Assembly: GCF_041080675.1 (NCBI RefSeq)
Contig: NZ_CP163520.1
Coordinates: forward strand, 6,787,501-6,851,500
Source of the DNA: Streptomyces sp. cg36
Lineage (GTDB): Bacteria; Actinomycetota; Actinomycetes; Streptomycetales; Streptomycetaceae
Direction of reading: 5' to 3'
Length of the DNA: 64,000 nucleotides
Shown: piece after piece, positions 1 to 64,000 of the stretch
How the letters are laid out: each line of letters starts with the position of its first letter
Position numbering within the stretch: position 1 is the first letter of the stretch
Position numbers and translations under genes: made by a program
The notes under the pieces: model-generated
What the model saw: the letters and a program-made list of their open reading frames with translations, nothing else
Told to the model about the DNA's origin: nothing
The model's database searches: none

Positions 1-470
1 TTCAGCCGGGTCCCGTGGCGGCTGCGGCGCCACGCCTCGTGCGGCGAGACCTTCAGGTAGACGACGTGGCGCGGCTGGGGGAACGAGCGCCACCAGTCGT
101 ACATGGGGTTGTCGCGCACTCCGGCCAGCCGGCACTTCGCGAGGATCTTGTAGTAGTACGAGTCGACCAGTACGGGCCGCTCCCCGGCGGTGTCCGCGGC
201 GGTCAGGAGCTGGTCGCGCAGGTGGACCACGGCCGTCTGGAACATGCTGGCCATGAAGTCCGGCGAGTAGGCCCCGTCCGGCAGGGCCACGTCCTTGACC
301 ACGTCGCGCCGCAGCCTGCCGATCAGCGAGTGCCGGGCGGCCAGGAAGCGGTCGTCGACCGAGACGACCGGCAGTGGCTCCGGATCGTTCGCGAGCCGGG
401 TGATCGCCGATGACTTTCCCGCGTAATCGCCCCCGAGAAGGACAGAAAATAATGGAACAATCGATGACAT
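1..470 (-). CDS. P-loop nucleoside/thymidylate kinase-like protein (partial, runs off left edge)
   Basis: The frame reads on the minus strand from ATG at 470 and stays open to the window edge, so the C-terminus is missing. Residues about 13-21 are GGDYAGKSS, a Walker A P-loop, followed by a VDDRF segment. The layout (early P-loop, then a basic R-rich stretch and a DSYYYK segment) is that of deoxynucleoside or thymidylate kinase-like P-loop kinases. The start is backed by AAGGAG ten bases upstream of the ATG. It is divergent from the YigZ gene across a 171-bp gap. The substrate cannot be assigned; a general kinase call is safe, a dTMP kinase call is inference. Confidence 0.7.
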   Translation of the reverse strand, partial: MSSIVPLFSVLLGGDYAGKSSAITRLANDPEPLPVVSVDDRFLAARHSLIGRLRRDVVKDVALPDGAYSPDFMASMFQTAVVHLRDQLLTAADTAGERPVLVDSYYYKILAKCRLAGVRDNPMYDWWRSFPQPRHVVYLKVSPHEAWRRSRHGTRL

Positions 471-603
471 ATCGGGGCAGCTCCTTATGGATCGGCGCAC
501 TCTCTGCTGTGGCACGACTCCTCAGAGGGAGCGTGCATGCGGCGGCTATAGGGAGAGTTGAGGATCAAGGGGGAGTACGTGCGGAGGTCCACCCTCCGTC
601 CAT

Positions 604-641
604 CGGACAGGCATACCCGGACCACCGCATAGGGTGGTCGT
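604..641 (+). promoter_or_regulatory. Likely leaderless promoter with inverted repeat upstream of the yigZ-type gene
   Basis: A perfect inverted repeat GACCACC (620-626), spacer GCATAG, GGTGGTC (633-639) ends two bases before the ATG at 642, leaving no room for a ribosome binding site. A TAGGGT -10-like hexamer at 630-635 would place the transcription start at or next to the A of the ATG. GGACAG at 605-610 is a weak -35 candidate. A leaderless mRNA with an operator over the -10 is inferred. Confidence 0.5.
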
Positions 642-1268
642 ATGCAGGAGCAGTACCGGACGATCGCCCGCGAGGGCGTGCACGAGACCGAGATCAACCG
701 ATCCCGGTTCCTCTGCGCGCTCGCCCCCGCCGCCACCGAACAGGAGGCACAGGACTTCATCGCGCGCGTGCGCAAGGAGCACCCGACGGCGACCCACAAC
801 TGCTTCGCGTACGTGATCGGCGCCGACGCCGCCGTGCAGAAGGCCAGCGACGACGGCGAGCCCGGCGGCACCGCGGGCGTCCCGATGCTCCAGATGCTCA
901 CCCGCCGCGAGGTGCGCTACGCCGTCGCCGTCGTCACCCGCTACTACGGCGGGGTCAAGCTCGGCGCGGGCGGTCTGATCCGCGCCTACGGAGGCGTGGT
1001 CGGCGAAGCCCTCGACGCCCTCGGCACCGTGGTGCGCCGCCGCTACCGGCTGGCCACCGTCACCGTCGACCACCAGCGCGCCGGCAAGCTGGAGAACGAC
1101 CTGCGGGCCACCGGCCGCGCCGTGCGCGAGGTGCGCTACGCCGAAGCCGTCACGATCGAGATCGGCGTCCCCGAGGCGGACGTCGCCGCGCTGCGCGCCT
1201 GGCTCGCGGACGTCACCGCGGGCACCGCGACGCTGGAGCTCGGCGGAGAGGCGTACGGCACCGCGTGA
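642..1268 (+). CDS. YigZ/IMPACT family protein
   Basis: A 208-residue protein of the IMPACT (UPF0029/YigZ) family. The N-terminal domain holds the family pattern: SRF followed by a region ending in HNCFAYVIG, then DDGEPGGTAG, then the VTRYYGGVKLGAGGLIRAY block near residues 98-118. The remainder resembles the YigZ C-terminal alpha/beta domain. Family members are linked to translation-related regulation (yeast YIH1/IMPACT, which affects GCN2 activation); the bacterial function is not settled. The ATG at 642 lacks a Shine-Dalgarno sequence and is probably leaderless. It lies just upstream of sbcDC, with 70 bp between. Confidence 0.9.
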   Translation: MQEQYRTIAREGVHETEINRSRFLCALAPAATEQEAQDFIARVRKEHPTATHNCFAYVIGADAAVQKASDDGEPGGTAGVPMLQMLTRREVRYAVAVVTRYYGGVKLGAGGLIRAYGGVVGEALDALGTVVRRRYRLATVTVDHQRAGKLENDLRATGRAVREVRYAEAVTIEIGVPEADVAALRAWLADVTAGTATLELGGEAYGTA

Positions 1269-1338
1269 GCCCTGTGAACCGTACCGGTGAGGCAGTTGCC
1301 GCCCGGGATGTCCGACCCCACCGATACCCTCGGGGATC

Positions 1339-2535
1339 ATGAGGCTCCTGCACACGTCGGACTGGCACCTGGGACGGTCGTTCCACCGGGTGAGCCTGCT
1401 CGACGCCCAGGCCGCGTTCCTCGACCACCTGGTGGCGACGGTGCGCGAGCGCGACGTGGACGCGGTCCTGGTGGCCGGTGACGTCTACGACCGGGCCGTG
1501 CCGCCGCTCGCGGCCGTGGAGCTCTTCGACCGCGCCATCCACCGCCTCGCCGAGGCGGACGTGCCGACCGTGATGATCTCCGGGAACCACGACTCGGCCC
1601 GACGGCTCGGCGTCGGCGCCGGCCTCATCGAGCGCGCGGGCATCCACCTGCGCACCGACCCGGCGGGCTGCGCCACGCCCGTGCTGCTCTCCGACGCCCA
1701 CGGAGAGGTGGCCTTCTACGGACTTCCCTACCTCGAACCGGCCCTGGTCCGCGACGAGTTCAAGACCGCCAAGGCCGGACACGAGCAGGTGCTGGGCGCT
1801 GCCATGGACCGCGTCCGGGCGGACCTCGCCGCACGCGCGCCGGGCACCCGCTCCGTCGTCCTCGCCCACGCCTTCGTGGCGGGCGGCGAGCCCAGCGACA
1901 GCGAGCGCGACATCACCATCGGCGGAGTGGCCGCCGTGCCCGCCGGAGTCTTCGACGGCGTCGACTACGTGGCGCTGGGCCATCTGCACGGCAGCCAGGC
2001 CCTCACCGGACGCGTCCGCTACTCCGGCTCCCCGCTGGCGTACTCGTTCTCCGAGACGGCCCACCGCAAGTCCATGTGGCTGATCGACCTGGCCGCCGAC
2101 GGCGGGATCGACGCCGAGCGGCTCGACTGCCCCGTCCCGCGCCCGCTCGCCCGCATCCGCGGCCCCCTCGCCACCCTGCTCGACGACCCGGCCCTGGAGC
2201 GCCACGAGGACGCCTGGGTCGAGGCCACCCTCACCGACCCGGTGCGCCCCGACGACGCGATGGCCCGCCTGGCCGTCCGCTTCCCGCACACCCTCAGCCT
2301 GGTCTTCGAGCCGGACCGCGCCCCCGAGGACCCCCTCGCCTCGTACGCGCGACGCCTCCAGGGCCGCACCGACCAGGAGATCGCGGAGGACTTCGTGGCC
2401 CACGTGCGCGGCGGCACCGGCCCCGACGAGCGGGAGCGCACGGTGCTGCGCGCCGCCTTCGACGACGTACGGGTGGAGACCGCGCTCACCGACGACCACG
2501 CGCGCGCGGGCGCCGGACCGGGGGCGGCCCGATGA
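1339..2535 (+). CDS. sbcD: Exonuclease subunit SbcD (Mre11-type)
   Basis: A 398-residue metallophosphoesterase nuclease, the catalytic subunit of the SbcCD (Mre11-Rad50-like) complex that cleaves DNA hairpins and processes double-strand ends in the cytoplasm. Metal-binding motifs are in order: DWH at 8-10, AGDVYD at 46-51, GNHD at 82-85, HAFV at 177-180 and GHLHG at 214-218. Its stop overlaps the sbcC start (ATGA), so the two are translationally coupled. There is no clear ribosome binding site before the ATG. TACCCT at 1325-1330, eight bases upstream, suggests a leaderless or very short leader. Length is normal for the family. Confidence 0.96.
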   Translation: MRLLHTSDWHLGRSFHRVSLLDAQAAFLDHLVATVRERDVDAVLVAGDVYDRAVPPLAAVELFDRAIHRLAEADVPTVMISGNHDSARRLGVGAGLIERAGIHLRTDPAGCATPVLLSDAHGEVAFYGLPYLEPALVRDEFKTAKAGHEQVLGAAMDRVRADLAARAPGTRSVVLAHAFVAGGEPSDSERDITIGGVAAVPAGVFDGVDYVALGHLHGSQALTGRVRYSGSPLAYSFSETAHRKSMWLIDLAADGGIDAERLDCPVPRPLARIRGPLATLLDDPALERHEDAWVEATLTDPVRPDDAMARLAVRFPHTLSLVFEPDRAPEDPLASYARRLQGRTDQEIAEDFVAHVRGGTGPDERERTVLRAAFDDVRVETALTDDHARAGAGPGAAR

Positions 2536-5500
2536 GGCTGCACCGGCTGCGCGTCACCGCCTTCGGCCCGTTCGGCACCACCCAGGAAGTCGACTTCGAC
2601 GAACTGAGCGGCGCCGGGCTGTTCCTGCTCCACGGCGCCACCGGCGCGGGCAAGACCTCCGTCCTCGACGCCGTCTGCTACGCGCTGTACGGAGCGGTGC
2701 CCGGCGCCCGGCAGAGCCCCGGCGCCCCCCTGCGCAGCGACCACGCGGCCCCCGACACGGTCACCGAGGTCCTGCTGGACCTCACTGTCGGCGGGCGGCG
2801 CCTGGAGATCACCCGGCGGCCCCAGCAGCACCGCCCCAAGAAGCGCGGCAGCGGCTTCACCACGGACAAGGCGCAGACCTGGCTGCGCGAGTACGACCCG
2901 GACAGCGCCTCCTGGCAGGGGCTGAGCCGCTCCCACCAGGAGGCGGGGGAGGAGATCGGGCAGCTCCTCGGCATGAGCCGGGAGCAGTTCTGCCAGGTCG
3001 TCCTGCTGCCGCAGGGGGACTTCGCGAAGTTCCTGCGCTCCGACGCCGAGGCGCGCGGCCGGCTGCTGGGGCGCCTCTTCGACACCGGCCGCTTCGCCGC
3101 CGTCGAGGACCGCCTCGCCGAGCTGCGCCGCGCGGCCGAACAGCAGGTGCGGGCCGGGGACGAGCGCCTCCTCGCCCTCGCCCAGCGCATCGCGCAGGCC
3201 GCCGGGGACGGCGCCGACGCGCGCGCCCTGCCGCTGCCCGACGCCCGCCCCGGCGAGCCCGGCCTCGCCGAAGCCGTCCTGGCTTGGGCGGCCGTCGCCC
3301 GCGCCGGGGCCCGCGAAGGGCTCGACATCGCCGGATGCGCGCTGGCCGCGGCCGAGAGCCGCCAGGCCGCGGCCCGTATCGCCCTGGACGACGAGCGCCG
3401 GCTGGCCGAGCTCCAGCGCCGGTACGCCGAGGCCCGCCGCCGCGCCGACGAGCTGGCCGCCGCCGCGCCCCGCCGCGCCGAGGCCCAGGAGCGCCTCGAC
3501 CGCGCCCGCAAGGCCGATCTGGTGGCCCCCAGCCTCGCCCTGCACGCCGAGACCGAGCGGGAGCACCGCGCGGCCACCGCGGCCCGCCAGCGCACCGCCG
3601 CCCAGCTGCCCCCGGACCTCGCGGAGGCCGGTGCCGAGCAACTCGCCGCCCTGGAGCGGCAGATGCGCCAGGACCTGGGCGCGCTCGACGCCGCCCGCCG
3701 GGCCGAGGCCCGCAGTGCCGCGATCACCGCCGAGCGCGCGGCCCTGGACCGCGAGGCCAGGGCCGACGAGCAGCTGCTCCTGGACGCGGCCGGATGGCTC
3801 GCCTCCTGGGACACCGACCGGCCGCGCCACGAGGAGCGGATCGAGCAGGCCCATCTCGCGGCCACGCGCGCGGAGCAGCTGGCGGGACGGCTCGACCCGG
3901 CCCGGCGCAGGCTCACGGCGGCCCGCGAGCGCGACGACCTGCTGGCACGGGTGGCCGCCGCCGAGGCACGGCAGGGCTCCGCGCGCGAGCGGGCCAACCA
4001 GGCCCATGAGGACTGGCTCGCCCTGCGCGAGGAGCGGTTGCGCGGCATCGCGGCGGAGCTGGCCGCCGGGCTGCGCGACGGCGAGGCGTGCGCGGTGTGC
4101 GGCTCCGCCGAGCACCCCGCCCCCGCGCGCGCGGCGGACGGACACGTGGACCGCGCGACCGAGGACGCCGCCCACGAGGTGTACCGGCGGGCCGAGACGG
4201 ACCGCTCCGGCGCCGAGCGCGCGCTGGCCTCGGTACGCGAGCGGTTCGCGGCCACGCGCGCGGAGGCGGGCGCGGAGACCGTGGTGGAACTCGACGCCCA
4301 GGTCCGCGCGTTGGACGCCGAGTACGGCGAGGCGCGGGCGCTGGCCGCCGGGCTGCACGGCGCGCGCGAGGCGTTCGCGCGCGCCGAGCGCGAGCACGCG
4401 CGCCGGGTGGCCGAGCAGCGGGAAGCGGAGAACCGCGTCTCGGCCCGGGACGCCCGGCGCGAGGAGATCGACCGCGAACAGGGCGCCTTGGAGCGGGAGT
4501 TGGCGGTGGCCCGGGGCGGGGCGGGCACGGTCGCCGAGCAGGCCGCGCTCCTGGAGCACCGGGCCGGTCTGCTGGCCGGGGCCGCCGCGGCCGTGCGCGA
4601 GGTCGAGGCCAGCGCCCAGCGCCTCAAGGACGCCGACGGACGGCTCTCCGAAGCGGCCTTCCGGGCCGGATTCGAGACGCCCGGCGCCGCGAGCGCCGCA
4701 TTCCTGGAGGAGCGCGCCCGGCGCGAGCTCCAGCACCGGCTGGACGACTGGCAGCGCGAGGAGGCGGCGGTCGCCGACCGGCTCGCCGAGTCCGCCGCTG
4801 CCGAGGCGTCGCAGCGCCCGGCGGCCCGCACCGAGGAGGCCGAGGCCGTCCACGCGCGCGTGGAGCGCGCGTTGCGCGAGGCCGCGTCGCAGCGCAACGG
4901 CGCGCGCGCCCGCTGCGACGAGCTGGGCCGGCTGGGGCGGGCTGCGGCCGAGGAGACCCGCCGCATCGGCCCGCTGCGCGAGGAGTACGACCGGGTGGCC
5001 CGCCTGGCCGCGCTCACCGCGGGCACCTCCGCCGACAACGAACGCAAGATGCGTCTGGAGTCGTACGTGCTGGCGGCGCGGCTTGAGCAGGTGGCCGCCG
5101 CGGCGACGGCCCGGCTGAGCCGGATGTCCGGCGGGCGCTACACCCTGGTGCACTCCGACGCCCGGGGCGGCCGGGGCCGTTCGGGCCTCGGGCTGCACGT
5201 CGTGGACGCCTGGACGGGCCGCGAACGGGACACCGCGACGCTCTCCGGCGGCGAGACCTTCTTCGCCTCGCTGGCGCTCGCCCTCGGACTGGCCGACGTG
5301 GTCACCGACGAGGCCGGGGGAGTCCGGCTGGACACCCTCTTCATCGACGAGGGCTTCGGCAGCCTCGACGACCAGGCCCTGGACGAGGTCCTGGACGTAC
5401 TGGACTCACTGCGCGAGCGGGACCGCAGCGTCGGCATCGTCAGCCATGTAGGGGACCTGCGCCGCCGCATACCGGCCCAGCTGGAGGTCGTGAAGGAGCG

Positions 5501-5546
5501 GAACGGGTCCCGGGTGCGGCACCGCACGGCGTCGGCTCCCGGCTGA
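2532..5546 (+). CDS. sbcC: Exonuclease subunit SbcC (Rad50-type SMC ATPase)
   Basis: A 1004-residue SMC-like ATPase, partner of SbcD. Walker A GATGAGKT is at residues 35-42. Long Ala/Arg/Glu-rich coiled coils flank a zinc-hook motif CAVC at about 520-523. The C-terminal lobe carries the ABC signature LSGGET and Walker B with DEGFGSLDD, then a D-loop region and H in IVSHVGDL. The start ATG overlaps the sbcD stop by four bases. Base composition makes the antisense strand open over most of its length, but only this frame carries motifs. The pair acts in DNA end processing and hairpin removal. Confidence 0.96.
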   Translation: MRLHRLRVTAFGPFGTTQEVDFDELSGAGLFLLHGATGAGKTSVLDAVCYALYGAVPGARQSPGAPLRSDHAAPDTVTEVLLDLTVGGRRLEITRRPQQHRPKKRGSGFTTDKAQTWLREYDPDSASWQGLSRSHQEAGEEIGQLLGMSREQFCQVVLLPQGDFAKFLRSDAEARGRLLGRLFDTGRFAAVEDRLAELRRAAEQQVRAGDERLLALAQRIAQAAGDGADARALPLPDARPGEPGLAEAVLAWAAVARAGAREGLDIAGCALAAAESRQAAARIALDDERRLAELQRRYAEARRRADELAAAAPRRAEAQERLDRARKADLVAPSLALHAETEREHRAATAARQRTAAQLPPDLAEAGAEQLAALERQMRQDLGALDAARRAEARSAAITAERAALDREARADEQLLLDAAGWLASWDTDRPRHEERIEQAHLAATRAEQLAGRLDPARRRLTAARERDDLLARVAAAEARQGSARERANQAHEDWLALREERLRGIAAELAAGLRDGEACAVCGSAEHPAPARAADGHVDRATEDAAHEVYRRAETDRSGAERALASVRERFAATRAEAGAETVVELDAQVRALDAEYGEARALAAGLHGAREAFARAEREHARRVAEQREAENRVSARDARREEIDREQGALERELAVARGGAGTVAEQAALLEHRAGLLAGAAAAVREVEASAQRLKDADGRLSEAAFRAGFETPGAASAAFLEERARRELQHRLDDWQREEAAVADRLAESAAAEASQRPAARTEEAEAVHARVERALREAASQRNGARARCDELGRLGRAAAEETRRIGPLREEYDRVARLAALTAGTSADNERKMRLESYVLAARLEQVAAAATARLSRMSGGRYTLVHSDARGGRGRSGLGLHVVDAWTGRERDTATLSGGETFFASLALALGLADVVTDEAGGVRLDTLFIDEGFGSLDDQALDEVLDVLDSLRERDRSVGIVSHVGDLRRRIPAQLEVVKERNGSRVRHRTASAPG

Positions 5547-5941
5547 GTCTTGAAGGCCGGGATGCGCCCAGTAGCCCCCACGTCTTCTCCCGTCACAGGC
5601 GCCTGGCGTCCAACGGAGACGCCGGGCAGGCCCGAGTCACTGCCCCGGATCAGGCAGGCTCCACCAGTCCCCGAACCGCGAACCTGTCCGATGGGCGACG
5701 CGGCCATTGGTGCATTCCCGTCCGAGCCCGACGGCGGGCCCAAAAGTCCTTTCATGTAGGGCCCAAAGTCCCTGTCCGGCAGGACCTTTGGCGGACGGTG
5801 GGGCAGGGGTGGGCTCAGAGAATGTGTTCCTGACCATCTTGTCGATCATCACCGGCCCCGACCGCTCTCGTCCGAACCGGTGGAACGATCGACGACCCTC
5901 CTGAAGTTCTGCTTCAGTCCCTGAAAGCGAAACGTTCCTCC
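5547..5941. other. 395-bp intergenic stretch without a recognised gene
   Basis: No open frame here has recognisable protein features. GGGCCCAAAAGTCC (5736-5749) is followed 23 bp on by GGGCCCAAAGTCC (5759-5771). The second copy is also the left arm of an imperfect inverted repeat, CCAAAG (5763-5768) with CTTTGG (5786-5791) and an inner CCTG/CAGG stem. This could be the sbcC terminator or an operator of NarL/DevR type. The remainder shows nothing definite. Confidence 0.5.
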
Positions 5942-6268
5942 ATGACGGACCAGTACCCCCAGCAGCCCGCCATGCCCGGTCAGCCCCATGGCTACGGCGC
6001 CCCGCAGGGAGGTATGCCGCCCGCCCCCACTCCGTACGGTTACGACCGGTACGGGCGCCCGTACTCCGAGAAGTCGAAGATCGTCGCCGGTGTACTCCAG
6101 CTGTTCCTCGGTACGTTCGGTATCGGACGGTTCTACACCGGACACACCGGGATGGCGCTGGCTCAGCTGTTCACCTGTGGTGGTCTCGGTATCTGGGCGC
6201 TCATCGACGGAATTCTGCTGCTCGTGACCGACAAGACGGACTCCGAGGGTCGCGTCCTGCGTGACTGA
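5942..6268 (+). CDS. TM2 domain-containing membrane protein
   Basis: A 108-residue protein. Residues 1-38 are rich in Pro, Gln, Gly and Tyr (soluble, disordered). From about residue 42 there is a TM2 domain: KSKIVAGVLQLFLGTFGIGRFYTGH, a short loop, then a second hydrophobic helix with GGLGIWALIDGILLL. TM2 proteins are small two-helix membrane proteins of unknown function. The stop overlaps the GTG start of the following DUF2752 gene by eight bases, so the two are probably co-translated. Confidence 0.85.
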   Translation: MTDQYPQQPAMPGQPHGYGAPQGGMPPAPTPYGYDRYGRPYSEKSKIVAGVLQLFLGTFGIGRFYTGHTGMALAQLFTCGGLGIWALIDGILLLVTDKTDSEGRVLRD

Positions 6269-6674
6269 GGCCCGGGGGCGCGGCGGCAGGAGCGGCTTGC
6301 CCGTCGCCCTGTTTCCCGTATGGGTCACGCTCGCCGGAGCCGTCGGTCTTGCGTATCTGTACGGGCACGATCCCCGCGACCCGGCGCAGTTGCTGCCGAA
6401 ATGTGTGTTCCACCTGGTGACTGGGTGGAACTGCCCGGCCTGCGGCGGCACTCGGATGACATACGCCCTGCTGCACGGTGATATGGCGGGGGCTTTCGAG
6501 GCCAATCCCGTGCTGCTTGCCGCACTCCCCTTCGCGGGGCTCGCCCACGGGCGCTGGATGGTGGCCGGGCTGCGTGGGGAGCGGTACCGGGTGGCTCTTC
6601 GGCGGCGGGGCGTCGTCCTTGTCGTCGCGAGCGCGGTCGTGTGGACCGTCGTGCGGAATCTGGCCGGGCGGTGA
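6261..6674 (+). CDS. DUF2752 membrane protein
   Basis: A 137-residue integral membrane protein with three hydrophobic stretches. The hallmark is CPACGGTRM near residues 56-64, the DUF2752 signature, preceded by a TGWN segment. The start is GTG, lying eight bases inside the end of the TM2 gene, a pairing common in actinobacteria. Function is unknown; the conserved Cys pair could be redox-active or bind metal, but that is speculation. Confidence 0.85.
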   Translation: MTEARGRGGRSGLPVALFPVWVTLAGAVGLAYLYGHDPRDPAQLLPKCVFHLVTGWNCPACGGTRMTYALLHGDMAGAFEANPVLLAALPFAGLAHGRWMVAGLRGERYRVALRRRGVVLVVASAVVWTVVRNLAGR

Positions 6675-6732
6675 GGTTCCGGCAGGCTTGCCGGGCTGCC
6701 GCCCCTCGACCTCGGGGGATTCGGCGGGGGAT

Positions 6733-7179
6733 TCAGCGGCTTGTCGACCGCCGCGGCAGCGGCGACGAGTAGACCACGCTGGTCGTCACCGACCCCAGGG
6801 CGCCGATCTTTCCGGAGATCTCCTCCAGGTGGCTCATCGACCGCGCCGCCACCTTGATCACGAAGCAGTCGTCGCCCGTGACGTGGTGTGCCTCCATGAT
6901 CTCGGAGGTCGCCTCCAGCAGGTCGTGGAACGGCTTGTAGTTGCCGTTGGGGTACCGCAGCCGTACGAAGGCGAGGATGCCGCGGCCCAGCCGCTCCTGG
7001 TTGACGACCGCCGTGTAGCCCGAGATCACCCCCGCCTCCTCCAGGCGCCGCACCCGCTCGGTGACGGCGCTCGGGGACATCGCGACGGCGCGGGCCAGTT
7101 CGGCGAAGGTGGCGCGGCCGTCCTGCTGGAGGGCGTCCAGGATGCGCCAGTCGGTGGCGTCCGGGGAATACTCGGTCAT
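6733..7179 (-). CDS. Lrp/AsnC family transcriptional regulator
   Basis: A 148-residue regulator. The N-terminal winged helix (DWRILDALQQDGRATFAELARAVAMSPSAVTERVRRLEEAGVI) is followed by an AsnC/RAM ligand-binding domain with the GDDCFVIKV strand. The ATG at 7179 begins the family-typical N-terminus (MTEYSPD); upstream in-frame codons are not protein-like. It is divergent from a rhodanese gene across 94 bp that contain two inverted repeats, so it probably controls that gene. The effector is likely an amino acid, identity unknown. Confidence 0.92.
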   Translation of the reverse strand: MTEYSPDATDWRILDALQQDGRATFAELARAVAMSPSAVTERVRRLEEAGVISGYTAVVNQERLGRGILAFVRLRYPNGNYKPFHDLLEATSEIMEAHHVTGDDCFVIKVAARSMSHLEEISGKIGALGSVTTSVVYSSPLPRRSTSR

Positions 7180-7200
7180 GGGTGCCAGACAACAGTGGAT

Positions 7201-7271
7201 TCCCCGGCGAATCAAGAGATCTTCCGGGGATCGGACCTTCTCGCCGATGATCCAGAACCGTAGATTTCTGG
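7201..7271. promoter_or_regulatory. Two inverted repeats in the lrp-rhodanese divergent promoter
   Basis: TCCCCGG (7201-7207) pairs with CCGGGGA (7224-7230) over a 16-nt spacer. CCAGAA (7252-7257) pairs with TTCTGG (7266-7271) over an 8-nt spacer, ending two bases before the rhodanese ATG. Lrp-family regulators commonly bind short, degenerate inverted repeats in their divergent promoters, so these are candidate operators. Binding by this Lrp is inferred. Confidence 0.45.
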
Positions 7272-7273
7272 CC

Positions 7274-7762
7274 ATGACAACAACGCAGCTCGCCCCCGCC
7301 GCCAACCCCGTCCTGCGCGTGGCTCCCGCCGCTCCCGCCGACGCCGCCGCCTACTTCCGCGCCAGCCTGGTCTTCCACGCCGATGTCTCCGACGTGGCGG
7401 GCGCCCTGGCCGCCGGGGGCGACCCGGGCTTCGTCGTCCTGGACTCGCGCTCCACCGAGGCGTGGGACCAGGGCCACGTGCCGGGCGCGGTGCACCTGCC
7501 GACCGCGCTCATCGCCGAGCAGGCCGAGCAGTTGCTCGACCGTTCCGTTCCGGTCGTCACCTACTGCTGGGGCCCCGGCTGCAACGGTGGCACCCGCGCC
7601 GCCCTCGCCCTGGCCGAACTCGGCTACCAGGTCAAGGAGATGCTCGGCGGCTTCGAGTACTGGGTGCGCGAGGGCTTCGAGTTCGAGACCTGGGAGGGCC
7701 GCGACAAGCGCGAGGCCGACCCGCTGACTGCCCCGGTCGGCGCGGAGCACTGCGGCTGCTGA
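7274..7762 (+). CDS. Rhodanese-like domain protein
   Basis: A 162-residue single-domain rhodanese. The fold is visible as FVVLDSRSTEAWDQGHVPGAVHLPTALI, then the active-site strand VVTYCWGPGCNGGTRAALALAELGY. The catalytic loop starts with Cys (C in YCWGPG) and carries a second Cys five residues on instead of the usual Arg-rich CRxGxR loop. Family members transfer sulfane sulfur between thiols. It is divergent from an Lrp regulator, a pairing repeated with a different sulfur gene 3 kb downstream. The start ATG at 7274 gives a normal N-terminus. Confidence 0.88.
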   Translation: MTTTQLAPAANPVLRVAPAAPADAAAYFRASLVFHADVSDVAGALAAGGDPGFVVLDSRSTEAWDQGHVPGAVHLPTALIAEQAEQLLDRSVPVVTYCWGPGCNGGTRAALALAELGYQVKEMLGGFEYWVREGFEFETWEGRDKREADPLTAPVGAEHCGC

Positions 7763-7768
7763 TGCCCC

Positions 7769-7800
7769 CGGGGTGGTGGGACGGGCTGCCCACCACCCCG
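7769..7800. terminator. Bidirectional terminator hairpin
   Basis: A perfect 12-bp stem, CGGGGTGGTGGG (7769-7780) with CCCACCACCCCG (7789-7800) and an 8-nt loop, lies between the convergent rhodanese and DUF885 genes. There is no U-tract, as is usual in Streptomyces. Confidence 0.75.
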
Positions 7801-7859
7801 GTGCGCCCCGTGCGCCCCGCGCACGCGGTGTGCCCGGTACGCCCCGTGCACCCGGCGCC

Positions 7860-9551
7860 TCAGAGCTTGGACAGCTCGTCCACCAGGTCGTCCAGGCCCA
7901 GCGGCCCCTGGGAGAGGGCGGCCATGTGCCAGGCGCGGGCGTCGAACGCGTCGCCGTGGTGCTTCTTGGCGTTCTCCCGGCCCAGCAGCCAGGCACGCTC
8001 GCCCAGCTTGTAGCCGATCGCCTGGGCGGGCACGGAGAGGTACCGGGTGAGTTCGCTCTCCACGAAGTCCGCCGGCCGTCCGCTGTGGTCGCCGAAGAAC
8101 TCCTGCGCCAGCTCGGGCGTCCACCGCTCGCCGGGGTGGAACGGCGAGTGGTCGGGGATCGCGAGCTCCAGATGCATGCCGATGTCGACGATGACCCGGC
8201 AGGCCCGCATCATCTGCGCGTCCAGATAGCCCAGCCGCCGCTCGGCGTCCGGCAGGAAGCCCAGCTCGTCCATCAGCCGCTCGGCGTAGAGCGCCCAGCC
8301 CTCGGCGTTGGCGCTGACCGTGCCGATCGTCGCCTGGTAGCGGGAGAGCCGGTCGGCGACGTGGCGCCACTGCGCGATCTGCAGATGGTGGCCGGGAACG
8401 CCCTCGTGGTACCAGGTGGACACCAGGTCGTACACCGGGAAGCGGGTCTCGCCCATCGTCGGCAGCCAGGTGCGGCCGGGGCGCGAGAAGTCCTCCGAGG
8501 GGCCGGTGTAGTAGGGGGCGGCGGCGCTGCCGGGCGGCGCGATGTGCGACTCCACCTTCCGTACCCGCTCGGCGAGTTCGAAGTGGGTGCCGTCCAGGGC
8601 GTCGATCGCCTCGTCCATCAGCGCCTGGAGCCAGTCGCGGACCTCGTCCACGCCCTCGATGTGCGCCCCGTGCTCGTCCAGATGGGCCAGCGCCTCCCAG
8701 GGCCCGGCGCCGGGCAGGATCTTCTCGGCCTCGCCGCGCATCTCGCCGAGGATGCGGTGGTACTCGGACCAGCCGTACGCGTACGCCTCGTCCAGGTCGA
8801 GCGTCGTGCCGTTGAAGTACCGCACCCAGCGCGCGTACCGCTCGCGGCCCACGGTGTCGGGCGCGCCCGCGATGCCCGGCGCGTACACCTCGTCCAGCCA
8901 GGTGCGCAGCGCCACCAGCGCCTCGCCCGCGACGCCCGCCGCGGCGTCCAGCTCGGCGCGCAGGCCGTCCGGCCCGGGCACCACGAAGTCCTCGAACCAG
9001 TTGCGGTCCGTGCCGATCCACTCGGTGAGCTGGCCGACGAAGGTGGCCGTGGCGCGCGGCCCCGCGTACAGGCCGCGGTCGAGCCCCAGTTCAAGGGCGG
9101 CGCGGTAGCTTTCGAGCGCGGCCGGGACGGCGGTGAGCCGGGCCGCGACCGCCGCCCAGTCCTCCTCGTCGGCCACCGGCATCATGGTGAACACCTGTCG
9201 CACGGAATGCGCGGGGGAACGCAGGTTGCTGATGCAGCGCAGGCCCTCCTGGGCCTCGTGGACGGCGAGTTCCGAGGAGAGGCGCTCCCGCAGCAGTCTG
9301 GCGCAGCGCCGCTCGGAGTCGTCGTCCGCGCCGGGCTGCCGCTCCGCCTCGTCGAGCCGCGCGAGGGTCGCGCGGGCCAGCTCGGCCTGCGCCTCCTGCC
9401 CGGCCGGCGAGAAGTCCGGAAGCAGTCGGGCGCTCTTGCGGACGCCCAGATACGTACCGGTGATGGGGTCGAGTTCGATGAGTGCGTCGACATAGTCGTC
9501 GGCGACCTGACGAGGCAGCACGCTGCTGGAAGTGTCTGGCATGGACCACAT
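7860..9551 (-). CDS. DUF885 family protein (putative metallopeptidase-like)
   Basis: A 563-residue DUF885 protein. The zinc-binding-like HEGVPGHHLQ motif lies about two thirds along (near residue 380), preceded by YDLVSTWY. DUF885 proteins are related to M32/M3-type metallopeptidases and are sometimes annotated as lipoproteins. This one lacks an obvious signal peptide, so it is probably cytoplasmic. The ATG at 9551 is taken as start; ATG at 9542 is an alternative. It lies between two Lrp/AsnC genes, convergent with the rhodanese gene and tail-to-head with the second Lrp gene. Confidence 0.88.
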   Translation of the reverse strand: MWSMPDTSSSVLPRQVADDYVDALIELDPITGTYLGVRKSARLLPDFSPAGQEAQAELARATLARLDEAERQPGADDDSERRCARLLRERLSSELAVHEAQEGLRCISNLRSPAHSVRQVFTMMPVADEEDWAAVAARLTAVPAALESYRAALELGLDRGLYAGPRATATFVGQLTEWIGTDRNWFEDFVVPGPDGLRAELDAAAGVAGEALVALRTWLDEVYAPGIAGAPDTVGRERYARWVRYFNGTTLDLDEAYAYGWSEYHRILGEMRGEAEKILPGAGPWEALAHLDEHGAHIEGVDEVRDWLQALMDEAIDALDGTHFELAERVRKVESHIAPPGSAAAPYYTGPSEDFSRPGRTWLPTMGETRFPVYDLVSTWYHEGVPGHHLQIAQWRHVADRLSRYQATIGTVSANAEGWALYAERLMDELGFLPDAERRLGYLDAQMMRACRVIVDIGMHLELAIPDHSPFHPGERWTPELAQEFFGDHSGRPADFVESELTRYLSVPAQAIGYKLGERAWLLGRENAKKHHGDAFDARAWHMAALSQGPLGLDDLVDELSKL

Positions 9552-9592
9552 ATTCGTACGGGCGGAGCCTCCGCGTCACCCAGAGTCGACCT

Positions 9593-10123
9593 TCAGCCAC
9601 CGGAGACGGAAGGGGAGGGAGGGGACGAAGCGGAAGTTGACGCCGGTGTCGACGGCGGGGGCAGCAGTGGCCCGCAGTCCCACTGCTGGAAGATCAACCG
9701 GGTCTCCACCCGGGCGACTTCGCGCCGTGAGGTGAACTCGTCGATGACCAGCCGCTGGAGGTCGGACGTGCCGGTCACGGCCACGTGGACCAGGTAGTCG
9801 TCCGGACCGGTGAGGTGGAACAGGGCCCGGGACTCCGGCAGCGCCCGGACCCGCTCGACGAACGGACCGATCAGTTCGCGCCGATGTGGGCGCACCTGGA
9901 CGGAGAGGAGCGCTTCCAGGCCACGGCCCATTCTGGCCGGGTCGAGGCGCAGCTGGTGGCCCAGGATGACACCCGATCGGCGCAGCCGGGTCACCCGGTC
10001 CAGGCAGGTGGAGGGTGCCACCCCCACCTGTGCCGCGAGATCGCGGTAGGTGGTCCGGGCGTCGTTCTGCAGAAGGCGCAGAATGTCCAGATCCACCGGG
10101 TCCAGTGCGACAGAATCGGCCAT
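9593..10123 (-). CDS. Lrp/AsnC family transcriptional regulator (second copy)
   Basis: A 176-residue regulator. The winged helix LDPVDLDILRLLQNDARTTYRDLAAQVGVAPSTCLDRVTRLRRSGVI is followed by the RAM domain ending near VETRLIFQQWDCGPL. A Pro/Ser/Thr-rich tail of about 25 residues extends past the usual end. The ATG at 10123 matches the family N-terminus. It is divergent from the PLP enzyme gene (59 bp apart), which it probably regulates. In established Lrp biology such neighbours are often amino-acid catabolic or efflux genes. Confidence 0.92.
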   Translation of the reverse strand: MADSVALDPVDLDILRLLQNDARTTYRDLAAQVGVAPSTCLDRVTRLRRSGVILGHQLRLDPARMGRGLEALLSVQVRPHRRELIGPFVERVRALPESRALFHLTGPDDYLVHVAVTGTSDLQRLVIDEFTSRREVARVETRLIFQQWDCGPLLPPPSTPASTSASSPPSPSVSGG

Positions 10124-10182
10124 TGGCCGAACGTAGCACGGACCTGGGCGCTCGTTTCCGGTCATGCGCTCACAGTGCCGCC

Positions 10183-11382
10183 ATGGACTCCGACACGCAG
10201 GACCGCGCCCGGGCCGTACCCCTCGCCCTGGCCACCGAAGCCGTCCACGCCGGCCGCGAAGACCTCGCCGGCCTCGGCCTCCACGCGCCGCCCATCGATT
10301 TGTCGACGACCTACCCCTCCCACGACAGCGCGGCCGAGGCGGCCCGCATCGACGCCTTCGCGGCCACCGGGGCACTGCCCGACGGACCCCCGGTGTACGC
10401 ACGCCTCGACAACCCCACCGTAGGCCGTTTTGAGACAGCCCTCGCACGGCTGGAAGGCGCCGAGAGCGCCGTCGCCTTCGCCAGCGGCATGGCCGCCCTC
10501 TCGGCGGTCCTGCTCGCCCGCGCCTCCACCGGCCTGCGGCACGTCGTCGCGGTCCGCCCCCTGTACGGGTGCAGCGACCACCTCCTGGACGCCGGACTGC
10601 TCGGTACGGAGGTGACCTGGGTGGATCCGGCGGGCATCGCCGACGCCCTGCGGCCCGACACCGGACTGGTGATCGTGGAGACCCCGGCCAACCCGACGCT
10701 GGCCGAGGTCGACGTCCGGGCCGTCGCCCACGCCTGCGGTTCGGTGCCGCTGCTGGTCGACAACACCTTCGCCACGCCCGTGCTCCAGCGGCCCCTCGCC
10801 GAGGGCGCCCGGATCGTGCTGCACAGCGCCACCAAGTACCTCGGCGGCCACGGCGACGTGATGGGCGGGGTCGTGGCCTGCGACGAAGTCTTCGCCCGGC
10901 AGCTGCGCCAGGTGCGGTTCGCCACCGGCGGGGTGCTGCATCCGCTCGCGGGCTATCTGCTGCTGCGCGGCCTGTCGACCCTGCCGGTACGCGTGCGTGC
11001 CGCCTCCGCGAGCGCCGCCGAGCTGGTGCGCAGACTGGCCGCGGACCCGCGCGTGGAGCGCGTGCACTACCCCTCGGTCGGCGGGGCGATGGTCGCCTTC
11101 GAGGTGTACGGCGACCCGCACGCCGTGATCTCCGGCGTCCGGCTCGTCACCCCGGCCGTCAGCCTCGGCAGCGTCGACAGCCTCATCCAGCACCCGGCCT
11201 CCATCAGCCACCGCATCGTGGCCGAGGGGGACCGCCGGTCCGCCGGGGTGAGCGACCGGTTGCTGCGCTTGTCGGTGGGGCTTGAGGACGTCGAGGACCT
11301 GTGGCGCGATCTGGACCGCGCGCTCAGTGCTCCGCCTGCTCGAACGACGGCCGCTCGAACGCCGGACGCGGTCCGGGTGTAG
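10183..11382 (+). CDS. Cystathionine gamma-lyase/synthase-family PLP enzyme
   Basis: A 399-residue PLP-dependent enzyme of the Cys/Met metabolism family. Visible family motifs: YARLDNPTVGRFE, then ESAVAFASGMAA, the VIVETPANPT segment, VDNTFATP, and the PLP lysine in LHSATKYLGGHGDVMGG. The C-terminal region has SLGSVDSLIQHPASISH, typical of gamma-lyases and gamma-synthases. The exact reaction (cystathionine gamma-lyase, gamma-synthase or methionine gamma-lyase) cannot be fixed from sequence alone. Divergent Lrp regulator upstream. Its last 59 bases overlap the convergent acetyltransferase gene. Confidence 0.92.
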   Translation: MDSDTQDRARAVPLALATEAVHAGREDLAGLGLHAPPIDLSTTYPSHDSAAEAARIDAFAATGALPDGPPVYARLDNPTVGRFETALARLEGAESAVAFASGMAALSAVLLARASTGLRHVVAVRPLYGCSDHLLDAGLLGTEVTWVDPAGIADALRPDTGLVIVETPANPTLAEVDVRAVAHACGSVPLLVDNTFATPVLQRPLAEGARIVLHSATKYLGGHGDVMGGVVACDEVFARQLRQVRFATGGVLHPLAGYLLLRGLSTLPVRVRAASASAAELVRRLAADPRVERVHYPSVGGAMVAFEVYGDPHAVISGVRLVTPAVSLGSVDSLIQHPASISHRIVAEGDRRSAGVSDRLLRLSVGLEDVEDLWRDLDRALSAPPARTTAARTPDAVRV

Positions 11383-12832
11383 CGCCCGGTTCGGACGTGG
11401 TGGTCCGCTCGGCTGCCGAACGCCGCTCGCGCGCCGCGGTGCGGGTCTTGGGCAGCCGGGCGGTCACCACCAGCGTGCCCTCCTCGATCTGGTAGTCGAG
11501 CGGCAGGCCGAGGCCGCGCATCGCGGCCACCATCCCGGTGTTGGAGGACTGCGTCACCGCGTACACGCTGTCGCACCCCGCCTCCACCGCCAGCGCCACC
11601 AGCCGCTGGAGCAGCTCGGAGCCGATGCCCCGGCGCTGCCACTCGTCCTCGACGAGCAGGGCCACCTCGGTCTCGTCGCCGTCCCACAGCAGATGGCCGA
11701 GGCCGACGAGCCGCCCCGAGGCGGTCTGGACCGCGAGGGTGCGGCCGAAGCGGGGGCTGAGCAGGTGGTTGAGGTAGCGGTCGGCGTCGCCCAGCGGGCC
11801 GTGGTAGCGCAGCGACAGGGTGCGGTCCGAGCAGCGGTCGTGCATGGCCTTGGCCGCCTCGACGTCGTCCTGACCGGCCCGCCGTACGGTGATCTCGTTG
11901 CCCTCGGGCAAGGTGAGGACGTCCTGGCTGCGCGGGATGCGGGGGCCGAGCCGCGCGTCCAGTTCGACCAGGGCGCGGGCCCGGGCGAACTCGGTCGGGG
12001 TGAACGGCAGATGGGGCCGCTCCACCGCGATGACACCGCCGTGGGGATCGCGCAGCCGCATGGTGGTCGATTCGAGTACGCCCTCCACCGGGGCGCTCTC
12101 ACCGGTCGGGCGTCCGGTGACGGAGACCGCGGGCAGTGAGTGGATGGTGCAGCGGCCCAGCAACTGGCGCAGTGCGAGCGGCAGTTCCGCGGCGTCGAGC
12201 GCGGTGCGGGTCGCCAGGCCCAGGACCCGGGTGGGGGCGTCCACCAGGTCGTGGGCGTCGGCGCGCTCCAGCCAGGTGTCGCCGCCGCCGGCCGCCGCGA
12301 TTCCCCGGGTCAGCCGGGCGGCGGGGAGTTCGGCGGGCGCCCGCAGCAGGAACTCGTCGACGGTGCCCTCGGCCAGCGGGTGCGTCTGGAGTGTCAGTAT
12401 GTCGACCCGGTCGTGGGCGAGCGCCGTGCACAGCGCCGCCAGGCTGCCCGGCTCGTCGCGCACCGTGGTCCGCATCCGCCACAGCGCGGTCTCCCGGGGT
12501 GCGGCGCCCGGCCCGGCGGCGCCGGCCGGGGCGGTACCGGCCGGCTCGTCGGCGGTCGCGGCCCCGGTGACCGCGCCGCTTCCGGCGGGGTCGGGTGCCG
12601 GGGGCGCATGGCTGTGCCGCCGCGCCCACCAGGTGTGGAACGCGGCGGTGGCCACCAGCGCGACCGCCGAGACGATCAGCAGGAAGGGGCCGCCGGGGCC
12701 GTGCGCGACCGTGTTCGCGACCATGTCGGCCACCGCCACGGCCGTGAAGAGCGCGGCGAGCTCGATCAGGTCCCGCCGCCAGTGGTGGCGGCGGGCGCTC
12801 TTGCGTGCGGTCGGTTCAGGCATCTCGGTCAT
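11324..12832 (-). CDS. Membrane-anchored ACT-GNAT acetyltransferase
   Basis: A 502-residue multidomain protein. Residues about 22-70 form two hydrophobic helices (ELAALFTAVAVADMVANTV and FLLIVSAVALVATAAF). A Pro/Ala linker leads to an ACT domain starting near 118 (MRTTVRDEPGSLAALCTAL), possibly followed by a second regulatory half. The C-terminal GNAT domain (about 325-465) has VEDEWQRRGIGSELLQRLV as the acetyl-CoA loop. ACT-GNAT fusions in actinobacteria are known amino-acid-regulated protein lysine acetyltransferases; the membrane anchor is less usual. The tail is low complexity and overlaps the convergent PLP enzyme gene by 59 bp. ATG at 12823 is an alternative start. Confidence 0.85.
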   Translation of the reverse strand: MTEMPEPTARKSARRHHWRRDLIELAALFTAVAVADMVANTVAHGPGGPFLLIVSAVALVATAAFHTWWARRHSHAPPAPDPAGSGAVTGAATADEPAGTAPAGAAGPGAAPRETALWRMRTTVRDEPGSLAALCTALAHDRVDILTLQTHPLAEGTVDEFLLRAPAELPAARLTRGIAAAGGGDTWLERADAHDLVDAPTRVLGLATRTALDAAELPLALRQLLGRCTIHSLPAVSVTGRPTGESAPVEGVLESTTMRLRDPHGGVIAVERPHLPFTPTEFARARALVELDARLGPRIPRSQDVLTLPEGNEITVRRAGQDDVEAAKAMHDRCSDRTLSLRYHGPLGDADRYLNHLLSPRFGRTLAVQTASGRLVGLGHLLWDGDETEVALLVEDEWQRRGIGSELLQRLVALAVEAGCDSVYAVTQSSNTGMVAAMRGLGLPLDYQIEEGTLVVTARLPKTRTAARERRSAAERTTTSEPGATPGPRPAFERPSFEQAEH

Positions 12833-13005
12833 GCCCTCACTGTGGCCGAACGGTGTTGCGTGATCGCGAACGCTTTGTGACTGATGAGTTAAGCGGGGAT
12901 CTGTTACTTTTCTGGCCGTTTTCTACTGGTTGTGGCGCGGAATGTGCGCCTCCGGGGTGTCGTTCCGGTCGCTGTCCCCGGCCGCCCCGCCGCCCGCGGT
13001 CCGCC

Positions 13006-14589
13006 TCACTGACCCACGAGGCCCGGCCGCAGCACCTTGGTGAACAGGACCGAGCCGCCCTCGGCGCGCAGCCGTACCGTCAGCTCGCCGCTGCCGCCGT
13101 CGATCTCGATCTCACCGAAGTTCGGCGGGGTCTCCATCGGCGAGGCGTTGGCCTGCGCCGGAGCGTGGACGAAGACCTGGTCGGGCCCGAACGTGCCGTC
13201 CAGCTTGTTCGCCGGGAACCCGCCCGCCGCCAGCGGCCCCGACACGAACTCCCAGAACGGGGCGAAGTCCTTGAACGCCGCCCGCGCCGGGTCGTAGTGC
13301 TGGGCCGCCGTGTAGTGCACATCGGCGGTCAGCCAGAGCGTGCCGGTGATCCGCCGGTGCTTGATGAACCGCAGCAGCTCGGCGATCTGGAGCTCGCGGC
13401 CGAGCGGCGCGCCCGGGTCGCCCTGCGCCACGGCCTCGAAGTTCGTCGGCCCGTCCGTGACGACGAGGCCGAGCGGCATGTCGGCGGCGATCACCTTCCA
13501 CACCGCGCGCGAGCGCGCCAGCTCCCGCTTCAGCCACTCCAGCTGCTCCGCCCCCAGGATGCCCACGGTGTCGTCGGCCTGCCGGCCGGGGGAGTTGGCG
13601 TCGCGGTACGTACGCATGTCGAGCACGAACACATCGAGCAGCGGACCGTGCCGTACCACCCGCTGCACCCGCCCCTCCCGGCCGCCGGGCCGCAGCGTGG
13701 AGATCGGGAAGTACTCGCTGAACGCGCGCATCGACCGCGCCGCCAGCACGTCGATGTTCTTCTCCGTGTAGCGGGCGTCGTCGAGGATCTGCCCGGGATA
13801 CCAATTATTTCGGACCTCGTGGTCGTCCCACTGGACGATCGACGGCACCTGCGCGTTGAACCGCCGTACGTTGTCGTCGAGCAGGTTGTAGCGGAAGTTG
13901 CCCCGGTACTCGTCGAGCGTCTCGGCGACCTTCGACTTCTCCACCGTCGTCACGTTCCGCCAGATCCGGCCGTCCGGCAGCGTCACGCTGGGCAGGATCA
14001 CGCCGTCGGCGTAGATGTTGTCGCCGCTGGAGAGGAAGAAGTCCGGGTCGAGGCGGCGCATCTCGTCGTAGACCGTGAAACCGCCGAGGTCCGGGTTGAT
14101 GCCCCAGCCCTGCCCGGCGATGTCCCCGGACCACAGGAAGCGTACGTCCCGGTGGCGCGAGGCGGGCGCGGTGCGGAAGGTGCCGTACACCGGCCTGCCG
14201 GTGCGGCGCGGGTCGTCGGGGTCGGCGAGGGTGACCCGGTAGTGGATCTGCTCGCCCGGCGGGAGCCCGCGCAGCTGGGTCGTACCGGTGAAGTCGGTGC
14301 CGGGCCCCAGGAGCGGCCCCCGCCAGGTGCGGGCGCGGCGGAACGATTCGGTGGCCGAGGTCTCCACCGTCATCCGGGCGGGTCGGTCCGACCGGGCCCA
14401 GATGAGGCCCGACGACGCCGTGATGTCACCGGCCTGTACGCCCCACCCGGCGTTCGGGCGTCCGGCGAGCGCCAGCGCGGGCGCGGCCGTGACGAGCCCG
14501 GCGGGCAGGGCGAGGCCCGCGGACGCGGCCAGCGAACCCTTCAGTACGGTACGGCGGTTGGGCGCGGAGCTCCGTGAGCGGTACGACAT
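13006..14589 (-). CDS. phoD: Alkaline phosphatase D (PhoD), Tat-exported
   Basis: A 527-residue PhoD-family phosphodiesterase/phosphatase. The N-terminus carries a twin-arginine signal (RRTVLKGS at 12-19, then a hydrophobic Ala/Leu stretch), so it is exported folded. Metal-ligand segments visible: WSGDIAGQ, SSGDNIYADG, QWDDHEVRNNW and TADVHYTAAQ; the family uses Fe and Ca. The start at 14589 is backed by GGAG eight bases upstream. A PHO-box-like direct repeat lies about 100 bp upstream, matching the known PhoP control of phoD in Streptomyces. It releases inorganic phosphate from extracellular esters. Confidence 0.93.
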   Translation of the reverse strand: MSYRSRSSAPNRRTVLKGSLAASAGLALPAGLVTAAPALALAGRPNAGWGVQAGDITASSGLIWARSDRPARMTVETSATESFRRARTWRGPLLGPGTDFTGTTQLRGLPPGEQIHYRVTLADPDDPRRTGRPVYGTFRTAPASRHRDVRFLWSGDIAGQGWGINPDLGGFTVYDEMRRLDPDFFLSSGDNIYADGVILPSVTLPDGRIWRNVTTVEKSKVAETLDEYRGNFRYNLLDDNVRRFNAQVPSIVQWDDHEVRNNWYPGQILDDARYTEKNIDVLAARSMRAFSEYFPISTLRPGGREGRVQRVVRHGPLLDVFVLDMRTYRDANSPGRQADDTVGILGAEQLEWLKRELARSRAVWKVIAADMPLGLVVTDGPTNFEAVAQGDPGAPLGRELQIAELLRFIKHRRITGTLWLTADVHYTAAQHYDPARAAFKDFAPFWEFVSGPLAAGGFPANKLDGTFGPDQVFVHAPAQANASPMETPPNFGEIEIDGGSGELTVRLRAEGGSVLFTKVLRPGLVGQ

Positions 14590-14916
14590 CGAGGCGTCTC
14601 CAGGGACGGTCGGGTGCGGTCGGCCGGGCGCGGGGCCGGTGCCTTCGCTGTTCGGTGCATGCCTACTGCCCGGCTGCGGCGCGGGCACGAACCCCAGGTG
14701 AACAACGTGAGCTTCGGCCCGCGCGCCCTCTTTGCGGCAGGTCCTGTTCCTGGCAGGTCCCGCGCCCTTCGGTCCCGGGGTGCGCGACCTTCGGACGAGG
14801 ACCAGGGAACGATCGACCCGGTGGCCGTCGTTGAGTACGTTGCGGGTACCGGCCGCCGCGCGCGGCGGCCGGGAGCACCGGACAGACAGACGCGCGGGAA
14901 GCACAGAGGTGACCTC
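14590..14916. other. 327-bp divergent intergenic region (phoD / VOC gene)
   Basis: No gene is seen. It holds the PHO-box-like repeat listed separately and a ribosome binding site for the VOC gene inside the small palindrome GAGGTGACCTC (14906-14916). GC-rich sequence around 14850-14875 could form a hairpin. No other definite signal. Confidence 0.6.
14686..14703 (-). promoter_or_regulatory. Candidate PHO box upstream of phoD
   Basis: Read on the minus strand, GTTCACC (14703-14697) and GTTCGTG (14692-14686) form direct repeats spaced 11 bp apart, the period of Streptomyces PHO boxes (consensus GTTCACC-N4 units). It sits 97-114 bp upstream of phoD. PhoP activation of phoD under phosphate limitation is known in S. 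coelicolor; assignment of this site is inference. Confidence 0.5.
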
Positions 14917-15330
14917 ATGCCGGTCGCAGGACGTTCACACATCCGTATCGCCCGGCCCTCGCGCGATCTCGCCGCCGCGGAGCGCTTCTGGGTGGACGGC
15001 CTGGGGCTGGACGTGGTGTGGCGGCACGACGCGGCGGACACCGCGCCCGGTGAGCACGCCCTGCTGATGGTCGGCTGGCCCGACGCCGACTGGCACCTGG
15101 AGCTGGTCCACGAGCCGGCCGCCCCCGTGGAACCGCGGCCCACCGAGGAGGACCTCCTCGTCATCTACGCGGACGAGGAGGTCCCGTCGGAACTGCTCGC
15201 CCGGCTCGAAGCCCACGGCGGCAAACGGGTCCTGTCGCCCAACCCTTACTGGAACGAGTGGGGCACCACCATCGAGGACCCCGACGGCTACCGGCTGGTG
15301 CTCTGCATACGCGGCTGGTCCAACTCCTAG
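14917..15330 (+). CDS. VOC (glyoxalase/bleomycin resistance) family protein
   Basis: A 137-residue vicinal-oxygen-chelate protein. The strand-helix start (HIRIARPSRDLAAAERFWVDGLGLDVVW) and the closing block (NEWGTTIEDPDGYRLVLC) are typical. GAGG lies seven bases before the ATG. Candidate metal ligands H8, H/E in the WHLELVH segment and E in TIEDPDG are present. The substrate is unknown; members isomerise glyoxals, split dioxygen or bind drugs. Monocistronic in appearance, followed convergently by a MocR-type regulator 45 bp away. Confidence 0.87.
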   Translation: MPVAGRSHIRIARPSRDLAAAERFWVDGLGLDVVWRHDAADTAPGEHALLMVGWPDADWHLELVHEPAAPVEPRPTEEDLLVIYADEEVPSELLARLEAHGGKRVLSPNPYWNEWGTTIEDPDGYRLVLCIRGWSNS

Positions 15331-15375
15331 CGTTCGCGGACGCGTTCCCAGAGGCATTGGGGGGCCTGGCGAGCC

Positions 15376-16854
15376 TTATGGGTCTTGCGGGTCTTGCGGG
15401 CCCACGGCTTCGGCGAGGAGGCGCACCCCGCGCGCGATGTCGGACGGGGTGAGATGGGCGTACCCGAAGACCAGTGCCACCCCGTCGCGTGCGTCCCCGG
15501 TCGAGCCGTAGTACGACAGCGGGCGTACGGCCACGCGCGCGTGGGCCGCGCGGGCGAGCAGCCGCGCCTCGGGGCCGTACCGCGCGGGCAGCCGGGCGAT
15601 GATGTGCAGCCCGGCCGCGATGCCGCTCGCCTCGGCGTCGGGAAAGTGCTCGCGCACCGCGGTGACCAGGGCGTCCCGCCGTTCGCGATAGGCGCGCTGG
15701 CAGCGGCGCAGCTGGCGGTCGTAGGCCCCGCCGGAGATGAAGTCCGCGAGGAGCGCCTGGTCGAGGGCGGGGTTGCCGAGGTCCATGGTGCGCTTGCGGG
15801 CGACGACGGGACCGGTGAGCCGGTCGGGCGCGAGCAGCCAGCCCAGGCGCAGCCCCGGCGCGAGCGACTTGCTCACCGACCCGGTGTACGCCACGTGCTC
15901 CGGATCGAGTCCTTGCAGGGCGCCCACGGGGGCCCGGTCGTACCGGAAGTCGCCGTCGTAGTCGTCCTCGACGACCAGCCCGTCCACCTCCCGCGCCCAG
16001 TCCAGGAGTTCGGCCCGCCGCGCGGCGGAGTAGGCGATGCCGGACGGGAACTGGTGCGCCGGGGTCGTCACCGCCACCCGCACCCCGCTGCGCCGCAACG
16101 GCCCGACGGCCAGGCCCTCCTCGTCCAGCGGGAGCGGCCGGGTGCGCACGCCCGCCGCCGCGAACAGGGCGGTGTGCTCGGGGCTGCCCGGATCCTCCAC
16201 GCCCACCGTGTGCTCGCCCCGCTCCCGCAGCGCGAACCCCAGCAGGGTCGTCGCCTGCGCCACCCCCGAGCACACCACGATCCGCTCGGGATCCGCGACG
16301 ACCCCGCGCCTGCGCACCAGCAACTCGGCCAGTGCGGTGCGCAGTTCGGGCAGCCCGCGCGGATCCGGATAGCCGAGCGCCCGGTGCGGCAGCCGCTCCA
16401 GTACGCCCCGGTGCGCGGCGGCCCAGGCGGCCCGGGGGAACAGGGACAGGTCCGGGGTGCCGGGCAGGAAGTCGACGACCGCCCCGGGGTCGCGCGGAGC
16501 CAGATCCCGGGCGCGCGGGGCGTCCGCGGGGCGCGCGGCCCCGCCCACCCAGGTCCCCGCCCCCCGGTCGCTGCGCAGATAGCCCTCGGCGGTGAGCTGC
16601 TCGTACGACTCGGTCACAAGGCCGCGGGAAACCCCCAGGTCGGCGGCGAGTTCACGGCTTGAGGGCAGCCGGGTGCCGGGGGTGAGCCGCCCCGAGCGGA
16701 CGGCTTCGCGCAGGGCGGACTGGAGCATCCTGCCGCGTCGGCGGGCCGGGGCGGCGGCAGCGGGCAGCAGCAGCTCCCAGGCCGCGTTCCACGACGGCCC
16801 CGGGCCGCCCGCGCTCGCTGCTCCGGACCCCGAAGTGGTCCCCGATGACGTCAT
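15376..16854 (-). CDS. MocR/PdxR-type GntR-aminotransferase regulator
   Basis: A 492-residue chimeric regulator. A GntR winged helix (about 40-110: LQSALREAVRSGRLTPGTRLPSSRELAADLGVSRGLVTESYEQL) is fused to a class I aminotransferase domain with the PLP lysine in the SVSKSLAPGLRLGW segment. Members include PdxR (vitamin B6) and GabR, where PLP or an amine adduct is the effector. It is divergent from an EamA exporter with a GTGGTC/GACCAC repeat set between them, so it most likely controls that exporter and itself. Whether it governs PLP synthesis is unknown; no pdxST is nearby. Confidence 0.92.
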   Translation of the reverse strand: MTSSGTTSGSGAASAGGPGPSWNAAWELLLPAAAAPARRRGRMLQSALREAVRSGRLTPGTRLPSSRELAADLGVSRGLVTESYEQLTAEGYLRSDRGAGTWVGGAARPADAPRARDLAPRDPGAVVDFLPGTPDLSLFPRAAWAAAHRGVLERLPHRALGYPDPRGLPELRTALAELLVRRRGVVADPERIVVCSGVAQATTLLGFALRERGEHTVGVEDPGSPEHTALFAAAGVRTRPLPLDEEGLAVGPLRRSGVRVAVTTPAHQFPSGIAYSAARRAELLDWAREVDGLVVEDDYDGDFRYDRAPVGALQGLDPEHVAYTGSVSKSLAPGLRLGWLLAPDRLTGPVVARKRTMDLGNPALDQALLADFISGGAYDRQLRRCQRAYRERRDALVTAVREHFPDAEASGIAAGLHIIARLPARYGPEARLLARAAHARVAVRPLSYYGSTGDARDGVALVFGYAHLTPSDIARGVRLLAEAVGPQDPQDP

Positions 16855-16879
16855 GGATGTGGACCTTAAACAAGACCAC
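16835..16879. promoter_or_regulatory. Candidate MocR operator
   Basis: GTGGTC (16835-16840) and GTGGAC (16859-16864) are direct repeats 24 bp apart. The second forms an inverted repeat with GACCAC (16874-16879). MocR-family regulators typically recognise paired direct repeats with an inverted half-site in the divergent promoter. The left repeat lies inside the 5' end of the regulator gene. Confidence 0.5.
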
Positions 16880-16901
16880 CGCGCTCCCTAACGTCGGCCC
16901 C

Positions 16902-18152
16902 ATGAACGCGACACCACTGCGCGGCGCGGCTCTCGCCGCCCTCGCCTGCATCCTGGTCGGCGGCTCCTTCACGGCCAACAGCGTCCTCGGCGACTACCCG
17001 TACGCGGGCGGCCAGGCGGTGCGCTACGGCCTCGCCTGTCTGCTGCTGCTCCCGCTGCTCGGCCGGGGCGGCGCCGCCCCCTTGCGCCGTCTGGGCCGTG
17101 CCCAGTGGGCCGGGCTCGCGCTGCTCGCCGCCATCGGCATGGTCGGCTTCAACCTGGCGGTGCTGGCCGCCGAGCGCACGGCCGAGCCCGCCGTGCCGGG
17201 GGTGTTCGTCGGGTGCGCGCCGATCGTGGTGGCGGTCCTGGTGCCGCTGCTCGACGGCCGCCGCCCGGCCCGGCCGGTGCTGTACGGGGCGCTGCTGGTG
17301 GCCGCCGGGGCGTTCACCGTGCAGGGGTGGGGCCGCACCGACGCGGCGGGGATCGCCTGGTCGGCGGGCGCGCTCGTCGGCGAGGCCGGATTCGCGGTAC
17401 TGGCGGTGCCGGTGCTGCGGCCCCTGGGCCCCAAGCTCCTGTCCGCGACCGTGTGCGGGGTCGCGGCGGTCGAATCCGCCGTCACCGGTCTCGTACTGGA
17501 CGGCACGGCGGCCGTGCGGTTGCCCGACGCGACCGAGGCGACGGCCCTGATCTGGCAGGCCGCCGTCGTGACCGTGGTCGGATTCGTCTGCTGGTACATG
17601 GGGGTCCAGCGGATCGGCGCCGAGCGCGCCACTCTCTTCTCCGGACTCATCCCCGTCTCGGCGGCGATGACCGCGCCGCTCGTGGGCACCGGCGGTTACG
17701 GCGCGGCACAGGCGGCCGGGAGCGCGCTGGTCGGCGCCGGGGTGGCGCTGGGCGCCGGGGTGCTCGGCCGCCGTCCGGCACGGGGCGGTACGGCGGCGGA
17801 CGCCCCGGCGTCCAGCGCCACCCCGGCGGCCTGTGGTGCGGTGCTCGATGGTGCGGCGGACGGTGGTTCAGCGGCTGGTGTCGAGGATCACGCGCGCGAC
17901 GAGGGCGGGGTCGTCGTTCATGGGGACATGGCCGCAGCCGGGCAGCCGCACCAGTCGCGCCCCGGGAATGATCCGCTTGGCGCGGATGCCCTGGCGGCGC
18001 AGGAGCAGCCGGTCCTTGGCGCCCCAGGCCACGGTCACCGGGAGGGCGGCCACGTCGTCGGTGAAGCGCACGTCGGCCCCGGCGGCGAGGGTCTGGTCGA
18101 AGCCGGGGGCGTCGCGCAGCGCGAGCGTCTCGGCGACGACGGCCTCCGGTGA
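16902..18152 (+). CDS. EamA-family drug/metabolite exporter with unusual antisense C-terminal extension
   Basis: The first 300 or so residues form a ten-helix EamA transporter with two repeats (LAALACILVGGSFTANSVL at the start; a second EamA repeat begins near residue 150). The family normally ends there, at about GVLGRRPARGG. No stop codon occurs in any frame across the gap, and the frame stays open to 18152, adding about 115 polar residues that are simply the antisense of the hydrolase gene. So either the protein really carries this tail or the true stop was lost. Divergent from the MocR regulator, which probably regulates it. Confidence 0.8.
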   Translation: MNATPLRGAALAALACILVGGSFTANSVLGDYPYAGGQAVRYGLACLLLLPLLGRGGAAPLRRLGRAQWAGLALLAAIGMVGFNLAVLAAERTAEPAVPGVFVGCAPIVVAVLVPLLDGRRPARPVLYGALLVAAGAFTVQGWGRTDAAGIAWSAGALVGEAGFAVLAVPVLRPLGPKLLSATVCGVAAVESAVTGLVLDGTAAVRLPDATEATALIWQAAVVTVVGFVCWYMGVQRIGAERATLFSGLIPVSAAMTAPLVGTGGYGAAQAAGSALVGAGVALGAGVLGRRPARGGTAADAPASSATPAACGAVLDGAADGGSAAGVEDHARDEGGVVVHGDMAAAGQPHQSRPGNDPLGADALAAQEQPVLGAPGHGHREGGHVVGEAHVGPGGEGLVEAGGVAQRERLGDDGLR

Positions 18153-18698
18153 ACGGCGCCCGGGGCGCGCGTAGATGGTGCTGGTGAGCGCCGTGCGCCC
18201 GGCGGCGGTCCGGGACAGCCGCTCGATGGCGGGCAGCGGCAGCAGCTTCGCCCCCAGCCGCATGGCGCTCAGCGTGGCGAAGGCGTACCGGCGCTCGCCC
18301 TGGGTCCAGAACCCGGCGGGGGAGAGGGCCGTCACCGACCGGACGAGCTTCTCCCGCCCCAGCTCCAGCGCCAGCAGCCCGCCCAGCGAGTTGCCCGCCA
18401 CGTGCGGCCGTTCGATCCCCAGCGCCTCGCACAGCGCGTGCAGGACCGGCACGACCGTCGCGAGGTCGTAGGCGAAGCCGTCCGGCAGCGCGGGCGATGC
18501 GCCGAATCCGGGCAGGTCGACGGCTATCACGTCGCGTTCGGTGGCCAGGATCTCGAACACCGGGTCCCACGCCTGGAGATGGTGGCCGATCCCGTGCAGC
18601 AGCAGGAGCGGTTCGCCCGCGCCCGCCCGCCGGTAGGCGACGGTGACGGTTCGGCTGCCCCCGGGGGAGCCGATCGTGAAGGAGACCTCTTCGGTCAT
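17868..18698 (-). CDS. Alpha/beta-fold hydrolase
   Basis: A 276-residue hydrolase. Motifs: oxyanion segment LLLLHGIGHH near 32-41, nucleophile elbow GNSLGG (Ser), acid in WGAKDRLL, and catalytic His in GCGHVPM near the C-terminus. A lid region lies between about 140 and 190. The ATG at 18698 matches the family N-terminus. The last 285 bases overlap the read-through extension of the convergent EamA gene. The substrate is unknown; no cofactor or pathway neighbours indicate one. Confidence 0.9.
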   Translation of the reverse strand: MTEEVSFTIGSPGGSRTVTVAYRRAGAGEPLLLLHGIGHHLQAWDPVFEILATERDVIAVDLPGFGASPALPDGFAYDLATVVPVLHALCEALGIERPHVAGNSLGGLLALELGREKLVRSVTALSPAGFWTQGERRYAFATLSAMRLGAKLLPLPAIERLSRTAAGRTALTSTIYARPGRRSPEAVVAETLALRDAPGFDQTLAAGADVRFTDDVAALPVTVAWGAKDRLLLRRQGIRAKRIIPGARLVRLPGCGHVPMNDDPALVARVILDTSR

Positions 18699-18800
18699 GC
18701 TGCTGCTCCCGGTCGTGGACGGACGGCGCCGCGCGAACCGCGGTAGACACCCTGTCAGCAACAATTACCCTTCGGTAGCTTGGAGTTCAAGAGGCGGGTA

Positions 18801-18815
18801 CCGGACACCGTCCGG
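18801..18815. promoter_or_regulatory. Perfect inverted repeat upstream of the ECF sigma gene
   Basis: CCGGAC (18801-18806) and GTCCGG (18810-18815) with a 3-nt spacer lie 70-85 bp upstream of the sigma factor start, in the divergent region shared with the hydrolase gene. Candidate operator; the binder is unknown. Confidence 0.35.
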
Positions 18816-18884
18816 GCCTCGAAGATTCGAACAACGGGGGTTTGTCGCCTGGACAGCGAGTGGCCCGTCGGATGGGATGGAGCG

Positions 18885-19781
18885 GTGACCGCCTCGACCG
18901 CCGCCGACGTCTTCGAAGATCACAGGTCAGTCCTCACGGGCGTGGCCTACCGCATGCTGGGCCGCGTGGCCGACGCCGAGGACGTGGTCCAGGAGTCCTG
19001 GCTGCGCTGGTCGGCACGGGACCGCGAGGGGGTCCGCGACCCCCGCGCGTTCCTGGTGCGGATCACCACGCGGCTCGCTCTCGACCGGCTCAGACAGATA
19101 CAGGCGCGCCGCGAGGCGTATGTGGGGCCCTGGCTGCCCGAGCTCGTCGCGACCGACTTCGGCCCGGTCGTGCCCGACACGGTCGAACAGGCCATGCTGG
19201 CCGACTCGGTCTCCCTCGCCGTGCTGGTCGTCCTGGAGTCGTTGTCACCGCTGGAACGCGCGGTGTTCGTGTTGCGCGAGGCGTTCGGCTTCCCGTTCGC
19301 CGAGATCGCCGCCACGCTCGACCGCACCGAGCCCGCCGTGCGCCAGCTGGCCGGGCGGGCCCGCCGCCATGTCGAGGAGCGCAAGTCCCGCTACGACGTC
19401 GACCCCGTCCAGCGCCGCGACCTCACCGAGCGGTTCATGGCCGCGGCGGGCGGCGGCGACCTGGACTCGATGCTCGCCCTGCTCGCGCCGGACGTACGGT
19501 TCATCGGCGACAGCGGCGGCAAGTCCAAGGCGCCCACCCGGATCATCGAGTCCGCCGACAAGGTCGGGCGCTTCCTGTCCGCGGTGTCGGGCGAGGGCCC
19601 GCCCGGCAGCCACTACAGGGTGACCGAGATCAACGGCGGCCCGGCCGTACTCGTCCTCTACGACGGCAGGCCGGACAGCGTGCTGCAGCTGGACGTCAAG
19701 GACGGACTGATCCAATGCGTCTATGTCGTACGCAACCCGGACAAACTTCTCACCCTCGCCTTTGAGGACGCCATCGACTGA
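18885..19781 (+). CDS. ECF sigma factor with SnoaL-like C-terminal domain (SigJ/ECF41-type)
   Basis: A 298-residue sigma factor. Region 2 (FEDHRSVLTGVAYRMLGRVADAEDVVQESWLRW) and region 4 (LSPLERAVFVLREAFGFPFAEIAATLDRTEPAVRQLAGRARRHV) are followed by a SnoaL/NTF2-like domain from about residue 180 (MAAAGGGDLDSMLALLAPDVRFIGD). This matches ECF41/SigJ sigma factors, where the fused domain replaces a separate anti-sigma factor and modulates activity. The GTG at 18885 is chosen because it begins the usual N-terminus. The carboxymuconolactone decarboxylase or oxidoreductase gene often next to ECF41 is absent. Confidence 0.88.
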   Translation: MTASTAADVFEDHRSVLTGVAYRMLGRVADAEDVVQESWLRWSARDREGVRDPRAFLVRITTRLALDRLRQIQARREAYVGPWLPELVATDFGPVVPDTVEQAMLADSVSLAVLVVLESLSPLERAVFVLREAFGFPFAEIAATLDRTEPAVRQLAGRARRHVEERKSRYDVDPVQRRDLTERFMAAAGGGDLDSMLALLAPDVRFIGDSGGKSKAPTRIIESADKVGRFLSAVSGEGPPGSHYRVTEINGGPAVLVLYDGRPDSVLQLDVKDGLIQCVYVVRNPDKLLTLAFEDAID

Positions 19782-19879
19782 CTCGGCCCGACCCGACGGG
19801 GGCCGTTCCCGGCGGGTCCCGTCCGGGCCGCACTCCGCCCCGGCCCGTCCCTGTGTTCCCCCTGGTCCCAGGGCTCCCG

Positions 19880-19905
19880 CCCCGCGCCGGGCGGCCGGCG
19901 CGGGG
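19880..19905 (+). terminator. Terminator hairpin after the ECF sigma gene
   Basis: CCCCGCGCC (19880-19888) pairs perfectly with GGCGCGGGG (19897-19905) around an 8-nt loop and is followed by ACTTTG. It lies about 100 bp past the sigma factor stop. Confidence 0.6.
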
Positions 19906-19970
19906 ACTTTGCCGCGCCCCGCTCACGGGACCGCGAACGTCTCGTGAACGCTCTGGGCCAGGGGTCGGAT

Positions 19971-19989
19971 TCGTTCCGTAACGGAACGA
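19971..19989. promoter_or_regulatory. 19-bp perfect palindrome upstream of the GntR gene
   Basis: TCGTTCCGT-A-ACGGAACGA, nine-base arms around one central base, ends three bases before a second palindrome. It sits just upstream of the inferred -35, where a repressor or activator dimer (TetR- or GntR-like) could bind. The binder is unknown. Confidence 0.6.
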
Positions 19990-19992
19990 GGA

Positions 19993-20027
19993 TTGGTCTT
20001 GACCAAGGGGGTGTGCCGCCCTATGGT
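19993..20027 (+). promoter_or_regulatory. GntR promoter with dre-like operator over the -35
   Basis: TTGGTC-TT-GACCAA (19993-20006) is a perfect palindrome close to the DasR/GntR-HutC dre site (TGGTCTAGACCA). It overlaps a -35 TTGACC (19999-20004) spaced exactly 17 bp from a -10 TATGGT (20022-20027). The start would be near 20034, giving a leader of about 70 nt. Autoregulation by the downstream GntR protein, or control by DasR, is inferred. Confidence 0.65.
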
Positions 20028-20104
20028 CGCAGAGTTAGTGCAGGAACCTTTAATAAACAAGGGCGCAGAAAAGCCGCCGGGGCACGGCGATTGCGGAGGA
20101 CAGG

Positions 20105-20866
20105 GTGGGGACCACGCAGCTGGAAACGGTGCCGGAGCCGAAGTACTGGCACCTCAAGACCGTGCTGAGCGAGGCGCTCGACTCGGACTTCGCGGTCGGG
20201 GAGATCCTGCCCAACGAGCGCGAGCTCGCGGCCCGCTTCGGCGTCGCCCGGGCCACGCTCCGCCAGGCTCTGGAGCAGCTGGAACTCGAAGGCAGGCTGC
20301 AGCGCCGCCGGGGTGTCGGCACCACCGTCGCCCCGCCGCGCATGGGCGTCTCCGTCGGCGCGGAACAGCACGACTGGCCCGGCACGGCCGGTGACGCGTG
20401 GCAGACCACCGACTGCGGTGTGGCCGCCCCGCCCGTCGCGGTGGCCCGGCTCTTCGACGCCGAGTCGCTCGAAGAGGTGCACACCGTCCGCCGGATCCGC
20501 ACCACCCACGGCCAGCCCGTCGCCGCCGAGCTGCTCTACATCCCGGTCGCCTCCGTGCCGGACCTCAGCGCCATCGACGCGCCCTCGGGACCGGCCCGCG
20601 CGCGCGGTGTGCTGCGCGAGCTCCAGCGCCTGGAGCTGGAGGGCCAGGACCGCGCGGTCGAGCTCGGTTCCGCCCGCGCCGACGACGCCAAGGAGCTCGA
20701 CCGGCTGCCCGGCGCGCCCGTCCTCGTGGTGACCACGCGCTACTTCGCCCTCGGCCGCACCGTCGCGGTCTCGGTGGCGACCTATCGCGCCGACACCTGC
20801 CGCCTCACCTTCGGCGACACGGGCGACCTCCGGATCACCCACGCCGCCGAGCGCCAGGCGTCCTGA
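20105..20866 (+). CDS. GntR/HutC-family regulator with UTRA domain
   Basis: A 253-residue regulator. The winged helix (about 10-75: HLKTVLSEALDSDFAVGEILPNERELAARFGVARATLRQALEQLELEG) is followed by a UTRA effector domain (about 95-245). The family includes DasR and other sugar- or amine-responsive repressors. Start GTG at 20105 with GGAGG six bases upstream. Its promoter holds two palindromes, one of dre type. No transport or catabolic operon is adjacent, so the target may be distal; a ROK regulator gene follows convergently. Confidence 0.92.
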   Translation: MGTTQLETVPEPKYWHLKTVLSEALDSDFAVGEILPNERELAARFGVARATLRQALEQLELEGRLQRRRGVGTTVAPPRMGVSVGAEQHDWPGTAGDAWQTTDCGVAAPPVAVARLFDAESLEEVHTVRRIRTTHGQPVAAELLYIPVASVPDLSAIDAPSGPARARGVLRELQRLELEGQDRAVELGSARADDAKELDRLPGAPVLVVTTRYFALGRTVAVSVATYRADTCRLTFGDTGDLRITHAAERQAS

Positions 20867-20892
20867 CGCCCCACCCCGCGCCCTACGGACAC

Positions 20893-20919
20893 GGCCCGCC
20901 GCTCCCTGAGCAGCGGGCC
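20893..20919. terminator. Terminator hairpin between GntR and ROK genes
   Basis: GGCCCGCCGCT (20893-20903) pairs with AGCAGCGGGCC (20909-20919), one G-T-type mismatch, loop CCCTG. It lies 27 bp past the GntR stop and may act in both directions, as the ROK gene is convergent. Confidence 0.7.
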
Positions 20920-20991
20920 GCCCCTGTCGGCGGCCACAGCCGATCGTGTCCGGCGGCGGGAGCCCATCATCTTGGACTGGCCTGCACCGGA

Positions 20992-21064
20992 CCGGTACGG
21001 ATGCGGGCCCCGCGAGCCGGTACGGATACAGGCCCGTCGGCCCGTACGGATCTGGGCCCCGCCG
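20992..21064. repeat. Three 24-25 bp tandem repeats
   Basis: Three imperfect copies begin at 20992, 21017 and 21041, each starting C(C/G)GTACGGAT and continuing into a GGGCCC-like segment. They lie between the convergent GntR and ROK genes, downstream of the terminator. No coding role is seen. Confidence 0.75.
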
Positions 21065-21137
21065 GGGCGAGGCGTCTCCGTCGCCCCGGCCGGGGACGGT
21101 GGCAGCGGGCAGCGGGCGGTGGCCAGGGGCGATGCCC

Positions 21138-22295
21138 TCAGCGGCGCGCGGTCACCGAGCCCTCGACCGCGAACAACTGCTCCTCCACATGGTCCAGCGC
21201 CAGCCGCAGCGCGCCGGTCGCCACCGCCGCCTCGCCCAGCAGGGACAGGGCCACGCGCGGCGGGCGCAGACAGTAGCGCGCCAGCTCCTGGCGCAGGGGT
21301 TCGAGCACCCCGTCGATCCCGGCCGCCCAGCCACCCACCACGACCAGCTCCGGGTCGAGTGCCAGCACCAGCGCCGCCACGTCGTGCACCAGCCGCTGGA
21401 TGAAGCGCTCGACGGCCTCCTGAGCCCCGATGTCGCCCTGCTTGGCCAGCGCGAACACATCCGCGACCGCCTGCTCGTCCAGCGGGTGCAACGGCTCCTC
21501 GGTCGTCGACAGCAGCTTCTCGGGCGTCACGTCCCGGCCCAGCAGATGCAACGCGCCGATCTCCCCGGCCGCGCCACCGAAGCCGCGGTGCAGCCGGCCG
21601 CCTATCAGCGACCCCGCCCCGGGACTCAGCCCCGCCAGCACGAACACGATGTCGTCCGAGTCCGTCGCCGCACCCTTCCAGTGCTCGGCGACGGCCGCCG
21701 CGTTCGCGTCGTTCTCGACGAGCACGGGGCAGCGGAACGAACGCCGCAGCCGCTCACCGAGCGCCAGCCCCGTCCACTCCGGCAGCGCGGTACCCAGCCG
21801 TACGGTCCCGTCGGCCTCCACTATGCCCGGACTGCCCACACCGACCGCGCGCAGCGAGCTCCGCGCCACCCCGGCCCGCCGCAGCAGATCCGCGACCGTC
21901 GAACGCACCCGCTCCAGCCGCTCGTCCGCCGACGCCGTCTCCGACACCTCGCGCGACCCGGCACCCACGATCCGCCCGTCCAGCCCGGACAGCAGCGCGG
22001 CCACCCGGTGCGGGCCGATCTCGATGCCCAGCAGATGCCCCGCCTCCGCCCGGAACCGGAAACGGCGCGCGGGACGGCCCTGACGGCGCGCCTCGCCCTC
22101 TTCCGGAGCCGACTCGACGACGAGTCCGCCCTCCATGAGCCCCTCGACCACGCCCTCGACCGTCGGCCTGGACAGGCCGGTGATCCGGGTCAGATCGGTC
22201 AGAGTGGGAGATTCCGCCCCACGCAGTGCATGGAGAACCACTGCGGAATTGATCCGCCGCAGCAGAGAGGGATCCCCGCCGGTCAGCCGCCCCAA
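21138..22295 (-). CDS. ROK-family transcriptional regulator
   Basis: A 385-residue NagC/XylR-type ROK protein. The N-terminal HTH (about 10-60: LLRRINSAVVLHALRGAESPTLTDLTRITGLSRPTVEGVVEGL) is followed by an ROK sugar-kinase-like domain with GIEIGPHRVAALL, VENDANAAAVAEH and a GGAAGEIGALHL block. The usual zinc-binding CxCGxxGC motif is absent. The start is TTG at 22295, supported by GGGAGG seven bases upstream. ROK repressors respond to sugars or sugar phosphates; no sugar operon is adjacent. Confidence 0.9.
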   Translation of the reverse strand: MGRLTGGDPSLLRRINSAVVLHALRGAESPTLTDLTRITGLSRPTVEGVVEGLMEGGLVVESAPEEGEARRQGRPARRFRFRAEAGHLLGIEIGPHRVAALLSGLDGRIVGAGSREVSETASADERLERVRSTVADLLRRAGVARSSLRAVGVGSPGIVEADGTVRLGTALPEWTGLALGERLRRSFRCPVLVENDANAAAVAEHWKGAATDSDDIVFVLAGLSPGAGSLIGGRLHRGFGGAAGEIGALHLLGRDVTPEKLLSTTEEPLHPLDEQAVADVFALAKQGDIGAQEAVERFIQRLVHDVAALVLALDPELVVVGGWAAGIDGVLEPLRQELARYCLRPPRVALSLLGEAAVATGALRLALDHVEEQLFAVEGSVTARR

Positions 22296-22383
22296 CGTGT
22301 GTCCTCCCAGCTCGTACGCGTGTCTGCCGGATCGTACTCGCTGGTCAGATATACGGCGAGTGGCGAATGGTCACGGAGACGCA

Positions 22384-23034
22384 TCAGCTCGGAGTCACGA
22401 ATCCGGACTCGTACGCGGCGATCACCGCCTGGGTCCGGTCCCGCGCCCCCAACTTGGCCAGCACGGCGCTGACATGGGTCTTCACCGTCTCCGTCCCGAC
22501 GATCAGCCGGGCGGCGATCTCCGCGTTCGAGAGGCCGCGCGCCATCAGCCGCAGCACCGCGGCTTCACGCTCGGTGAGCGCCGCCCGGTCGAGCGCCGCC
22601 CGCGCGTCCTTGTTGCCGTACTCGGCGGCCAGCGAACGCACCGCCGCCGGGAACAGCAGCGACTCGCCCTCCGCGACGAGCCGCACCGCGTGCACGATCT
22701 CCGCGGGCCGGGCCCGCTTCAGCAGAAACCCGTCGGCCCCCGCCCGCAGCGCCTCATAGACGTACTCGTCGTTCTCGAACGTCGTCACCACCAAGATCTT
22801 CGGTGGCTCCGGCACCGTCCGCAGCACCGCCCGGGTCGCCTCTATCCCGTCGAGCAACGGCATCCGCACATCCATCGCCACCACATCGGGGCGCAACTGG
22901 CGGACCAGCGGGATCACGGCCGCGCCATCCGCGGCCTCACCCACCACCTCGATGTCGGGCTGGGCCTCCAGCACAGCACGCAGACCCGCACGGACCAGGG
23001 GTTCGTCGTCGACGAGAAGAACGGTAACCGGCAC
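22384..23034 (-). CDS. NarL/FixJ-type response regulator
   Basis: A 216-residue two-component response regulator. The receiver domain has the acidic pair DD at 9-10, phospho-acceptor D55 in VVAMDVRMPL, and K in LLKRARP. The LuxR-type HTH is at about 150-205 (LTEREAAVLRLMARGLSNAEIAARLIVGTETVKTHVSAVLAKL). GTG start at 23034, four bases after the kinase stop codon. Partner of the upstream histidine kinase; the pair is divergent from an ABC exporter and probably regulates it. Confidence 0.94.
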   Translation of the reverse strand: MPVTVLLVDDEPLVRAGLRAVLEAQPDIEVVGEAADGAAVIPLVRQLRPDVVAMDVRMPLLDGIEATRAVLRTVPEPPKILVVTTFENDEYVYEALRAGADGFLLKRARPAEIVHAVRLVAEGESLLFPAAVRSLAAEYGNKDARAALDRAALTEREAAVLRLMARGLSNAEIAARLIVGTETVKTHVSAVLAKLGARDRTQAVIAAYESGFVTPS

Positions 23035-23038
23035 CCGG

Positions 23039-24211
23039 TCAGCGTAGGCCGTCCAGCGGCAGCCGGACGCGCACCCTCCATTCCCCCTTGTCCGGCCCCG
23101 ACCGTGCTTCGCCGCCCAGCAGCGCCGCCCGCTCCCGTATGCCGCGCAGCCCACTGCCGCCCCGCACCTCGGGTATGGAGTCCGCCAGCGGATTCGTCAC
23201 ATCGAGCTCCAGTCGCTCACCCAGCACGGCCAGCCGCACCCGCACCGGAACCGGTCCCGAGTGCCGCAACACATTCGTCAGTGCCTCCTGAAGGATTCGA
23301 TACCCCTCGCGCGAGACCGGCCCGGGCACCAGCTCCAGCGGCCCGTTCAGCTCCGCGTTCACCTGGGCGCCGGAGGCCCGCGCGGACTCCAGCAGCCGGT
23401 CCGCCTCGGCCAGTGTCGGCCGCTGACCCACCTGCTCGCCGCTCTCGCGCAGAACCAGCAGCACCCGCTCCAGGTCGTCCAGCGCAGCCCGGCCCGTCTC
23501 CTCGATCGCCGCCAGCGCCCGCTCGGTGAACGCCGGGTCACCCGCGGCCCGGGCCGCGCCCGCCTGGACCACGGCCACGGTCAGCGCGTGCCCGATCGAA
23601 TCGTGGATCTCGCGGGCGATCCGATTGCGCTCCAGCAGTTGCTCGGTCCGCGCCTCCAGCGCCGTCAGCCGCTCTTCCCTGGACGGGCCGAGCAGCTTGC
23701 GCGCGAGAACGGCGTCCAGAGCCCCGAGAGCCGCCACGCACCCCAGTGAGGTGAGCACCGGTATCGGGACGAGCAGCCACCACCACCAGTGCGGCGCCGC
23801 ATCGCGCAGAACCGGTATCTCGTCCGACGCCCGACCCAAAGGCCCGGCTATCAAGTCGTACACGGCCATGGACGGCCACACCGCCGCGCTGATGGCGACC
23901 AGCGACAGCGCCAGCCGGATCTCCAGCCACACCACCGTGCGCCAGCGATCTCCCCAACTGGCGGAGGACGCCGCCGATACGGTCACGTCGTGCCTTCCGC
24001 GCTCCGCGGGCACCACCAGCAACTGCGCCTGCACGCCCTCGGCCAGCCGCACCGCCGGCACCAGACCTATCGCCAGCAGCGCCATGAACGGGACGTACGG
24101 TTTTTCCGGGGCGATGAACAGCCAAATGCCGTACACGGCGGAGGGGATGCACATGTGCAGCCATCGCGTGTACGTCACGGAGCGGCCCAGCGGGCGGAGA
24201 AATCGCGGCAT
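23039..24211 (-). CDS. Membrane sensor histidine kinase (HPK7/NarX-like)
   Basis: A 390-residue kinase. Several hydrophobic helices occupy about 15-55 and 90-170. The HisKA_3 dimerisation helix holds H203 in REIHDSIGHALTV, and a HATPase domain occupies about 300-385 (LQEALTNVLRHSG, GGSGLRGIRERAALLGG). It phosphorylates the NarL-type regulator encoded directly downstream. The neighbouring divergent ABC ATPase/permease genes recall antibiotic- or envelope-stress-sensing modules. The signal is unknown; the sensor part lies within the membrane. Confidence 0.93.
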   Translation of the reverse strand: MPRFLRPLGRSVTYTRWLHMCIPSAVYGIWLFIAPEKPYVPFMALLAIGLVPAVRLAEGVQAQLLVVPAERGRHDVTVSAASSASWGDRWRTVVWLEIRLALSLVAISAAVWPSMAVYDLIAGPLGRASDEIPVLRDAAPHWWWWLLVPIPVLTSLGCVAALGALDAVLARKLLGPSREERLTALEARTEQLLERNRIAREIHDSIGHALTVAVVQAGAARAAGDPAFTERALAAIEETGRAALDDLERVLLVLRESGEQVGQRPTLAEADRLLESARASGAQVNAELNGPLELVPGPVSREGYRILQEALTNVLRHSGPVPVRVRLAVLGERLELDVTNPLADSIPEVRGGSGLRGIRERAALLGGEARSGPDKGEWRVRVRLPLDGLR

Positions 24212-24318
24212 GTCGTCATCGTGCCAGCGCCCAGATCTGGGCGGCTCCCCCGCACGGGGGAGATGATCCCCTCGCTCGGGGGAGGCCCAGGACCTGGCAC
24301 GACGGCGAATGTTGAGGC

Positions 24319-25299
24319 ATGACCAGCATCGACGTCCAAGACCTCACCAAGGAGTACGGAACCACCCGCGCCGTCGACCGCCTGACATTCGGCGTGCGGC
24401 CCGGCCAGGTCACCGGCTTCCTCGGCCCCAACGGCGCCGGCAAGTCCACGACCATGCGCCTGGTGCTCGGCCTGGACCGCCCGACATCGGGCACCGCCAC
24501 GATCGGCGGTCGCCCGTACGCGGGGTATGCGGAGCCGCTGCGCCACGTCGGCGCGCTCCTGGACGCCCAGGCCGCGCACGGCTCGCGCACAGCGCGGAAC
24601 CATCTGCGGGCGCTGGCCGCCAGCAACCGAATACCGGCACGTCGCGTCGATGAGGTGTTGGAAGAGGTGGGCATCGCCAGTGTCTCGGGGCGTCGCGTCA
24701 AGACCTTCTCCCTCGGTATGCGCCAGCGGCTCGGAATCGCCGCGGCGCTGCTCGGTGACCCTTCGGTGCTGATCCTTGACGAGCCCTCCAACGGCCTGGA
24801 TCCGGAAGGGATCATCTGGATCCGGGAGTTGATGCGAGGTCTGGCACGGCAGGGCCGGGCGGTCCTGGTCTCCAGCCATCTGATGAACGAGACCGCCTCG
24901 TTCGCGGATCACCTGGTCGTCCTCGGCCGTGGCCGGCTGCTCGCCGACACCCCCATGCGGGAATTCATCGACTCGCGCATCCAGCCACGGGTGCGCCTGC
25001 GGACCACCGAAGGCCGCCGTCTGCACGCCGTCCTCACCTCCCGGGGCTTCGCACCGGTCCAGGACGACGACGGCCGCTGGACCGTCGAGGGCGCACAGGT
25101 CGAGGACGTGGGCCCGATCGCCGCGGCGGAAGGCATCCCGATCCTCGAACTGGCGACGGAGAAGGCGACGCTGGAGCAGGCGTACCTCGACCTGACCGCG
25201 GACGAGGCGCAGTTCGCGTCCGCACCCACTGACCGAACCGACCACCACACCCACACCCACACCCGTTCCGTTCGTGCGACGCCCGACCAGGAGGTATGA
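24319..25299 (+). CDS. ABC transporter ATP-binding protein (DrrA/BcrA-like)
   Basis: A 326-residue ATPase. Walker A GPNGAGKST is at about 36-44, signature FSLGMRQRL (LSGGQ variant), Walker B VLILDEPSNGLDPEG, and H-loop SSH. It ends in an odd basic tail, HHTHTHTR, encoded by a CCACAC-type microsatellite. It is followed by the permease gene (GTG start three bases after the stop). Together they form an efflux-type ABC exporter, probably of a drug or peptide. Divergent from the kinase/regulator pair, which likely controls it. Confidence 0.94.
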   Translation: MTSIDVQDLTKEYGTTRAVDRLTFGVRPGQVTGFLGPNGAGKSTTMRLVLGLDRPTSGTATIGGRPYAGYAEPLRHVGALLDAQAAHGSRTARNHLRALAASNRIPARRVDEVLEEVGIASVSGRRVKTFSLGMRQRLGIAAALLGDPSVLILDEPSNGLDPEGIIWIRELMRGLARQGRAVLVSSHLMNETASFADHLVVLGRGRLLADTPMREFIDSRIQPRVRLRTTEGRRLHAVLTSRGFAPVQDDDGRWTVEGAQVEDVGPIAAAEGIPILELATEKATLEQAYLDLTADEAQFASAPTDRTDHHTHTHTRSVRATPDQEV

Positions 25300-25302
25300 G
25301 CC

Positions 25303-26049
25303 GTGTCGTTCCCCGCAGTTCTCCACGCCGAGTGGATCAAGGTCCGCTCGCTCCGTTCCCTCGTCGGCTCGCTGATAACCGTCTTCCTGGCCACGGCGGG
25401 ACTGACCGTGCTCGCCTGCGCCACGCTCGGCCGCCCGGAGCCCGGCAGTACTGACTTCGACCCGGTCCTCTTCTCGTACTACGGCTTGAACTTCGGCCAG
25501 ATGGCCGCCCTCACCTTCGGGGCGACAGCGATGGCCGCCGAGTACAGGAACGGGGCCATACGGATCTCACTCGGTGCCGTGCCCGACCGGGGGCTGTTCT
25601 ACCGGGCGAAGCTGTCCGTGATCGGTGGCCTCACCCTGGCCGTCGGTCTCGTGACCAGTCTGACCTCGTTCCTGTCCGGCCAGGCGCTCATGGACAAGGG
25701 GTTCGGCATAGGCATACGCGATCCGGGGGCACTCGCCGCGGTGGTCGGCTGCTCCGTCTATCTGGCCCTGCTCAGCCTGCTCGCCGCGGGCCTCGCGGCC
25801 CTGCTGCGCAGTGTCACCGGCGCCATGAGCGTGCTCGTGCCGCTGTTCCTGATCGTGCCGTTCGTGGTGAGGGACGTGTCGAAGGGCGGTGGTGCGGCGG
25901 ACTTCATGCCGGACCGATCAGGCCGCCAGATCCTGCTGCTCCACCCGGACGGGCCGTTGGGCGCCTGGAGCGGTATGGCGGTGCTGGCCGCGTGGACCGG
26001 GTTGGCCGTGATGGCCGGCTGGTGGGCGCTGCGGCGCCGGGATGCCTGA
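25303..26049 (+). CDS. ABC-2 type exporter permease
   Basis: A 248-residue membrane protein with about six hydrophobic helices (near 20-45, 60-80, 100-125, 145-170, 175-195 and 220-242). The layout matches ABC-2 permeases of small drug or bacteriocin exporters. Start GTG at 25303, three bases after the ATPase stop, with AGGAGG-like GACCAGGAGG upstream. Partner of the preceding ATPase. Confidence 0.9.
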   Translation: MSFPAVLHAEWIKVRSLRSLVGSLITVFLATAGLTVLACATLGRPEPGSTDFDPVLFSYYGLNFGQMAALTFGATAMAAEYRNGAIRISLGAVPDRGLFYRAKLSVIGGLTLAVGLVTSLTSFLSGQALMDKGFGIGIRDPGALAAVVGCSVYLALLSLLAAGLAALLRSVTGAMSVLVPLFLIVPFVVRDVSKGGGAADFMPDRSGRQILLLHPDGPLGAWSGMAVLAAWTGLAVMAGWWALRRRDA

Positions 26050-26089
26050 CTGGAGGCCAATTGTCAGTGGCGGCGGGTTTACTGACCCC

Positions 26090-26527
26090 ATGACCACCGC
26101 ACGGCATCTCGAAGTCATCGATCTGCTGCGCGCCCGCGACTTCCCCGCGGAGTGCGGCAGATCGGGGGCGACCACCAGCGGCCCCGGCTACCACCTGGCG
26201 GAGCTCAGCAGGAGCGAGGACTTCTGGGACGACGACGGCAGCAGACGCCTCGAAGTGGAGGCGCAGTACGAGGCAGAGTGCGAGGCCCTGGCGGAGCGGC
26301 TCAACGACCGGTGGGGCGCGGCCCAGATGTTCCACCTCTGGAGCGTGCTGACCCGGAGCATGGAAGGGGAGGAGATAGCCGAGCCGTGGGTGGAGCTGAG
26401 CAGCAGCGTCTCCTACCTCCACCTCTGGCGGGTGGACGGCCGCTGGATCGCCATCGGTGTCTCGCAGTGGGACAGGGAGTTGGAGTTCCAGCTGATCGCG
26501 GTGGTCACCGAGATCGACCCGCCGTGA
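26090..26527 (+). CDS. Hypothetical protein
   Basis: A 145-residue acidic, soluble protein, rich in Glu, Asp and Trp, with no signal peptide or membrane segment. I do not recognise a family. Coding is supported by its start after a gap of 40 bp, normal third-position GC and a balanced composition with no long low-complexity segments. The ATG at 26090 gives MTTARHLEVIDLLRARDF. It may be part of the ABC transcript since it follows in the same direction at short distance. A cytoplasmic binding or immunity role is possible but unsupported. Confidence 0.7.
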   Translation: MTTARHLEVIDLLRARDFPAECGRSGATTSGPGYHLAELSRSEDFWDDDGSRRLEVEAQYEAECEALAERLNDRWGAAQMFHLWSVLTRSMEGEEIAEPWVELSSSVSYLHLWRVDGRWIAIGVSQWDRELEFQLIAVVTEIDPP

Positions 26528-26635
26528 AGGAGCGGGCAGGCGGTTGACCTGCGGTGGCGCGAGCGGGCCGGTGGGCCGGGGTGGCGTAACGTCCTGGTGG
26601 GTCGCCGTCTCTCGCCGGCGAATGAGGAGATCGTG

Positions 26636-27037
26636 ATGGCGTACGCAGTGGCAGAGCTGGGCGGCGGTACGGCGGAGGTGACCGTCGTGGCGGAGGGTGT
26701 GGTGCGGCTGTCGAGCCGTGTGGGCGGCGCGGAGCCGTCGGTGGCCGAGTTCGGCCCGGCGCAGGCCAGAGAGCTGGCGGCGGCGCTGGTGCGGGCGGCG
26801 GACGAAGCGGAGAGCCCGATGCTGTCGGAGCCGGTGTCGGTGCAGGCGCGGGAGCTGCGGCGCGGGGACGTGCGTGACGCCGACCAGTCGATGACGGTGG
26901 ACGGGGTCAAGGTGGATGAGGCGATCTCGACGGCGCACATCACATGGAAGTCGGACGCGGGTCGGATCTGGACGCAGAGCTATGCCGTGGACGCGGTGAT
27001 CCGGCTGCGCAGGCGGGGGCCTGTGGCTGCGGGGTAG
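26636..27037 (+). CDS. Hypothetical protein
   Basis: A 133-residue protein with no recognised family. The composition is strand-rich in Val, Ala and Thr (AELGGGTAEVTVVAEGVVRLSS), with a Trp/Tyr-containing C-terminal half (ITWKSDAGRIWTQSYAVDAVIRLRRR). No signal peptide. The start ATG at 26636 is chosen because GAGGAG lies upstream; a GTG or longer start at 26597 is possible but adds nothing protein-like. Confidence 0.65.
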   Translation: MAYAVAELGGGTAEVTVVAEGVVRLSSRVGGAEPSVAEFGPAQARELAAALVRAADEAESPMLSEPVSVQARELRRGDVRDADQSMTVDGVKVDEAISTAHITWKSDAGRIWTQSYAVDAVIRLRRRGPVAAG

Positions 27038-27164
27038 GACTCGGGGTTGGCTCGGCGGGGTGACGGTTCGGGCCCGTTCGAGCGGTTGCCGGGGGCCGGT
27101 GTCAGGAGATCGGGGGCCGCCGAGCGGGTGGCGCGGTCGACTCCGGGGTCGCTGAGGGGCTCGG

Positions 27165-27193
27165 CCGGGCAGTGCTGTTGGGGTGCTGCCCGG
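27165..27193. terminator. Terminator-like hairpin
   Basis: CCGGGCAG (27165-27172) pairs with CTGCCCGG (27186-27193) around a 13-nt loop between the hypothetical gene and the convergent glycosylase gene. Confidence 0.5.
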
Positions 27194-27202
27194 GGCCGCG
27201 TC

Positions 27203-27754
27203 TCAGCCCTGGTCCGCCGTTGCTTCCGCTGCTTCGCGGAGCCTGCCGTACTCCTGGGCCATGGTCTGGGCGGTCCAGTGGGCGTTGAGGCCGCTGGGGT
27301 TGGGGAGGGCCCAGATACGGGTGGCACCGATGGTGCGGGTCTGCGGGCCTATCTGAGCCTTGCGGTCGTCGAAGGCGGTGCGGTAGGCCGTGACGCCGAC
27401 GACGGCGAGGTAGCGGGGACGGAGCCGTTCGACCTTGGCGGTCAGCAGGGCGCCGCCTTCGCGGAACTCCTCGGCGCTCAGTTCGTCGGCGCGGGCGGTG
27501 GCTCGGGCGACGACGTTGGTGATGCCGAGGCCGTAGGTCAGCAACTCGCTCTGTTCCCACGGTTTGAGGAGGCGCGGGGTGAAGCCCGAGAGGTGGAGGA
27601 CGGGCCAGAAGCGGTTGCCGGGGCGGGCGAAGTGGTGGCCCGTGGCGCCGGACATCAGGCTCGGGTTGATGCCGCAGAAGAGCACCGAGAGACCGCCCGC
27701 GGCGACGTCGGGGATGACGCTGTCGCGGGCGGCCTGGAGTTCCTCGGGGGTCAT
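27203..27754 (-). CDS. mug: G/U mismatch-specific DNA glycosylase (Mug)
   Basis: A 183-residue uracil-DNA glycosylase superfamily protein of the Mug/TDG branch. The catalytic motif FCGINPSLMSGATGHHFARPGNRFW (Asn in GINP) is at about 30-53 and the intercalating-loop motif LPNPSGLNAHW near 150-160. It excises uracil or other bases opposite G in base-excision repair. The ATG at 27754 fits the family N-terminus. It lies 28 bp downstream of purB in the same direction and may share its transcript. Confidence 0.93.
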   Translation of the reverse strand: MTPEELQAARDSVIPDVAAGGLSVLFCGINPSLMSGATGHHFARPGNRFWPVLHLSGFTPRLLKPWEQSELLTYGLGITNVVARATARADELSAEEFREGGALLTAKVERLRPRYLAVVGVTAYRTAFDDRKAQIGPQTRTIGATRIWALPNPSGLNAHWTAQTMAQEYGRLREAAEATADQG

Positions 27755-27782
27755 CGGGCGGACCCCGGGGTGGTGGGCCGGG

Positions 27783-29225
27783 TCAGAGGATCGACCCGGG
27801 CGTGTAGCCGGCGGCGGCCGGGTGCTGCTTGACGATCTCCTCGATACGGGAGACGACGGCGCCGACCTGGTCGCCCGCCGCGCCGGTGAAGGACAGCTTG
27901 TCGGCCATGAGGGCGTCGAGCTGGGTGCGGTCGAGCGGCATGCGGTCATCGGCGGCCAGCTTGTCGAGGAGCTCGTTGCGCTCGGCACCCTGCTCGCGCA
28001 TGGCGAGCGCGGAGGCGACGGCGTGCTCCTTGATGACCTCGTGGGCGGCCTCGCGGCCGACCCCGGCGCGCACGGCCGCCATCAGCACCTTGGTGGTGGC
28101 GAGGAACGGCAGGTAGCGGTCCAGCTCGCGGGCCACGACGGCGGGGAAGGCGCCGAACTCGTCGAGCACGGTGAGGAAGGTCTCCAGCAGGCCGTCGAAC
28201 GCGAAGAACGCGTCGGGCAGGGCGACCCGGCGTACCACCGAGCAGGAGACGTCGCCCTCGTTCCACTGGTCACCGGCGAGCTCGCCGGTCATCGAGGCGT
28301 AGCCGCGCAGGATGACCATGAGGCCGTTCACGCGCTCGCACGAGCGGGTGTTCATCTTGTGCGGCATCGCGGACGAGCCGACCTGGCCGGGCTTGAAGCC
28401 CTCGGTGACCAGCTCGTGGCCGGCCATGAGGCGGATCGTCTTGGCGACCGAGGAGGGCGCGGCGGCGAGCTGCACCAGGGCGGTCACGACGTCGTAGTCG
28501 AGCGAGCGGGGGTAGACCTGGCCGACGGAGGTGAAGGCGTGGGCGAAGCCGAGGTGACCGGCGATGCGCTGTTCGAGCTCGGCGAGCTTGGCGGCGTCGC
28601 CACCCAGCAGGTCGAGCATGTCCTGGGCGGTGCCGACCGGGCCCTTGATGCCGCGCAGCGGGTAGCGGCCGAGGAGGTCTTCGAGGCGGCCGTAGGCCAC
28701 CAGCAGCTCGTCGGCGGCCGTGGCGAAGCGCTTGCCGAGGGTGGTGGCCTGGGCGGCGACGTTGTGCGAGCGGCCGGCCATGACCAGCTCCGCGTATTCG
28801 GCGGAGAGCTTGCCGAGGCGGGCCAAGACGGCGACGGTGCGGTCGCGCATCAGCTCCAGCGAGAGCCGGATCTGGAGCTGCTCGACGTTCTCGGTCAGGT
28901 CGCGGGAGGTCATGCCCTTGTGGACCTGCTCGTGCCCGGCGAGGGCGTTGAACTCCTCGATGCGGGCCTTCACGTCGTGGCGGGTGACCTTTTCGCGCTC
29001 GGCGATGGAGGCGAGGTCGACTTGGTCGAGGACGCGCTCGTAGTCGGCGAGGGCGGCGTCCGGTACCTCGATCCCGAGGTCCTTCTGCGCGCGCAGCACC
29101 GCGAGCCAGAGCTGGCGCTCCAGCTTCACCTTCTGCTCGGGGGACCAGAGGACGGCCAGCTCGGTGGAGGCGTAGCGGCCGGCCAGGACATTGGGGATGC
29201 GAGGCTTCGCAGACACAGCAGTCAC
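27783..29225 (-). CDS. purB: Adenylosuccinate lyase
   Basis: A 480-residue lyase of the fumarase/aspartase superfamily. It catalyses two steps of purine synthesis: SAICAR to AICAR plus fumarate, and adenylosuccinate to AMP plus fumarate. The signature loop SSAMPHKMNTRSCERVNGL is near 268-286, with catalytic residues in the GMTSRDLTENV and AGRSHNVAAQ segments. The start is GTG at 29225 (a second GTG three codons on is possible). Upstream is a 318-bp low-complexity gap; mug follows. Confidence 0.95.
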   Translation of the reverse strand: MTAVSAKPRIPNVLAGRYASTELAVLWSPEQKVKLERQLWLAVLRAQKDLGIEVPDAALADYERVLDQVDLASIAEREKVTRHDVKARIEEFNALAGHEQVHKGMTSRDLTENVEQLQIRLSLELMRDRTVAVLARLGKLSAEYAELVMAGRSHNVAAQATTLGKRFATAADELLVAYGRLEDLLGRYPLRGIKGPVGTAQDMLDLLGGDAAKLAELEQRIAGHLGFAHAFTSVGQVYPRSLDYDVVTALVQLAAAPSSVAKTIRLMAGHELVTEGFKPGQVGSSAMPHKMNTRSCERVNGLMVILRGYASMTGELAGDQWNEGDVSCSVVRRVALPDAFFAFDGLLETFLTVLDEFGAFPAVVARELDRYLPFLATTKVLMAAVRAGVGREAAHEVIKEHAVASALAMREQGAERNELLDKLAADDRMPLDRTQLDALMADKLSFTGAAGDQVGAVVSRIEEIVKQHPAAAGYTPGSIL

Positions 29226-29543
29226 GTGTCCAGATTCTACTGGCCATTTATGCAGGCCAGCGCCCCGGTCCGGTTTGTGGCTTGCTACGAGAGCGGGGTC
29301 ACGTCGAGGGCGCGTCCGGGTGGCGGTGGCTCGGCGGCTCTCGGACCGGCGCCCGGCTCCCTGAAGCAGGGCCTTTGGCCGGTGCCGGTCCCGGCCTCGG
29401 ACCCAGCCCCTGCCCAGGCCCCGGTCCCGGCCCTTGATCCCCGGGCCCGGGCTGCGGATGTCGAGCCGACGCCCCGGGGCCGTGACTGCCGAGCTGCCGT
29501 CCTGGGGCCGTGGGCGTTGCGCCGTAGCTCCGGGACCGTGGTG
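29226..29543. other. 318-bp low-complexity intergenic stretch
   Basis: No gene is seen between purB and the SGNH hydrolase gene (both minus strand). From about 29370 it is built of GGTCCCGG/GGCCCC-type units and a repeated GGGGCCGTG (near 29476 and 29506). It probably holds the purB promoter near 29230-29300; no hexamers are called with confidence. Confidence 0.5.
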
Positions 29544-30344
29544 TCAGGGCTGTGGTGTCTCGTCCGTCGGTCGGGGCGTCGGGTACGGGAGGAGGTCAGG
29601 GCGCTTTGCCGGGCGGCCGTCGCCGGAGGAGCGGCCGGTGAGACGGCGGCCGATCCAGGGGGCCAGATGCTCGCGGGCGAACCGGGCGTCGGCCACGCGG
29701 CGGGTGGCCCAGCGCGGGCGCGGGGAGAACGGCAGCGGGGCGAGCCAGTCGTCCTCGGGCGGCAGGCCGAGGGTCTGCCAGACCGCCTCCGCCACCCGGC
29801 GATGCCCCTCGGCGGTGAGGTGCAGCCGGTCCACGTCCCACATCCGGGGATCGCCGAGCGCGGCGGACCCGTACAGGTCCACCACCAGGGCGCCGTGGCG
29901 GGCGGCGAGGTCCTCGATGTGGGCGAAGAGCTCTTCCATGCGCGGGCGGAAGCGTTCCATCACCGGGCCGTTGCGGCCGGGGCTGCGCATCAGGACGAGC
30001 TGCCCGCAGGACGGGGCCAGCTTCTCGACGGCCTCGGTGAGCAGCGCGCGGACCCGGTCCATGTCGTACTTGGGGCGCAGGGCGTCGTTGAGGCCGCCGA
30101 CCAGGGTCACCACATCGGCGCGCATCGCGGCGGCGGGGCCGACCTGCTCCTCGACGATCTGGCCGATGAGCTTGCCGCGCACGGCGAGATTGGCGTACCG
30201 GAAGTCCGGCGTCCGGGCGGCGAGGCGGGCCGCGAGCAGATCCGCCCAGCCGCGGTAGGAGCCGTCGGGCAGCAGGTCGGACATGCCCTCGGTAAAGGAA
30301 TCGCCGACTGCGACAAAGCTTGTGTAGCTGGCATTCATCTCCAT
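29544..30344 (-). CDS. SGNH/GDSL-family hydrolase
   Basis: A 266-residue esterase/lipase of the SGNH hydrolase family. Block I is AVGDSFTEG (catalytic Ser near residue 16), block III LVGGLNDALR (Asn), and block V DVDRLHLTAEGHRRVAEAV (Asp/His). There is no signal peptide, so it is probably intracellular. The Pro/Arg-rich C-terminus is extended. Start ATG at 30344 (alternative two codons on). Divergent from the maleylpyruvate isomerase-like gene with a short shared promoter. Substrate unknown. Confidence 0.92.
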   Translation of the reverse strand: MEMNASYTSFVAVGDSFTEGMSDLLPDGSYRGWADLLAARLAARTPDFRYANLAVRGKLIGQIVEEQVGPAAAMRADVVTLVGGLNDALRPKYDMDRVRALLTEAVEKLAPSCGQLVLMRSPGRNGPVMERFRPRMEELFAHIEDLAARHGALVVDLYGSAALGDPRMWDVDRLHLTAEGHRRVAEAVWQTLGLPPEDDWLAPLPFSPRPRWATRRVADARFAREHLAPWIGRRLTGRSSGDGRPAKRPDLLPYPTPRPTDETPQP

Positions 30345-30411
30345 GGCGGTGCGATCGTACCGCGCGGTAGTGTCACGCGGTCCGGGTGGCGACGGCGAGG
30401 GGGAGAAGCGG

Positions 30412-31497
30412 ATGAGCGAGGCGCTGGAGCAGGCTCTGGCGGAGGCGCTGGCGAGCCTGGTGGCCGCGGTGGACACCTGCGAGGAGGACGTGCTCGACCC
30501 GGACACCGCGGTGAAGTGGCTGGAGGGCAGCGCCTACATCCTGGACCGTCTCGCCCCGGCCGACCGACGGCGCCTCGCCGGGCTCTTCCGGGCTGCGGCG
30601 CTGCGCGAACCGGCCGGGCCCTGGCGGGACGACCTCCTCAAGGTCGGGGACGGGTTCGGGCTCGACGAGGACCAGCACGAGCTGTACTGCGACGCGGTGG
30701 AGAGCGCTGTCCGGCGGTTCGTCGAGGCCGTGCGGACGGCGGACCCCGCCGCCCCGGTGCCCAGCTGCCCCGGCTGGACCTTCGCCGATCTGACCCGGCA
30801 CCACGGCACCACGCACCGCTGGATCACACATCTGGTGGAGCACCGGGTGAGCGAGCGGGTGTGGCCGAGGGAAGTACGGCTCGATGTGCCGGACGACGTC
30901 GGGGAGTATCCGGACTGGTTGGCGGCGGCGGCCGAGGAGTCGCTGAGGGCACTGCGTTCGGCCGACCCCGAGACGCCGATGTGGTCGCCCGGGGCCGACC
31001 AGCACGTGCGCTTCTACGCCCGGCGGCTGCTCTTCGAGGCCGTGGTGCACCTGGCCGACGCCGAGCTCGCGCTGGGACGCGCACCCAGGGTGGAGGCGTG
31101 CGCGGCGGCGGACGGGATCGAGGAGTTCCTGGAGAACCTGCCGTTCTTCGTGCCCGTCGCCGATCGGGTCGCGGAGCTCGGCCGGGACGGGGGGTTTGGC
31201 CAGCAAGGCGCTTCCCTGCGGTTGTGCGCCACCGACACGGGCGCAGCCTGGACGGTCGTCCTGGGCGGTGAGGGCGGCTTCCGCTGGGAGAACACCGCGC
31301 GCGACGCGGCCGGGCGCGCCCCGGTGGAGGCGGGGTCCGGCGAGGCGGGGCGCGGCGACGCCGCTGTGACCGTGGCGGGCCCGGCGGGGGAGTTGCTGCT
31401 CCTGGTCTACGGGCGGCGGGAGGCGGGGGGCGCTGAGTTCACGGTCCGGGGCGACCGTGTGGTGCTGGACGCCTGGCTGGCGGCGACGGTGCTCTGA
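30412..31497 (+). CDS. Maleylpyruvate isomerase-like (DinB) mycothiol-dependent protein fused to an N-terminal helical domain
   Basis: A 361-residue protein. Residues 1-87 are a helical, acidic segment (ALEQALAEALASLVAAVDTCEEDVL through GFGLDED) that looks like a small stand-alone protein. From about 90 it is a DinB/maleylpyruvate-isomerase N-terminal domain with VPSCPGWTFADLTRHHGTTHRWI and FEAVVHLADAEL, both holding candidate metal-binding His. The family uses mycothiol, found only in actinobacteria. The C-terminal part is a less conserved beta domain. Start ATG at 30412 with GGGAG upstream. The exact substrate is unknown. Confidence 0.83.
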   Translation: MSEALEQALAEALASLVAAVDTCEEDVLDPDTAVKWLEGSAYILDRLAPADRRRLAGLFRAAALREPAGPWRDDLLKVGDGFGLDEDQHELYCDAVESAVRRFVEAVRTADPAAPVPSCPGWTFADLTRHHGTTHRWITHLVEHRVSERVWPREVRLDVPDDVGEYPDWLAAAAEESLRALRSADPETPMWSPGADQHVRFYARRLLFEAVVHLADAELALGRAPRVEACAAADGIEEFLENLPFFVPVADRVAELGRDGGFGQQGASLRLCATDTGAAWTVVLGGEGGFRWENTARDAAGRAPVEAGSGEAGRGDAAVTVAGPAGELLLLVYGRREAGGAEFTVRGDRVVLDAWLAATVL

Positions 31498-31958
31498 CCA
31501 GCCACTGCGGGCGGCTTCGGCGGTCGCGCGCGTAGGGGTTGGCGGCGAAGTCGGGGAGGGGCGGGCCGCATCGGGGCCGCAGCGGGCGCGGTGCCAGGAC
31601 GTGCCGAGCGGTGTTGCCGTACCGGACGTGCCGCCACGACCTTGCCGAGCGGTGTCTGGTGCGGTACCGGGCGCGCCGCCAGGACCGTGCCGAGGGGCGC
31701 CTTGCGAAGGGCCGGGGCGGGGCTGGATCCGGCGGGGCCCCGCCCCGTAGGCCCTCGCCTGCAGCGCCGTACGAACTTCCCCCGCACCGCCGTACGAGCC
31801 GCCGTCGCACCACGGCGTACGCCCCTGGTCCGAACCGTGACCCCGGGGAGCTGTTGGCGCGGGGTGTTTAGCGGTATGCCGGGAGCACGCCAACTACCCG
31901 GCTCCATCGACCACTTGGTCATGCATCAGTTCACGACGTACGAGAGAGCGAGCGTTCC
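31498..31958. other. 461-bp intergenic stretch with imperfect repeats
   Basis: No gene is recognised between the isomerase-like gene and the holin gene. It contains the 41-45 bp repeats listed separately and several GCCGTACGA/GGCGTACGC variants around 31770-31820. The holin promoter is presumably in the AT-richer last 100 bp (near 31865-31950), which ends with only a weak GAGAG ribosome binding site. Confidence 0.55.
31602..31700. repeat. Imperfect 41-45 bp tandem repeats
   Basis: TGCCGAG(C/G)GG recurs at 31602, 31643 and 31688, each copy followed by a CCGTACCGG- or GGTACCGGG-like segment and GCCGCCA(C/G)GAC. Three copies, the last one truncated. Noncoding as far as can be seen. Confidence 0.6.
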
Positions 31959-32273
31959 ATGTTCACCAAAGCCTTCTGGAAGGCCACTGCCGAGCGAGCC
32001 ATCCGGACGTTCGCCCAGTCACTGGCCGCGGTGCTGGCGGCCGGGGCGACCAGTCTGCTGGACGTGGACTGGAAGGCGGCGCTGGCGACGGCGGGCATGG
32101 CGACGTTGCTCTCCGTGCTGATGGCGATCGGGTCGTCCGGCCTGGGGCGGCCGGGCCCGGGTCTCACCGAGACCACGGCCCCGGAGGGTGCTCCCGCCAA
32201 GCCGGCCACGGTTCCGGCGCCCGCGTCGGCCCCGGCGGCGGGAACCGGAAGCCCCGCCGACCCGGCCGTCTGA
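31959..32273 (+). CDS. Phage-type holin (r1t-like), solitary
   Basis: A 104-residue protein. Its N-terminal segment FWKATAERAIRTFAQSL, a first hydrophobic helix (about 18-36, ending ATSLLDVDW) and a second (about 42-60, ATAGMATLLSVLMAIG) match r1t-family holins of actinophages. A Pro/Ala-rich tail follows. Holins permeabilise the membrane so that endolysin can reach the wall. No endolysin, tail or integrase gene is near, so it is a lone phage remnant or a domesticated gene. It is flanked on both sides by repeat-rich noncoding DNA. Confidence 0.85.
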   Translation: MFTKAFWKATAERAIRTFAQSLAAVLAAGATSLLDVDWKAALATAGMATLLSVLMAIGSSGLGRPGPGLTETTAPEGAPAKPATVPAPASAPAAGTGSPADPAV

Positions 32274-32770
32274 GCGGCACCCCGGCCGCCCCTGGGGCCT
32301 GATGGCTGGGGGCCGCCCCGGGCCCGCGGGGCCAATGGGCCGGCCCCCGAGGCCGCGTGATCTCTGGGCCGGACCCCGGGGGCCGAGTGACCGCTAAGCC
32401 GCCCCGGTGCCCCGGCCCAGGTGATCGCTGGGCCGGAGGCCCTGACCGCTGGACCGCCCCCGGGCGGTCCGTGTGACGGCTAAGCCGGACCCCGGCGGCC
32501 CGCGTGACGGTCTAGCCGGATCGCCCGGGCCTGCGTGACTGTCGGGCTGGTCCCCCGGGGCCCCCGCTCGACCGGTGAGGCCGCCCCATGGGGGTTCGGC
32601 CTCACCGGTCGGGGCCACCCCAAGGGTCCAGCCCGACCGGTGAGCCTGCCGCCAGGGGCCCCACGTGAAAGCCAGGCCGCGCCCCCCAGGGGCCCACCCA
32701 GCGGACAGGCCCGCCCCCAGGGAGCCCGCCCGATAGCCCGGCAGCCCCCTCAGCGACCCGGCCCGACCGG
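32274..32770. repeat. Degenerate ~31-bp tandem array (about 15 units)
   Basis: The whole 497-bp gap is built of degenerate units of roughly 28-34 bp. Each has a GGCC(G)(G/C)(A/C)CCCC(G/A)GGG-type core followed by a (C)GTGA(C/T)-(N)GCT(AA/GG)GCC segment; the clearest copies lie between 32367 and 32530. Frames run open through parts of it, but none shows protein features. It abuts the stop codon of the CNNM/CBS gene. Confidence 0.7.
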
Positions 32771-33793
32771 CTACGCCGCCGTGTCCGGTCTGCCGACCAG
32801 TTCGCGCAGGACGTCCTCCATGGTGACGAGGCCGGCCAGCCGGCCGTCCTCGCCGAGTACGGCCGCCAGGTGCGTACGGCTGCGGCGCATGGCGGTCAGG
32901 ACGTCGTCCAGTGGCGTCGACGCCCGTACGCGGGCGATCGGCCGCAGGGCCGTCACCGGGAAGGCGACATCGCGCGGCGCCGCGTCGAGCGCGTCCTTGA
33001 CGTGCAGATAGCCCAGGATGCGGGCGCCCGAGTCCACCACCGGGAAGCGGGAGAAGCCGGACAGCGAGGCCAGCCGCTCCAACTGCTCCGGGGTGGTGCC
33101 GACCGGTGTCTGGACGACCTTCTCCAGCGGTACGACCACGTCCTGGACCGGGCGTCGGCCCAGCTCCAGGGCGTCGTGCAGCCGCTCGGCCGCACGGTCG
33201 TCGAGCAGGCCGGCGTCCCCGGCGTCCCGCACCATGCGGGCCAGCTCGTCGTCCGAGAACGTGGCCGCCACCTCGTCCTTCGTCTCCACCCGCAGCAGCC
33301 TGAGCAGCGTGTTGGCGAAGGCGTTGATCGTGAAGATCACCGGGCGCAGCGCCCGGGCCAGCGTGACCAGCGGCGGGCCGAGCAGCAGCGCGGTCCTGGC
33401 CGGTTCGGCCAGGGCGATGTTCTTCGGCACCATTTCGCCGAGCAGCATGTGCAGATACGTGGCCAGGGCCAGCGCGATGAAGAAGGAGACCGGGCGGGCG
33501 GCGCCGTCCGGGACGCCGACCAGGTGGAACAGCGGCTCCAGCAGGTGCTCGATGGCGGGCTCGGCGACCACACCGAGCACCAGGGTGCACAGCGTGATGC
33601 CCAGCTGGGCCGCCGCCATCAGGGCCGATACGTGCTCCAGGCCCCAGATGACGCTGCGCGCGCGGCGGTTGCCCTGTTCGGCGAGGGGTTCGATCTGGCT
33701 GCGGCGCACCGAGATCAGCGCGAACTCGGCGCCCACGAAGAAGGCGTTGACGACCAGCGTCGCCAGGCCGATCAGCAACTGGATGACGGTCAT
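32771..33793 (-). CDS. CNNM/CBS-domain membrane protein (hemolysin C-like), smaller
   Basis: A 340-residue protein. An N-terminal CNNM/DUF21 domain (about 1-185) has four hydrophobic helices and the GEMVPKNIAL motif. It is followed by a pair of CBS domains (about 195-335: RRPVQDVVVPLEKVVQTPVGTT, then DDVLTAMRRSRTHLAAVLGEDGRLAGLVTMEDVLRELVG). Related proteins are Mg2+ or other cation exporters/regulators. It overlaps the upstream paralog by four bases (ATGA), so the two are co-translated. The CorC_HlyC C-terminal domain is lacking, unlike in the partner. Confidence 0.9.
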   Translation of the reverse strand: MTVIQLLIGLATLVVNAFFVGAEFALISVRRSQIEPLAEQGNRRARSVIWGLEHVSALMAAAQLGITLCTLVLGVVAEPAIEHLLEPLFHLVGVPDGAARPVSFFIALALATYLHMLLGEMVPKNIALAEPARTALLLGPPLVTLARALRPVIFTINAFANTLLRLLRVETKDEVAATFSDDELARMVRDAGDAGLLDDRAAERLHDALELGRRPVQDVVVPLEKVVQTPVGTTPEQLERLASLSGFSRFPVVDSGARILGYLHVKDALDAAPRDVAFPVTALRPIARVRASTPLDDVLTAMRRSRTHLAAVLGEDGRLAGLVTMEDVLRELVGRPDTAA

Positions 33794-35571
33794 CGTCCGG
33801 CCCCCTCGTCGTTGCGCCCGGCATCGGGGGCGGCTCCCCGACCGGAACCGGAGCCGTCAGCGATCCCGGTCCCGGACTCGGACCCGTCAGTGGTCCCGGA
33901 TCCATTGCCGGTCCTGGACCGGCCAGCGGACCGGGGCCCGGACCCGTCACCGGTCCCAGACCCGTCGCCGGACCCGGACCCGTCGCCGTTCCCAGACCTG
34001 TCAGCAGTCCCGGCCCCGCCAGCGGTCCCGGACCCATCGCCGGTCCCGGTCCCGGCCCCGCCAGCGGCCCCGGACCCATTGCCGGCCCCGGCCCCGGACT
34101 CGTCGCCAGCCCCTGTCTCCTCGGCCGACCCGGCACCTCCCGGCGACGGCGGCCCACCCGCGTCCGGCCGTCCGGCGGCCTCGCCACGGCGGTGGCGGAA
34201 GTGGTGGCGGTGGCCGCGTCCGTCCCGGCGGCGGCGGACGCCGTCGTCCTCGTCCTCCTCGTCGCCCGGCAGCGGCGCGTGCAGCAGTACCCGCGCGGCC
34301 CGGCGGCCCGAGGCGTCGACCACGTCCAGCCGCCAGCCGGCCAGCTCCACGCTGTCGCCGAGGGCCGGGATCCGGCCGAGTTCGGTGGCGAGCAGGCCCG
34401 CCAGCGTCTCGTACGGGCCCTCCGGCACGCGCAGCCCGATGGTTTCCAGCTGGTCGGTGCGGGCGGCGCCGTCGGCGGAGTAGAGGGCGCGGCCGTCCGC
34501 GTCCTCACCGGCGCCGGCCAGGTCGGCGCGCTCGTGCGGGTCGTGCTCGTCCCGCACCTCGCCGACGACCTCCTCGACGATGTCCTCCAGGGTGACGACA
34601 CCGGCCGTGCCGCCGTACTCGTCGATGACCACGGCCATGGTCCGCTTGCCGTACAGCTGGTCCAGCAGCCGGTCCACGGTCAGGGTCTCGGGGACGAGCA
34701 GCGGTTCGCGCAGCAGCTCGGTGACCGGGTGGCGGGGCCGCTGCTCGGCGGGGATGGCGAGGACGTCCTTGATGTGGGCTATGCCCACCACGGTGTCCAG
34801 GCTGCCCCGGTAGACGGGAAAGCGGGACAGGCCCGTGGCGCGGGTGGCGTTGGCGACGTCCTCGGCGGTCGCGTGCACCTCCAGCGCGGTGACCTGGACG
34901 CGGGGCGTCATCACGTTCTCGGCGTCCAGCTCGGCCAGATTGAGCGTACGGACGAAGAGCTCGGCGGTGTCGGCCTCCAGGGCGCCCTCCTTGGCGGAGT
35001 GGCGGGCCAGGGCGACCAGCTCCTGCGGGGTGCGGGCGGAGGCCAGCTCCTCGGCGGGCTCCAGGCCGAGCCGTCGCAGCATGTGGTTGGCGGTGTTGTT
35101 GAGGTGGCTGATGAACGGGCGGAAGGCCGCGCTGAAGGCGCGCTGCGGTGTCGCGACGACCTTCGCCACGGCCAGCGGCGAGGAGATGGCCCAGTTCTTG
35201 GGGACCAGCTCGCCGACGACCATCAGGAAGACGGTCGACAGGGCGGTGCCCAGGACGAGCGCCGCCGAGTGGGACACGGAGTCGGACAGTCCGAGTGAGC
35301 CGAGCGGGCCGCTGATCAGCTTGGCGATCGAGGGCTCGGCGAGCATGCCGATGACCAGGTTGGTGACGGTGATGCCGAGCTGGGCGCCGGAGAGCTGGAA
35401 GGTGAGGCTGCGGACGGCCTTGAGGGCGCTGCCCGCGCCGCGCTCGCCGCGCTCGACGGCCCGCTCCAGCTCGCCGCGTTCGATCGTGGTGAGCGAGAAC
35501 TCGGCCGCGACGAAGGCCCCGCAGGCCAACGAGAGCAGCACGGCCACCACGAGCAGAAGCACTTCGGTCAT
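33790..35571 (-). CDS. CNNM/CBS/CorC-domain membrane protein with repetitive tail
   Basis: A 593-residue protein. CNNM domain (about 1-200, with GELVPKNWAI), a CBS pair (about 215-335, VMTPRVQVTALEVHATAEDVANATRATGLSRFPVY and VIDEYGGTAGVVTLEDIVEEVVGEVRDEHD), and a CorC_HlyC domain to about 455. The last roughly 110 residues are a Gly/Ser/Thr/Asp low-complexity tail encoded by 18-bp-type tandem repeats (33838-34120). Cation transport or its regulation is likely. Located in the membrane and translationally coupled to the smaller paralog downstream. Confidence 0.9.
   Translation of the reverse strand: MTEVLLLVVAVLLSLACGAFVAAEFSLTTIERGELERAVERGERGAGSALKAVRSLTFQLSGAQLGITVTNLVIGMLAEPSIAKLISGPLGSLGLSDSVSHSAALVLGTALSTVFLMVVGELVPKNWAISSPLAVAKVVATPQRAFSAAFRPFISHLNNTANHMLRRLGLEPAEELASARTPQELVALARHSAKEGALEADTAELFVRTLNLAELDAENVMTPRVQVTALEVHATAEDVANATRATGLSRFPVYRGSLDTVVGIAHIKDVLAIPAEQRPRHPVTELLREPLLVPETLTVDRLLDQLYGKRTMAVVIDEYGGTAGVVTLEDIVEEVVGEVRDEHDPHERADLAGAGEDADGRALYSADGAARTDQLETIGLRVPEGPYETLAGLLATELGRIPALGDSVELAGWRLDVVDASGRRAARVLLHAPLPGDEEDEDDGVRRRRDGRGHRHHFRHRRGEAAGRPDAGGPPSPGGAGSAEETGAGDESGAGAGNGSGAAGGAGTGTGDGSGTAGGAGTADRSGNGDGSGSGDGSGTGDGSGPRSAGRSRTGNGSGTTDGSESGTGIADGSGSGRGAAPDAGRNDEGAGR
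33838..34120 (-). repeat. Coding tandem repeats (about 18 bp) in the CNNM C-terminal tail
   Basis: On the plus strand, units of the form GGTCCCGGACCCGTCGCC recur with substitutions. They encode Gly-Asp-Gly-Ser-Gly-Thr-like repeats in the minus-strand protein. The array keeps the reading frame throughout. Confidence 0.75.
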
Positions 35572-35774
35572 CGGTTCACCTCCGTCCCATGATCGGGCAG
35601 GGGCAGGAGGATCGCGCGATGTCGGGTACCGGTACGGGGACGGGTACTGGGAGGCTCGCCCATGGGCGGACGCTCACACCTTTCAGTCGAGGACAGTTGC
35701 CCCCATGGTAAAGCATTGGCAAAGTGGCGTGGGTGTGGATCGCGCGGGCCGGGGGCGGGCCGGGTGCCACGGGC

Positions 35775-36197
35775 TCAGACGAGCGGTTTGACCCAGCGGG
35801 ACCACTGGGGCTCGGGGGCGTATCCGGCGGCGCGCCAGGCGTGGTGCGCGCTCTCGTTGCGGTCCAGGACCATGGCGTCGCCACGTCGGCCGCCCAGCCG
35901 TATGAAACGTTCCTCCGCCGCGTCGAGGAGGGCCGCGCCGACGCCCTGTCTGCGGTGGGCCGGATGGACCGCGAGCCGGTAGAGGTGACAGCGCCAGCCG
36001 TCGAACCCCGCGATCACCGTGCCCGCCAGCTCGCCGCCCCGCTCGGCGAGGAGCAGCGCCTCGGGGTCGCGGGCGACCAGCCGCTCGACGCCGTCGCGGT
36101 CGTCGCTGATGCTGGCGCCCTCGGCCGCGCCCTTCCAGAAGGCGAGGACCGCGTCGAGGTCGTCCGGGTCCGCCGCCCGTATCCGAAGATCGTTCAT
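35775..36197 (-). CDS. GNAT-family acetyltransferase
   Basis: A 140-residue GNAT enzyme. N-terminal MNDLRIRAADPDDLDAVLAFWKGA, then the acetyl-CoA loop VHPAHRRQGVGAALLDAAEERFI near 75-97, and the closing AHHAWRAAGYAPEPQWSRWVKPL. It resembles small N-acetyltransferases that modify amino groups on small molecules or protein N-termini. Start ATG at 36197. It stands alone between the CNNM pair and the ABC permease, with repeats just downstream and upstream. Substrate unknown. Confidence 0.9.
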   Translation of the reverse strand: MNDLRIRAADPDDLDAVLAFWKGAAEGASISDDRDGVERLVARDPEALLLAERGGELAGTVIAGFDGWRCHLYRLAVHPAHRRQGVGAALLDAAEERFIRLGGRRGDAMVLDRNESAHHAWRAAGYAPEPQWSRWVKPLV

Positions 36198-36261
36198 GAC
36201 GGCATCCCATCACCGGCACCCGGCCCCGGCGACCGGTTTCCAGGATGCGGGACGGAGCAGG

Positions 36262-36289
36262 CGGGATACGGGATACGGGATACGGGATG
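36262..36289. repeat. CGGGATA heptanucleotide microsatellite
   Basis: Three exact CGGGATA units (36262-36282) and a fourth CGGGATG, followed by GGCCGGGGCCGGGG-type sequence to about 36320. Intergenic, between the GNAT start and the permease stop. Confidence 0.8.
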
Positions 36290-36350
36290 GAGCATGCGGG
36301 CCGGGGCCGGGGCCGGGGTCGGCGGGTGACCGGCTCTCGGCGGCCCACCC

Positions 36351-36435
36351 CGCCCCACTCGTACGCGCCCACTCGCGACCCGTACGCGCCTACCTGTGCA
36401 CGCCCACCCGTGCCCCGCACGCGCCTACTCGTGCG
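36351..36435. repeat. Five short GCGCCYACYCGTRC-type repeats running into the permease 3' end
   Basis: Copies with the form G(C)GCC(C/T)AC(C/T)CGT(A/G)C recur at irregular 15-20 bp spacing from 36351. The last covers the stop codon and final codons of the ABC permease, so the array probably grew at the gene end. Confidence 0.6.
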
Positions 36436-38989
36436 CGATCGCCGTCAGGACGTTCATCCGTGAGGCGCGCAGTGCGGGCAGCAGTGCCGCCAGCAGGCCC
36501 ACCGCCACTGCTCCGACCGCGACCGCGATCACCGTGGACCACGGCACGGCGAACGCCTTGAGCCCCTGCAGCGCCAGCACCTGCTGGATGCCCACCCCCC
36601 ACACCATGCCCAGCACCAGCCCCAGCAGCGCGCCGAACACCGCGATCACCACCGACTCCAGCCGGATCATGCGCCGCAGTTGAACGCGGGACAGCCCGAC
36701 CGCCCGCAGCAGCCCGATCTCCCGGGTGCGCTCCACCACCGACAGGGCCAGCGTGTTCACCACGCCGAGCACCGCGATGACGACGGCGAGCCCGAGCAGC
36801 GCGTACACCAGGTACAGCATTACGGCGATCTGGTCGCGGATCAGCTTCTTGTAGTCCGCCTGGTCGCGCACCTGCACCTGCGGATAGGCGTCCAGAGCCT
36901 TCTTCAGGGCGGCCCGCAGCTGGTCCGGGCCGGTTCCGCCGCCCGCGTCGACGTACACGGCCGCGTCCTGGCCGCCCGGCATGTACCGCTCGACGGTCGC
37001 CAGGCCCATGAAGATGCCGCCCTCGATGCCGAAACCGCCCGACTGGTCCATGTCGGTCAGCGCAGCCACCCGCAGCCGGGCCTGGCGTCCGGTCCCGAAA
37101 GTGACCGGCAGCGAGTCGCCGAGGCGCACCCGGTGATCGTGCGCGTAGGTGCGGTCCATCGCCAGATTGCCGGGGGCCAGCGCCTCCGCCGAACCGCCCG
37201 CCTTGTACGTGAGGTGGGCGACGTCGTCGAGCTGGGGATCGTATCCGGACACCGTGGTCTCGGGCCGTTTGCCGTCGGGCAGGGCCAGGCGGACGGCCGC
37301 GAACCGCTGGCGCACCACGGTCTCGGTGCCCTTCACCGCGCGCACCCGGTCGGTGATCTCCCGCGGGAACGGCTGGAAGTTGCTGTTCTGCACGACGAAG
37401 TCGGCGCCCAGCGTCTTGTCGATCTGCTGGTCGAACGACTTGGTCATGGAGGCGCTGGCCACCGAGAGCCCCGCGACCAGGGCGATCCCGACCATCAGGG
37501 CGGACGCGGTGGCGCCGGTGCGGCGCGGGTTGCGCAGCGCGTTGCGCTGGCTCAGCCTGCCCACCGGACCGTACAGCCGGGGGAAGGCCGCGCCGAGCAC
37601 CCGGATCACCGGGCGCACCAGGATCGGACCCGCCACCACCGTCGCGGCCAGTGTCAGCAGCACGCCCAGCCCGAGCAGGGACGACGCGGTTGCCGTCCTC
37701 GTCGCGGTCACACAGCCGGTGAGCGCCGCCGCCCCGGCCACCGTCAGCACCGTGCCGACGACCGCGCGGATCCGCAACGGCCGCCCCACTCCGCTCACTT
37801 CGGCGTCCGCGAGCGCGGCCATCGGGGACACCCGGGCCGCCCGGCGCGCGGGCAGATAGGCGGAGACGAAGGTCACGCCCACGCCCACGGCGTACGCCGC
37901 CACCGGCGTGCCCCACGCGACCACCATCTCGGTGGCGTCCAGCCGCATCCCGAACACGCCCATCAGCGCCATCAGCCCGGCCGCCAGGCCGATGCCCGCC
38001 GCCAGCCCCAGCGTGGAGCCGACCAGGCCGAGCAGGAGCGCTTCGAGCAGGACCGAGCGCCGCACCTGCCGCCGGTCGGCGCCCAGCGCCCGCAACAGGC
38101 CGAGCTCCCGGGTGCGTTGGGCGATCAGCATCGAGAAGGTGTTGACGATGAGGAAGATCCCGACGAGCGTCGCCACCCCGGCGAATCCGAGCATCACGTA
38201 CTTGGTCACGTCGAGGAACCCGCCGAGCTCGTCGGCGGCGGACTTGGCCTGCTCGGCGGAGGTCTTCAGCTCGTACGAGCCGTCGAGCGCCGCCGCCACG
38301 CGCTGCTTCAGCGTCTCGTCGGACACCCCGCGCGCCGCGTCCACCGAGATCGTGGTGGCCGCGTCCGCGCTGCCCAGCAGCCGGGTCTGCGCGGTCGGCG
38401 TGTCCAGGAACACCAGCGCCGCACCGGGGTTGGTGGTGGTGAAGGCGGCGATGCCGACCACCTGGACCCGGAAGGAGCCGGGCTGCGCCAGCACGGTCAG
38501 CGGGTCGCCCAGGCGGACGTGCTTCTCGTCGGCGGTGTCCTTGTCGATCAGGGCCTCGCCCGGACCGTGCGGGGCGTGGCCGCTCGTCAGCTTCAGCGGA
38601 CTGCGCTCGGTGACGTACCAGTTGGTGGCGATCGTCGGCGCGCCGCTGGTCGGCCCGACCGTCTTGTTGGCGCGGTCGACGACCGCGATGTTCCGCACGG
38701 CCGCGTCGATGTGGGTGGCGGCCACCCCGTCGACGGAGGCGATGCGCGAGGCGAGCGACGCCGGAACCGTACGCGTCACGCCCGAGGGCACCCGCTCGTC
38801 GAGGCCCTTGGGCGGCTCGACCGTCAGATCCGCCGACGTCGAGGCGAAGAGCCGGTCGAACGTACGGGCCACCGTGTCCGAGAAGATCAGCGAACCGGCG
38901 ACGAACGCCACCGAGAGGACCACCGCGAGCGCGGACAGCAGCAGCCGGCCCTTGTGGGCGAGGAAGCTGCGCAACGTCGCCTTCAGCAC
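36425..38989 (-). CDS. FtsX/MacB-like ABC transporter permease
   Basis: An 854-residue permease. One N-terminal helix (about 12-35) is followed by a large extracytoplasmic domain (about 40-260), three helices (about 265-390), and then a second set: helices near 430-480, a second extracytoplasmic domain and three C-terminal helices (about 715-845). This duplicated FtsX layout is common in actinobacterial lipoprotein- or antibiotic-linked ABC systems. The partner ATPase gene ends seven bases before the start. Cargo unknown; MacB-type systems act by mechanotransmission rather than classical transport. Confidence 0.92.
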   Translation of the reverse strand: MLKATLRSFLAHKGRLLLSALAVVLSVAFVAGSLIFSDTVARTFDRLFASTSADLTVEPPKGLDERVPSGVTRTVPASLASRIASVDGVAATHIDAAVRNIAVVDRANKTVGPTSGAPTIATNWYVTERSPLKLTSGHAPHGPGEALIDKDTADEKHVRLGDPLTVLAQPGSFRVQVVGIAAFTTTNPGAALVFLDTPTAQTRLLGSADAATTISVDAARGVSDETLKQRVAAALDGSYELKTSAEQAKSAADELGGFLDVTKYVMLGFAGVATLVGIFLIVNTFSMLIAQRTRELGLLRALGADRRQVRRSVLLEALLLGLVGSTLGLAAGIGLAAGLMALMGVFGMRLDATEMVVAWGTPVAAYAVGVGVTFVSAYLPARRAARVSPMAALADAEVSGVGRPLRIRAVVGTVLTVAGAAALTGCVTATRTATASSLLGLGVLLTLAATVVAGPILVRPVIRVLGAAFPRLYGPVGRLSQRNALRNPRRTGATASALMVGIALVAGLSVASASMTKSFDQQIDKTLGADFVVQNSNFQPFPREITDRVRAVKGTETVVRQRFAAVRLALPDGKRPETTVSGYDPQLDDVAHLTYKAGGSAEALAPGNLAMDRTYAHDHRVRLGDSLPVTFGTGRQARLRVAALTDMDQSGGFGIEGGIFMGLATVERYMPGGQDAAVYVDAGGGTGPDQLRAALKKALDAYPQVQVRDQADYKKLIRDQIAVMLYLVYALLGLAVVIAVLGVVNTLALSVVERTREIGLLRAVGLSRVQLRRMIRLESVVIAVFGALLGLVLGMVWGVGIQQVLALQGLKAFAVPWSTVIAVAVGAVAVGLLAALLPALRASRMNVLTAIAHE

Positions 38990-38995
38990 GGCGGC

Positions 38996-39853
38996 TCAGC
39001 CCTTGCGCAGGGAGTCGACGCCGGGGGCACCCGCTTCGCCGCCTCCGCCGGAGAACAGCCTCAGCCGGTCGAGGACCGCCTCCGCCGTCGGGCCGCGCAT
39101 CTCGTCGACGATCCGCCCGTCGGCCAGGAACAGCACCAGATCGGCCCGGCTCGCCGCGACCGGGTCGTGGGTGACCATGACCACCGTCTGGCCGAGGCCG
39201 TCCACGGCCTCCCGCAGGAAGGTGAGCACTTCGGCGCCCGCCCGGGAGTCCAGATTGCCGGTCGGCTCGTCAGCGAAGATCAACTCGGGGCGGGAGGCCA
39301 GCGCGCGGGCGCACGCCACCCGCTGCTGCTGCCCGCCGGAGAGCTGGGCCGGCCGGTGCTTCAGCCGGTCGCGCAGCCCGAGCGTGTCGATGACCCGGTC
39401 CAGCCACTCCCGGTCGGGCGCCCGGCCCGCGATGTCCATCGGCAGCGTGATGTTCTCGGCGGCGGTCAGCGTCGGCAGCAGATTGAACGCCTGGAACATA
39501 AAGCCGATCCGGTCCCGCCGCAGCCGGGTCAGCTCGCGCTCCTTCAGCCCGGTGATCTCGGTGTCGCCCAGCCACACCTGGCCCGCCGACACCGTGTCGA
39601 GCCCGGCGAGGCAGTGCATCAGCGTCGACTTGCCCGAACCCGACGGGCCCATGACGGCGGTGAACCGGCCGCGCGCGATGTCCACGTCGACGGAGTCGAG
39701 CGCCAGGACCGCCGTCTCGCCCGTCCCGTACGCCTTGGTCAGCGCCCGGGCCCGCGCGGCGACCCCTTCCGTTGCCGCTGTGGCCGCTGCAGCTGTGGAC
39801 AAGGCCGCCTCCCGGGTCGTGGCGTTCTGGCTGTACCGACTCCCGTACGGCAT
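38996..39853 (-). CDS. ABC transporter ATP-binding protein (MacB/LolD-like)
   Basis: A 285-residue ATPase. Walker A GPSGSGKST, signature QLSGGQQQRVACARALA, Walker B LIFADEPTGNLDSRAG, and H-loop in VMVTHDPVAASRAD. It is typical of the MacB/LolD/FtsE family that pairs with FtsX permeases. The ATG at 39853 is chosen (MPYGSRYSQNATTREAAL); the first 30 residues are a low-complexity extension, and starts inside it are possible. Permease encoded immediately downstream. Role: energises the permease in envelope processes. Confidence 0.93.
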   Translation of the reverse strand: MPYGSRYSQNATTREAALSTAAAATAATEGVAARARALTKAYGTGETAVLALDSVDVDIARGRFTAVMGPSGSGKSTLMHCLAGLDTVSAGQVWLGDTEITGLKERELTRLRRDRIGFMFQAFNLLPTLTAAENITLPMDIAGRAPDREWLDRVIDTLGLRDRLKHRPAQLSGGQQQRVACARALASRPELIFADEPTGNLDSRAGAEVLTFLREAVDGLGQTVVMVTHDPVAASRADLVLFLADGRIVDEMRGPTAEAVLDRLRLFSGGGGEAGAPGVDSLRKG

Positions 39854-39903
39854 ACGAGAGTAGAGGCGGCGGCGGCCCGCGGCCATCCGGCCGACGGGGG
39901 AGT

Positions 39904-40575
39904 TCAGCCGAGGTCCGGCCGTCGCGCCGTGCCCAGGACACAGGGCGAGGACGGGAACCGCACGCCCTTCTCGGGAACGCGCAGCCGCCGGAACTCCACC
40001 AGGTCGAAGCCCGCCGCCTCGATCGCCGCCAAGGGATCGCGCCAGGTGTGGCACCCGCCGAACAGCACCGGCCACAATGTGCGGTCCGCCCCGCGCTGGA
40101 CCGCCGACAGCACCCGTCCCTCGGCCCGGCCGTGCTCGAAGAACCGCAGCTCACCGCCGGGGCGCAGCACGCGGTGGATCTCCGCGAGGGAGCGCGACAC
40201 CTCGCGTACGGAACACAGCACCAGCGAGACCACCGCCGCGTCGAACGCCTCGCTCTTCACCGGCAGCGCCTCGGCCGCCCCCGGCACCACGTCCACCGGC
40301 ACGTCGGTACGCAGCGCGGCGCGGACGGCGAGCCTGCGCAGCCCGCGCTCGGGCTCGATCGCCACGACCTCGCTGACCCCGCCCGGATAGTGCGGGAAGT
40401 TGAGGCCGTTGCCCGCGCCGATCTCGATGACGCGGCCCGAAAGGCCGCTCAGCAGCTCGCTGCGGAGGGCGTACACGCCTGCCCGGTGGTCGACCTTCTC
40501 GCTGAAGCGGCCGTAGAAGCGGGCGAACAGCGGATGGTGAACGGCGTCCGGGGCGATCTTGGCACGCTGCTCCAT
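39904..40575 (-). CDS. Class I SAM-dependent methyltransferase
   Basis: A 223-residue methyltransferase. SAM-binding motif I EIGAGNGLNFPHYP is at about 49-62, acidic motif II EPERGL, and motif III LPVKSEAFDAAVVSLVLCSV; then RVLRPGGELRFFEHGR. It looks like a UbiE/phosphatidylethanolamine methyltransferase-like enzyme of short length. Start ATG at 40575. Its upstream region, 40576-40908, is filled by a 35-bp tandem array. Substrate unknown; ends 50 bp before the ABC ATPase start, so co-transcription is possible. Confidence 0.88.
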   Translation of the reverse strand: MEQRAKIAPDAVHHPLFARFYGRFSEKVDHRAGVYALRSELLSGLSGRVIEIGAGNGLNFPHYPGGVSEVVAIEPERGLRRLAVRAALRTDVPVDVVPGAAEALPVKSEAFDAAVVSLVLCSVREVSRSLAEIHRVLRPGGELRFFEHGRAEGRVLSAVQRGADRTLWPVLFGGCHTWRDPLAAIEAAGFDLVEFRRLRVPEKGVRFPSSPCVLGTARRPDLG

Positions 40576-40908
40576 GGGGGACCCTCCAAGGCCGGGCGGA
40601 GAACGGGCGAACGGACAACGGGATTGTCCCCGCCCCGACGCGCTGTCACCCGTCCCCATGGTGTTGCCCGGCTGGGGGTGATCACTTGTTGTCAGCTGAT
40701 ATCTGATAGCTGATAACCGTCAGCTGCCCGCGCACAACTGTCAGCCGTCAGCCGTCAGCTGCCCGCGCACAACTGTCAGCCGTCAGCCGTCAGCTGCCCG
40801 CGCACAACTGTCAGCTGCCAGCTGCCCGCCCACAGCCGTCAGCTGTCAGCCGCCGCCCCACACCCGTCAACGGTCAGCCATCAGCTGACACCCCGCACCC
40901 CTCACCCT
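40576..40908. other. 333-bp intergenic stretch dominated by tandem repeats
   Basis: No gene is seen. Besides the 35-bp array (separate entry) it holds an inverted repeat TCAGCT (40692-40697) / AGCTGA (40708-40713) and many copies of GTCAGC(C/T) up to about 40886. The methyltransferase promoter must lie in or downstream of the array. Confidence 0.6.
40717..40821. repeat. 35-bp tandem repeat, three copies
   Basis: Copies start at 40717, 40752 and 40787; the first two are identical and the third differs at two positions. Each begins CCGTCAGCTGCCCG and contains CGCACAACTGTCAGC. Degenerate partial copies flank it on both sides (about 40690 to 40886), each rich in GTCAGCC/CAGCTG. There are no spacers, so this is not CRISPR. 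Confidence 0.9.
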
Positions 40909-41262
40909 TCACCCCACCACGAAACAGAACTCGTTCCCCTCCGGGTCGCGCATGACCTGGAAGGTGCCCTGGGGGTCCTGTACCGGCGTGCCCACGGCCG
41001 TCGCTCCGAGGCGGACCGCTGCGGCGCGGGCGCGGGTCACGTCCTCCACGGTGAGGTCGAGGTGCAGCCGGTTCTTGCCCGCCTTGCCCTCCGGCACCCG
41101 CTGGAAGGCCAGCCGGGCCGTGCCGGGCGGGTCGAGATGGGCCCAGCCCGCGTCCCGCACCACCGGCGTACCGCCCAGCAGCGCCGCCCAGAACCGCGCG
41201 AGGCGGTCCGGGGCGGCGCAGTCGACCACGAGCTGGCGCAGCCGTGCCCGTACGACCGCCAT
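40909..41262 (-). CDS. VOC-family protein coupled to bioD
   Basis: A 117-residue VOC/glyoxalase-like protein. LRQLVVDCAAPDRLARFWAALLGG opens the fold; RLHLDLTVEDVTRARAAAVRLGA and MRDPEGNEFCFVV close it. The start ATG shares one base with the bioD stop (TGATG), so it is translationally coupled to the biotin operon. No biotin role is known for VOC proteins; it may be a passenger or a binding protein for an intermediate. Downstream is the 35-bp tandem array. Confidence 0.88.
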   Translation of the reverse strand: MAVVRARLRQLVVDCAAPDRLARFWAALLGGTPVVRDAGWAHLDPPGTARLAFQRVPEGKAGKNRLHLDLTVEDVTRARAAAVRLGATAVGTPVQDPQGTFQVMRDPEGNEFCFVVG

Positions 41263-41954
41263 CACCGGCTCCAGCCGCCGCCGAGCTCCGGCCCGAGCCA
41301 ACTCGGCGCCGCCGCGCGGAAGTCGGCGGCCGGAAGCCGGCCCGCGCCCTCCGGCACCACGCCGACCAGCGGCGATCCGGCCGATTCCGGCAGGTCCGCG
41401 AGGTTGCAGAGCGAGGCCAGGTCCGGCTCGGCGGGCCAGCTGCCGACGACCAGGCCCGCGCACTCAAGGCCCCGGGCGCGCAGTGCCTCGCCGGTGAGGG
41501 CCGCCATGTTGAGCGTGCCGAGTCCGGCCGGGGTCACGACCAGGACGGGTGCGCCGAGCAGCCGCGCCGCGTCGGCGAGCGTGCCGCCCGCGGCGTCGAG
41601 GCGGACCAGGAGGCCGCCCGCGCCCTCCACCAGCACCAGGTCGTGCTCGGTGGCGAGCTTCGCGGCGGCCTTGGCCACGTCCTCGGGGTGCACCGGGGTC
41701 ATCCCGGCCCGCCGGGCCGCCGTGTCGGGGGCCAACGGCTCGGGGAAGCGGGCGAGTTCGAGGCCGGTGACGTCGTCGCCCGCCAGGCGCCGCACCTCCG
41801 CGACGTCGCCGGGCTCGCCGGGGGCGACGCCCGTCTGGGCGGGCTTGAGGACGGCCACCGAGCGTCCGGCGGCGCGTGCCACCGCGGCGACGGCCGCCGT
41901 GACGACCGTCTTGCCGATCTCCGTTCCCGTACCGCTCACGACCAGTACCGTCAT
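41262..41954 (-). CDS. bioD: Dethiobiotin synthetase
   Basis: A 230-residue P-loop ligase that closes the ureido ring of dethiobiotin from DAPA, CO2 and ATP. It starts [22 protein letters not shown], where GTGTEIGKT is the phosphate loop (about 8-16). LKPAQTG and [15 protein letters not shown] follow, both family landmarks. One base after its start is the bioA stop; its own stop overlaps the VOC start. Second-last step of the biotin pathway. Confidence 0.95.
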
Positions 41955-41955
41955 C

Positions 41956-43263
41956 TCAGCCCTCCCGTGCCGCCGCGCCCACCGCTCGGCAGATGCGCGC
42001 CAGATCCTCGTCGTCGGTCACGTACGGCGGCATCGTGTAGACGAGGTCGCGGAACGGGCGCAGCCACACGCCCTCGCGCACCGCCGCCCGGGTCGCGGCC
42101 GCCATGTCCACCTCGTGGTCGAGCTGGACGACGCCGATGCCGCCGAGTACGCGTACGTCCCGCACGCCCGGGGCTCCGGAGTACTCGCCGAGCCCTTGGC
42201 GCATACCCGTCTCCAGGCGCTTGACCTCACCCTGCCAGTCCTGGGACAGCAGCAGTTCGATCGAAGCGCAGGCGACGGCGGCGGCCAGCGGGTTGGCCAT
42301 GTACGTCGGGCCGTGCGCGAGGACCGGGACCTCGCCAGAGGAGATGCCCTCGGCGACCCGGGTCGTGCACAGCGTCGCGGCCATCGACAGATAGCCGCCG
42401 GTCATCGCCTTGCCCACGCACAGCACGTCCGGCGAGACGGCGGCGTGTTCGGAGGCGAAGAGGGTGCCGGTGCGGCCGAAGCCGGTGGCGATCTCGTCGA
42501 AGACCAGCAGCACGTCGTGCTCGTCGCACAGCTCGCGCAGCACCCGCAGATAGCCGGGGGAGTGGAACCGCATCCCGCCCGCGTTCTGCACCACCGGCTC
42601 GACGATCACCGCCGCCACCTCGTGGGCGTGCCGGGCGAGGGTCTCGCGCAGCCGGCGTACGTACGCCTCGTCCGGCTCCGCGTCGTACCCGGTCGGGGGC
42701 GCGTCCACGAAGACCTGCTCCGGCAGCCTGCCGGACCACAGCGCGTGCATGCCGCCGTCCGGGTCGCAGACCGACATCGGCTGCCAGGTGTCGCCGTGGT
42801 AGCCGCCGCGCCAGGTCAGCAGCCGCTGCTTGGCGGGCCGCCCGACCGACTTCCAGTACTGCAGGCACATCTTGATGGCGACCTCGACCGAGACCGAGCC
42901 GGAGTCGCTGAGGAAGACGTGCTGGAGCGGCTCGGGGGTGATCTCGACGAGCTTGACGCAGAGCCGCACGGCGGGCTCGTGGGTGAGCCCGCCGAACATC
43001 ACATGGCTCATCCGGTCCAGCTGGCCGTGTGCGGCGGCGTTGAGGACCGGGTGGTTGTAGCCGTGCAGCGCCGACCACCACGACGCCATGCCGTCGACGA
43101 GCTCGCGCTGCCCGTGCGCCTCCTCGGCGAGCCGCAGCCGGACCCCGGACGCGGACTCCACGACCAGCGGTTCCTGGCGGCCCGGCATCGGGCCGTAGGG
43201 GTGCCAGACGTGCTGCCGGTCCAGGGCGCGCAGCTCGGTGACGCCGTAACCGGGGTCAGGCAT
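41956..43263 (-). CDS. bioA: Adenosylmethionine-8-amino-7-oxononanoate aminotransferase
   Basis: A 435-residue class III aminotransferase that converts KAPA to DAPA using SAM as amino donor. Landmarks: HVWHPYGPM near 16-24, [31 protein letters not shown], and the PLP lysine in [12 protein letters not shown]. Start ATG at 43263, eight bases inside the end of bioB. Followed by bioD one base after its stop. Length normal for BioA. Confidence 0.95.
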
Positions 43264-44479
43264 TGGGGGCGAGGTCCGTTCCGGCGCCCCGGCGGCGCAC
43301 GGCGACCAGGTCCGTGCGGGCCTCGGGGACCTCGGTGGCGGCGGCCGGGGCCGGGGCGGACTGGCCGCACGGGCCGCAGCCCGCGCCCTCGGCGTGCGCA
43401 CCGCAGGCGCCGCCCTCGTGGGAGCCGCAGCCGCCGGCCGCGTGCGAGCCGCAGCCCGCGCCGGCCAGGGCGTCGGCGCGGTGCTCGGGGAGCGTGGTCG
43501 TGCCCGCGCCCTCCACCTCGAACCCGGCGTCCGCGATCATCTCCAGGTCGGCCTTGCCCTCCTGGCCCTCACTGGTGAGGTAGTCGCCGAGGAAGATCGA
43601 GTTGACCAGGTTCAGGGCCAGCGGCTGCATCGTGCGCAGATGCACCTCGCGCCCGCCCGCGAGCCGCACCTCGACGTCCGGGCAGACGAACCGGACCATC
43701 GCGAGGATGCGCAGACAGCGCTGCGGGGTGAGGTTCCACTCCTTGGCGAGCGGGGTGCCCTCGAACGGGATGAGGAAGTTGACCGGGACCGAGTCCGGGT
43801 CCAGCTCGCGCAGCGCGAAGACCACGTCGACCAGGTCCTCGTCGCTCTCGCCCATGCCCGCGATCAGACCGGAGCAGGCGGAGAGCCCGGCGCCGTGCGC
43901 CTTCTGCACGGTGTCCACGCGGTCGGCGTAGGTGTGGGTGGTCGTGATGTCCCCGTACGTCCCCTCGGACGTGTTGAGGTTGTGGTTGTACGCGTCGGCG
44001 CCGGCCGCGCGCAGCCGCTCGGCCTGGCCGTCCGAGAGCAGACCGAGGCAGGCGCACACCTCGACGCCCTCGTTCTGCTCCTTGATGGCCTCGATGGTCT
44101 GCGAGACCCGGTCCACGTCGCGGTCGGTCGGCCCCCGGCCGCTCGCCACCAGGCAGACCCGCTTGGCGCCGCCCGCGACACCGGCGGCGGCGGCCTTGGA
44201 CGCCTCGTCCGGCTTCAGCCAGGTGTACTTGAGGATCTCGGCCTTGGAGCCGAGGCGCTGCGAGCAGTACGAGCAGTCCTCCGGGCACAGCCCCGACTTC
44301 AGGTTCACCAGGTAGTTCAGCTTCACCCGGCGCCCGAACCACTGACGGCGCACCTTGCCGGCCGCGGCCACCACGTCGAGCAGTTCCTCGTCGGAGGTCG
44401 CCAGTACGGCGAGCGCCTCTTCACGGCTCGGCAGCTCGCGCCGCAGCCCCTTGTCCACCAGCGTGTTCAGCAGGTCCAT
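43256..44479 (-). CDS. bioB: Biotin synthase with Cys/His-repeat tail
   Basis: A 407-residue radical-SAM enzyme that inserts sulfur into dethiobiotin. The radical-SAM cluster Cys are C65, C69, C72 (CPEDCSYC). Further conserved segments are YNHNLNTS and [13 protein letters not shown]. The family is usually about 320-350 residues; here a tail follows with three CG(S/A)H units and a CGPCG motif at about 340-375, then an Ala/Pro-rich end. The tail could bind Fe, Zn or Ni, or supply sulfur. Start ATG at 44479 with AAGGA eight bases upstream. First gene of bioB-A-D-VOC. Confidence 0.94.
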
Positions 44480-44545
44480 GGCGCCGATCCTTGCCCAAGA
44501 CCCCGCTTCCAGCCAAGGAGGGATCGTACAACTGCGCTCCTCGAA

Positions 44546-44592
44546 GGTGTGTGTATTGCCACACCCTGACCTCGCCCGCGCCGGAATAGGGT
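44546..44592. promoter_or_regulatory. Inverted repeat and promoter in the bioB-bioF divergent region
   Basis: GGTGTG (44546-44551), an 8-nt spacer, and CACACC (44560-44565) form a perfect inverted repeat. A TAGGGT -10-like hexamer for bioF lies at 44587-44592. On the minus strand the repeat covers a plausible TACACA -10 for bioB. It is a candidate operator that would control both directions. It is not the BioQ consensus (TGAAC-N4-GTTCA). Confidence 0.45.
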
Positions 44593-44623
44593 CTGTGCGC
44601 TGCCTACAAAAGGGATCTCCACC

Positions 44624-45766
44624 ATGCCCCGAGCGCCATTCGACTGGATCGACGGAGCGACCGAGCGGCGCGAGCGCGCCGGTCTCGTACGGGTGCTCCG
44701 GCCGCGCGCGGCCGACCAGGACCTGCTCGACCTGGCCGGCAACGACTACCTCGGGCTGACCCGCCACCCGGCGGTCACCGAAGGCGCGGCCGGGGCGGCC
44801 CGCCGCTGGGGCGCGGGCGCCACCGGCTCCCGTCTGGTCACCGGCACCACGGCGCTCCACACCGAGCTGGAGGAGTCCCTCGCCCGGTTCTGCGGCTTCG
44901 AGGCGGCGCTGGTCTTCTCCTCGGGGTACGCGGCGAACCTGGCGGCGCTGACCGCGCTCGGCGAGCGGGACTCGCTGATCGTGTCCGACGCGGGCAACCA
45001 CGCCTCCATCGTCGACGGCTGCCGGCTCTCGCGCGCGGCCACGGCGGTGGTCCCGCACGCGGACCCGGAGGCGGTGCGCAAGGCGCTGGACGCCCACGAC
45101 GGGGCGGCGCTGGTGGTGAGCGACTCGGTGTTCTCGGTGGACGGGGACGCGGCCCCGCTGGGCGCGCTCGCCGCCGCCTGCCGGGAGTTCGGCGCGGCCC
45201 TGGTGGTGGACGACGCGCACGGGCTCGGGGTGCTGGGCGAGGGCGGGCGGGGCGCGCCGCACGCGGCCGGGCTCGCGGGCGACGGCGACGTGGTCGCCAC
45301 CGTGACCCTGTCGAAGTCGCTGGGCAGCCAGGGCGGGGCGGTGCTGGGCCCGGAGCGGGTGATCCGGCACCTGGTCAACGCGGCCCGTACGTTCATCTTC
45401 GACACGGGGCTCGCGCCCGCGTCGGTGGGCGGGGCGCTGGCGGCGCTGCGGCTGATCGAGGCGGAGCCGCAGCGGGCGGGCCGGGCCCGCGCGGTGGCGG
45501 CCGAGCTGTACGCGCGGCTGACGGCGGCGGGGCTGACGGCGGCGCGCCCGGACGCCGCCGTGGTCTCGGTGCGGGCGCCCTCGCCGGAGCAGGCGGTGCA
45601 GTGGGCGGCGCGGTGCCGCGGGGCGGGGCTCGCGGTGGGGTGCTTCCGTCCGCCGTCGGTGCCGGACGGGATCTCCCGGCTGCGGCTGACCGCCCGGGCG
45701 GACTTGACGGGCAGTCAGATCGACTGGGCGGTGGACACGGTCCTGCGGACCGCGCCCACCGTGTAG
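44624..45766 (+). CDS. bioF: 8-amino-7-oxononanoate synthase
   Basis: A 380-residue alpha-oxoamine synthase (PLP) that condenses pimeloyl-ACP/CoA with alanine to give KAPA. Motifs: [37 protein letters not shown], and the PLP lysine in [12 protein letters not shown]. Start ATG at 44624 with AAAGGG upstream. Divergent from bioB, 144 bp apart, so the two promoters face away and share a candidate operator. Convergent with the DUF397 gene 17 bp beyond its stop. Confidence 0.94.
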
Positions 45767-45783
45767 TCCCCCGTTGGGCGTAC

Positions 45784-46029
45784 TCAACTCCTGCTGTCGG
45801 GCGCCTCGTTGAGCTCGACGGACAGGCCGGAAAGGAAGCTGTGCCAGGCCCGCGCTCCGAAGAGCAGCGCGGGGCCGGCGGTCCGCTTGGAGTCGCGGAC
45901 GGCCAGCAGTGCGGCGTCGAGGAATGCGGCCTCGACGCAATTGTTCATTCCTGTACTACGGCTGCTGCGCCGCCATTGCGCGCCTTCCAGAGAAGTGCTG
46001 GAAGGTACATGCGCGGGGGGTGCGGGCAT
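45784..46029 (-). CDS. DUF397 domain protein
   Basis: An 81-residue DUF397 protein with the family pattern [48 protein letters not shown]. Such proteins sit next to HTH-DUF5753 regulators in Streptomyces (whiJ, bldB-like loci) and are thought to act with or as antagonists of the regulator. It lies ten bases downstream of that regulator. The ATG at 46029 has GGAGG four bases upstream; a second ATG at 46032 precedes it. Confidence 0.9.
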
Positions 46030-46039
46030 CATGCCTCCC

Positions 46040-46897
46040 TTACACGCCGTCAGCCATCCCGGCGATGAGATTCAATGAGTGCTGGAACGAAAGGGCCTGC
46101 GCCTCGACCGTATGGAACGCGGCGCTGTACGCCTCAAGGTCTTCTCTCCGTTCGAGATAGAGGCTACTCGTCAAGTGGTCGATAACCACAACGTCCAGAT
46201 CAGAAATGTGCGGAAAAGAGAAGATAATGAAAGGGCCGGTGAGCCCGATATGGCCACCGCTGCTGAAAGGCAGCACCCGCAGCCGCACCTGCGGCAGCCG
46301 GGCCACTTCGGCGAGATGGCGCAACTGCCGCCGCATCACGGCCGCCCCGCCCACCGCGCGGTGCAGCGCCGCCTCGTCCACCACCGCGCTCAGCTCCAGC
46401 GGCGGATCCGCCCGCAGCACCTCCTGGCGCGCCAGCCGAACCTCCACCAGTGAGTCCACCCGCGCCGCGTCGAGATGGCCGAGAGCCGCCCGGGTGACCG
46501 CGCGCGCGTACTCGGGCGTCTGGAGCAGCCCGGGCACCACCGACGTCTCCAGGGTGCGCGCGGCCGACGCCTGGGACTCCAGGCTGATGAAGTCCCGGTA
46601 CTGCGGCGGCAGCAGCCCGCGGTAGGCGTGCCACCACTGGCCGCCCCGGCCGTCGGCCGAGCCCGCGAGCGCCTCCAGGAGCGCCCGCAGCGCCGGGTCG
46701 GCGACCCCGTACACCGCGAGCAGCCGGGTCACGTCGGCGGGCCGCACCCCGCTGCGGCCGGTCTCGATCCGGCTCACCTTGGACTGGTGCCAGCCCAGTT
46801 GCCGGGCCACCTCGCCGCTGGTGAGGGCGGCGGCGCAGCGCAGCCTCCGCAGTTCCTCGCCGAGTTTGCGGCGGCGTACCGCGGGGCCGTGCCACAT
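46040..46897 (-). CDS. HTH-XRE/DUF5753 regulator (WhiJ-like)
   Basis: A 285-residue regulator. An XRE-type helix-turn-helix (about 8-65: LGEELRRLRCAAALTSGEVARQLGWHQSKVSRIETGRSGVRPADV) is followed by a DUF5753 domain (about 100-275: LETSVVPGLLQTPEYARAV). These regulators form sets with DUF397 and a serine-kinase-like ATPase and influence development and antibiotic production. GGAGGAG lies just upstream of the ATG at 46897. The gene set here is DUF397, regulator and divergent ATPase. Confidence 0.92.
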   Translation of the reverse strand: MWHGPAVRRRKLGEELRRLRCAAALTSGEVARQLGWHQSKVSRIETGRSGVRPADVTRLLAVYGVADPALRALLEALAGSADGRGGQWWHAYRGLLPPQYRDFISLESQASAARTLETSVVPGLLQTPEYARAVTRAALGHLDAARVDSLVEVRLARQEVLRADPPLELSAVVDEAALHRAVGGAAVMRRQLRHLAEVARLPQVRLRVLPFSSGGHIGLTGPFIIFSFPHISDLDVVVIDHLTSSLYLERREDLEAYSAAFHTVEAQALSFQHSLNLIAGMADGV

Positions 46898-47140
46898 GAG
46901 TCTCTCCTCCCACCCGGCCGGGATTCGGGTGATGGGCAAGTGTGGCTCCCAAATACGGTCCTTCGTCGCAGAGTTCACCGCTTTGAGCGACAGATATATG
47001 CATATCTCGGTGGATCCGCGCATCGAGCGGCACGATGAGTGGCACTCTGGCGCGAAGCACAAGTCCGGGTCGTCCTCGCGTTCGTCCCGCTCGCCGCGCG
47101 ACGGGCGGGCCGGCCCGGGTGGGAAAGGGACAGCGTCGCC

Positions 47141-47572
47141 ATGGCAGACCACCACGAATCAACCGTCACTCTGCCGAGCGATCCCGCCTCGGTCTCCGCC
47201 GCCCGCAGACACGTCGCCGGAGTGCTCGTCGAGTGGGGTCTGCCGGCAGGTGGCGAAACCGCCGATACGATCCGCCTGATCGTCTCGGAGCTCGCGACCA
47301 ACGCCGTGCAGCACACCCTGGGCCAGTCGCCGACGTTCACGGTGGAGCTGCGTCTGGAGCGCGACGAGCAGCTCCACATCGGGGTCACGGACAGCCATCC
47401 GCGCTGGCCGAAACGGCTTCCCGCCGCGGTCCAGCAGGACAACGGGCGGGGCATGGTGATCATTCGCTGGCTGGCCGCCGAGTGCGGCGGCCGGCTCTCG
47501 GTGACGCCCACCCCCGACGGGGGCAAGACCGTCTGGATCGAGCTGCCCTGGACGGCGCCGGTCCAGAGCTGA
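47141..47572 (+). CDS. Anti-sigma/serine-kinase-like ATP-binding protein
   Basis: A 143-residue GHKL ATPase of RsbW/SpoIIAB type. The N-box helix is RLIVSELATNAVQHT near 48-62, the G1/G2 boxes GVTDSHPRWP and DNGRGMVIIRWLAAEC follow, and the G3 stretch GGKTVWIELPW closes it. A longer start (GTG 47039) adds a plausible but unproven N-terminus. Divergent from the HTH-DUF5753 gene, as in abaA- or whiJ-type loci. Anti-sigma kinase function is inferred from family, not shown. Confidence 0.88.
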   Translation: MADHHESTVTLPSDPASVSAARRHVAGVLVEWGLPAGGETADTIRLIVSELATNAVQHTLGQSPTFTVELRLERDEQLHIGVTDSHPRWPKRLPAAVQQDNGRGMVIIRWLAAECGGRLSVTPTPDGGKTVWIELPWTAPVQS

Positions 47573-47575
47573 GCC

Positions 47576-47615
47576 GGGTCCTCCCGCGCGCGGGCGCCCG
47601 CGCCCGGGAGGACCC
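47576..47615. terminator. Bidirectional terminator hairpin
   Basis: GGGTCCTCCCG (47576-47586) pairs perfectly with CGGGAGGACCC (47605-47615); the loop is itself GC-palindromic. It lies between the convergent ATPase and peptidase genes. Confidence 0.75.
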
Positions 47616-47634
47616 CCTGTGCCGGTCGCGCGGG

Positions 47635-48108
47635 TCAGCGCACGCGCCCGTACCAGACGCTCTTGGACCAGATCTTCTCCAGCTTGACCACGGAACCGGT
47701 CTTGGGGGAGTGCCAGATCTTGTTCTCGCCGGCGTAGATCCCGACGTGGTACACGTTCGAGCCGGAGTGGAAGAACACGAGGTCGCCGCGCTGGCGGGCG
47801 GACGACGAGACGTGGCGGGTGCTGTTGTACTGCTGCTGCGTGGTGCGCGGCAGCTTCTTGCCCGCCTTCTGGAACGAGTAGAGGGTGAGCCCCGAGCAGT
47901 CGAACCGGTACGGGCCGGTGGCGCCGTACTTGTAAGGCGATCCCTTCTTGGACGCGGCGACATTGAGCGCCTTCGTCGCGAGTGTCGCGGCGCTCGCCTC
48001 GCTGCTGGCGCCCGGCGCCAGCAGGGTGCCGCCGACGGCGGCGAGGGTGAGGGCGGAGACCGCGCCGACACGGGTCAGCAGGGACGGGACATGATTCTGC
48101 GCAGTCAT
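47635..48108 (-). CDS. Secreted NlpC/P60 (C40) peptidase
   Basis: A 157-residue exported cell-wall hydrolase. A signal peptide occupies about 1-40 (LLTRVGAVSALTLAAVGGTLLAPG, Ala-rich cleavage region). The NlpC/P60 core has YRFDCSGLTLYSFQ (catalytic Cys) and the His in NVYHVGIYAG, then a third polar residue near HSPKTG. It cleaves peptide stems of peptidoglycan. Start ATG at 48108 with GAAGGG upstream. It is preceded by a ydaO-type c-di-AMP riboswitch, a known regulator of Streptomyces wall hydrolases. A short one-domain version; no LysM or SH3 domain. Confidence 0.94.
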   Translation of the reverse strand: MTAQNHVPSLLTRVGAVSALTLAAVGGTLLAPGASSEASAATLATKALNVAASKKGSPYKYGATGPYRFDCSGLTLYSFQKAGKKLPRTTQQQYNSTRHVSSSARQRGDLVFFHSGSNVYHVGIYAGENKIWHSPKTGSVVKLEKIWSKSVWYGRVR

Positions 48109-48127
48109 GCGCAACCCTTCGTCAAAC

Positions 48128-48310
48128 CGCCTGCGAAGGATGACCTGTCGGGTTCGGACTGGCGAAGATGCCCGGCCGCTCTCGCGGCTTCACCCCAAGG
48201 GCCTCCCGGTCTCCCGGTGGGCCCGCCGTGCTTGGGTCCTCCACTCCTGCCGATCCACTCAGTCGACCAGTCATCCGGGTGCGGCGGCAGGACTCGGCGT
48301 CCGCCCGGAC
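48128..48310 (-). promoter_or_regulatory. ydaO/yuaA c-di-AMP riboswitch
   Basis: The minus-strand leader of the peptidase gene has the conserved blocks of RF00379 in order: CGCCGAGTCCTGCCGCCG, CAGGAGTGGAGGACCCA, TTGGGGTGAAGCCGC, the CGGGCATCTTCGCC stretch, CCGAACCCGACAGGTCA and CCTTCGCAGGCG. Elements of this class bind c-di-AMP and switch off transcription of wall-lytic genes in actinobacteria. Roughly 20 nt separate it from the start codon, so the expression platform is short or overlaps the ribosome binding site. Confidence 0.9.
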
Positions 48311-48366
48311 CGCCCCGCCGCGGTGGCGGGGGCTTGTCGTCGGAAGGGATCTTGACCCAAAAGGTG

Positions 48367-48408
48367 TCGGATTTCCGAGCCGAAACAGTGTTTTGTGAGG
48401 CTCCTCAC
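48367..48408. promoter_or_regulatory. Two short palindromes upstream of the riboswitch
   Basis: TCGGA-TT-TCCGA (48367-48378) and GTGAGG-CT-CCTCAC (48395-48408), both perfect, lie 57-98 bp upstream of the riboswitch 5' end, where the promoter or an operator should be. The binder is unknown. Confidence 0.4.
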
Positions 48409-48525
48409 GACTGACCCGTTCGGGTGGACAGGGAAGTTTCGGCACTTCTGACAGGGCCTTTGACCAGCGGTGGAACGATTCATTCCGCTGGCTCGTACGC
48501 GTGCGGAGCAGTACGGGCGGTACGT

Positions 48526-48552
48526 CGTTCGGACGATCGGATCGTCCGAACG
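48526..48552. terminator. 27-bp perfect palindrome downstream of the clpP operon
   Basis: Thirteen-base arms CGTTCGGACGATC and GATCGTCCGAACG flank one central G. It sits 50 bp past the stop of the small clpP partner gene, on the strand it would terminate. Its perfect symmetry (no loop) suits a protein-binding site equally well. Confidence 0.5.
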
Positions 48553-48601
48553 TGGGACACCGACTCGTACCAACGCGGGGGGCGCCCGGGCGTCCGCGCG
48601 C

Positions 48602-48907
48602 TCACCCTGGGCCGGGCGGCGGCATCGTCAGACGGCCCGCCCTGCGCTCCCCGTCGAGGACGCGCAGCGCCCGCGCCAGCGTCTCGGAGTGCAGCTCCGA
48701 CTCGCCGCGCAGATGCATGGTCGTCAGCGCGTCCCGCAGCGCCACCGCCCGCCCGACCAGGGCCTGTGCCGCCCGCAGCGCGCCGTAGGTGTCCCGGTGC
48801 CGGGCGGGGTTGACGCGGCCCAGCTTGTCCAGCGCGTCCAGATACGCGTCGATCAGCTCGCCCTCGGCGCGGGTCAGCGCGGGCAGCGGTGGCAGTTCGG
48901 GGATCAC
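48602..48907 (-). CDS. Small helical protein coupled to clpP
   Basis: A 101-residue protein that I do not recognise. It reads [39 protein letters not shown] and then two helix-rich stretches to the end. Start GTG at 48907; the clpP stop lies inside its first codons (GTGA overlap of four bases), so translation is coupled. No signal peptide or membrane segment. It may be an adaptor or assembly factor of the protease, judged only by coupling. Downstream lies a 27-bp palindrome. Confidence 0.7.
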
Positions 48908-49545
48908 CGGTACTGCCTCCTCGGCCCGGACAGCGGGGTCTTGCGGCTGGTCACGACGTGGTCGACCAGGCCGTAGGCGAGCGCCGCCGGGGCGTCCAGG
49001 ATGGTGTCCCGCTCGATGTCGGCGCCGATCCGCTCGGTGGACTGCCCGGTGTGCCGTGCCAGCAGCTCCGTCAGCAGTGCCCGGCCGCGCTGGAGTTCCC
49101 TCGCCTGGATCTCCAGATCGGAGGGCTGGCCGCGCAGCGGCTCCTCGATCGAGGGCTGGTGGACGAGCACCCGCGCGCCGGGGAGTGCGAGCCGCTTGCC
49201 CGGCGTGCCCGCGGCCAGCAGTACCGCGGCGGCCGAGGCGGCCTGCCCGATGCACACCGTCTCCACGTCGCAGGCGACGAACCGGATCGTGTCGTAGATG
49301 GCCGTCATCGCGGTGAGCGAGCCGCCGGGGGAGTTGATGTAGAGCGAGATGTCCCGGTCCGGGTCGGCGTGCTCCAGGTGCATGAACTGGGCCATCAGAT
49401 CGTTGGCGGAGGTGTCGTCGACGGGAGTACCGAGGATGACGATCCGCTCTTCGAGCAGCTTGCCGTAGGGGTCGAGGGTGCGGACCCCGGTGGAGGTGCG
49501 TTCGGAGAACTCGGGCAGGACGTGGCGGGCGGACGGGCCGTGCAT
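48904..49545 (-). CDS. ClpP-family serine protease
   Basis: A 213-residue ClpP peptidase. The catalytic triad is present: S104 in [12 protein letters not shown]129 in VLVHQPS, D180 in [28 protein letters not shown] is the substrate-strand region. The usual M after the Ser (GQAASMGA) is Ala here, and the N-terminal 25 residues differ from housekeeping ClpP1/P2, so this is an accessory paralog. Start ATG at 49545. Divergent from an orphan Phd/YefM antitoxin, followed by a coupled small gene. No Clp ATPase gene is next to it. Confidence 0.9.
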
Positions 49546-49608
49546 GGCGGACCCCTTCTCGTACGGATGGCCCTGCTGGGCGCATCGGTCGACTGCCTCT
49601 GTAAAAAA

Positions 49609-49625
49609 TGTACAGGACGTACAGG
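49609..49625. promoter_or_regulatory. TGTACA-type direct repeats in the clpP-antitoxin promoter
   Basis: TGTACAGG (49609-49616) and CGTACAGG (49618-49625) are repeats nine bases apart, preceded by the A-tract GTAAAAAA (49601-49608). YefM antitoxins in E. coli recognise palindromes with a TGTACA core; the site lies 18-34 bp before the antitoxin ATG. Control of both genes by the antitoxin is inferred. Confidence 0.55.
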
Positions 49626-49642
49626 CCGTTATGATGGGGAGC

Positions 49643-49924
49643 ATGGCCCATGAGATTCCGGTGACGCAAGCCCGAGCTGAGCTCGCCGAGCTGATCAACC
49701 GCGTGGTGTACGGCGGCGAGCGGGTCGTGCTGACCCGGCACGGCAAGCCGCTCGTCGCCCTGGTGTCCGCCGCTGACCTGGAGCGACTCGAAGGAGCGGC
49801 GCAGGCGGCCGAGGAGCAGGTGATCAGTACGGTGACCTCGGTGCGCCCGGCCGTGTCCGCTCCCGGCGAACGGAGCCGGTTCGGCATCGCCGCCGAGCAC
49901 CGGCAGCCGCCGATGGGGGGCTGA
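49643..49924 (+). CDS. Orphan Phd/YefM-family antitoxin
   Basis: A 93-residue antitoxin-like DNA-binding protein. The N-terminal Phd/YefM fold is clear: [46 protein letters not shown]. The C-terminal half (about 55-93), usually the toxin-binding part, is Pro/Ala-rich and ends in PPMGG. No toxin gene (RelE/YoeB/Doc) is adjacent; the next gene is ureA. So it may work as a stand-alone repressor of the divergent clpP. In-frame ATG codons at 49631 and 49634 are alternative starts. Confidence 0.88.
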
Positions 49925-50020
49925 TCCGCCCCCGCGCCCCGCTGTCGCGCTCGCCCGCGATCGGCGGCCGTGGCGTCCGCGCGCGATCGATGCATTGGCC
50001 ATGGATATGCAAAGCGTCAG

Positions 50021-50050
50021 TTAACGAGCCGGAAAAACTTCCGCCGTAAC
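50021..50050 (+). promoter_or_regulatory. GlnR-box-like site upstream of ureA
   Basis: TTAAC (50021-50025), six bases, GAAAA (50032-50036), then GTAAC (50046-50050) resemble half-sites of the Streptomyces GlnR box (gTnAc-n6-GaAAc), with imperfect spacing. TAGGGT at 50108-50113 is a possible -10. GlnR control of ureA is known in S. coelicolor; this particular site is a guess. Confidence 0.35.
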
Positions 50051-50169
50051 GTGCAATGCCTCGCTGCGGACCCCTGAACCGCAGGTCAACAGAGTGTTGA
50101 ACTCGGATAGGGTCCCGCAGCGTCGAGACGGGATTCTCCCGTTCCGGGCACGACTGTGAGGTGGGAAGC

Positions 50170-50472
50170 GTGCAACTGACGCCGCACGAGCAGGAGAGAC
50201 TGCTCATCCATGTGGCCGCGGACGTGGCGGAGAAGCGCCGGGCGCGCGGGGTGAGGCTCAACCACCCCGAAGCCGTCGCACTGATCACCTCGCACGTGCT
50301 CGAAGGCGCGCGCGACGGCCGGACCGTGGCCGAACTGATGGACTCCGGCCGCAAGTTGCTCACCCGGGACGACGTCATGCCCGGCATCCCGGAGATGATC
50401 CACGACGTCCAGGTCGAGGCGACCTTCCCGGACGGCACCAAGCTCGTCACCGTCCACGAACCCATCGTCTGA
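50170..50472 (+). CDS. ureA: Urease subunit gamma
   Basis: A 100-residue urease gamma subunit, normal length. It begins [27 protein letters not shown], with [10 protein letters not shown] and [30 protein letters not shown] at the end, all family marks. Start GTG at 50170 with GAGG eight bases upstream. First gene of ureABCFGD. The urease hydrolyses urea to ammonia and carbamate in the cytoplasm, supplying nitrogen. Confidence 0.96.
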
Positions 50473-50487
50473 CGCGGGAGCGGCCCG

Positions 50488-50799
50488 ATGATTCCCGGAG
50501 AGATCCTGTTCGCGGACGAGCCCGTGGCCCTCAACGAGGGCCGCGAGGTCACCCGGATCACCGTCCTCAACGCCGCCGACCGGCCCGTCCAGGTCGGCTC
50601 GCACTACCACTTCGCCGAGGCCAACCCCGGCCTGGACTTCGACCGCACCGCCGCCCGCGGGCAGCGGCTGAACATCGCAGCGGGCACCGCCGTGCGCTTC
50701 GAGCCCGGCATCCCCGTCGACGTCGAACTCGTCCCGATCGGCGGGCTGCGGGTCGTTCCGGGGCTGCGCGGCGAGACCGGAGGACCCCTCGATGACTGA
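50488..50799 (+). CDS. ureB: Urease subunit beta
   Basis: A 103-residue urease beta subunit. [53 protein letters not shown] is diagnostic, and the [15 protein letters not shown] segment follows. Start ATG 15 bases after the ureA stop. Ends eight bases inside ureC. It packs between the gamma and alpha subunits in the trimeric holoenzyme. Confidence 0.96.
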
Positions 50800-52513
50800 C
50801 CTCGACCGTGCCGTGTACGCCGACCTGTTCGGCCCCACCACCGGCGACCGCGTCCGGCTCGCCGACACCGCCCTCCTGATCGAGATCGAGGAGGACCGCA
50901 GCGGCGGACCCGGACTCGCGGGCGACGAGGCGGTGTTCGGCGGCGGCAAGGTGATCCGCGAGTCCATGGGACAGGCCCGCACCACCCGCGCCGAGGGCGC
51001 CCCCGACACCGTGATCACCGGTGTGGTGGTCCTGGACCACTGGGGCGTCGTCAAGGCCGACGTCGGCATCCGCGACGGCCGGATCACCGCGCTGGGCAAG
51101 GCGGGCAACCCCGACACCATGGACGGGGTCCACCCGGACCTGGTCATCGGCCCCGAGACCGAGATCATCGCGGGCAACGGCAAGATCCTCACGGCCGGCG
51201 CGGTGGACACCCACGTCCACTTCATCTCGCCGACCCTGATCGACCAGGCCCTCTCCTCGGGCATCACCACCCTGGTCGGCGGCGGCACCGGCCCCGCCGA
51301 GGGCACCAAGGCCACCACCGTCACCCCCGGCCCCTGGCACCTGGCCCGGATGTTCGCGGCCCTGGAGAACGCGCCCGTCAACATCGGTCTGCTCGGCAAG
51401 GGCAACACCATGTCGCGCGAGGCCATGCACTCCCAGCTGCGCGGCGGCGCCCTCGGCTTCAAGATCCACGAGGACTGGGGCGCGACCCCGGCCGTCATCG
51501 ACGCCTGTCTGAGCGTCTGCGACGAGACCGGCGCCCAACTCGCCATCCACACCGACACGTTGAACGAGGCCGGCTTCGTCGGCGACACCCTCGCCGCGAT
51601 CGCGGGCCGCTCCATCCACGCGTACCACACCGAGGGCGCGGGCGGCGGTCACGCGCCGGACATCATCACCGTGGTCTCCGAGCCGTACGTCCTGCCCAGC
51701 TCCACCAATCCGACCCGGCCGCACACCGTCAACACCGTCGAGGAGCACCTCGACATGCTGATGGTCTGTCACCACCTCAACCCGGCCGTGCCCGAGGACC
51801 TGGCGTTCGCCGAGTCCCGCATCCGGCCCTCGACCATCGCCGCCGAGGACGTCCTGCACGACCTCGGCGCCATCTCGATCCTCTCCTCCGACTCCCAGGC
51901 GATGGGCCGCATCGGCGAGGTGATCCTGCGCACCTGGCAGACCGCGCACGTGATGAAGGTCCGCCGGGGCGCCCTCGCGGGCGACGGGCGCGCCGACAAC
52001 CACCGGGCCCGCCGCTATGTCGCCAAGTACACGATCAACCCGGCGGTCGCCCAGGGCCTGGACGGCGAGATCGGCTCGGTCGAGCCGGGCAAGCTCGCCG
52101 ACCTGGTGCTGTGGGAGCCCGCGTTCTTCGGGGTCAAGCCGCAGCTCGTCCTCAAGGGCGGCCAGATCGCGTACGCGCAGATGGGTGACGCCAACGCGTC
52201 CATCCCCACCCCGCAGCCGGTCCTGCCGCGCCCGATGTTCGGCGCGTACGGCAAGGCCCCGGCGGGCAACTCGGTCAACTTCGTCTCGCAGGCCGCGCTG
52301 GAGGACTCGCTGCCCGAACGGCTGGGCCTGGACAAGGAGTTCGTCGCCATCAGGAGCACCCGGCGGGTGGGCAAGGCCGACATGCGCGAGAACGACGCCC
52401 GGCCCGACGTCCGGGTCGACCCGGACACCTTCACCGTGACCATCGACGGCGAGGTGGTGGAGCCCGCGCCCGCCGCCGAACTGCCCATGGCCCAGCGGTA
52501 CTTCCTCTTCTGA
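50792..52513 (+). CDS. ureC: Urease subunit alpha (catalytic)
   Basis: A 573-residue amidohydrolase with two Ni ions. Ligand motifs: HVHF for the first His pair, KIHEDWG with the carbamylated Lys, [23 protein letters not shown] with the flap His, and [12 protein letters not shown] for the Asp. Start overlaps ureB by eight bases. The C-terminal PMAQRYFLF end is typical. It needs UreD, UreF and UreG for nickel insertion, all encoded downstream; ureE is missing from this cluster. Confidence 0.97.
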
Positions 52514-52538
52514 GCACCCCTTTGAGATCGGTCGGCAC

Positions 52539-53213
52539 ATGACTCGCGCAGCCCTGCTCGTCCTCGCCGACGGCCGCTTCCCGGCCGGCGGCCACGCCCA
52601 CTCGGGAGGTGCCGAAGCCGCCGTACGGGCCGGGCGCGTCCGGGACGCGGACGGTCTGGCGGAGTTCTGCCGGGGGCGGCTGCACACCACGGGCCTGGTC
52701 GCCGCCGCGCTCGCCGCGGCGGCGGCCCTCGGCCTCGACCCGCTCGCCCTCGACGGGGCCGCCGACGCGCGCACCCCGTCGCCCGCGCTGCGGGCCACCG
52801 CGCGCCGGCTCGGCCGCCAGATGATGCGGGCGGCGCGGGCCACCTGGCCCACCGAGGAGCTGGCCGCGCTCGCGGCGGCCCGCCCGCGCGGGGCCCATCA
52901 GCCGGTCGTGCTCGGGCTCGCCGCGCGCGCGGCGGGGCTCGGGCCCGAGGACGCTGCGCACTGCGCGGCGTACGAGTGCGTCAGCGGCCCGGCGACCGCG
53001 GTCGTGCGGCTGCTGAGCCTCGACCCGTTCGACGCCACGGGCGTGCTCGCCCGGCTGGCGCCCGAACTGGACGCGGTGGCCGCGCGGGCCTCGCGGGCCG
53101 CGGCCTCGGCCGCGGTGGAGGGGGTGGACGCGCTGCCCGCCGCCTCGGCGCCGCTGCTGGACGTCCTGGCCGAGGCCCATGCGGCCTGGCCGGTACGGCT
53201 GTTCGCGTCCTAG
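52539..53213 (+). CDS. ureF: Urease accessory protein UreF
   Basis: A 224-residue helical accessory protein. The start LLVLADGRFPAGGHAHSGGAEAAV and the later YECVSGPATAVVRLLSLDPFDATGVLARL match UreF. Together with UreD and UreG it forms the GTP-dependent complex that activates apo-urease. Ala/Arg-rich composition and length are normal for actinobacteria. It is 25 bases after ureC and 214 bases before ureG, a gap unusually large for this operon. Confidence 0.92.
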   Translation: MTRAALLVLADGRFPAGGHAHSGGAEAAVRAGRVRDADGLAEFCRGRLHTTGLVAAALAAAAALGLDPLALDGAADARTPSPALRATARRLGRQMMRAARATWPTEELAALAAARPRGAHQPVVLGLAARAAGLGPEDAAHCAAYECVSGPATAVVRLLSLDPFDATGVLARLAPELDAVAARASRAAASAAVEGVDALPAASAPLLDVLAEAHAAWPVRLFAS

Positions 53214-53364
53214 GGCCGGTCGCCGGACGCGCGCCCGCCCGACGAGGCCCGGCGGGCCCCGGCCCGTCGCCGGCGACGCCCTGAAGGCCCCGGCCCGCCC
53301 CCATCCGACCACTCCTTCCCGAACCCCGCCGGGGCCCCGCCCCGGGCCCCATCGCCCGGAAAAC

Positions 53365-53394
53365 GGGCTCGTCCTCACACGCCGGACGGGCTGA
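53365..53394. repeat. Streptomyces-type intergenic element (CGCCGGACGGGCTGA)
   Basis: GGGCTCGTCCTCACACGCC and the following GGACGGGCTGA match, from memory, a short repeated element seen many times between Streptomyces genes. It lies in the 214-bp gap between ureF and ureG. The family identity has not been checked by search. Confidence 0.5.
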
Positions 53395-53427
53395 CCCGCC
53401 CCCCGGCCCGACAAGTGGAGCCGCCCC

Positions 53428-54105
53428 ATGCACCTCGACCACTCCCACGACGCCCCCGCCGCGGTCAGCGCCGACGCCCACCGGCCCGACGGCACCCGCC
53501 GGGCCCTGCGCATCGGCCTCGGCGGGCCCGTGGGCTCCGGCAAGACCGCCACCGTGGCCGCGCTCTGCGGGGTCCTGCGCGAGCGGTACTCCCTCGCCGT
53601 CGTCACCAACGACATCTACACGCGCGAGGACGCCGAGTTCCTGCTGCGCAGCGCCGTGCTCCCGCCCGAGCGCATCCAGGCCGTGGAGACCGGCGCCTGC
53701 CCGCACACCGCGATCCGGGACGACATCTCCGCCAACCTGGAGGCCGTCGAGGACCTGGAGGACGCGGTCGGGCCGCTCGATCTGATCCTGGTCGAGTCCG
53801 GCGGCGACAACCTCACCGCGACCTTCTCCAAGGGCCTGGTCGACGCCCAGATCTTCGTCATCGACGTGGCGGGCGGCGACGACATCCCGCGCAAGGGCGG
53901 GCCCGGCGTCACCACGGCCGACCTGCTGGTGGTCAACAAGACCGACCTCGCCCCGTACGTGGGCTCCGACCTGGAGCGGATGGCCCGCGACGCCGAGGAG
54001 CAGCGCGGCGCGCTCCCCGTCGTCTTCCAGTCGCTGCGCGCCGAGGGCGGAGTGGACGCGGTGGCGGAGTGGGTGCGCGAGAAGCTCGCCGCGTGGACGC
54101 GATGA
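53428..54105 (+). CDS. ureG: Urease accessory GTPase UreG
   Basis: A 225-residue SIMIBI GTPase. P-loop GGPVGSGKT is at about 33-41, [15 protein letters not shown] follows, [12 protein letters not shown] is the G3-like block, and [10 protein letters not shown] the G4 motif. The N-terminus has a short His stretch (HLDHSHD), a possible Ni site. GTP hydrolysis drives nickel delivery into UreC. Start ATG at 53428; stop overlaps the ureD start by four bases (ATGA). Confidence 0.96.
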
Positions 54106-54875
54106 CCCGGGGCGCCGGGGTCCGCGCCACCGCCCAGATCGTCGCCACCCCCGAAGGGCTGCCCGTGCTCGCGGGCGCGGGCCCGCTCGCGCTGCGCCGC
54201 ACCCGGGCCACCGGGGACCGGCACCGGGTCACCGTCGTCGGGGCGATGAGCGCCCCGCTCGGCGGCGACCGCATCGCGCTGGAGGCCGACGTCCGCGCGG
54301 GCACCCGGCTGACCGTGGACTCGGCCGCCGCCACCATCGCCCTGCCCGGCCGCGGCGGCGAGCGGGCGCACTACGACGTACGGCTGAGGGTGGATCAGGA
54401 CGCCGAGCTGCACTGGCTGCCCGAGCAGCTGATCTCGGCGCACGGCAGCGACCTGCGGATGCGGACCCGGGTGGAGCTCGCGGCCGGGGCGCGGCTGGTG
54501 CTGCGCGAGGAGCAGATCCTCGGACGGCACGGCGAGGAGCCCGGCACGCTGGTCACCCGGCTCACCGTGCACCACGCCGGACGCCCCCTGCTGGACCAGG
54601 AGCTGGCGTACGGGCCCGGGGCGCCCGGCGGCTGGGACGGCTGCGCGGTGCTGGGCGGACACCGGGCGGTGGGGCAACTCCTGGTGGTCGACCCGGAGTT
54701 GGCGGACGAGCCGGTGGCGGCGCGCCCGCTCGGCGAGGGCGCGGTCCGCACCCCGCTCGCCGGACCGGCGTACCTGGTCACGGCCGTCGCGCCGGACGCC
54801 CGGCTGCTGCGGCGGGTGCTGGATGAGGCCCTGACCGCTGAGCGGGACCGCTCGTCCCGGCTATCGGTTCGGTAA
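54102..54875 (+). CDS. ureD: Urease accessory protein UreD
   Basis: A 257-residue accessory protein, also called UreH in some species. The beta-rich start ([29 protein letters not shown]), [24 protein letters not shown] and [21 protein letters not shown] fit UreD. It scaffolds UreF/UreG on apo-urease. Start ATG overlaps the ureG stop; a GTG three codons earlier is possible. Last gene of the cluster. Confidence 0.92.
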
Positions 54876-54985
54876 AGAAACACCAGTACGACCTGGTATC
54901 CGGAACCTCACAGGCGCGAGGATCCCCCGAGACCAATGAATTCGCGCCACCACGAGCGGCGCACTTCAGCAGGGGGAGGAAGCAC

Positions 54986-56563
54986 TTGAGACGCACCGCA
55001 GTGCTCGGCTCGGCCGGCACTCTGATCGCGGGCACGCTCATAGTCGGCGCGGTCGCGGCACCGGTGGCCAACGCCGAGAGCCGTCACCGCTCGACGTCCG
55101 AGGCGCGCGGCGTGCAGCTCGCGGCCGAGCGGGCCGCCAAGAAGGGCATCGACTGGACCGACTGTCCGGCCGACTGGGGCTTCGCCAAGCCGATCCAGTG
55201 CGGTTACGTCAGCGTTCCGCTCGACTACGCCCACCCCTACGGCCAGCAGATCAAGCTCGCCGTGAACCGGGTGGCCTCGACCGGCACCCCCGCCGAGCGC
55301 CAGGGCGCCCTCGTCTACAACCCGGGCGGCCCCGGCGCGTCCGGCATGCGCTTCCCCACCCGGGTGACCAACAAGAACCCGCTGTGGGTCAACACCGCCA
55401 AGGCGTACGACTTCGTGGGCTTCGACCCGCGCGGCGTGGGCCACTCGACGCCGATCTCCTGTGTCGACCCGCAGGAGTTCGTCAAGGCGCCGAAGGCCGA
55501 CCCGGTCCCGGGCAGCGAGGCCGACAAGCGCGCCCAGCGCAAGCTCGCCGCCGAGTACGCGGACGGGTGCGCCGAGCGCAGCGGCTGGATGCTGCCCTTC
55601 ATGACCACCCCGAACACCGCGCGCGACCTGGACGTCATCCGCGCCGGGCTGGGCGAGAAGAAGCTCAACTACCTGGGCGTCTCCTACGGCACCTACCTGG
55701 GCGCCGTCTACGGCACGCTCTTCCCGTCGCACGTGCGCCGCATGCTGGTGGACAGCGTCGTGGACCCCTCGCGCGAGAACATCTGGTACGAGGCCAACCT
55801 CAACCAGGACGTCGCCTTCCAGGGCCGCTGGAACGACTGGGAGGACTGGGTCGCCAAGAACGACGCCACCTTCCACCTCGGCGACACCCGGGCCAAGGTC
55901 GAGGCGCAGTGGCTCAAGCTGCGCGCCCAGGCGAAGAAGAGCCCGCTCGGCGGCGTGGTCGGCCCGGCCGAGCTCATCGCCTACTTCCAGAACGCCCCGT
56001 ACTACGACTCCTCCTGGGCGCCCACCGCCCAGAACTGGAGCAAGTACGTGGCCGGTGACACCAAGGCGCTCATCGACGCGGCCTCGCCCGACATGTCGGA
56101 CATCAAGGGCAACATCGCCTCCGAGAACGGCAACGCGGTCTACACCGCCGTCGAGTGCGCCGACGCCAAGTGGCCCACCAGCTGGAAGAAGTGGGACCGG
56201 GACAACACCCGGCTCAACAAGGACTACCCGTTCATGACCTGGGCCAACGCCTGGATGAACCTGCCGTGTGCCACCTGGCAGACCAAGCAGCAGACCCCGG
56301 TCGAGGTCAAGACGGGCAAGGGCCTGCCCCCCGTCCTGATCGTCCAGAGCACCCGGGACGCGGCCACGCCGTACCAGGGCGCCGTCTCGCTGCACAAGCG
56401 CTTCAAGGGCTCGCGCCTGATCACCGAGAAGGACGCGGGTTCGCACGGCGTGACCGGTCTGGTCAACCCGTGCATCAACAGCCGGGTGGACGCCTACTTC
56501 CTCTCCGGCAAGGTCGACAGCGCCGACGTGACCTGCACCCCGCACGCCACGCCGAAGCCGTAA
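54986..56563 (+). CDS. tap: Secreted tripeptidyl aminopeptidase (Tap-like)
   Basis: A 525-residue secreted serine hydrolase, strongly similar to Streptomyces Tap as I recall it. A signal peptide occupies about 1-31 (RRTAVLGSAGTLIAGTLIVGAVAAPVANA). Alpha/beta fold: oxyanion NPGGPGASG, nucleophile in GVSYGTYLGAVYG, Asp in VLIVQSTRDAATPY, His in DAGSHGVTG. It removes tripeptides from the N-terminus of extracellular proteins. The start is TTG at 54986 with GGGGGAGG seven bases upstream. A clean terminator follows. Confidence 0.94.
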   Translation: MRRTAVLGSAGTLIAGTLIVGAVAAPVANAESRHRSTSEARGVQLAAERAAKKGIDWTDCPADWGFAKPIQCGYVSVPLDYAHPYGQQIKLAVNRVASTGTPAERQGALVYNPGGPGASGMRFPTRVTNKNPLWVNTAKAYDFVGFDPRGVGHSTPISCVDPQEFVKAPKADPVPGSEADKRAQRKLAAEYADGCAERSGWMLPFMTTPNTARDLDVIRAGLGEKKLNYLGVSYGTYLGAVYGTLFPSHVRRMLVDSVVDPSRENIWYEANLNQDVAFQGRWNDWEDWVAKNDATFHLGDTRAKVEAQWLKLRAQAKKSPLGGVVGPAELIAYFQNAPYYDSSWAPTAQNWSKYVAGDTKALIDAASPDMSDIKGNIASENGNAVYTAVECADAKWPTSWKKWDRDNTRLNKDYPFMTWANAWMNLPCATWQTKQQTPVEVKTGKGLPPVLIVQSTRDAATPYQGAVSLHKRFKGSRLITEKDAGSHGVTGLVNPCINSRVDAYFLSGKVDSADVTCTPHATPKP

Positions 56564-56580
56564 CGATCCCGCACACAGGA

Positions 56581-56606
56581 GGGGCGGCCGGTACTCCGGC
56601 CGCCCC
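56581..56606 (+). terminator. Terminator hairpin after tap
   Basis: A perfect 11-bp stem, GGGGCGGCCGG (56581-56591) with CCGGCCGCCCC (56596-56606), TACT tetraloop, followed by TTCGT. It lies 17 bp past the tap stop. Confidence 0.85.
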
Positions 56607-56656
56607 TTCGTGCCGCCCCGGCCCGCCGGCAACCGGCCGCCGTCGGCGACGCGCCG

Positions 56657-57685
56657 TCAGCGGGCGGCGAGCCAGGCGTCCTCGGCCGCGTAGTCGAACA
56701 GGTCCGGGTACTTGGACATCGCCGGGAACGCCTCGCGCCAGCCGGTGGTGTCCCGCAGCCGCTGAGCGATCCACCCGACGGTCGCGGGCAGCGACTCCGC
56801 GTACCCCGTCACCGGCCGGTAGCCCAGCTCGCGCCCGGCCGCCGACATGTCGTACACGATCGAGTGCGGCGCGCTCCACGGGGTGAGGCCCAGCGTGCCC
56901 TCGGCGGGCGCGCCGTCGAAGACCACCGTCTCGGCGCGCACCCCGAGCACCTCGTCGATCGCGGCGCCGATCTCGGCGACGGTCGGCGCCTGCGGATCGC
57001 CCGCGTTGAGCACCCGCGAGCCGGGCCGCAGCGCCGCCAGCCTGATGAGCTCGGCGACATTGGCGGCGTGCACCGGATGGAAGCGGCTCGCCCCGCCGTA
57101 CGCCAGCACCCGCACCGGCCGCCGGTCCAGCGCCCGCTTCACGAAGAACACTTCGCGCGGGCTGCGGCAGTACGGGCCGTGGACCGCGCCCGCCCGCAGC
57201 AGCGTCGAGGGCAGCGCGGAGCCGAGCAGCCCCTGCTCCAGCGCGATCTTGCGGGTGCCGTACGTCTCCTCGCCCGGCGCCACCGTGGCCAGCGACTCGG
57301 GGATGGGCAGCGGGTAGCGGGGCGAGCCGTCCGGCTCGGACTGGGTGTCGAAGCTGCGGCCCCGCTCGTCCTGGTAGACCGCCCCGCTGGAGATCACCAC
57401 CGCCGAGCCGATCCGGTCCGCGAGGGCGGCCAGCTGGCGGGCGTGGCCGCCGTCGTACGCGACCATGTCCACCAGGACGTCGCAGCCGTCCCCGAGCGCC
57501 GCGGCCAGCGCCCCGTCCTCGTCCCGGTCGAGCGCCAGCGGGCGCACCCCCTGCGGCCAGCCCGGATCGCTTCCGCCGCCGCGCGAGGCGGCCCGCACCT
57601 CCCAGCCGTCCTCGGCGAGCGCGCGCACGGCGGCCCGCCCGATCTGTCCCATGGCTCCCACGACGAACGCGGTTCCTCTGCTCAT
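56657..57685 (-). CDS. NAD-dependent epimerase/dehydratase-like protein
   Basis: A 342-residue extended short-chain dehydrogenase. The N-terminal Rossmann motif AFVVGAMGQIGRAAVRALAEDGW has GxxGxxG. The usual active-site YxxxK is replaced by YGTRKIALEQ near residue 150, which keeps Tyr and Lys (Y-G-T-R-K). AVHGPYCRSP follows. Substrate likely a nucleotide sugar or related, not assigned. Start ATG at 57685, 64 bp from the acyltransferase gene start side. Convergent with tap across its terminator. Confidence 0.88.
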   Translation of the reverse strand: MSRGTAFVVGAMGQIGRAAVRALAEDGWEVRAASRGGGSDPGWPQGVRPLALDRDEDGALAAALGDGCDVLVDMVAYDGGHARQLAALADRIGSAVVISSGAVYQDERGRSFDTQSEPDGSPRYPLPIPESLATVAPGEETYGTRKIALEQGLLGSALPSTLLRAGAVHGPYCRSPREVFFVKRALDRRPVRVLAYGGASRFHPVHAANVAELIRLAALRPGSRVLNAGDPQAPTVAEIGAAIDEVLGVRAETVVFDGAPAEGTLGLTPWSAPHSIVYDMSAAGRELGYRPVTGYAESLPATVGWIAQRLRDTTGWREAFPAMSKYPDLFDYAAEDAWLAAR

Positions 57686-57749
57686 ACCGGCGACGCTAGG
57701 ACGCGCCGATCACCGGGAACAGGCCGTTGCGCCCTGGGCGGATCCGCTC

Positions 57750-58451
57750 TCAGCCGAGGATCCTGGGGAACCTTCCGGCCTCCTCGGCCTTCACATCGGC
57801 CGCGTACCGGTCGACGTACTCCTGTCCGGACAGCTCCAGGATCTTGTACATCAGCTCGTCGGTGGCGGCCCGCAGCACGGCCTTCTCGCTCTCCATCCCG
57901 GCGTAGCGCGAGAAGTCCAGCGGCTCGCCGAACCGGATGGTGACCCGCTTGATCTTCGGTACGACCTGGCCGGGCGGCTGGATCTCGAAGGTGCCGACCA
58001 TCGCGCACGGAATGACGGGCACCCCGGCCCGCAGCGCCATCACGGCGACCCCGACCTTGCCCTTGTAGAGCCTGCCGTCGTGCGAGCGGGTGCCCTCCGG
58101 GTAGATGCCGAGCAGTTCGCCGCGGCTCAGCACGCCCAGCCCCTCGCGGATCGCCGCCCGCCCGGCCTCCTGGCCGGAGCGGTCCACCGGGATCTGCCCG
58201 ACCGCGCGGAAGAAGGCGGCGGTCAGCCGGCCCTTGAGGCCGGGGCCGGTGAAGTACTCCTGCTTGGCGAGGAAGGTGATCCGGCGCTTCAGCATCACCG
58301 GCATCAGGAAGTGGTCGGAGAACGACAGGTGGTTCCCCGCGACGATCGCCGCGCCTTCCTCCGGGACGTGTTCGAGCCCCTCGATGCGGGGCCGGAAGAG
58401 CAGCCGCAGCAGCGGCCCCAGGACGGCGTACTTCAGCACGTAGTACAGCAA
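57750..58451 (-). CDS. 1-acylglycerol-3-phosphate O-acyltransferase (PlsC family)
   Basis: A 233-residue acyltransferase. The HX4D motif is NHLSFSD near 40-46, the EGTR motif IYPEGTRSHDG near 117-127. It adds an acyl chain to lysophosphatidate or a similar lysolipid at the inner membrane face; the N-terminal segment LKYAVLGPLLRLLF is a membrane-dipping helix. Start TTG at 58451 with GGGGAG eight bases upstream; GTG at 58439 is an alternative. Confidence 0.93.
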   Translation of the reverse strand: MLYYVLKYAVLGPLLRLLFRPRIEGLEHVPEEGAAIVAGNHLSFSDHFLMPVMLKRRITFLAKQEYFTGPGLKGRLTAAFFRAVGQIPVDRSGQEAGRAAIREGLGVLSRGELLGIYPEGTRSHDGRLYKGKVGVAVMALRAGVPVIPCAMVGTFEIQPPGQVVPKIKRVTIRFGEPLDFSRYAGMESEKAVLRAATDELMYKILELSGQEYVDRYAADVKAEEAGRFPRILG

Positions 58452-58491
58452 CGCACCAGCTCCCCACTCGGCCCGCCCGCCGGGCCGTGGC

Positions 58492-58650
58492 TCAGGCGCT
58501 GCGGGAGGCCGCCATGCCCACCGTGGCCAGGCCCAGGACGACCCAGCCGAACCAGAGCCAGCCGCTGCTGCCGAGCGCCACCGTGTACGCAGTGGTCATC
58601 ACCAGCGCCACGACGGTGAGCACCACCATCGCCTTCGTCGTGCCGGGCAT
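58492..58650 (-). CDS. Small two-helix membrane protein
   Basis: A 52-residue protein with two hydrophobic helices (MVVLTVVALVMTTAYTVAL and WLWFGWVVLGLATVGM). Start ATG at 58650 with AAGGGGA just upstream. It lies between the PlsC and CtaG genes on the same strand. I do not recognise a family; similar small proteins occur near actinobacterial lipid and oxidase genes, but no role is known. Confidence 0.7.
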   Translation of the reverse strand: MPGTTKAMVVLTVVALVMTTAYTVALGSSGWLWFGWVVLGLATVGMAASRSA

Positions 58651-58733
58651 GGGGTCCCCTTCCTCCCGGCCGCTGCCGTGGAGTCCATGGTCGCCCCGTG
58701 GGGGCCCGCCGCGCCAGAGGGGCGCACCGCGGG

Positions 58734-59684
58734 TTACTGCCCGCGTGCGTTGAGCGAGGCCAGATAGGCGTTGTAGGCGGCGAGCTCCTTGTCGCCGTCG
58801 CGGTCGGCGGCCCGGTCCTGGCGCTTGGCCTCGCGCTTCTCGGTCGCGTACCACTGGAAGACCAGGGCGATCAGGACCACCACCGAGGGGATCTCGCTGA
58901 ACGCCCAGGCGATGCCGCCGGCCGCCTCCTGGTCGGCGAGCGCGTCGATGCCGAGCGAGGAGGGCGGGTTCTTGTACGTGCTGATCATCGGCTGGGTCGC
59001 CATCATCAGCGCGATGCCGAAGAAGGCGTGGAACGGCATGCCGGCGAAGAGCTCCAGCATCCGCATGATGTAGCCGGGGCGGTGCGGGCCCGGGTCGACG
59101 CCCATGATCGGCCAGAAGAAGATCAGACCGACCGCCAGGAAGTGCACCATCATCGCGATGTGGCCGGTCTTCGAGCCCATCAGGAAGTCGAAGAGCGGGG
59201 TGAAGTAGAGCGCGTACAGGCTCGCGATGAACATCGGGATGGTGAACGCGGGATGCGTGATCACCTTCAGATAGCGGCTGTGCAGCAGCGCCAGCAGCAG
59301 TTCGCGCGGGCCCTTGCGCCCGCGCCCGGCCACCGGCAGCGCGCGCAGCGTCAGCGTCACCGGCGCGCCGAGCAGCAGCAGGATCGGCGAGAGCATGCTG
59401 ATGACCATGTGCTGGACCATGTGCACGCTAAACATGACCATGCCGTAGTCGTTGAGCTTGGTGCACATCACCAGCGCGATGCTCAGCACGCCCAGCGTCC
59501 AGAAGACCATCCGGCTCACCGGCCAGCCGTCGCCGCGCCTGCGCAGCCGCAGCACCGCCCAGCCGTACAGGCCGAGCGCCGCGACACAGCCGATCAGGAA
59601 GAACGGGTCCATGGACCATGCGAGACCGCGCTCCAGCGTGAACGGCGGCAGATCCATGTTCATGCCGTGCCCGCTGTGATCCAT
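58734..59684 (-). CDS. Cytochrome c oxidase assembly protein (CtaG family)
   Basis: A 316-residue membrane protein with seven to eight helices, of the caa3_CtaG family. The N-terminus MDHSGHGMNMDLPP is His/Met-rich, and MFSVHMVQHMVISMLSPILLLLGAP and MMVHFLAVGLIFFWPIMG hold further conserved His. These could bind copper for the oxidase Cu sites. GGAG lies seven bases before the ATG at 59684. It is preceded by the pfkA terminator, so it has its own promoter in that 104-bp gap. Confidence 0.92.
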   Translation of the reverse strand: MDHSGHGMNMDLPPFTLERGLAWSMDPFFLIGCVAALGLYGWAVLRLRRRGDGWPVSRMVFWTLGVLSIALVMCTKLNDYGMVMFSVHMVQHMVISMLSPILLLLGAPVTLTLRALPVAGRGRKGPRELLLALLHSRYLKVITHPAFTIPMFIASLYALYFTPLFDFLMGSKTGHIAMMVHFLAVGLIFFWPIMGVDPGPHRPGYIMRMLELFAGMPFHAFFGIALMMATQPMISTYKNPPSSLGIDALADQEAAGGIAWAFSEIPSVVVLIALVFQWYATEKREAKRQDRAADRDGDKELAAYNAYLASLNARGQ

Positions 59685-59727
59685 CCGCTGACTCCTGATT
59701 TCGTACCGGTTGTCCGCACCCAGAGTA

Positions 59728-59765
59728 GAGCCGCCCCCGGCCGCGATCGCGACCGGGGGCGGCTC
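59728..59765 (-). terminator. Terminator hairpin after pfkA
   Basis: A perfect 13-bp stem, GAGCCGCCCCCGG (59728-59740) with CCGGGGGCGGCTC (59753-59765), 12-nt loop. It lies 23 bp past the pfkA stop (minus strand). Confidence 0.85.
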
Positions 59766-59788
59766 GTTGAGTCCACAACCATTCGTGC

Positions 59789-60814
59789 CTAGAGCACGCA
59801 CTCCGCTTCGGCGTACCGCTCGGCCGGGACGGTCTTCAGCGTCGCGGTGGCCTCGCCCAGCGGCACCATGGTGATGTCGGTGCCGCGCAGCGCGGTCAGC
59901 ATCCCGAACTCGCCCCGGTGCACCGCCTCCACCGCGTGCCAGCCGAACCGGGTGGCGAGCACGCGGTCGTAGGCGGTCGGGGTGCCGCCGCGCTGGACGT
60001 GGCCGAGGATGACCGCGCGGGCCTCCTTGCCCAGGCGCCGCTCCAGCTCCACGGAGAGCTGGCTGGCCACGCCCGCGAAGCGCTCGTGGCCGTAGATGTC
60101 GGTGCCGCCCTCGTCGAAGCGCATCGAGCCCTCGCGCGGCTTGGCGCCCTCGGCGACCACCACGATCGCGAACTTCTTGCCCGCCGAGAACCGGCGGCCG
60201 ACCAGCTCGGTCAGCTCGTCGATGTCGAAGGGGCGCTCCGGCACGACGATCGCGTGGGCGCCGGCGGCCATGCCCGAGTGCAGGGCGATCCAGCCCGTGT
60301 GGCGGCCCATGACCTCGACGATCAGCACGCGCTGGTGCGACTCGGCGGTCGTCTTGAGGCGGTCCAGCGCCTCGGTGGCCACGCCCACGGCGGTGTCGAA
60401 GCCGAAGGTGACGTCGGTGGAGGCGATGTCGTTGTCGATGGTCTTGGGCACGCCGACGATGGGCAGCCCCGCCTCGGAGAGCAGATGGGCGGCCTTCAGG
60501 GTGCCCTCGCCGCCGATCGGGATGATCGCGTCCAGACCCAGCTCGGCCACATGGCCCTTGGCGCGCTCGACGCCGTCGCGCAGATGCGCGGGCTGGACGC
60601 GGGAGGAGCCGAGGATCGTGCCGCCGAGGGCGAGGATGCCGCCCACCGCGTCCAGGTCCAGCTTGCGGTAGTCGGCCTCCAGGAGACCCTTCCAGCCGTC
60701 GTGGAAGCCGATGACCTCGTCGCCGTGGTCGACCACCGCGCGGTGCACGACGGAACGGATGACGGCGTTCAGGCCGGGGCAGTCGCCGCCGGAGGTGAGC
60801 ACACCAATTCGCAT
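59789..60814 (-). CDS. pfkA: 6-phosphofructokinase
   Basis: A 341-residue PFK that phosphorylates fructose 6-phosphate to the 1,6-bisphosphate, the committed glycolytic step. MRIGVLTSGGDCPGLNAVIRSVV is diagnostic. The nucleotide-site motif is GGEGTL with Gly (ATP type), while VPKTIDNDIASTDVTFGFDTA has Lys where classic ATP-PFKs have Gly. This mixed pattern is the actinomycete ATP-PFK type (group III). Catalytic Asp in TIDND. Start ATG at 60814. No other glycolytic gene is nearby. Confidence 0.95.
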   Translation of the reverse strand: MRIGVLTSGGDCPGLNAVIRSVVHRAVVDHGDEVIGFHDGWKGLLEADYRKLDLDAVGGILALGGTILGSSRVQPAHLRDGVERAKGHVAELGLDAIIPIGGEGTLKAAHLLSEAGLPIVGVPKTIDNDIASTDVTFGFDTAVGVATEALDRLKTTAESHQRVLIVEVMGRHTGWIALHSGMAAGAHAIVVPERPFDIDELTELVGRRFSAGKKFAIVVVAEGAKPREGSMRFDEGGTDIYGHERFAGVASQLSVELERRLGKEARAVILGHVQRGGTPTAYDRVLATRFGWHAVEAVHRGEFGMLTALRGTDITMVPLGEATATLKTVPAERYAEAECVL

Positions 60815-60973
60815 TGCCCGGAAAACCTTTGCAACGTGGGCCGACGACCGGACCCCGTCGTCCGGTTGGATCCCCGCCACCCTACCGGCGCAGGGTGACG
60901 GGGCCGAATCAGCGGTCCGACAGATGGACGTCGTACGAAGCTACGAACGGCCTTCCGGGTGCCCGGTTCCGGG

Positions 60974-61702
60974 TCAGGCGGGCTGGGTGGCGGAGGCGAT
61001 CCGCTCGGCGCGCAGCGCCTCGTACCAGCGGTCGTCGGTCGGCGGCAGCGCGTTCACATCGAGGGCCAGCTTCAGCAGCAGGTCCGCGATCTGCGGGTTC
61101 CGCGCCAGCACGGGGCCGTGCATGTACGTGCCGAAGACCGTCTCGTTGTACGCGCCCTCGGTGCCGTCCCCGGTGCCGTTGCCCCGGCCCAGGCGCACCC
61201 GGGCGAACGGACGGGCCGTCGGACCGAGGTGCGTGATGCCCTGGTGGTTCTCGAAACCGGTCAACTGCGGAAGGCCGAGGCGCTCGTCGACGTCGCCCAG
61301 CACGTCGCCGACGCACCGCTCGCCCTCGCCCCGGGTCGAGACGACGTCGAGCAGGCCGAGGCCCGGCTCGCGCTCACCGAGGTCGTTGATGAACTCGTGG
61401 CCCAGGATCTGGTACCCGGCGCAGACCGAGAAGATGATCGCGCCGTTGGACGCGGCGCGCTGGAGCCCGCCGTCACGGCGCAGCCGCTCGGCGGCCAGCC
61501 GCTGCGGCCGGTCCTCGCCGCCGCCGATCAGATAGATGTCGCCGGACGACGGCACCGGCTGGTCGCTGCGCACGTCCACGCGCGCCACGTCCAGGCCGCG
61601 CTGACGGGCCCGGCGCTCCACGACCAGCGCGTTGCCCTGGTCGCCGTAGGTGCTCAGCAGGTCGGGGTAGACCCACACGAGACGCAGGCTGTTGTCGCTC
61701 AT
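60974..61702 (-). CDS. gatD: Lipid II isoglutaminyl synthase, glutaminase subunit GatD
   Basis: A 242-residue class I glutamine amidotransferase (CobB/CobQ-like). Catalytic C94 is in FSVCAGYQILG and the His in FENHQGITHLG and TYMHGPVLARNP. It supplies ammonia to MurT, which amidates the D-Glu of lipid II to D-iGln; the pair is common in Gram-positive bacteria. It follows murT by 23 bases on the same strand. ATG at 61702. Confidence 0.94.
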   Translation of the reverse strand: MSDNSLRLVWVYPDLLSTYGDQGNALVVERRARQRGLDVARVDVRSDQPVPSSGDIYLIGGGEDRPQRLAAERLRRDGGLQRAASNGAIIFSVCAGYQILGHEFINDLGEREPGLGLLDVVSTRGEGERCVGDVLGDVDERLGLPQLTGFENHQGITHLGPTARPFARVRLGRGNGTGDGTEGAYNETVFGTYMHGPVLARNPQIADLLLKLALDVNALPPTDDRWYEALRAERIASATQPA

Positions 61703-61725
61703 GCTCGCTTCTCCTTCGGGGGGTC

Positions 61726-62964
61726 TCAGTTGCCGACCGTGCGGCGCACGTCCTGGAAGGCGGTGTAGTTGGCGATCAGCTCGATCTGGCCGGGGGGCGC
61801 GAGCTGGACGCACTCCGAGAGGCTCTCGCAGACCCGGAAGTCCAGGTCGGCGACCTCCAGGCGGACCGCCAGGTCCAGCTTGCGGTCGCCGATCACGAAG
61901 ATCGGGTGACCGGCCAGCCGGGTGTAGTCGACGTCCCACAGCCACGAGGTGTCCGTGCCGTCGGCGCCCCGGGCGTTGACGGAGAGGATCACCGGCGTCG
62001 GCGGCGGGTCGATCAGGGAAAACGTTTCGAGCCAGCCCGCCGGGTTCTTCGCCAGCAGCAGCCGCAGCTCACGGCCCTGGAACGAGACGACGTCATAGCG
62101 TCCCGCGACCGCCTGCACCTGGTACATCCGCTCCAGCGCGACCTGCGGCGGCACCCCGAAGACCGCGGCGACCGCGGCGGAGGTGGCGGCGTTGGCCTTG
62201 TTGGCGCGGCCGGGCAGCTGGAGGTGGATCGGCCAGGCCGAGCCGTGCGGGTCCAGCACGTAGTCGCCGCTGAGCACCCAGCTCGCCTGCGGGCGGCGGA
62301 AACCGCACTCGCCGCAGAACCAGTCGTCGCCGGGCCGCTGCATCACACCGCCGCAGGCGGGGCACGACCAGGCGTCGTCCTTCCACTCCTGACCGGCCGC
62401 CACCCACACCACGTTGGGGGAGGAGGACGCCGCCCAGACGACCAGCGGGTCGTCGGCGTTGGCGATCACCACGGCCTTGGTGCCCTGGAGCCCCTCGCGC
62501 CACTTCTCGGCGAGCATCCGGGTCTCGGCGGCCCGGTCCAGCTGGTCGCGGCTCAGGTTGAGCAGCGCGATCGCCTTCGGGGTCACGTCCCGGGCCACGC
62601 CCGCGAGGTACTTCTCGTCCACCTCGATCACGCCGAAGCGGGATTCCGAGCCGCCCGCCAGCGCCGAGGTGATGCCCGCGGGCATGTTGGCGCCCAGCGC
62701 GTTGGACACCACCGGGCCGCTGGCCCGCAGCGCCTCGGCGATGAGCCGGGTCGTCGTCGTCTTGCCGTTCGTCGCCGAGACCAGGACCACGTCCAGGTGG
62801 TTCGCCAGTCGCCCGAGCAGATCGGGGTCCAGCTTGAGCGCCACCCGGCCGCCGATCACCGATCCACTGCCCCGCCCCGCCGCGCGCGACACCGCCGCAG
62901 CGGCCTTGCCCGCCGTCACGGCGAGCTTGGCCCGCGGTGACAGCGGCTCCGCGTTGCCTGCCAT
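61726..62964 (-). CDS. murT: Lipid II isoglutaminyl synthase, ligase subunit MurT
   Basis: A 412-residue Mur-ligase-like ATPase. P-loop SATNGKTTTTR is near 63-73. A Cys4 zinc ribbon, CPACGG and CGECGF, is inserted around 205-230, a hallmark of MurT. A C-terminal DUF1727 domain follows, with the catalytic Asp region near ARGADGTDTSWLWDVDY. It works with GatD, encoded next, to amidate lipid II. Start ATG at 62964. Divergent from the deformylase gene. Confidence 0.95.
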   Translation of the reverse strand: MAGNAEPLSPRAKLAVTAGKAAAAVSRAAGRGSGSVIGGRVALKLDPDLLGRLANHLDVVLVSATNGKTTTTRLIAEALRASGPVVSNALGANMPAGITSALAGGSESRFGVIEVDEKYLAGVARDVTPKAIALLNLSRDQLDRAAETRMLAEKWREGLQGTKAVVIANADDPLVVWAASSSPNVVWVAAGQEWKDDAWSCPACGGVMQRPGDDWFCGECGFRRPQASWVLSGDYVLDPHGSAWPIHLQLPGRANKANAATSAAVAAVFGVPPQVALERMYQVQAVAGRYDVVSFQGRELRLLLAKNPAGWLETFSLIDPPPTPVILSVNARGADGTDTSWLWDVDYTRLAGHPIFVIGDRKLDLAVRLEVADLDFRVCESLSECVQLAPPGQIELIANYTAFQDVRRTVGN

Positions 62965-63081
62965 CGTCCTTGATCCTCCTTGCGCCTGGGTCGGACCTCA
63001 GCCTATCGAGATCCGGACAGCGGCCCGAACCGCGCCACCACCGAGGCGGTCGCCGAGCCGTCGGAACGTACGCTTACGGCC

Positions 63082-63654
63082 ATGCGCCACCGCCCGATTC
63101 CCGGCAGTTCCGGCACCGTACGAGAGATGTCTCTCCTCGGTGACCAGGTCCTGCACGCCCCCTGTGAGCCCGTCAGCGACTTCGGCCGGTCCCTGGAGAG
63201 GCTGGTCGAGGACCTTTTCGCGACGATGTACGCCGCCCAGGGCGTCGGTCTGGCGGCCAACCAGATCGGGGTCGGGCTGCGGGTGTTCGTCTACGACTGC
63301 CCCGACGACGACGAGGTCCGCCACCTCGGGCACGTGGTCAACCCGCGCCTGGTGTCGGCCGACGGCGTCGTGGTGCGCGGCCCCGAGGGCTGTCTGTCGC
63401 TGCCGGGCATCGAGGCGGGCACCCCGCGCCACGACGAGGCGGTGGTGGAGGGGGTGACGGTGACCGGCGACCCGGTCCGGATCTGCGGCACCGGCTTCTT
63501 CGCCCGCTGCCTCCAGCACGAGATGGACCACCTGGACGGGGTGGTGTACGCGGACCGTTTGACGGGGTGGCGGCGGGGGAGGGCACTGCGGGAGATCCGG
63601 CGCGCGCCCTGGGGGCCCGAGCGGTATTCCCCCGTCCCGCCCGCGGCGACCTAG
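63082..63654 (+). CDS. def: Peptide deformylase
   Basis: A 190-residue deformylase that removes the N-formyl group from nascent proteins. The three motifs are present: GVGLAANQIG, EGCLSLPG (metal Cys) and QHEMDHLDG (metal His pair and catalytic Glu). Start ATG at 63082; CGTACG/TACGGC sequence immediately before gives no clear ribosome binding site. Its stop TAG shares the CTAG with the stop of the convergent TetR gene. Confidence 0.95.
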   Translation: MRHRPIPGSSGTVREMSLLGDQVLHAPCEPVSDFGRSLERLVEDLFATMYAAQGVGLAANQIGVGLRVFVYDCPDDDEVRHLGHVVNPRLVSADGVVVRGPEGCLSLPGIEAGTPRHDEAVVEGVTVTGDPVRICGTGFFARCLQHEMDHLDGVVYADRLTGWRRGRALREIRRAPWGPERYSPVPPAAT

Positions 63655-64000
63655 AAGCCCGGCCCTCCCACCCGGTCCGCCGCCGCGGCCAGGCGGCCCC
63701 ACAGCAGGTCCGCGAGGCCCCGTACCAACTCGGCGCGCGAGCAGGGGCGTTCGCCCAGCCACCAGTCGCCGGCCGCGTGCATCATGCCGACGATCCCGTG
63801 GCCCCACACCCGCGCCAACGCCTCGCTGCCCGGGCCCAGGTCGATGCGCTCGGCGATCACCACGCCGAGCTCCTCGCCCATCCGCCGCAGCAGCGGGGCG
63901 GAGTGGCGGCCGACGTCGAAGCCGGGGTGCTCGCCGCCGCCGGACTCCTCGGCCGGGTGCATCAGGAAGCGGTAGACCTGCGGGCGCGCCTCGATCGCGG
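63651..64000 (-). CDS. TetR-family regulator, C-terminal part (partial, runs off right edge)
   Basis: The last about 116 codons of a minus-strand gene; the DNA-binding N-terminus lies outside the window. The visible part (IEARPQVYRFLMHPAEES ... HGIVGMMHAAGDWWLGERPCSRAELVRGLADLLWGRLAA) has the pattern of a TetR C-terminal dimerisation and ligand domain as seen in Streptomyces TetR_C proteins. Its stop codon overlaps that of the deformylase gene by the four bases CTAG. Confidence 0.72.
   Translation of the reverse strand, partial: AIEARPQVYRFLMHPAEESGGGEHPGFDVGRHSAPLLRRMGEELGVVIAERIDLGPGSEALARVWGHGIVGMMHAAGDWWLGERPCSRAELVRGLADLLWGRLAAAADRVGGPGF

Follow-up and report, generated by a model that had tools for sequence, protein, structure and literature searches.

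A conserved unit of an orphan Phd/YefM antitoxin gene, a GTAC-repeat element and an accessory clpP operon in Streptomyces

We describe here a three-gene unit of Streptomyces in which an orphan antitoxin gene of the Phd/YefM family faces an operon encoding the accessory protease subunit ClpP5 and a small helical protein. Our preferred reading, built on sequence comparisons and given a probability of about one half, is that the antitoxin has been repurposed as the local repressor of a non-housekeeping, docking-type Clp subunit and a helical cofactor. The residues with which ClpP5 would cut have been lost many times while the rest is kept, so that a tuning of the Clp machine is a more probable role for the unit than the supply of another protease. 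The role of ClpP5 has barely been described although most of the sampled Streptomyces genomes keep it, and no description of the phd-clpP5-small gene unit was found in titles and abstract openings on Streptomyces clpP5, on ClpP and antitoxins, on inactive ClpP paralogues or on orphan YefM, a search with subscription journals mostly outside it. One Streptomyces paper uses the clpP5 number for another gene.

Results

Layout of the locus in Streptomyces sp. cg36

The window is a 64,000-nucleotide stretch of Streptomyces sp. cg36 (contig NZ_CP163520.1, positions 6,787,501 to 6,851,500), and all coordinates refer to it. On its reverse strand lies clpP5 (48904–49545), whose 213-residue product is a ClpP2-like accessory ClpP (PF00574, E 4e-67), followed as the second gene of the operon by that of the 101-residue small helical protein (48602–48907), which starts with GTG. 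The orphan phd gene (49643–49924, forward strand) encodes 93 residues of the Phd/YefM family (PF02604, E 6.5e-14; TIGR01552, E 1.4e-15) and diverges from clpP5 across a promoter region of 97 bp (49546–49642). Within this gap are the TGTACA/CGTACA repeats TGTACAGG (49609–49616) and CGTACAGG (49618–49625), which fall in a predicted operator, TGTAAAAAATGTACAGGACGTACAGG (49600–49625), with three GTAC/GTAA half-sites 9 bp apart, which forms the near-invariant core of the clpP5 promoter region. The hexamer TATGAT (49630–49635, forward strand), 7 nt before the phd ATG, may be the phd -10 element; a sigma-70 scan found no promoter. The coordinates and Pfam matches agree with the initial annotation, which had described the accessory ClpP, a coupled 101-residue protein and a divergent Phd/YefM gene around a 97-bp gap with these repeats, and the catalytic triad that it named, S104/H129/D180, is intact in the cg36 sequence. 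The coupling itself stands for cg36, where the GTG of the small gene overlaps the clpP5 stop codon by 4 bp, but that overlap occurs in only 1 of 95 orthologous loci.

The cg36 genome encodes two more ClpPs, adjoining each other, which we take for clpP1 and clpP2. By eye, the locus is flanked by a C40-peptidase-like gene on one side and urease genes on the other, as the annotation of a relative also has it, and the gene downstream of phd (50161) is that of the urease gamma subunit (annotated so beside a relative). We also note a match to the c-di-AMP riboswitch family RF00379 (48113–48274, reverse strand; 37.5 bits against a gathering score of 38), which lies downstream of the small gene and directly precedes the C40-peptidase-like gene of that strand.

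Conservation of the gene order

The three proteins were searched in 121 Streptomyces genomes, cg36 included, spread evenly over the genus, and the places of the matches were combined. All three are present in 95 of the 121, none in 20, and part of the unit in six (G010, G016, G061, G087, G106 and G107), counted among the ClpP matches listed, from which a diverged ClpP5 can escape; that of G010 came only from a separate search. Conservation of the gene order, proposed at the outset as a check, is thus borne out, and the loss of the arrangement in relatives that would have told against it is not seen at large. Wherever both sides share a contig, phd is divergent from clpP and the small gene (94 of 94 cases), and it lies less than 200 bp from clpP5 in 75 of these. 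The distance from the clpP5 stop to the start of the small gene is 7 nt in 62 of 95 loci, at most 15 nt in 92 and at most 37 nt in all 95. Presence of phd and of the small gene is strongly associated (both in 98 genomes, phd only in 1, small gene only in 2, neither in 20; Fisher p 1.3e-19, kinship ignored). The one genome with phd only, G010, has a run of N at the expected place of the small gene, and in G016 the phd and small gene matches are at different loci. Among 80 named loci fetched by way of the small protein, a phd match was found within the stretch fetched in 74 (one partial) and a clpP match in 78 (two partial).

Beyond the genus the unit is sparse. Of 296 genomes sampled across the class, 28 have a match to the small protein, and 22 of these are Streptomyces. 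A locus from another family (L218) has the whole set, with Phd 44% and the small protein 52% identical and an operator-like GTAC-N5-GTAC. Three genomes of another family (L215–L217) have the small gene, but the fetched stretches of about 10 kb contain neither a clpP nor a phd match, and phd has no match elsewhere either; one of their small proteins is identical to one from Planomonospora venezuelensis. In L217 the small gene overlaps what by eye is a GNAT-acetyltransferase-like gene, near a LysR-like regulator gene. In Streptomyces sp. KN37 (L232, NZ_CP139046.1) the locus, together with urease and biotin genes, sits on a replicon of 578 kb that is labelled a plasmid, and phd is separated from clpP by three genes, for an HTH protein, a RidA protein and a hypothetical protein.

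ClpP5 has often lost its triad and largely keeps a ClpP2-type pocket

A quick tree of 62 ClpP rows, 34 of them from this locus, places the locus proteins in one clade (SH-aLRT 99) separate from ClpP1–ClpP4, although the tree program flagged long branches in ClpP1 and ClpP4. The clade groups with ClpP2 and the gene-cluster copies described below (SH-aLRT 85), with one ClpP2 from another family standing apart. Counted by eye, the genomes without the trio have two or four ClpP matches (20 of 20) and those with it three or five (92 of 95). From the clade and these copy numbers together we identify the locus protein as ClpP5 of the S. lividans scheme, an accessory ClpP that accompanies clpP1P2 and, where present, clpP3P4. 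The S. lividans gene is described as monocistronic in the excerpt available of PMC9765437, whereas the sampled loci have a two-gene operon facing phd and frequently a broken triad.

The Ser-His-Asp triad is intact in 35 of the 95 orthologues and incomplete in 60, with Ser changed in 21, His in 52 and Asp in 15, and His129 ranks only 181st in conservation among 213 positions. On a quick tree of the locus proteins the intact and lost states require at least 11 changes, six of them forced by well-supported branches. The frames are nevertheless open, with median dN/dS of 0.37 in 24 pairs that have both lost the triad, 0.32 in 12 pairs in which both are intact and 0.38 in 11 pairs of one intact and one lost. 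The hydrophobic pocket with which ClpP2 docks Clp-ATPases also has a counterpart, S67/Y69/F89 in cg36, which corresponds in our own mapping to S94/Y96/Y116 of S. hawaiiensis ClpP2. Among the orthologues Y69 is found in 95 of 95, an aromatic residue (in one case His) at position 89 in 82 and S67 in 73; the aromatic at 89 is lost in 13 of the 60 triad-less proteins. In Streptomyces ClpP1P2 the serine of ClpP2 is dispensable and the ClpP2 pocket essential (PMC9765437, in the portion accessible). A subunit that docks its ATPase and leaves catalysis to a partner fits both the loss of the triad and the retention of the pocket.

ClpP5 can also be lost with the rest retained. In four loci (L086, L100, L163 and L179) clpP5 is deleted or a remnant while phd, the operator and the small gene remain open; in S. 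longwoodensis, one of the four, the clpP start region runs straight into the small gene. Other forms of decay are seen in L143 and L164, which have lost phd, the operator region and the front of clpP but have an open small frame, in L221, where all three genes are broken, and at the home locus of G016, which has phd and the operator alone.

An antitoxin with a C-terminal motif of its own and a possible small partner

Phd consists of a near-invariant N-terminal half, a variable linker and a conserved C-terminal motif. R11 and R32 are present in 95 of 95 sequences, and we take them to be the counterparts of R10 and R31 of YefM. These two residues of YefM are essential for DNA binding (PMC4803016, as far as our excerpt goes). 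A strict pattern of the C-terminal motif fits 79 of 95, the ten misses shown being FGI variants, and the motif recurs in the distant L218 and, in varied form, in loci without ClpP. One Phd pair reaches a dN/dS of 1.07. The conservation of the motif suggests that Phd has a binding partner other than a toxin.

The initial annotation had reported no toxin beside the antitoxin, and we agree: the next gene downstream in cg36 is the urease gamma gene, among the 95 loci, the 30 with a urease gamma match inside the sequence fetched all have it after phd in the same orientation, and no toxin is found beside phd. Where phd is displaced from clpP5, ten neighbouring genes were scanned and none is a toxin, three having no Pfam match at all. 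The initial annotation had named a toxin found elsewhere as the true partner as something that would refute its reading. A search of the cg36 genome for the YoeB, RelE/ParE and Fic families found no YoeB, and both RelE/ParE genes by eye adjoin an antitoxin-like gene of their own; two Fic genes are present. The cg36 protein thus resembles the antitoxins of YefM-YoeB and phd-doc type II systems in its family (PF02604, TIGR01552), its conserved basic residues and the TGTACA core of its operator, but differs in that no cognate toxin gene lies in its operon, in that it faces a protease operon, and in that its C-terminal half has a conserved motif of its own.

The small protein has no Pfam family up to E 1, and has 1501 related protein clusters and matches in 100 of the 121 Streptomyces genomes. 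AlphaFold2 predicts a helical bundle (mean pLDDT 81 in the better model and 68 in the first), for which a structure comparison gave no convincing match. Pairwise dN/dS of its gene is 0.04–0.22 among the four loci with gutted clpP5. Its median in triad-less pairs is 0.17, the lowest of the three genes, compared with 0.25 for Phd; the two have the same median, 0.21, in the 12 pairs with intact triads. The small protein is the best candidate for the putative partner of the Phd C-terminal motif.

The same observations permit a different view, in which Phd belongs with the small protein as its true partner: this protein would have replaced the toxin as ligand of the C-terminal motif and would tune repression as co- or anti-repressor, with ClpP5 a decaying passenger. 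The four gutted loci with their open small genes of low dN/dS, the persistence of the Phd motif there and in L218, and the low dN/dS of the small gene in triad-less pairs are all as this would predict. We nevertheless hold it to be rather doubtful, since a protein that 95 of the 121 genomes retain, at a median dN/dS of 0.3–0.4, does not behave as a neutral passenger. The small protein moreover occurs in the three genomes of another family where Phd has no match, its frame has outlived phd in L143 and L164, and it is no more constrained than Phd in triad-intact pairs.

A GTAC-repeat element that stays with clpP5

The element GTACGTCCTGTACATTTTTTACAG (clpP orientation) is found upstream of clpP5 in 95 of 95 loci, 24–96 bp ahead of the chosen clpP5 start. 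In an alignment of 105 rows, which includes some loci twice as well as the gene-cluster copies, eight core positions are set by the search pattern, the others are 84–100% conserved except one at 73%, and the flanks are not conserved. GTAC-N5-GTAC occurs within 260 bp upstream of clpP5 in all 95 loci, whereas 200 Markov shuffles gave on average 0.28 such loci and never more than 3 of the 95, and the operator 24-mer occurs once in the 9.0-Mb cg36 genome even with up to three mismatches. No exact match to the core is found in the 20 genomes without the trio, one of which has a one-mismatch match with a broken GTAC, whereas among 12 genomes that have the whole unit or a portion of it the same search gave a match at no more than one mismatch in nine; it missed G061 and G106, where just remnants of the small gene are left, and G036, whose trio comes with an operator variant. 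The likeness of the repeats to YefM operators, put forward in the initial annotation, holds only in part: they do belong to a near-invariant element with the TGTACA core, but the cores are 9 bp apart and not 12 as in YefM operators (PMC7730913, from the part at hand).

In 19 loci phd is displaced from clpP5, by gaps of 0.3–31 kb or onto another contig, and in 18 of these it has no such site within 260 bp upstream, the exception being a shared site 241 bp away; instead, a TAAGCT-like box is seen by eye just before the ATG. As the element remains with clpP, while 18 of the 19 displaced phd genes lack it upstream, it is primarily the operator of clpP. That a displaced phd loses it, together with the 9-bp spacing, is also what would be expected if the operator belonged to another regulator and phd were a mere neighbour. 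We consider this unlikely, because phd and the small gene co-occur nearly without exception, the exact core is missing from genomes without the trio, TGTACA is the known YefM core, and the core is found with Phd paralogues in the four gene-cluster copies and also, though with a different spacer, in L218.

Copies beside very large biosynthetic genes

Four genomes, G016, G058, G064 and G365 (L229, L230, L231 and L228), have a second phd and operator core before a clpP-small gene operon, behind which come very large genes. In three of these copies phd and clpP are separated by a thioesterase gene, identified by Pfam in G365 and by eye in G016 and G058. Pfam matches in G016 are PKS, PKS, NRPS and thioesterase and in G365 NRPS and thioesterase; the type of the G058 and G064 clusters was judged from gene size and order. 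Copies of clpP inside biosynthetic clusters are known self-resistance genes (PMC13386464 and PMC8182300, both in part), and it is possible that these four are clusters for ClpP-directed natural products. The cg36 copy differs in that it does not lie inside a biosynthetic cluster.

These copies bring up the idea that ClpP5 together with the small protein guards the cell from natural ClpP inhibitors, as a cassette for stress or self-protection in which ClpP5 would be a refractory or decoy docking subunit. The repeated change of its active site would fit a target under chemical attack, as does the presence of the set beside the biosynthetic genes. The ClpPs of the four clusters, however, group with ClpP2 and not with ClpP5, and all four keep the triad, so we regard such a role for ClpP5 as improbable.

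Discussion

In the mechanism that we favour, the toxin-free Phd would bind the GTAC-repeat operator before clpP5 and repress the clpP5-small gene operon, and also its own gene where the promoter is still shared. ClpP5 would act as a ClpP2-like ring subunit that docks Clp-ATPases in a mixed barrel, probably together with ClpP1; because its job would be docking, its own active site would be expendable and could be lost many times. The small helical protein would be a conserved effector or cofactor and may be the ligand of the Phd C-terminal motif. Removal of Phd, probably by proteolysis as for other antitoxins, would then allow ClpP5 and the small protein to change the composition or output of Clp. 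Several observations count against this: the spacing of the operator cores, three genomes of another family in which the small protein has neither Phd nor ClpP nearby, the open small frame of L143 and L164 where phd is gone, the triad still whole in 35 of 95 orthologues, the aromatic at position 89 lost in 13 of 60, and the operator variant of G036.

The feedback loop that the initial annotation proposed, with Phd repressing an active ClpP5 that degrades it, fails as a general mechanism and is very unlikely, because 60 of the 95 orthologues have lost the triad and four loci keep phd and the operator with clpP5 gutted, even though the triad is intact in cg36, phd and clpP5 face one operator and, in E. 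coli, co-expression of ClpP/ClpX shortens the half-life of a Streptomyces antitoxin, RelB2sca (PMC4989188, partial text). The ClpP2-type subunits are, besides, not the catalytic ones in Streptomyces ClpP1P2 (PMC9765437, again in excerpt). Such a loop could hold in triad-intact strains but cannot be the conserved function, and a ClpP that destroys its own repressor would give positive, not negative, feedback.

We also entertain, speculatively, a wider form of our preferred mechanism, in which toxin-antitoxin parts would have been assembled into a genus-wide control of Clp: the abundance of the orphan antitoxin would report proteolytic capacity and gate the operon of a docking-type, often non-proteolytic ClpP and its small helical regulator. 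The cell might in this way re-tune or brake ClpP1P2 when capacity is high, and clusters for ClpP inhibitors might have captured the switch for self-protection.

A dedicated regulator for an accessory clpP operon has a parallel in PopR/ClgR. PopR, however, is an activator that is degraded by ClpP1 and ClpP2 and has another binding site (PMC9765437 and PMC9775585, as excerpted), and the Phd family is unrelated to it.

If our reading is correct, a toxin-free antitoxin serves as the switch of a protease operon, and a ClpP paralogue has drifted from protease to ring subunit repeatedly in one genus, which provides natural replicates for studying ClpP function without an active site. It would also predict a new family of Clp-linked small proteins, and the phd-operator-clpP-small gene signature could be used to find ClpP-directed natural product clusters. 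ClpR of cyanobacteria and plastids is a catalytically dead ClpP subunit, and ClpP5 resembles it as a ClpP-fold subunit under selection without a full triad. The loss in ClpP5 is, unlike that in ClpR, recurrent and incomplete within one genus, and the cg36 protein, with its triad intact, is not of the ClpR type. We note finally that the sampled Streptomyces ClpP4s (L259, L261, L262 and L265) have Gly in place of the catalytic His (SGD, four of four) and that the ClpP1, ClpP2 and ClpP3 sampled with them keep SHD, the names ClpP1–ClpP4 here resting on gene pairs and tree position; it is as if ClpP3P4, by these residues, also split catalysis and docking between its two subunits.
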